Positions 1 through 15,258 of a DNA stretch of 15,258 nt are shown here, in pieces. The notes below the pieces were generated by a model. That model was given only the letters and a program-made list of their open reading frames with translations, ran no database searches and was not told the origin of the DNA. The stretch spans positions 1 to 15,258 of the forward strand of contig JAUYMQ010000104.1 in assembly GCA_030698575.1 (NCBI GenBank). The letters run 5' to 3'. Numbering within the stretch: the first letter of the stretch is position 1; every line of letters starts with the position of its first letter. A program made the position numbers and the translations under genes. The stretch is from Deltaproteobacteria bacterium. GTDB taxonomy: Bacteria > JAUYMQ01.

Positions 1-1188
1 GACGACGCCAGCGCCGGTGAGATAGATGCCCCGGATAATCCGGAGGTAGTGCGCCAACGGGATCAGCTCGACGAGCGTGCGGGCCCAGTCGGGCATCGAG
101 TGGATGGGAAAGACGAGCCCCGAGAGGGAGAGCTGCGGCACGACGACGAGGACCGTCATCTGCACCGCCTGGTCCGCCGTCGGCGCGGCGGCGGAAATCA
201 GGAGTCCCACGGCAAGGGTGAGAACCAGGTACATCGCGGTGATCAGGAGGAGCAGCACCACGCTCCCCATCGGCCAGATATCGAACACCGCAACGCCGAT
301 GAGCATGAGCAGCACCGTATCGAGCAGGTAGACGGCGCCCAGGGGCACGATCTTTCCGATGATGATCTCGATGGTGGTGACCGGGGTGACGCGCAGCTGT
401 TCGAAGGTGCCGGCCTGGCGCTCGCGAACGATGGCGAGGGCGGTGGTCAGAATGCAGAGGAACGTGGTGATGAATCCGATGAGGCCCGGAATCGTGAAGT
501 CCGTGGGCCGCATGCCGGGATTGAAGAGATTCCGCTGCACGACACGCACGGCCCCGGCTCCACGGGGACGCGCAAGATCGTCGCCTGCGCTGCCTGCCCT
601 CGAGACGTCTCCGCCGCGCTGCAGCGCCTGGATGTTCCCTCCCTCCTGATCAGTCTCGCCGGGCGCGAGCCCGAAGGGCGGTGGAACTCCGCCGGCAATG
701 GGTACGACCCTGGGGTTCCGCGCGCGCAACTTGGCCTGGAAGGCGGCGACCGTTGCTTCGATGATGCCGTCCGCATTCGCCGATATCACCGTTCCGGTGC
801 CGTCAAAAATGGTCTGGATGTGCGCCGTGCTCCCCCGCGTGAGCTTTCTGGAGAAGTCGGGAGGCACCACGATCGCCGCGGCCAGTCCGCTGGAGGCCAT
901 CTTGCTGCGCAGCGCCGCGAGACTTTCTAGCGGGACCATTCTGAAGTAACCGGTGGCCTCGAGGGTGCCGATCAGGCGGCGGCTCTCCTCGCTTTGGTCA
1001 GCGTCGAATACCCCGAGCGGCAGGTTACGCACCTCGATCGTCAGCGCATAGGAAAGCATCGCGATCATGAGAAGCGGAAAGAGCGTGAGGATGAGAAGGG
1101 TAAATGGGTCGCGCGCGAGTTCCACGAATTCGCGCCACATGAGCGTGCGGAGGCGTCCGATGGCGCGGTAGCTGCGGAGGCGCTTCAC
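1..1188 (-). CDS. ABC-2 type efflux permease, C-terminus cut by window edge
   Basis: Inner-membrane permease of an ABC-2 exporter of the YbhR/YhhJ type. The frame is open for 396 codons from a GTG at 1186-1188 to the left edge, so the C-terminus is missing. A first membrane segment lies at residues 30-50 (LLILTLFPLL). A long periplasmic region follows to about 233, then a hydrophobic bundle from 234 onward. Residues 253-267 (VRERQAGTFEQLRVT) and 354-387 (LSLSGLVFPI, SMPDW, RGIYLTG) match the family's conserved cytoplasmic loop and late membrane motifs. The GTG overlaps the TGA of the upstream ATPase by 4 nt (GTGA), implying coupled translation. A Gly/Ala/Arg-rich stretch at about 165-215 is longer than I expect for this family. 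The substrate cannot be read from the sequence. Only one permease is visible; a second is usual and would lie beyond the window. Family assignment is firm. Confidence 0.9.
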   Translation of the reverse strand, partial: MKRLRSYRAIGRLRTLMWREFVELARDPFTLLILTLFPLLMIAMLSYALTIEVRNLPLGVFDADQSEESRRLIGTLEATGYFRMVPLESLAALRSKMASSGLAAAIVVPPDFSRKLTRGSTAHIQTIFDGTGTVISANADGIIEATVAAFQAKLRARNPRVVPIAGGVPPPFGLAPGETDQEGGNIQALQRGGDVSRAGSAGDDLARPRGAGAVRVVQRNLFNPGMRPTDFTIPGLIGFITTFLCILTTALAIVRERQAGTFEQLRVTPVTTIEIIIGKIVPLGAVYLLDTVLLMLIGVAVFDIWPMGSVVLLLLITAMYLVLTLAVGLLISAAAPTADQAVQMTVLVVVPQLSLSGLVFPIHSMPDWARTLVELIPLAHYLRIIRGIYLTGAGVV

Positions 1189-2123
1189 GGCGTGACCTGC
1201 CCCTCTCGCTCGCGGGCCCGAAGCATCTCGAGAAAGACTTCTTCGAGAGTGGGAAGCGCGATGCGAATGTTCAGTGAAGGATCATGGCTCCGGGCGCGCC
1301 GCCGGGCCCCGGCGACGGTGGCAGGCTCGAGATCGAGGAGCAGCATCGGCTCCAGCGTTGCGCTCGGGAGTCCCGCCGGTCCGATGATCTCGACGCGATA
1401 GCCGCCGGCCTGGTTCGCCTTGAGCTTCTCCGGCGAGTCGAGCGCAATCATCTGGCCCCCGTCGATGAAACCGATGACGTCTGCGAATTCCATCTCATCG
1501 AGGTAGTGGCTCGTGACGAAGACGGTAATTCCCCCGGCGGCCATCTCCCGGATGATCTCCCAGAACACGGCTCGGTTTTCAAGGTCGACGCCGGCGGTCG
1601 GCTCGTCGAGGAACACGACCTCCGGATCATGAAGGATCGAGCAGCAGAGAGCGGTGCGCTGCTTGATGCCCACGGAGAGCGCCGACACCCGGAGTTTCTC
1701 ATAGGGGCCGAGATCGAGGCGGTCGCGCAGGGTCCGCCACCGCGACTCGCGCCGCGCGGCGTCGATGCTGTAGATCCCGGCGGCGAAGCGGACGTTCTCG
1801 AGAATGCTGAGCGCGGGGTAGAGCGAGAGCTTCTGGCTCATGTAGCCGATGCGGTGGAGCACGCTGCGTTCGTCGCCTGGAACGCGAAATCCAGCCACGC
1901 GCGCGGAGCCTTCCGTCGGCTCCAGGAGCCCGCAGAGCATCCGGATGGTGGTGGATTTTCCGGAGCCGTTGCTCCCCACGAAGCCGAAGATCGATCCGCG
2001 GGCAATGCTGAAGCTTACGCGATCGACGGCCTTGAAGTCGCCGAAGGTCTTGCAAAGGCCCTCGGCTTCAATGGCGGCGCCGGAGGAGGCTTCACCCGGG
2101 GGGCGGGAAGCCGGTTCACTCAT
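1185..2123 (-). CDS. ABC transporter ATPase (second NBD, YbhF C-half type)
   Basis: Cytoplasmic ATPase of the exporter, 312 residues. Visible motifs are Walker A GSNGSGKST (50-58), Q-loop Gln97 in YMSQKLSLYP, an altered signature LSVGI (149-153, canonical LSGGQ), Walker B VVFLDEP (169-175) and switch His206 in VTSHYLDE. A tail of about 80 residues (230-312) follows the core. The degenerate signature with an intact H-loop complements the other ATPase (2116-3075), which has an intact signature but no switch histidine. As I recall it, the C-terminal half of E. coli YbhF has the same kind of altered signature. The ATG at 2121-2123 overlaps the upstream stop by 8 nt, and the stop overlaps the permease GTG by 4 nt. 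ABC ATPase identity is certain; the substrate is unknown. Confidence 0.95.
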   Translation of the reverse strand: MSEPASRPPGEASSGAAIEAEGLCKTFGDFKAVDRVSFSIARGSIFGFVGSNGSGKSTTIRMLCGLLEPTEGSARVAGFRVPGDERSVLHRIGYMSQKLSLYPALSILENVRFAAGIYSIDAARRESRWRTLRDRLDLGPYEKLRVSALSVGIKQRTALCCSILHDPEVVFLDEPTAGVDLENRAVFWEIIREMAAGGITVFVTSHYLDEMEFADVIGFIDGGQMIALDSPEKLKANQAGGYRVEIIGPAGLPSATLEPMLLLDLEPATVAGARRRARSHDPSLNIRIALPTLEEVFLEMLRAREREGQVTP

Positions 2124-3075
2124 GATTGAGCGCCTCCCGGGTCAGGGCGCGAATCGCGCTGGACATATCCGGCCGGCGCGGCTCCACCAGGATCACGCGG
2201 CTGCCGCCATGGGGATGGGCCCTCACGCGCCGCTCTATTTCGTCGATCGGCATGTTCCCGCCGGTTTCGATCTCCACCGCGTTGCCGAGAAACTGCGCCG
2301 AGACGAGCCAGGACTCAGAGGCGAGCGCCGCTGCGAGCGGCGCGAGGTTCTGCCCGTGCAGCCGGTACTGATGGATCTCGGCGGCGTGATCCTGCAGGAT
2401 GGCGTCGGGAGTTCCGCGAGCCACCACACGGCCCTGAATGAGGTATATCAGCTCGTCGCACATGGCCGCTTCCTCAACGTAGTTCGTCGAGATGATCACA
2501 CTGTGTTCGGCGTCACGCGAGATGAGATCCCAGATCTCGTGCCGCGCAGACACGTCGACGCCGTTGTTGGGCTCGTCGAGGATGAGCAGGCGGGGACGGT
2601 GCAGCAGCGTGCAGGAGATTGCGAGCTTCTGCTTCATGCCCCCCGAGAGCTGCCCCGCCAGGCGGTCCTCGAACAGGGTGAGGTCGGTGGCCTTGAGCAG
2701 CACGCGCTTTCTTTCGTTGAACTCGTTCTCAGGGATCCGGCGGATCGCCGCGAAAAACTGGAGATTTTCCTTCACGCTCAAGTCGGGATAGAGGCCCCAG
2801 ATCTGGGGCACGTACCCCACTTCGGCCTTCAGCGCCTGGGCATCCCGGGGAAGGACGTGGCCGAGAACCGCGAGGCGCTCCGCCCGGAACTCGAGGATAC
2901 CGACGAGCGCGCGCAGAAGCGTCGTCTTCCCTGCGCCGTCCGGGCCGACGATGCCGAAGATTCCGGGACGGTTGATCTCGAGTGTGATGTCTTGGAGTGC
3001 GCGGGTGCCGTTGGGGAAGGTCTTTTCGAGCCCCCGGACGTCGACGAGCGGCGCGTCCGATCGCGCCTCGGTCAC
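2116..3075 (-). CDS. ABC transporter ATPase (first NBD, YbhF N-half type)
   Basis: Cytoplasmic ATPase of 319 residues, partner of the ATPase at 1185-2123. Motifs are Walker A GPDGAGKTT (44-52), Q-loop Gln91 in YVPQIWGLYP, a near-canonical signature LSGGMKQK (143-150) and Walker B LLILDEP (163-169). The switch position reads STNYVEEA, so the catalytic-loop histidine is Asn198 (codon AAC). The residue after the Walker B Pro is Asn170 rather than the usual Thr. This suggests one degenerate and one competent ATP site in an A/B heterodimer. The start is a GTG at 3073-3075 that overlaps the TGA of the HlyD gene by 4 nt. It is the second gene of the operon. In E. coli YbhF the two halves are fused; here they are separate polypeptides. 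Confidence 0.95.
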   Translation of the reverse strand: MTEARSDAPLVDVRGLEKTFPNGTRALQDITLEINRPGIFGIVGPDGAGKTTLLRALVGILEFRAERLAVLGHVLPRDAQALKAEVGYVPQIWGLYPDLSVKENLQFFAAIRRIPENEFNERKRVLLKATDLTLFEDRLAGQLSGGMKQKLAISCTLLHRPRLLILDEPNNGVDVSARHEIWDLISRDAEHSVIISTNYVEEAAMCDELIYLIQGRVVARGTPDAILQDHAAEIHQYRLHGQNLAPLAAALASESWLVSAQFLGNAVEIETGGNMPIDEIERRVRAHPHGGSRVILVEPRRPDMSSAIRALTREALNHE

Positions 3076-4136
3076 GGAGCGGCCCCGTCCTGCCGGGCCT
3101 CGGCGACCGGCGGCGAGCCACCCGCGCGTTCCGCCCTGACGTAGACGTTGCCCTGGGCGCCGGGCTTGAAGTGGTCGAGGCCCTCGAGGATCGTTGCTTT
3201 GGCCTCGTAGACCTGGGTCAGGCGATCGTCCCTGGTTTCGATGTTCTTGGGCGTGAACTCGGCTTCATTGGAGATGAAGCTGATGCGGCCGGCGTAGATC
3301 TTGCCGGGCTCGGAGTCGAGTTCGATATCGACCAGCGAGTCCACACGAAGTTTTGCAAGTTCGGGGACCGGCACGTAGACGCGCACGTAGCGGTCGTCTG
3401 GCGAGAGTATGCCGACGAGCGGGCTGCCGGGTGTGGCCAGTTCGCCTTCGTATATGTACTTGGTCTCTACGACGCCGTCGAAGGGGGCGGTAACGCGGTA
3501 GTTGCTTCGCTGGATCTCCGTCTGATGGACGACCTCTTCCTGGCTGACCACCTGCTGCTTGAGCGACTCGACATTCTGCCGCGCAGCCTCGATGAGCCGG
3601 CTGTTTCCCTCGGCCATGGTGAGCTCGGCGCGGCTCGCCTCGAGATTGGCCACCGCCTGACGGTGGTTGCGCTGCGCCAGATCGAGAAACTGGGAGCTGA
3701 CCACGCGCTCGTCATTCAGGCGCTTGTTGCGGCCGAGATCGAGGCGCGCGTACTCCTCACTGGCCTCCATCTGCCGGACCTGCGCCTGGGCCGACACGAC
3801 CCTTCCCTCCACGTCGCTGATGACCCGCGCCAGGTTGGCCTGGGCCTCGGCGAGTCGGCCCCGCACCGCCTGCGTATCGGAGTTCACCTGGGCCAGCCGC
3901 GCCTCAATTTCACGATCGTCGATTCGGACGAGAAGGGCGTCCTTCGTGACCCGGGCGCCCTCGGGGATGGAGGCTTCCTCGACGCGGCCGGTCACCTTGC
4001 TGCGAATGATGCGCTCCTCTCCCTCGACGAATCCGGTCAGGACGAGGTCGCTGTCGGGAGAGAAGAGCTTGTAGAGGAGGAAGCCGCCGCCGAAGACCAG
4101 AAGGAGCGCCAGGGGAACGACGAGACGTCTGTCCAC
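3072..4136 (-). CDS. HlyD-family periplasmic adaptor (YbhG-like membrane fusion protein)
   Basis: Periplasmic adaptor anchored in the inner membrane; it would link the ABC permease to an outer-membrane channel. I choose the GTG at 4134-4136 because GGGAGG sits about 9 nt upstream. It gives a 354-residue protein with the membrane anchor at residues 5-23 right after the start. The frame stays open upstream to an ATG at 4302-4304, but that extension reads as non-coding. Lipoyl half-motifs lie at about 42-75 (VTGRVEEASIPEGARV) and 212-245 (VTAPFDGVV). The region between them (78-208) is a long Glu/Gln/Ala-rich coiled coil. AEFTPKNIETRDDR (292-305) is a strong YbhG-type signature. It is first in the operon, and its stop overlaps the ATPase start. 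The outer-membrane partner is not in the window. Confidence 0.92.
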   Translation of the reverse strand: MDRRLVVPLALLLVFGGGFLLYKLFSPDSDLVLTGFVEGEERIIRSKVTGRVEEASIPEGARVTKDALLVRIDDREIEARLAQVNSDTQAVRGRLAEAQANLARVISDVEGRVVSAQAQVRQMEASEEYARLDLGRNKRLNDERVVSSQFLDLAQRNHRQAVANLEASRAELTMAEGNSRLIEAARQNVESLKQQVVSQEEVVHQTEIQRSNYRVTAPFDGVVETKYIYEGELATPGSPLVGILSPDDRYVRVYVPVPELAKLRVDSLVDIELDSEPGKIYAGRISFISNEAEFTPKNIETRDDRLTQVYEAKATILEGLDHFKPGAQGNVYVRAERAGGSPPVAEARQDGAAP

Positions 4137-4303
4137 GCGCGGGTGCCTCCCAAAATTCACTTGTGGCAAGGATCTTTCTTCGAGTCGAATTACCCCCAAA
4201 TGCTGGAAAATGCAAGGGAAGACTGATAGGTTCGTGGCCGCGGCGGTGATCTTTGCACCGTCCTCGAGAATCCGAGGCCGCACAGGGCCTCCGTGAGGAG
4301 ACA

Positions 4304-5182
4304 ATGAGGCGAATCGAGATCAAGGCGAACGGGCTTACCTTTCGTGCCCTCGCCGAAGGGGAGGGGCCACTCGTTCTGCTGCTCCACGGTTTTCCCGACA
4401 CGCCGTACACTTTCCGCGAACTGATCCCCGTGCTTGCGCGTGCGGGCTATCGCGCGGTCGCGCCATGGATGCGCGGATACGCGCCGACCGAGATCCCGGT
4501 CGACGGGAACTACCAGGCGGTTTCGCTGGGACAGGATGCGGTGGCGCTCATCGACGCTATCGGTGGCGATGATGGGGAGCGTGCTGCTGTGATTGGCCAC
4601 GACTGGGGCGCGTCGGCCGCGTTCCTGGCGTCGCTTCTGGCGCCGGAGAAGATCAGCCGCTTCTCGATGCTGGCGCTTCCTCATCCGGCCCAGTTCCTTA
4701 TGGCCCTCTCGGGTAGCTACCTGCAGTCGAAGCGATCCTGGTACATGTACTTCTTCCAGCTCCCCTTCGCTGTCGATGCGGTGCGGAGCGAGGACTTCAG
4801 GTTCCTGGGAAAGCTCTGGCGCGACTGGTCTCCCGGCTTCGAGCCGCCGCCCGGCCTTCTGGAGGAAATGCGCGACTCGCTCAAGGAGCCGGAGAACACC
4901 GAAGCGGCGCTGGGCGTTTACCGGGCGCTCTTTGATCCGGCGCGCCAGGATCCGGAGCGCACCAAGCTCCAGGACGAGCTCGCCGCGCGCACGCCCGAGT
5001 GTTCCGCGCTGGCGATCGTCGGCGCGAAAGACGGCTGCATCGGCGTGGAGGTTTCGGAAGGCATGGAGGCCTTCTTCCCCGCCGGGCTCGAGCGGCATGT
5101 AATCGCGTCGGCGGGACACTTCCTGCACCTGGAAGCTCCCGGAGAAGTCTCCCGGCTGCTGCTCGAATTCCTCAACAGGTAG
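4304..5182 (+). CDS. Alpha/beta hydrolase, epoxide-hydrolase-like
   Basis: Predicted soluble hydrolase of 292 residues. The oxyanion motif is HGFPDT (28-33). The nucleophile elbow is GHDWGA with Asp100, the acid is probably Asp243 in VGAKDG, and the base is His272 in SAGHFLHLEAP. An Asp nucleophile points to the epoxide hydrolase/haloalkane dehalogenase branch rather than serine esterases. Cap tyrosines fit an epoxide hydrolase: Tyr147/Tyr149 in WYMYFFQLP and Tyr206 in GVYRAL. The ATG at 4304 has AGGAG 4 nt upstream, which favours it over an in-frame ATG at 4253. The gene is divergent from the HlyD operon across 167 nt and convergent with the P-type ATPase, 31 nt away. No pathway context is visible. 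Fluoroacetate dehalogenase-like activity is the main alternative. Confidence 0.85.
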   Translation: MRRIEIKANGLTFRALAEGEGPLVLLLHGFPDTPYTFRELIPVLARAGYRAVAPWMRGYAPTEIPVDGNYQAVSLGQDAVALIDAIGGDDGERAAVIGHDWGASAAFLASLLAPEKISRFSMLALPHPAQFLMALSGSYLQSKRSWYMYFFQLPFAVDAVRSEDFRFLGKLWRDWSPGFEPPPGLLEEMRDSLKEPENTEAALGVYRALFDPARQDPERTKLQDELAARTPECSALAIVGAKDGCIGVEVSEGMEAFFPAGLERHVIASAGHFLHLEAPGEVSRLLLEFLNR

Positions 5183-5213
5183 ATCCGGCGCCGGCGCCCG
5201 GGAGGGCGGCGGT

Positions 5214-7943
5214 TCAGACCGTCTTGGCGAACCAACCCCGCCTCACCATCCACTTCCCCGCCTCCAGCACCGGGGTGATCGTCGCGGACGTGAGAACGAC
5301 GATCGCCCAGTCCTTGAACGACAGGCTGAAGGTGCCCAGGGCATGCTGCAGGAAGGGGAGGTAGATGATCAGGGCCAGCAGCGTGATCTCCCAGAGGATC
5401 GCCAGGTTCAACCACTTGTTCGCGAAGGGTCGTTCCACGATCGAGTGGCGCTCGGAGCGGAAGTTGTAAGCCTTGAAGAACTGGATCAGAACGAGAGAGA
5501 CGAAGGTCATCGTCATGGCTTCGCGAAGGCTGCGCCCGGATCCGAGAACCCAGGTGAAAAGTCCCAGGTTTGCCAGGGTGGACCAGAGTCCGCCGATCAC
5601 CATGAGCGTCACGATCGGCCGGGTGAAGATGCCGTCACGCGCCTTACGAGGGTTCCGCGACATCAGATCGACTTCCGGTGGATCAACGGCGAGCGCCAGC
5701 GCCGGAAGGCCGTCGGTGGCGAGATTGACGTAGAGAATCTGGACAGCGGTCAGCGGGAGCGGCATGCCCGCGAGGGAAGCCCCGGCCATGAGCCCGGCCT
5801 CCCCGATGTTGGATGAAAGGAGATACATCAGGTACTTCTTGATATTGCCGAAGATGGCGCGTCCTTCCTCCACCGCCGCCACGATGGATGCGAAGTTGTC
5901 GTCGGTGAGCATCATGGCGGCCGCCTCCTTCGCGACGTCGGTGCCTGTGATCCCCATGGCGATGCCGATGTCGGCCTTCTTCAGTGCCGGGGCGTCGTTC
6001 ACCCCGTCGCCCGTCATGGCGACCACGTGCCCTTTCTTCTGCAGGGTGGTGACCACGCGAAGCTTGTCCTCGGGCGACACCCGGGCGTACACCACGATGT
6101 CTTCCACCGACCGCTCGAACTCCTCGTCGGTCATCGCCTCGAGTTCGGCGCCGGTGATGATCCGCCCCTTCCCGAGCAGTCCCAGCTCGCGGGCCACCGC
6201 CGTCGCCGTGAGCGGATGATCGCCCGTGATCACCACCGGCTTGATCCCCGCCCGCTCGCAGGTCTCGATGGCCGCCCTGGCCTCGGGGCGGGGAGGGTCG
6301 CTCATCCCCACGAGTCCCAGGAAGGTCATCTCGTTCTCCGCATCATCCAGTCTGGCGTTCGCCTTCGATGCGACAGCAAGAACGCGCAGCCCCTCGCTCG
6401 CCATCTGAAGCGCCGCCTCCTGGATCGCCTCCCGGCCAGAGGAGTCGAGATCGCTCACGCCGCCGGTGTCGCGCTGCCTCGAGCAGGACGCGAGAATGAT
6501 CTCGGCTGCCCCCTTCGAGTGCGCCACGTGGCCTTCCCCGGTCTCGTGAAGGGTCGTCATGCGCTTTCTCTCGGAGGTGAACGGTATTTCGTTCACGCGC
6601 GGAAAACTTTCGTCGAGGCCGGCCTTGGCAAGGCCGGCCTTGGCCGCCGCGACCACCATCGCTCCTTCTGTGGGATCGCCCCGGACGTGCCAGCGGTCGT
6701 CCGACTCCCTCTGTACAACGTGGGCGTCGGAGGCCAGCGCGGCGGCGGAGAGGAGTTCCCTGAGCGGGGCGTTGGGCTCGAACGCGACGCTCCCGCGCGT
6801 GAACCCGCCACGGGGCTCGTAACCGGCCCCTGAAACCTCCAGCACTTCACCGGCGACGAAGATCTGCCGCGCCGTCATCTCGTCCTTCGTCAACGTCCCT
6901 GTCTTGTCGGCGCAGATGAACGAGGTATTGCCGAGCGTTTCGACGGCCACCAGGCGGCGCATGAGCGCATGCCGCTTCACCATCCGTTTCACGCCGATCG
7001 CGAGGGAGATGGTCACCACGGCGGGCAGGGCCTCCGGCACCACGGCGACGGCCAGAGCAATTCCGAAGAACAGCATCTCGAGGAAGGGCTGGCCGCGGTA
7101 GAGGCCCAGCGCGACGATGGCGGCGACGATCGCCAGGGCGCCCTTCGCCAGCGCCGTGCCGACCCTGTCGAGGTTCTCTTGCAAAGGGGTCTTGCCGATT
7201 TCGACGGTCTGCAGCATACGGGCGATTCTGCCGAACTCGGTTTCCATCCCCGTTGCCACGACGACTGACCGGCCACGGCCGTAGGTCGCCGCCGTGCCGG
7301 CGTAGGCCATGCTCCTGCGATCGCCAAGCCCCAGCTCCTCGTCGGCGAGGGGCGCCGCGTCCTTCTCCACGGACACCGATTCGCCCGTGAGCGCCGCCTC
7401 GTTCACCTGCAGGTTCACGGCTTCGATCAGCCTCACGTCGGCGGGAACCCTGTCGCCCGCCTTGAGATAAACCACGTCGCCAGGCACGAGCTCGCGCGCC
7501 GGGATCTCGGCCTCCTCCCCGTCGCGGACCACATTCGCGGAGAGAGCGGCCATCCGGCGCAGGGCCTCAATGGCGCGTTCCGCGCGATACTCCTGCACGT
7601 AGCCGAGGACGATGGCGAAGAGAACGATGACGGCGATCGCTATGGCCTCGACCTCCTCCCCGAGGAAGAGGGAGAGCGCCGTCGCGATGAGAAGGATGAC
7701 AATCAAGACATTTCTGAACTGGTTCACGAGGATTGACCAGGCGGAAGCGCCCCGGGCGGATTCCAGCTCGTTCGGGCCATGCTCCGCGAGGCGCTGCTCG
7801 GCTTCAGCCTGGGGAAGTCCGGCGGAAGAGGTCCCGAGCTTGGCGAGGACCTGGTCGATCGGCAGGGTGTGCCAGGGCTGCCTGGCAGGCTCTGGGCGGT
7901 TTTCCTGACCGTTCTGCCGGCGAGATTTGGCGAATGAGGTCAC
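5214..7943 (-). CDS. Calcium-type P-type cation ATPase (P2A)
   Basis: Full-length membrane pump of 909 residues. It has an N-terminal cation-ATPase domain (about 20-95), actuator TGES (186-189), M4 PEALP (303-307, Glu304), phosphorylation site DKTGTLT (Asp346), nucleotide-domain KGA (478-480), TGDH (573-576) and hinge TGDGVND (644-650). M5 SSNIGE (Asn712, Glu715) and M6 NLATDG (Asn740, Thr743, Asp744) match SERCA calcium ligands. In M8 the position matching SERCA Glu908 is Gln821 by my alignment, as in pumps with altered site I. It most likely exports Ca2+, though Mn2+ or other ions remain possible. The start is GTG at 7941-7943 with AAAGG 6 nt upstream. It is a single-gene unit, divergent from the repair fusion. 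A 15-nt tandem duplication lies in the nucleotide-domain coding region. Confidence 0.93.
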   Translation of the reverse strand: MTSFAKSRRQNGQENRPEPARQPWHTLPIDQVLAKLGTSSAGLPQAEAEQRLAEHGPNELESARGASAWSILVNQFRNVLIVILLIATALSLFLGEEVEAIAIAVIVLFAIVLGYVQEYRAERAIEALRRMAALSANVVRDGEEAEIPARELVPGDVVYLKAGDRVPADVRLIEAVNLQVNEAALTGESVSVEKDAAPLADEELGLGDRRSMAYAGTAATYGRGRSVVVATGMETEFGRIARMLQTVEIGKTPLQENLDRVGTALAKGALAIVAAIVALGLYRGQPFLEMLFFGIALAVAVVPEALPAVVTISLAIGVKRMVKRHALMRRLVAVETLGNTSFICADKTGTLTKDEMTARQIFVAGEVLEVSGAGYEPRGGFTRGSVAFEPNAPLRELLSAAALASDAHVVQRESDDRWHVRGDPTEGAMVVAAAKAGLAKAGLDESFPRVNEIPFTSERKRMTTLHETGEGHVAHSKGAAEIILASCSRQRDTGGVSDLDSSGREAIQEAALQMASEGLRVLAVASKANARLDDAENEMTFLGLVGMSDPPRPEARAAIETCERAGIKPVVITGDHPLTATAVARELGLLGKGRIITGAELEAMTDEEFERSVEDIVVYARVSPEDKLRVVTTLQKKGHVVAMTGDGVNDAPALKKADIGIAMGITGTDVAKEAAAMMLTDDNFASIVAAVEEGRAIFGNIKKYLMYLLSSNIGEAGLMAGASLAGMPLPLTAVQILYVNLATDGLPALALAVDPPEVDLMSRNPRKARDGIFTRPIVTLMVIGGLWSTLANLGLFTWVLGSGRSLREAMTMTFVSLVLIQFFKAYNFRSERHSIVERPFANKWLNLAILWEITLLALIIYLPFLQHALGTFSLSFKDWAIVVLTSATITPVLEAGKWMVRRGWFAKTV
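6616..6645. repeat. Two-copy 15-nt tandem repeat inside the P-type ATPase gene
   Basis: Copy 1 (6616-6630, AGGCCGGCCTTGGCA) and copy 2 (6631-6645, AGGCCGGCCTTGGCC) match at 14 of 15 positions. The unit is a multiple of three and is translated on the minus strand as a repeated AKAGL-type pentapeptide near residues 433-443, in a surface part of the nucleotide-binding domain. Adding or losing a copy would keep the frame. I see no regulatory role. Confidence 0.75.
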
Positions 7944-8108
7944 GGTAGCCTTTCAAGTCGAGAACGAGCGCTCGCTCCTGGCGCTCGGGTGAGGCCCGGT
8001 GGAAGGCCAACCCTGCTTTTAGCGCAACACTGAAACCGGACGCAACGCCGCGCAGCGCGACGGCCACCTTGCGGAAGAACGACTTCCCCCCGGGCCGCCG
8101 CCTGCACT

Positions 8109-9323
8109 ATGCTTCGGCCCATGACGTTCGAGGCGCGACTCAAAGACGCTCTCGGTGCCGTTCCCGCGGGCCGCACCCGCAGCATCTCCGAGCTTGCGTC
8201 GACAGCTGGTCGTCCCTGGGCGGCCCGCGAGGCGGGGCGCCTCATTGCCGGGTGGGCGCGCAACCGTTGCACGGCGCTGCCGCTGCACCGCGCCGTCCGA
8301 TCGGGCAGCGGATTGCCATTCGGCGATCGGCAGCAGCGGAAACTCGTGGCGGAAGGCGCGCGGCCGCGGCGGAGCGAGGCTATCGACGATTGGCTCGCGC
8401 GCGCCGGCGCCGACCTGGTCGGCCTCCTTGCCTCGCGCAGCTACTGCCGCCCGGAGTGCGCCCTCGCCGTGCGCGCGCGATCGGAAGCCGTCGAGCCGCT
8501 CACGGACGCGCGCGAGGCGGCCCGGCGTGGCTTCCGCCCATGCGCGCGATGCGCGCCACCTGTCCGGCGCGTTCGCATGCCTGATCCGTTGCGCCCGCCC
8601 GGCCGCCGGCCACACTGCGCCAGCGCCGATCTCCCACTCGAAACGCAGCTCGACCGATGCGGCCACGCGATCATCCCGCGCATCCTCGATGCGCGGGAGT
8701 GCGCCTACTTCGAGCGGGCGGCTGCGCGGCCCTCCAGCCATCGCCGCCGTGTCACTCTCGAGCGCCACGCATTCGGGCGGGGCGAGTACGGTTACGTCGG
8801 CGCGGGCGAGGTTCATCGGCGGATCGAAACGCTTCGCCGCCGGCTCTACTCCGCGCTCTTGCCGGACGCGCGCGCCTGGCTTGCGCGCCTCGGACGCGCA
8901 GACGATCTTCCCGACACCCTTCGATCCTTTGACGCGCGATCGGCGGCGGCCGGGCAGCGTCTCGCCGCATCGACGCTCCTTCAATACGGAGCCGGCGGCT
9001 GGAACGCGCCTCACCGCGATCTGTACGGCCCGGTTATCTTCCCCTTCCAGGTGGTGATCGTTGTCTCGCGCGCCCCCTACCAGGGCGGCTCCTTCGCCGT
9101 CATCGAGGCGCGGGCCGACGGTAAGGATCTCTGGCACCTCGTCCGCCCCCGGCCTGGCGACGCCGTGATCTTTCCCTCCGAGGCCCGACCTGTTCCCAGA
9201 GATGCCGGGGCCGGGCGCACCACGCAGCGCTTCAAGCCGGCCCCGGTTCGCCATGCGCTGCTGCCCATCCGCGCCGGCCGGAGGACGGCCCTGGGCCTGG
9301 TTCTGCACGCGGCGCGGAAATGA
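8109..9323 (+). CDS. Three-domain DNA alkylation-response fusion: ATL + Ada zinc domain + 2OG-Fe(II) dioxygenase
   Basis: 404 residues in three modules. (a) Residues 5-85 resemble the DNA-binding domain of O6-alkylguanine alkyltransferases: LASTAGRPWAAREAG (29-43) carries the helix with the Arg finger (Arg40), and PLHRA (58-62) replaces PCHRV. The methyl-acceptor Cys is therefore Leu59 and the base-flipping Tyr is Ile26, as in non-catalytic alkyltransferase-like proteins. (b) Residues 103-150 match the Ada methyl-phosphotriester domain: Cys113-x3-Cys117-x27-Cys145-x2-Cys148, against C-x3-C-x26-C-x2-C in E. coli Ada. (c) Residues 180-404 are a 2-oxoglutarate/Fe(II) dioxygenase with HRD (His302, Asp304), distal His382 and a likely 2OG-binding Arg391. 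The start may be the ATG at 8109 or 8121; neither has a clear ribosome site. The protein is unusually Arg/Ala-rich. Domain calls are good; the joint function is inferred. Confidence 0.85.
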   Translation: MLRPMTFEARLKDALGAVPAGRTRSISELASTAGRPWAAREAGRLIAGWARNRCTALPLHRAVRSGSGLPFGDRQQRKLVAEGARPRRSEAIDDWLARAGADLVGLLASRSYCRPECALAVRARSEAVEPLTDAREAARRGFRPCARCAPPVRRVRMPDPLRPPGRRPHCASADLPLETQLDRCGHAIIPRILDARECAYFERAAARPSSHRRRVTLERHAFGRGEYGYVGAGEVHRRIETLRRRLYSALLPDARAWLARLGRADDLPDTLRSFDARSAAAGQRLAASTLLQYGAGGWNAPHRDLYGPVIFPFQVVIVVSRAPYQGGSFAVIEARADGKDLWHLVRPRPGDAVIFPSEARPVPRDAGAGRTTQRFKPAPVRHALLPIRAGRRTALGLVLHAARK

Positions 9324-9325
9324 CC

Positions 9326-9348
9326 GCCCGCGGGGAGACGGGCATTTT
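9326..9348 (+). terminator. Possible weak intrinsic terminator after the repair fusion
   Basis: GCCCG (9326-9330) pairs with CGGGC (9339-9343) around an 8-nt loop, followed by ATTTT. It starts 3 nt after the stop at 9323. The stem is only 5 bp and the T-run is short, so termination would be weak. Confidence 0.35.
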
Positions 9349-9359
9349 GGAGACAGGAC

Positions 9360-9388
9360 TTGCCAGTGGGGGCGGAGTTCTCTAAAAT
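9360..9388 (+). promoter_or_regulatory. Sigma70-like promoter for bolA-grxD
   Basis: TTGCCA at 9360-9365 (5 of 6 to the -35 consensus), a 17-nt spacer, then TAAAAT at 9383-9388 (5 of 6 to the -10 consensus). It lies 96 nt before the bolA start and downstream of the fusion gene, so bolA and the glutaredoxin can be transcribed on their own. This is the best promoter match I see in the window. Confidence 0.65.
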
Positions 9389-9483
9389 CCGACTACTTCA
9401 ATCGGGTAATACGATCCGCCCAGAGGGGCCGCCGAGACGGGCGGGCTTCGGGCGGCAGTATCCTGCAAGAGAGGCTCTCACCG

Positions 9484-9729
9484 ATGGATCCGGGCGCCAT
9501 CAAGCAGATCATCGAGGAAGCTATCCCGGAAAGTCAAGCCACCGTGGTCGACACCGGCGGCGGAAACCATTTTGAAGCGGTGATCATCTCAAAGCAGTTC
9601 GAGGGAAAGTCCATGATTGCCCAGCACCGCATGGTCTATGACGCGCTCGGCAAGTCCATCGCCGACGAGACGATTCATGCCATCGCCCTCAAGACCATGA
9701 CCCCGGCACAGTCGGGGAGCGGCGGCTGA
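9484..9729 (+). CDS. bolA: BolA family protein
   Basis: Small cytoplasmic protein of 81 residues with the BolA fold. The core NHFEAVIISKQFEGKSMI (28-45) followed by QHRMVYDALG (47-56) matches the family signature, including His29 and the HRMVY segment. The protein is short and lacks the longer C-terminus of E. coli BolA, more like IbaG/YrbA-type members. BolA proteins form [2Fe-2S]-bridged heterodimers with CGFS monothiol glutaredoxins, and the next gene is exactly such a glutaredoxin, 64 nt downstream. The start ATG at 9484 has GAGAGG about 10 nt upstream. Transcription probably starts from the promoter at 9360-9388. Likely roles are iron-sulfur cluster trafficking or iron sensing. Direct DNA binding is possible but not shown by the sequence. 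Confidence 0.92.
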   Translation: MDPGAIKQIIEEAIPESQATVVDTGGGNHFEAVIISKQFEGKSMIAQHRMVYDALGKSIADETIHAIALKTMTPAQSGSGG

Positions 9730-9793
9730 TTGAAACCGATTCCTGTATCACGGCGGGCGGGCCCCATGCCCGGCGCCGGGAGGGAGAGAGCTG

Positions 9794-10132
9794 ATGTCAG
9801 AAGAAGTTCTTCAGGCGATCAAGAAGGCCGTCGCCGAGCACGACGTGGTGCTGTTCATGAAGGGCACGCCTGATTTCCCCCAGTGCGGTTTCTCGGCCGC
9901 CACTGTCCAGATTCTTCGAGAGACGGGGAACCCCTTCACCTCCATGGACGTCTACTCACATCCCGAGTTCAGGCCCACGCTGAAGGGGTTCTCGAACTGG
10001 CCGACCTTCCCGCAGCTCTACGTGCGCGGTGAGCTGGTCGGCGGCGCGGACATCGTGAAGGAGATGCACGCGCGCGGCGAACTGAAGCCCCTGATCGAAG
10101 GGAAGATTGAAGGGAAGACGGAGGCCGGGTGA
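9794..10132 (+). CDS. grxD: Monothiol glutaredoxin, CGFS type (Grx4)
   Basis: 112-residue Grx4/GrxD protein. Diagnostic features are KGTPDFPQCGFS (23-34) with active Cys31, WPTFPQLYV (69-77, cis-Pro and glutathione contacts) and the GG of LVGGADI (81-87). Such proteins bind a glutathione-ligated [2Fe-2S] cluster and pass it to targets or pair with BolA. The neighbour immediately upstream is bolA, which supports that pairing. The ATG at 9794 follows GGGAGGGAGAG, a strong ribosome site. The C-terminus ends in a short duplicated peptide, IEGKIEGK, encoded by a near-perfect 12-nt direct repeat. A strong terminator follows 30 nt after the stop. Confidence 0.95.
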   Translation: MSEEVLQAIKKAVAEHDVVLFMKGTPDFPQCGFSAATVQILRETGNPFTSMDVYSHPEFRPTLKGFSNWPTFPQLYVRGELVGGADIVKEMHARGELKPLIEGKIEGKTEAG

Positions 10133-10162
10133 GGGTTCCCGGTTCGCTTGTGAAATGAAAGG

Positions 10163-10194
10163 CCCCGGCGCCCAGGCACCGGGGTTCTTCTTTT
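10163..10194 (+). terminator. Intrinsic terminator after the glutaredoxin gene
   Basis: CCCCGG (10163-10168) pairs with CCGGGG (10179-10184). The 10-nt loop contains further complementary GCC/GGC. A U-rich tail TTCTTCTTTT (10185-10194) follows at once. It starts 31 nt after the glutaredoxin stop and ends the bolA-grxD unit. Confidence 0.8.
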
Positions 10195-10256
10195 CAGGAG
10201 ACGGAGCGCGCCTTGCCGCCGCGCCCCGGGAAGTTGTAGGGTGCTCAGGAGGGGCC

Positions 10257-10272
10257 CGCGCGTTCTCGCGCG
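10257..10272 (+). other. Perfect CG hairpin in the leader of the crotonase gene
   Basis: CGCGCG (10257-10262), loop TTCT, CGCGCG (10267-10272). It lies 22 nt before the chosen GTG start and upstream of the GAGGGAGG ribosome site. No T-run follows, so it is not a terminator. It may be only a product of GC-rich sequence, or an mRNA stability element. Confidence 0.35.
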
Positions 10273-10294
10273 AGGCGCAGAGAGGGAGGTTCCG

Positions 10295-11131
10295 GTGGAC
10301 TACCAGCAGATCGTGTACGAGGTGAGCGAGGGGATCGCCACCATCACGCTCAACCGGCCCGGGAAGCTCAACGCATGGACGATGCGCATGGAGGGGGAGT
10401 ACCGCCACGCGATGGCCGAGGCGGAGAAAGATCCCGACGTGCGCGTGATCATCGTGACCGGCGCAGGCCGCGGCTTCTGCGCGGGAGCCGACATGGACAT
10501 GCTCTCCGGGCTGTCGAAGGGCGAGACGCTCGGGCGCGGGGGTGAGGCGGAGGATCTCCCGAAGGCGACGCCCGGCGCGCGCCCGGATGTTCGCGACGAC
10601 TTCCGGATGCTCTACACCTATCCGCCCGCTATCCAGAAGCCGATCATCGGCGCCGTGAACGGCGCCGCCGCCGGCCTCGGCTTCGTGCACACGCTCTACT
10701 GCGACGTGCGCTTCGCCTCGGAGCGGGCGCGCTTCGGAACCGTCTTCGCCCGCCGGGGCCTGATCGCCGAGCACGGCATCTCCTGGATGCTTCCCCGGCT
10801 CGTGGGCGTACAGAACGCCCTGGATTTGCTCTACTCCGGCCGCATGATCGACGCGCAGGAGGCGCTCGCGATGGGGCTCGTGAGCAAGGTGGTGCCTCAC
10901 GACGATCTCATCCCGACGGTGAGGAGCTATGCGACCGATCTCGCGACCCTTAGTTCCCCGCGATCGATCGCCATCATGAAGCGGCAGGTATACGACGCGC
11001 TCTTCCAGGATCTCGCGACGGCGAACACGATTGCGAACGACGAGATGGTGAAGAGCTTCGAGACGCACGATTTCAAGGAGGGCGTGGCAAGCTTCGTTGA
11101 ACGCCGTCCCCCCAAGTTCACGGGCAAGTGA
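10295..11131 (+). CDS. Enoyl-CoA hydratase/isomerase (crotonase) family protein
   Basis: 278 residues from a GTG at 10295. AGGGAGG sits 5 nt upstream, and an in-frame ATG at 10241 would add 18 non-conserved residues. The crotonase fold is clear: LNRPGKLNAWT (19-29), oxyanion-hole segment GRGFCAGADMD (58-68) and NGAAAGLGF (122-130). The position of the catalytic Glu144 of rat hydratase aligns with Phe151 and that of Glu164 with Asp177. Glu159 in RRGLIAEHGISW (154-165) is the obvious alternative acid, a pattern common in diverged family members. The enzyme probably acts on an acyl-CoA, but hydratase, isomerase or another crotonase reaction cannot be separated here. A stretch of about 20 variable residues (75-97) follows the first oxyanion loop. 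It stands alone between two terminator-like hairpins, with no beta-oxidation partners nearby. Confidence 0.88.
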   Translation: MDYQQIVYEVSEGIATITLNRPGKLNAWTMRMEGEYRHAMAEAEKDPDVRVIIVTGAGRGFCAGADMDMLSGLSKGETLGRGGEAEDLPKATPGARPDVRDDFRMLYTYPPAIQKPIIGAVNGAAAGLGFVHTLYCDVRFASERARFGTVFARRGLIAEHGISWMLPRLVGVQNALDLLYSGRMIDAQEALAMGLVSKVVPHDDLIPTVRSYATDLATLSSPRSIAIMKRQVYDALFQDLATANTIANDEMVKSFETHDFKEGVASFVERRPPKFTGK

Positions 11132-11162
11132 GCACCCTTCGCTGGCCATCACTTTCAGACGA

Positions 11163-11184
11163 GGCGGGCCGACGGCCCGCCTTT
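11163..11184 (+). terminator. Possible intrinsic terminator after the crotonase gene
   Basis: GGCGGGCC (11163-11170), loop GAC, GGCCCGCC (11174-11181), then TTT. The 8-bp all-GC stem is strong but the T-run is only three bases. It lies 31 nt after the crotonase stop and just before the ribosome site of the GST gene. It could end the upstream unit or act as an attenuator. Confidence 0.45.
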
Positions 11185-11200
11185 CACTGGGGAGCACGCC

Positions 11201-12115
11201 ATGCCGGAGATCATTCTCCACCAGTACAAGGCCTCACCCTTCTCTGAAAAGATCCGCCGCATCCTGGCCTTCAAGAAAATGCCCTGGCGCTCCGTGGAAG
11301 CCGCCATGATGAATCCCAAGCCGATGCTCACGCCCCTGACAGGCGGCTACCGGCGAATTCCCGTCATGCAGATCGGCGCCGACATCTACTGCGACAGCTC
11401 GCTCATCGCGCGCTCTCTCGAGCGACTCCAGCCCGAGCCGACGATCTTTCCGGACGGGCGCGAGGGGGAGATCACCCTCTTTTCGCTCTGGGCCGACCGG
11501 CATCTCTTTTTCTCGGCGGTTCCCGTGGCCATGATCGCGGCGGCGGACTTCCTTCCGGCGGAGTTCAAGGCCGACCGCGAGGCAATGAGTTCGCAGATGA
11601 ACTTCGAGAAGCTCCGGAAAGCGCTCCCCGGCGCCCGTGATCAACTTCGCGGCTTCTACGACCTGTTCGCGCGCCAGCTCGAGGGGCGTCCCTTCCTGAT
11701 GGGCGAGTCCTTCAGCCTGGCCGACGCGGCGGTTTACACGACGGTATGGTTCCTCCGGAGCATTCCTGAGGCGAAGGCGCTCATCGAGTCGCAGCCGCGG
11801 CTCGGGGAGTGGTTCGAGCGGTGCAAGGGCTTCGGCCGGGGCGAGAAGACCGGGATGGAGGAGGGCGAGGCTCTTGCGATCGCCAGGGAAGCCGCGCCGG
11901 CGACCGCCGCGCAGGCGGACCCGCAGGACCCGAACGGGCTCCGGCCCGGAGACGCCGTCGCCATCATACCCGACGACTACGCCTTCGATCCGGTGAAGGG
12001 AGAGATCGTTTCGCTCTCCATCCACGAAGTTGCCATCCGGCGCGACGATCCCCAGGTGGGCGAGGTAGTGGTGCACTTCCCGCGCATCGGCTTCCGCATC
12101 TCACGGGACGCCTGA
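11201..12115 (+). CDS. Glutathione S-transferase family protein with C-terminal extension
   Basis: 304 residues. The N-terminal thioredoxin-like domain starts with LHQYKASPFSEKIRRIL (6-22), where Ser12 or Ser15 is the likely glutathione-activating residue. It continues with cis-Pro54 in RRIPVMQ and the gamma-glutamyl-binding Asp65-Ser66 in CDSSLIARSLE. The helical domain carries FSLADAAVYTTVWFL (171-185), the usual N-capping motif. After about residue 245 there is a further 55-60 residue beta-rich segment (GLRPGDAVAIIPDDY onward) that ordinary GSTs of about 200-230 residues lack. The ATG at 11201 follows GGGGAG by 7 nt. The ctaG start is 12 nt downstream of the stop, so the two may be cotranscribed. 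The substrate is unknown, and a link to oxidase assembly is only positional. Confidence 0.87.
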   Translation: MPEIILHQYKASPFSEKIRRILAFKKMPWRSVEAAMMNPKPMLTPLTGGYRRIPVMQIGADIYCDSSLIARSLERLQPEPTIFPDGREGEITLFSLWADRHLFFSAVPVAMIAAADFLPAEFKADREAMSSQMNFEKLRKALPGARDQLRGFYDLFARQLEGRPFLMGESFSLADAAVYTTVWFLRSIPEAKALIESQPRLGEWFERCKGFGRGEKTGMEEGEALAIAREAAPATAAQADPQDPNGLRPGDAVAIIPDDYAFDPVKGEIVSLSIHEVAIRRDDPQVGEVVVHFPRIGFRISRDA

Positions 12116-12127
12116 GCGAGGAGATCG

Positions 12128-12946
12128 ATGATCGAGGGCTGGAGCGTTCATCCGAGCATTCCCCTCGGGCTGGGGCTCATCGCCCTGCTCTACGGGATCG
12201 GGGTGGGGCCGCTCAGGCGCCGACTCGACCCGGCTGCCCGGATCGAGCCGCTTCAGATCGTGACCTTTGCGGCCGGCCTGCTGGTCTTCTTCCTCGCGCT
12301 CACCGGGCCCATTCACGATCTGTCCGACAGCTACCTCTTCAGCGCCCACATGGTGCAGCACCTCATCATCACCCTTGTGGCGCCGCCCTTGCTGCTCGCG
12401 GCCACCCCGGAGTGGCTCGCTCGCGGTCTTCTCCGCCCCCCGGCCGTTTACGGGATGGTTCGCTTTCTCACCCGCGCCCCGGTGGCCTATCTCATCTACA
12501 ATTTTGTTCTTGCCCTGTGGCACCTGCCCAGGCTCTACAACTCGACGCTCGTCCTGCTCGAGGTTCACATCCTCGAGCACGTGCTTTTCATCGGCACTGC
12601 GTTTCTCATGTGGATGCCTGTGCTCTCCCCGCTCCCGGAACTGCGGCTTCGGCCGATTGTGCAGGTGCTCTATCTCATCCTTCTGACCTTTCCCATGAAG
12701 GGGATCGGGGCGCTCCTCACGATGTCGGACAGCATCCTCTATCCGGCCTACGCGCTTGCACCTCGCGCCTTCGGTCTGGACGCATTCTCCGATCAGCGAA
12801 TCGGCGGGCTCCTCATGTGGCTGCCGGCGGGGCTGATCCTCTGGGGCGGCGCGGCGATCGTATTTCTCAGCTGGTGGGCCCGAGAGCACCGGAGCGACGA
12901 GATCGCGCGGAACAGGGCAGGCGCCACCCCGGCGGAGCCGGTATGA
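12128..12946 (+). CDS. ctaG: Cytochrome c oxidase assembly protein, caa3_CtaG family
   Basis: 272-residue polytopic inner-membrane protein with roughly seven hydrophobic segments, of the family needed for caa3-type oxidase assembly and copper insertion. Conserved features are HDLSD (63-67), AHMVQHLI (73-80, His74 and His78), LWHLPRLYN (130-138, His132), EVHILEHVLF (145-154, His147 and His151) and SDQRIGGLLMW (221-231). The paired histidines and methionines are plausible copper ligands. The ATG at 12128 has GAGGAG 4 nt upstream. The stop overlaps the Sco start as ATGA. This family is unrelated to the Cox11-type protein also called CtaG. No oxidase subunits are in the window. Confidence 0.92.
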   Translation: MIEGWSVHPSIPLGLGLIALLYGIGVGPLRRRLDPAARIEPLQIVTFAAGLLVFFLALTGPIHDLSDSYLFSAHMVQHLIITLVAPPLLLAATPEWLARGLLRPPAVYGMVRFLTRAPVAYLIYNFVLALWHLPRLYNSTLVLLEVHILEHVLFIGTAFLMWMPVLSPLPELRLRPIVQVLYLILLTFPMKGIGALLTMSDSILYPAYALAPRAFGLDAFSDQRIGGLLMWLPAGLILWGGAAIVFLSWWAREHRSDEIARNRAGATPAEPV

Positions 12947-13782
12947 GATCGATCGGAGCAGCAGTCCTGACGCTGGTGGCCTTCATGCTCGCGGCTTGTG
13001 GCCAGGGGAGCGATCATTACGAGACCGCCGGCAAGGTCGTCTCGGTGAACGAGGCGGACCGCGTGATCAAGGTGGCGCACGAGGACATCCCGGGTTTCAT
13101 GCCCGCCATGACCATGAACTTCGACGTGGCCCCTGGCCTGCCGATTGCGGGCGTTCATCCGGGCGACGAGATTCGTTTCACGATCGAGCGGACTTCAAGG
13201 AGCCTGCGCGTGACCCGGCTCCAGCGTGTGCGCGCCGGCGCCGCCTTCACCGTTGCAGAAGAGGCGGGGCGCAGCGGCTCGGAGGACTCGCCGCTCGATC
13301 CGCGCCCGGCGCCGGAGATCCGGCTCGTCGATCAGGCGGGGCAGCCCTTTTCACTCGAGACCCTTCGCGGCCGCGCTGTGCTCCTGGATTTCATCTTCAC
13401 CAGCTGCACCGGCCCATGCCCCATTCTGACGGGGGCCCATGCCCGGCTTCAGCAGCGCCTTCCGGCGGATCTTCGCGCGCGCGTTCATCTGCTTTCCGTC
13501 ACCGTCGATCCGGCAAACGACACGCCGGAAAAGCTCACGGAGTACGCGCGCTCCCAGGGAGCGGATCTCACCAACTGGACCTTCCTCACCGGCGAAACCG
13601 ATGCGGTGCAGGAGGTCCTTTCGAGCTACCACGTCGGAAGCGTTCGACTGGAGGATGGCAGCCTGAACCACACGGTCGTCACCTACCTGATCGGACCCGA
13701 CGGAAACATTCGGCGTTACTACCTCGGGCTCGAGCACGCTCAGGAAGAGGTGATGACCGATCTGCTCGAGGTGCTCTCATGA
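12943..13782 (+). CDS. CusF-like domain fused to SCO1/SenC copper chaperone, lipoprotein
   Basis: 279 residues. The signal peptide ends in lipobox LAAC (16-19), so the protein should be lipid-anchored on the periplasmic face. Residues 28-95 resemble the CusF/copper-binding domain: GKVVSV, His46, then MPAMTMNF (53-60) with Met56 and Met58. The position of the CusF tryptophan is Met53. Residues 120-279 are a Sco thioredoxin fold with SCTGPC (Cys155, Cys159), VTVDP (186-190), WTFLTG (212-217) and the third copper ligand His243 in NHTVVTYLI. Sco proteins deliver copper to, or reduce, the CuA site of cytochrome oxidase subunit II. The ATG at 12943 overlaps the ctaG stop, and the gene's own stop overlaps the next start. 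The frame is open far upstream (to 11809), but that part is a shadow. Confidence 0.92.
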   Translation: MRSIGAAVLTLVAFMLAACGQGSDHYETAGKVVSVNEADRVIKVAHEDIPGFMPAMTMNFDVAPGLPIAGVHPGDEIRFTIERTSRSLRVTRLQRVRAGAAFTVAEEAGRSGSEDSPLDPRPAPEIRLVDQAGQPFSLETLRGRAVLLDFIFTSCTGPCPILTGAHARLQQRLPADLRARVHLLSVTVDPANDTPEKLTEYARSQGADLTNWTFLTGETDAVQEVLSSYHVGSVRLEDGSLNHTVVTYLIGPDGNIRRYYLGLEHAQEEVMTDLLEVLS

Positions 13783-14195
13783 GGCGTGCCGTTGCGCTCG
13801 GAGGTCTCCTTGCGCTCTTCATCCTTCCGGCCTGCGGCGGCGAATCGATCCGGACCACCGACATCGAGGCGCGTGTCGTCGCCCTGGAGCGGCGGCTCGC
13901 GGAAACGTGCGCCTGTCACCCGCGGAAGATCGAAGGCCTTCCGGTTCAGCAGCGGATACGCGCGGACATCCGGGGGTGGTTGGCGGAGGGGAAGGACGAC
14001 AGAGAGATCCTCTGGCTGGGCTTCACCCGCTACGGGAGTGAGCTACTCGCGGCCGGAATAGAGGACCTGGAGGGTCGGGTTTGGCTTGCCCTATGGATCG
14101 TTACCTTCATCGCCCTCCTGGCTTTCATGCTCCTCGTCGCCAATATGCGTCGCCGCGACCCTCCGCCTGCGGGCCCTCCGGGGATCGACGGCTGA
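13779..14195 (+). CDS. CcmH/NrfF-like membrane lipoprotein with CxC motif
   Basis: 138 residues. The signal peptide has lipobox LPAC (16-19). A short periplasmic domain runs to about residue 100, a membrane segment spans 101-122 (WLALWIVTFIALLAFMLLVA) and a short basic cytoplasmic tail follows. Residues 40-95 resemble CcmH, the thiol oxidoreductase of cytochrome c maturation: QQRIRADIRGWLAEGK (57-72), EILWLGFTRYGSELLA (76-91). The redox motif LRCxxC of CcmH is replaced by ETCACH (42-47), with Cys44, Cys46 and His47. It is ATGA-coupled to the Sco gene, third in the ctaG-sco set. It may reduce Sco or the CuA cysteines, or handle copper; this is inference. No other ccm genes are nearby. An anchor at both the lipidated N-terminus and the C-terminal helix is unusual. 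Confidence 0.75.
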   Translation: MRRAVALGGLLALFILPACGGESIRTTDIEARVVALERRLAETCACHPRKIEGLPVQQRIRADIRGWLAEGKDDREILWLGFTRYGSELLAAGIEDLEGRVWLALWIVTFIALLAFMLLVANMRRRDPPPAGPPGIDG

Positions 14196-14305
14196 GCGTT
14201 GATGCACCCCGCCGGAGCCGTCGTCGCGGCGGCTTGATCTGCCACTCCCGGTCGGCTAACTTCTGCGTATTCTCAATAACCATGTAAAGAGAGAGGAGTC
14301 CGCCC

Positions 14306-15258
14306 ATGGCAAAGGTGCGCAAGACCGTGCGGAAAGGCACCGGAAGCAGGCCCGTGAAGTCGGCCGGACGATCACTTCGTACGGGGAAGGGCGCGTCGCC
14401 CGCTTCGAGACCGATCGTGGGTGCTGCGGCGGAGTCGCAGGGGGCAACGGGAAAGGACACGCTGACGGTCACCGACAACAGAAACGGCCGCACCTACGAG
14501 CTTCCTATTCTGAAGGGGCAGGAAGGCGAGGCCATCCGCGCCCAGGATCTGCGGCAGATCAAGGTGTCGCCGGACGATTTTGGTTTGCTGAGCTACGATC
14601 CGGCCTTCACGAACACGGCCTCCTGCAAGAGCGCGATTACCTGGATCGACGGTGACAAGGGCATTCTCGAGTACCGCGGCTACCCGATCGAGGTGCTTGC
14701 GGAAAAGTCGACCTACCTCGAGGTCGCCTACCTACTGGTGCACGGCGAACTTCCCACGCGACCCAAGCTCCAGGAGTGGCGACGAAGCATCACGCTCCAC
14801 ACCTTCACCCACGAGAACATCAAGAAGTTCATCAACGGGTTCCTCTACGACGCCCATCCGATGGGAATTCTCGTGACGGCCGTGGCCGCGCTCTCGACCT
14901 TCTACCCCGCCGCGCGGAACATCTTCGACTCCGACAACCGGCGGCTCCAGATCTACAGGCTCATCGGCAAGATGCCCACGCTCGCGGCCGCCGCTTACCG
15001 CCACAGTCTCGGGATGCCCTACGTTTACCCCGACAACGAGCTGTCATACACCGGCAATCTGCTGAGCATGCTCTTCAAGGTCGCGGAGCCGAGGTACAGC
15101 CCGGATCCGGTTCTCGAAAGGGCGCTCGACGTGCTCTTCATTCTTCACGCGGATCACGAGCAGAACTGCAGCACGAACGCGATGCGATCCGTAGGTTCGA
15201 GCAACGTCGACGCCTACTCGTCTGTCGCGGCCGCCACGGCGGCTCTCTACGGTCCGCT
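14306..15258 (+). CDS. gltA: Citrate synthase, C-terminus cut by window edge
   Basis: 317 complete codons to the right edge; the product condenses acetyl-CoA and oxaloacetate in the TCA cycle. The match to the hexameric E. coli GltA type is strong: FTNTASCKSAITWIDGDKGI, YRGYPIEVLA, THENIKKF, HPMGILVTAVAALSTFY, KMPTLAAAAYRHSLG, YVYPDNELSYTGNLLSMLF and FILHADHEQNCSTN, with the catalytic-region His in HADHEQN. The last catalytic His and Asp lie beyond the window. The first 50 residues are an extra low-complexity tail rich in Lys, Arg, Ser, Ala and Gly, before the usual beta strands at TLTVTDNRNGRTYELP (52-67). The ATG at 14306 follows GAGAGGAG by 7 nt. The 110-nt gap upstream holds only a weak promoter candidate (TTGATC at 14234, TAACTT at 14257). 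Confidence 0.95.
   Translation, partial: MAKVRKTVRKGTGSRPVKSAGRSLRTGKGASPASRPIVGAAAESQGATGKDTLTVTDNRNGRTYELPILKGQEGEAIRAQDLRQIKVSPDDFGLLSYDPAFTNTASCKSAITWIDGDKGILEYRGYPIEVLAEKSTYLEVAYLLVHGELPTRPKLQEWRRSITLHTFTHENIKKFINGFLYDAHPMGILVTAVAALSTFYPAARNIFDSDNRRLQIYRLIGKMPTLAAAAYRHSLGMPYVYPDNELSYTGNLLSMLFKVAEPRYSPDPVLERALDVLFILHADHEQNCSTNAMRSVGSSNVDAYSSVAAATAALYGP

Follow-up and report, generated by a model that had tools for sequence, protein, structure and literature searches.

The gene at positions 8109..9323 on the forward strand of the window (the whole 15,258-nucleotide stretch of deltaproteobacterial DNA analyzed here) encodes a single protein of 404 amino acids, in which an AGT C-terminal DNA-binding domain and an Ada zinc domain are followed by a 2OG-Fe(II) oxygenase of the family PF09859 (Oxygenase-NA). 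Judging from its sequence, this domain architecture is real and new, built from component repair parts that are already known. When the thirds of the protein were scanned apart with hmmscan, each module scored above its Pfam curated cut-off, bearing out the proposal of an earlier sequence-only reading that three alkylation-linked modules are present in one chain and that separate profile searches would recognize them. A chance origin of the architecture can be regarded as excluded because the three matches are independent and above cut-off and because relatives with the same module order exist. The gene looks like a natural fusion of a two-gene unit, Ogt-AdaZn plus PF09859, rather than a shuffled Ada, since Ogt-AdaZn proteins overlap PF09859 genes in other phyla.

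The gene and its three modules

The reading frame was delimited by the open reading frame itself (8109-9323, stop codon included), the Pfam matches and codon statistics, and it runs for 404 codons in one frame with zero internal stops. With codon statistics trained on the other genes of the window and scored in 180-base segments, this frame outscored its forward alternatives in almost all segments, and no frame switch was seen. The gene frame tied with another forward frame at residues ~121-150 and was equaled or slightly exceeded by a reverse frame in a handful of segments; competitive reverse-frame coding scores are common in GC-rich DNA. Repeats in the gene region are at chance level only. 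By eye, the neighboring genes in the window (P-type ATPase and BolA/glutaredoxin-like genes) are not repair-related, which speaks against a repair role of the gene. Further downstream (12128-13782), again by eye, a CtaG/Caa3-like membrane protein is followed by a lipoprotein in which a CusF-like copper domain seems to be joined to a SCO1/SenC domain.

The first module (residues 7-82; 8127..8354, forward strand) is an AGT C-terminal DNA-binding domain, as indicated by a PF01035 (DNA_binding_1) match of 32.8 bits against a cut-off of 27, by alignment to 30 MGMT domains and by structural matching; the AGT N-terminal domain is absent from the fusion protein. In the alignment, the catalytic Cys is replaced by Leu59 (codon 8283..8285, forward strand), so that the motif P58-L59-H60-R61 stands in place of the PCHR of an active AGT, and the base-flipping Tyr is replaced by Ile26, while Arg40 (the arginine finger), Asn52, His60, and Arg61 are retained. 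The two halves of the protein were modeled separately with AlphaFold2; residues 1-50 were predicted with confidence, but the active-site loop (54-65) was not (pLDDT <50). Residues ~4-84 match MGMT and ATL structures with Z scores of ~6 over 77-80 residues (rmsd 3.8-4.6), including Schizosaccharomyces pombe Atl1 (3gx4; Z 6.2, 80 residues, rmsd 3.8).

ATLs lack the Cys, mostly have Trp in its place and conserve both the Tyr and the Arg finger (PMC10779285). Like Atl1 and the Escherichia coli ATL, the fusion has an AGT C-domain without the reactive Cys; it also keeps the Arg finger, but with Leu for Trp and Ile for Tyr it fits the ATL definition only in part. The sequence-only reading was thus correct that the reactive Cys has been replaced, but the ATL role that it assigned to this module is doubtful given the Leu, the lost Tyr, the poorly predicted loop and a separate, canonical PWHRV ATL encoded in the source genome (C142:1019-1258). 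In the same draft genome, a contig edge truncates an Ada-type PCHRV alkyltransferase, of which the C-terminal end is left (C559:3691-3822), and a search of this genome found no other AdaZn and no AlkB. Archaeal ATL-EndoV fusions likewise join an AGT C-domain to an enzyme, although the partner enzyme differs (PMC10779285).

The second module (residues 104-150; 8418..8558, forward strand) matches PF02805 (Ada_Zn_binding) at 38.4 bits against a cut-off of 23 and was modeled with a pLDDT of ~93-95. Its model matches N-Ada (1u8b; Z 6.4, 63 residues, rmsd 4.4) and is 40% identical to 1wpk over 60 columns, both of these scores being modest. All four zinc-domain Cys residues are present in the spacing first proposed (C113-x3-C117-x27-C145-x2-C148), and this Ada zinc module probably binds zinc. 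Methyl acceptance is plausible at Cys113 (8445..8447, forward strand), whose counterpart in the alignment is Cys38, the residue at which E. coli Ada takes up methyl from phosphotriesters (PMC4437013). Both the Zn and the Fe sites were judged by alignment and not by distances in the models. E. coli Ada shares the AdaZn and AGT modules with the fusion but is arranged as N-Ada zinc, AraC, and AGT, whereas the fusion has another order, an AGT module without its Cys and an added oxygenase; the Pfam scan found no AraC domain match, so the protein does not qualify as an Ada adaptive-response regulator. The contrast with classical Ada drawn in the sequence-only reading accordingly stands for the missing AraC domain and the additional oxygenase, but the order itself is not unique, as Ogt-then-AdaZn proteins occur in other phyla. 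A linker of low prediction confidence (~residues 151-176; 8559..8636, forward strand) leads to the third module.

This third module (residues 177-404, Pfam core 225-402; 8637..9320, forward strand) scored 124 bits against the PF09859 cut-off of 26.2, covering the full model (1-172/172), and was modeled in a P4H fold with a pLDDT of 92.9. It had previously been labeled a dioxygenase of the generic 2OG-FeII_Oxy type, and PF09859 is the more specific assignment; PF13640 stayed below its cut-off. The AlkB-type PF13532 (2OG-FeII_Oxy_2) had no match in the fusion protein or anywhere in the draft genome; like the oxygenase of the fusion, AlkB is a 2OG-Fe(II) enzyme linked to the repair of alkylation damage, but it belongs to a separate family. 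The Fe/2OG residues are complete: the Fe(II) ligands His302-x-Asp304 (9012..9020) and distal His382 (9252..9254), which had been picked out beforehand, and Arg392 (9282..9284), whose role as the probable 2-oxoglutarate carboxylate ligand is extrapolated from the superfamily, all lie on the forward strand and are invariant in 45/45 relatives. Stand-alone PF09859 proteins (~230 aa) share with the fusion the HxD...H motif, the Arg and the link to Ada-type genes, but the fusion domain is a sequence outlier: its mean identity to relatives is 38%, against 55% for those relatives compared with one another, and about one-third of the near-invariant positions are altered. Given this divergence, it may have changed its substrate or lost some of its activity. 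A sequence search for solved structures of this module found none, and the nearest folds of known structure belong to prolyl-4-hydroxylases and PHD2 (Z 14-16), the best P4H match reaching a Z score of 16.0 over 176 residues (rmsd 3.4). AlkB first appears at rank 23 in the Foldseek list and is missing from the top 50 rows ranked by Z score, which leaves room for a similar fold. The modeled oxygenase resembles prolyl hydroxylases more than AlkB.

Overlapping-gene relatives and the distribution of PF09859

Two-domain proteins with the same Ogt-then-AdaZn order as the fusion, an active-looking AGT and a four-Cys AdaZn were found in two other phyla, and matches spanning both domains occur in a third. 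In five sampled genomes from two phyla, the stop codon of the Ogt-AdaZn gene overlaps the start of a PF09859 gene by four bases (ATGA in L161, L183, and L195; GTGA in L179 and L194), and in L174/L196 the Ogt-AdaZn gene is adjacent to a downstream PF09859 gene. These units thus agree with the fusion in their modules and module order, with the oxygenase next in line, but as two overlapping genes whose AGT is longer at the N-terminus and keeps both the PCHR Cys and the Tyr, neither of which is kept in the fusion. Indeed, all Ogt-AdaZn proteins read with the motif covered have PCHR, the fusion being the only exception. We infer that fusion was the direction of change; the simplest account would be that the gene overlap was lost and that the AGT active site decayed along with it.

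All searches together yielded a single fused example. A second three-module fusion was not seen among the best 80 genome contigs listed or in ~890 genomes queried with the full-length or the N-terminal protein; matches in 88 plasmid records were mostly to the oxygenase part and none covered 80%, and no relative was found in viral contigs. A literature search likewise found no description of this three-module fusion. Near-full-length matches in three genomes (G507, G509, and G591) were rejected as fusions, since they consist of separate genes in different frames, and G373 (L011) carries the three modules as neighboring separate genes.

PF09859 itself was found in 7/386 sampled genomes. We surveyed the best 80 PF09859 loci from a scan of genome contigs, and 41 of these have an MGMT, Ada, AdaZn, or AlkB gene within 1.5 kb (MGMT at 40, four-Cys AdaZn at 16, small AdaZn at 17 and AlkB at 7). 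In Caulobacter, the predicted 2OG dioxygenase CCNA_00745 is the most MMS-induced gene and shares an operon with the Ada-like CCNA_00746 (PMC10957082); as Caulobacter vibrioides has a PF09859 match, CCNA_00745 probably belongs to this family. An ~80-aa Ada-zinc-like protein is encoded just downstream of the oxygenase at L011:1815-2273, L027:5667-5921, L045:5665-5913, and ~15 other PF09859 loci; the L011 copy has three Cys left, and its methyl-acceptor position looks like Gly. At other loci, a second, more divergent PF09859-like gene is found beside or near the first (L034:4824-6408; L040:6506-7507; L093:7381-8241), adjoining a full ada gene in L040 and L093.

Proposed function and alternative explanations

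Taken as a whole, the protein is probably a fused two-gene alkylation-damage unit that combines a DNA-binding AGT module, a methyl-accepting AdaZn, and an alkyl-oxidizing oxygenase. Having lost its N-terminal domain, Cys, and Tyr, the AGT module most likely has no role beyond binding DNA as a winged helix, while the Ada zinc module most likely accepts methyl groups from DNA methylphosphotriesters at Cys113, a modification that would adjust its binding to DNA as well. The oxygenase would then most likely oxidize an alkyl group on a substrate held nearby by the first two modules, either damaged DNA, in line with the Pfam prediction, or the protein in its methylated form.

A related but different division of labor had been put forward from the sequence, in which a true ATL senses bulky or O6-alkyl lesions, the AdaZn takes the methyl group from phosphotriesters, and removal or marking of damage falls to the oxygenase. 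The retained Arg finger, Asn, and His-Arg, the ATL-like absence of the Cys and the fold match to Atl1 agree with such a sensor; however, the substitutions of Trp and Tyr, the low-confidence loop and the canonical ATL elsewhere in the genome do not, and the proteins closest to the fusion in module order are active AGTs, not ATLs, making this account unlikely. The oxygenase could instead be a P4H-like protein hydroxylase or demethylase that acts under alkylation stress on alkyl-accepting or other proteins and not on DNA. Its best solved folds, prolyl-4-hydroxylases and PHD2, which Foldseek ranks above AlkB, and its mainly suicide methyl-acceptor genomic partners would suit this role, but a common fold does not fix the substrate and some of the partners are AlkB genes. 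The Pfam description of PF09859, whose wording we take as a prediction, also names damaged DNA as the target, and we regard an oxygenase directed at proteins instead of DNA as unlikely. No biochemistry was found for any PF09859 member in a literature search.

The losses in the AGT part and the many changed near-invariant positions of the oxygenase might alternatively mark a decaying or neofunctionalized repair gene whose first module is dead and which is drifting as a whole, but the 404-codon frame is intact and neither the zinc Cys, all four of which are present, nor the Fe/2OG ligands show any loss, so that we think this account quite improbable. An assembly artefact joining unrelated genes is more improbable by far: the source genome is a draft (4.13 Mb, 653 contigs) with an estimated contamination of 4.6%, but precisely these modules occur as overlapping neighboring genes in other phyla, and the coding statistics show no forward-frame switch. 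This genome is the sole representative of its phylum among the genomes compared.

Under the favored reading of a fused alkylation-damage unit, the protein acts as a Rosetta stone that physically ties the broadly distributed PF09859 family to Ada and AGT modules, a link that the overlapping-gene version in other phyla makes recurrent, and it supports the idea that PF09859 oxygenases work together with suicide methyl-acceptor proteins. The fusion also offers a compact protein in which to probe the PF09859 substrate, alkylated DNA vs methylated repair protein. One testable minority hypothesis, suggested by the protein-hydroxylase-like fold and the frequent suicide-acceptor partners, is that PF09859 oxygenases regenerate suicide repair proteins, with the S-methyl-Cys of AdaZn or AGT being hydroxylated, formaldehyde released and the thiol restored. 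Regeneration of this kind would explain why PF09859 mainly travels with MGMT and AdaZn genes, why its fold is hydroxylase-like and why the fusion retains in cis only the module with a methyl-accepting Cys; we regard it as very unlikely, but if true it would make the fusion a self-recycling phosphotriester demethylase.

MGMT and AdaZn modules were also seen in another setting, in a protein for which a literature search found no paper. At L187:1428-3067 (minus strand) and L192:580-2159, the gene that comes after an ECF sigma factor gene encodes a protein combining zf-HC2 (an anti-sigma-type zinc finger), an active-looking MGMT and a four-Cys AdaZn, the zf-HC2 match being above the Pfam cut-off in L187 and below it in L192. 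This zf-HC2-MGMT-AdaZn protein is a candidate alkylation-sensing anti-sigma factor.
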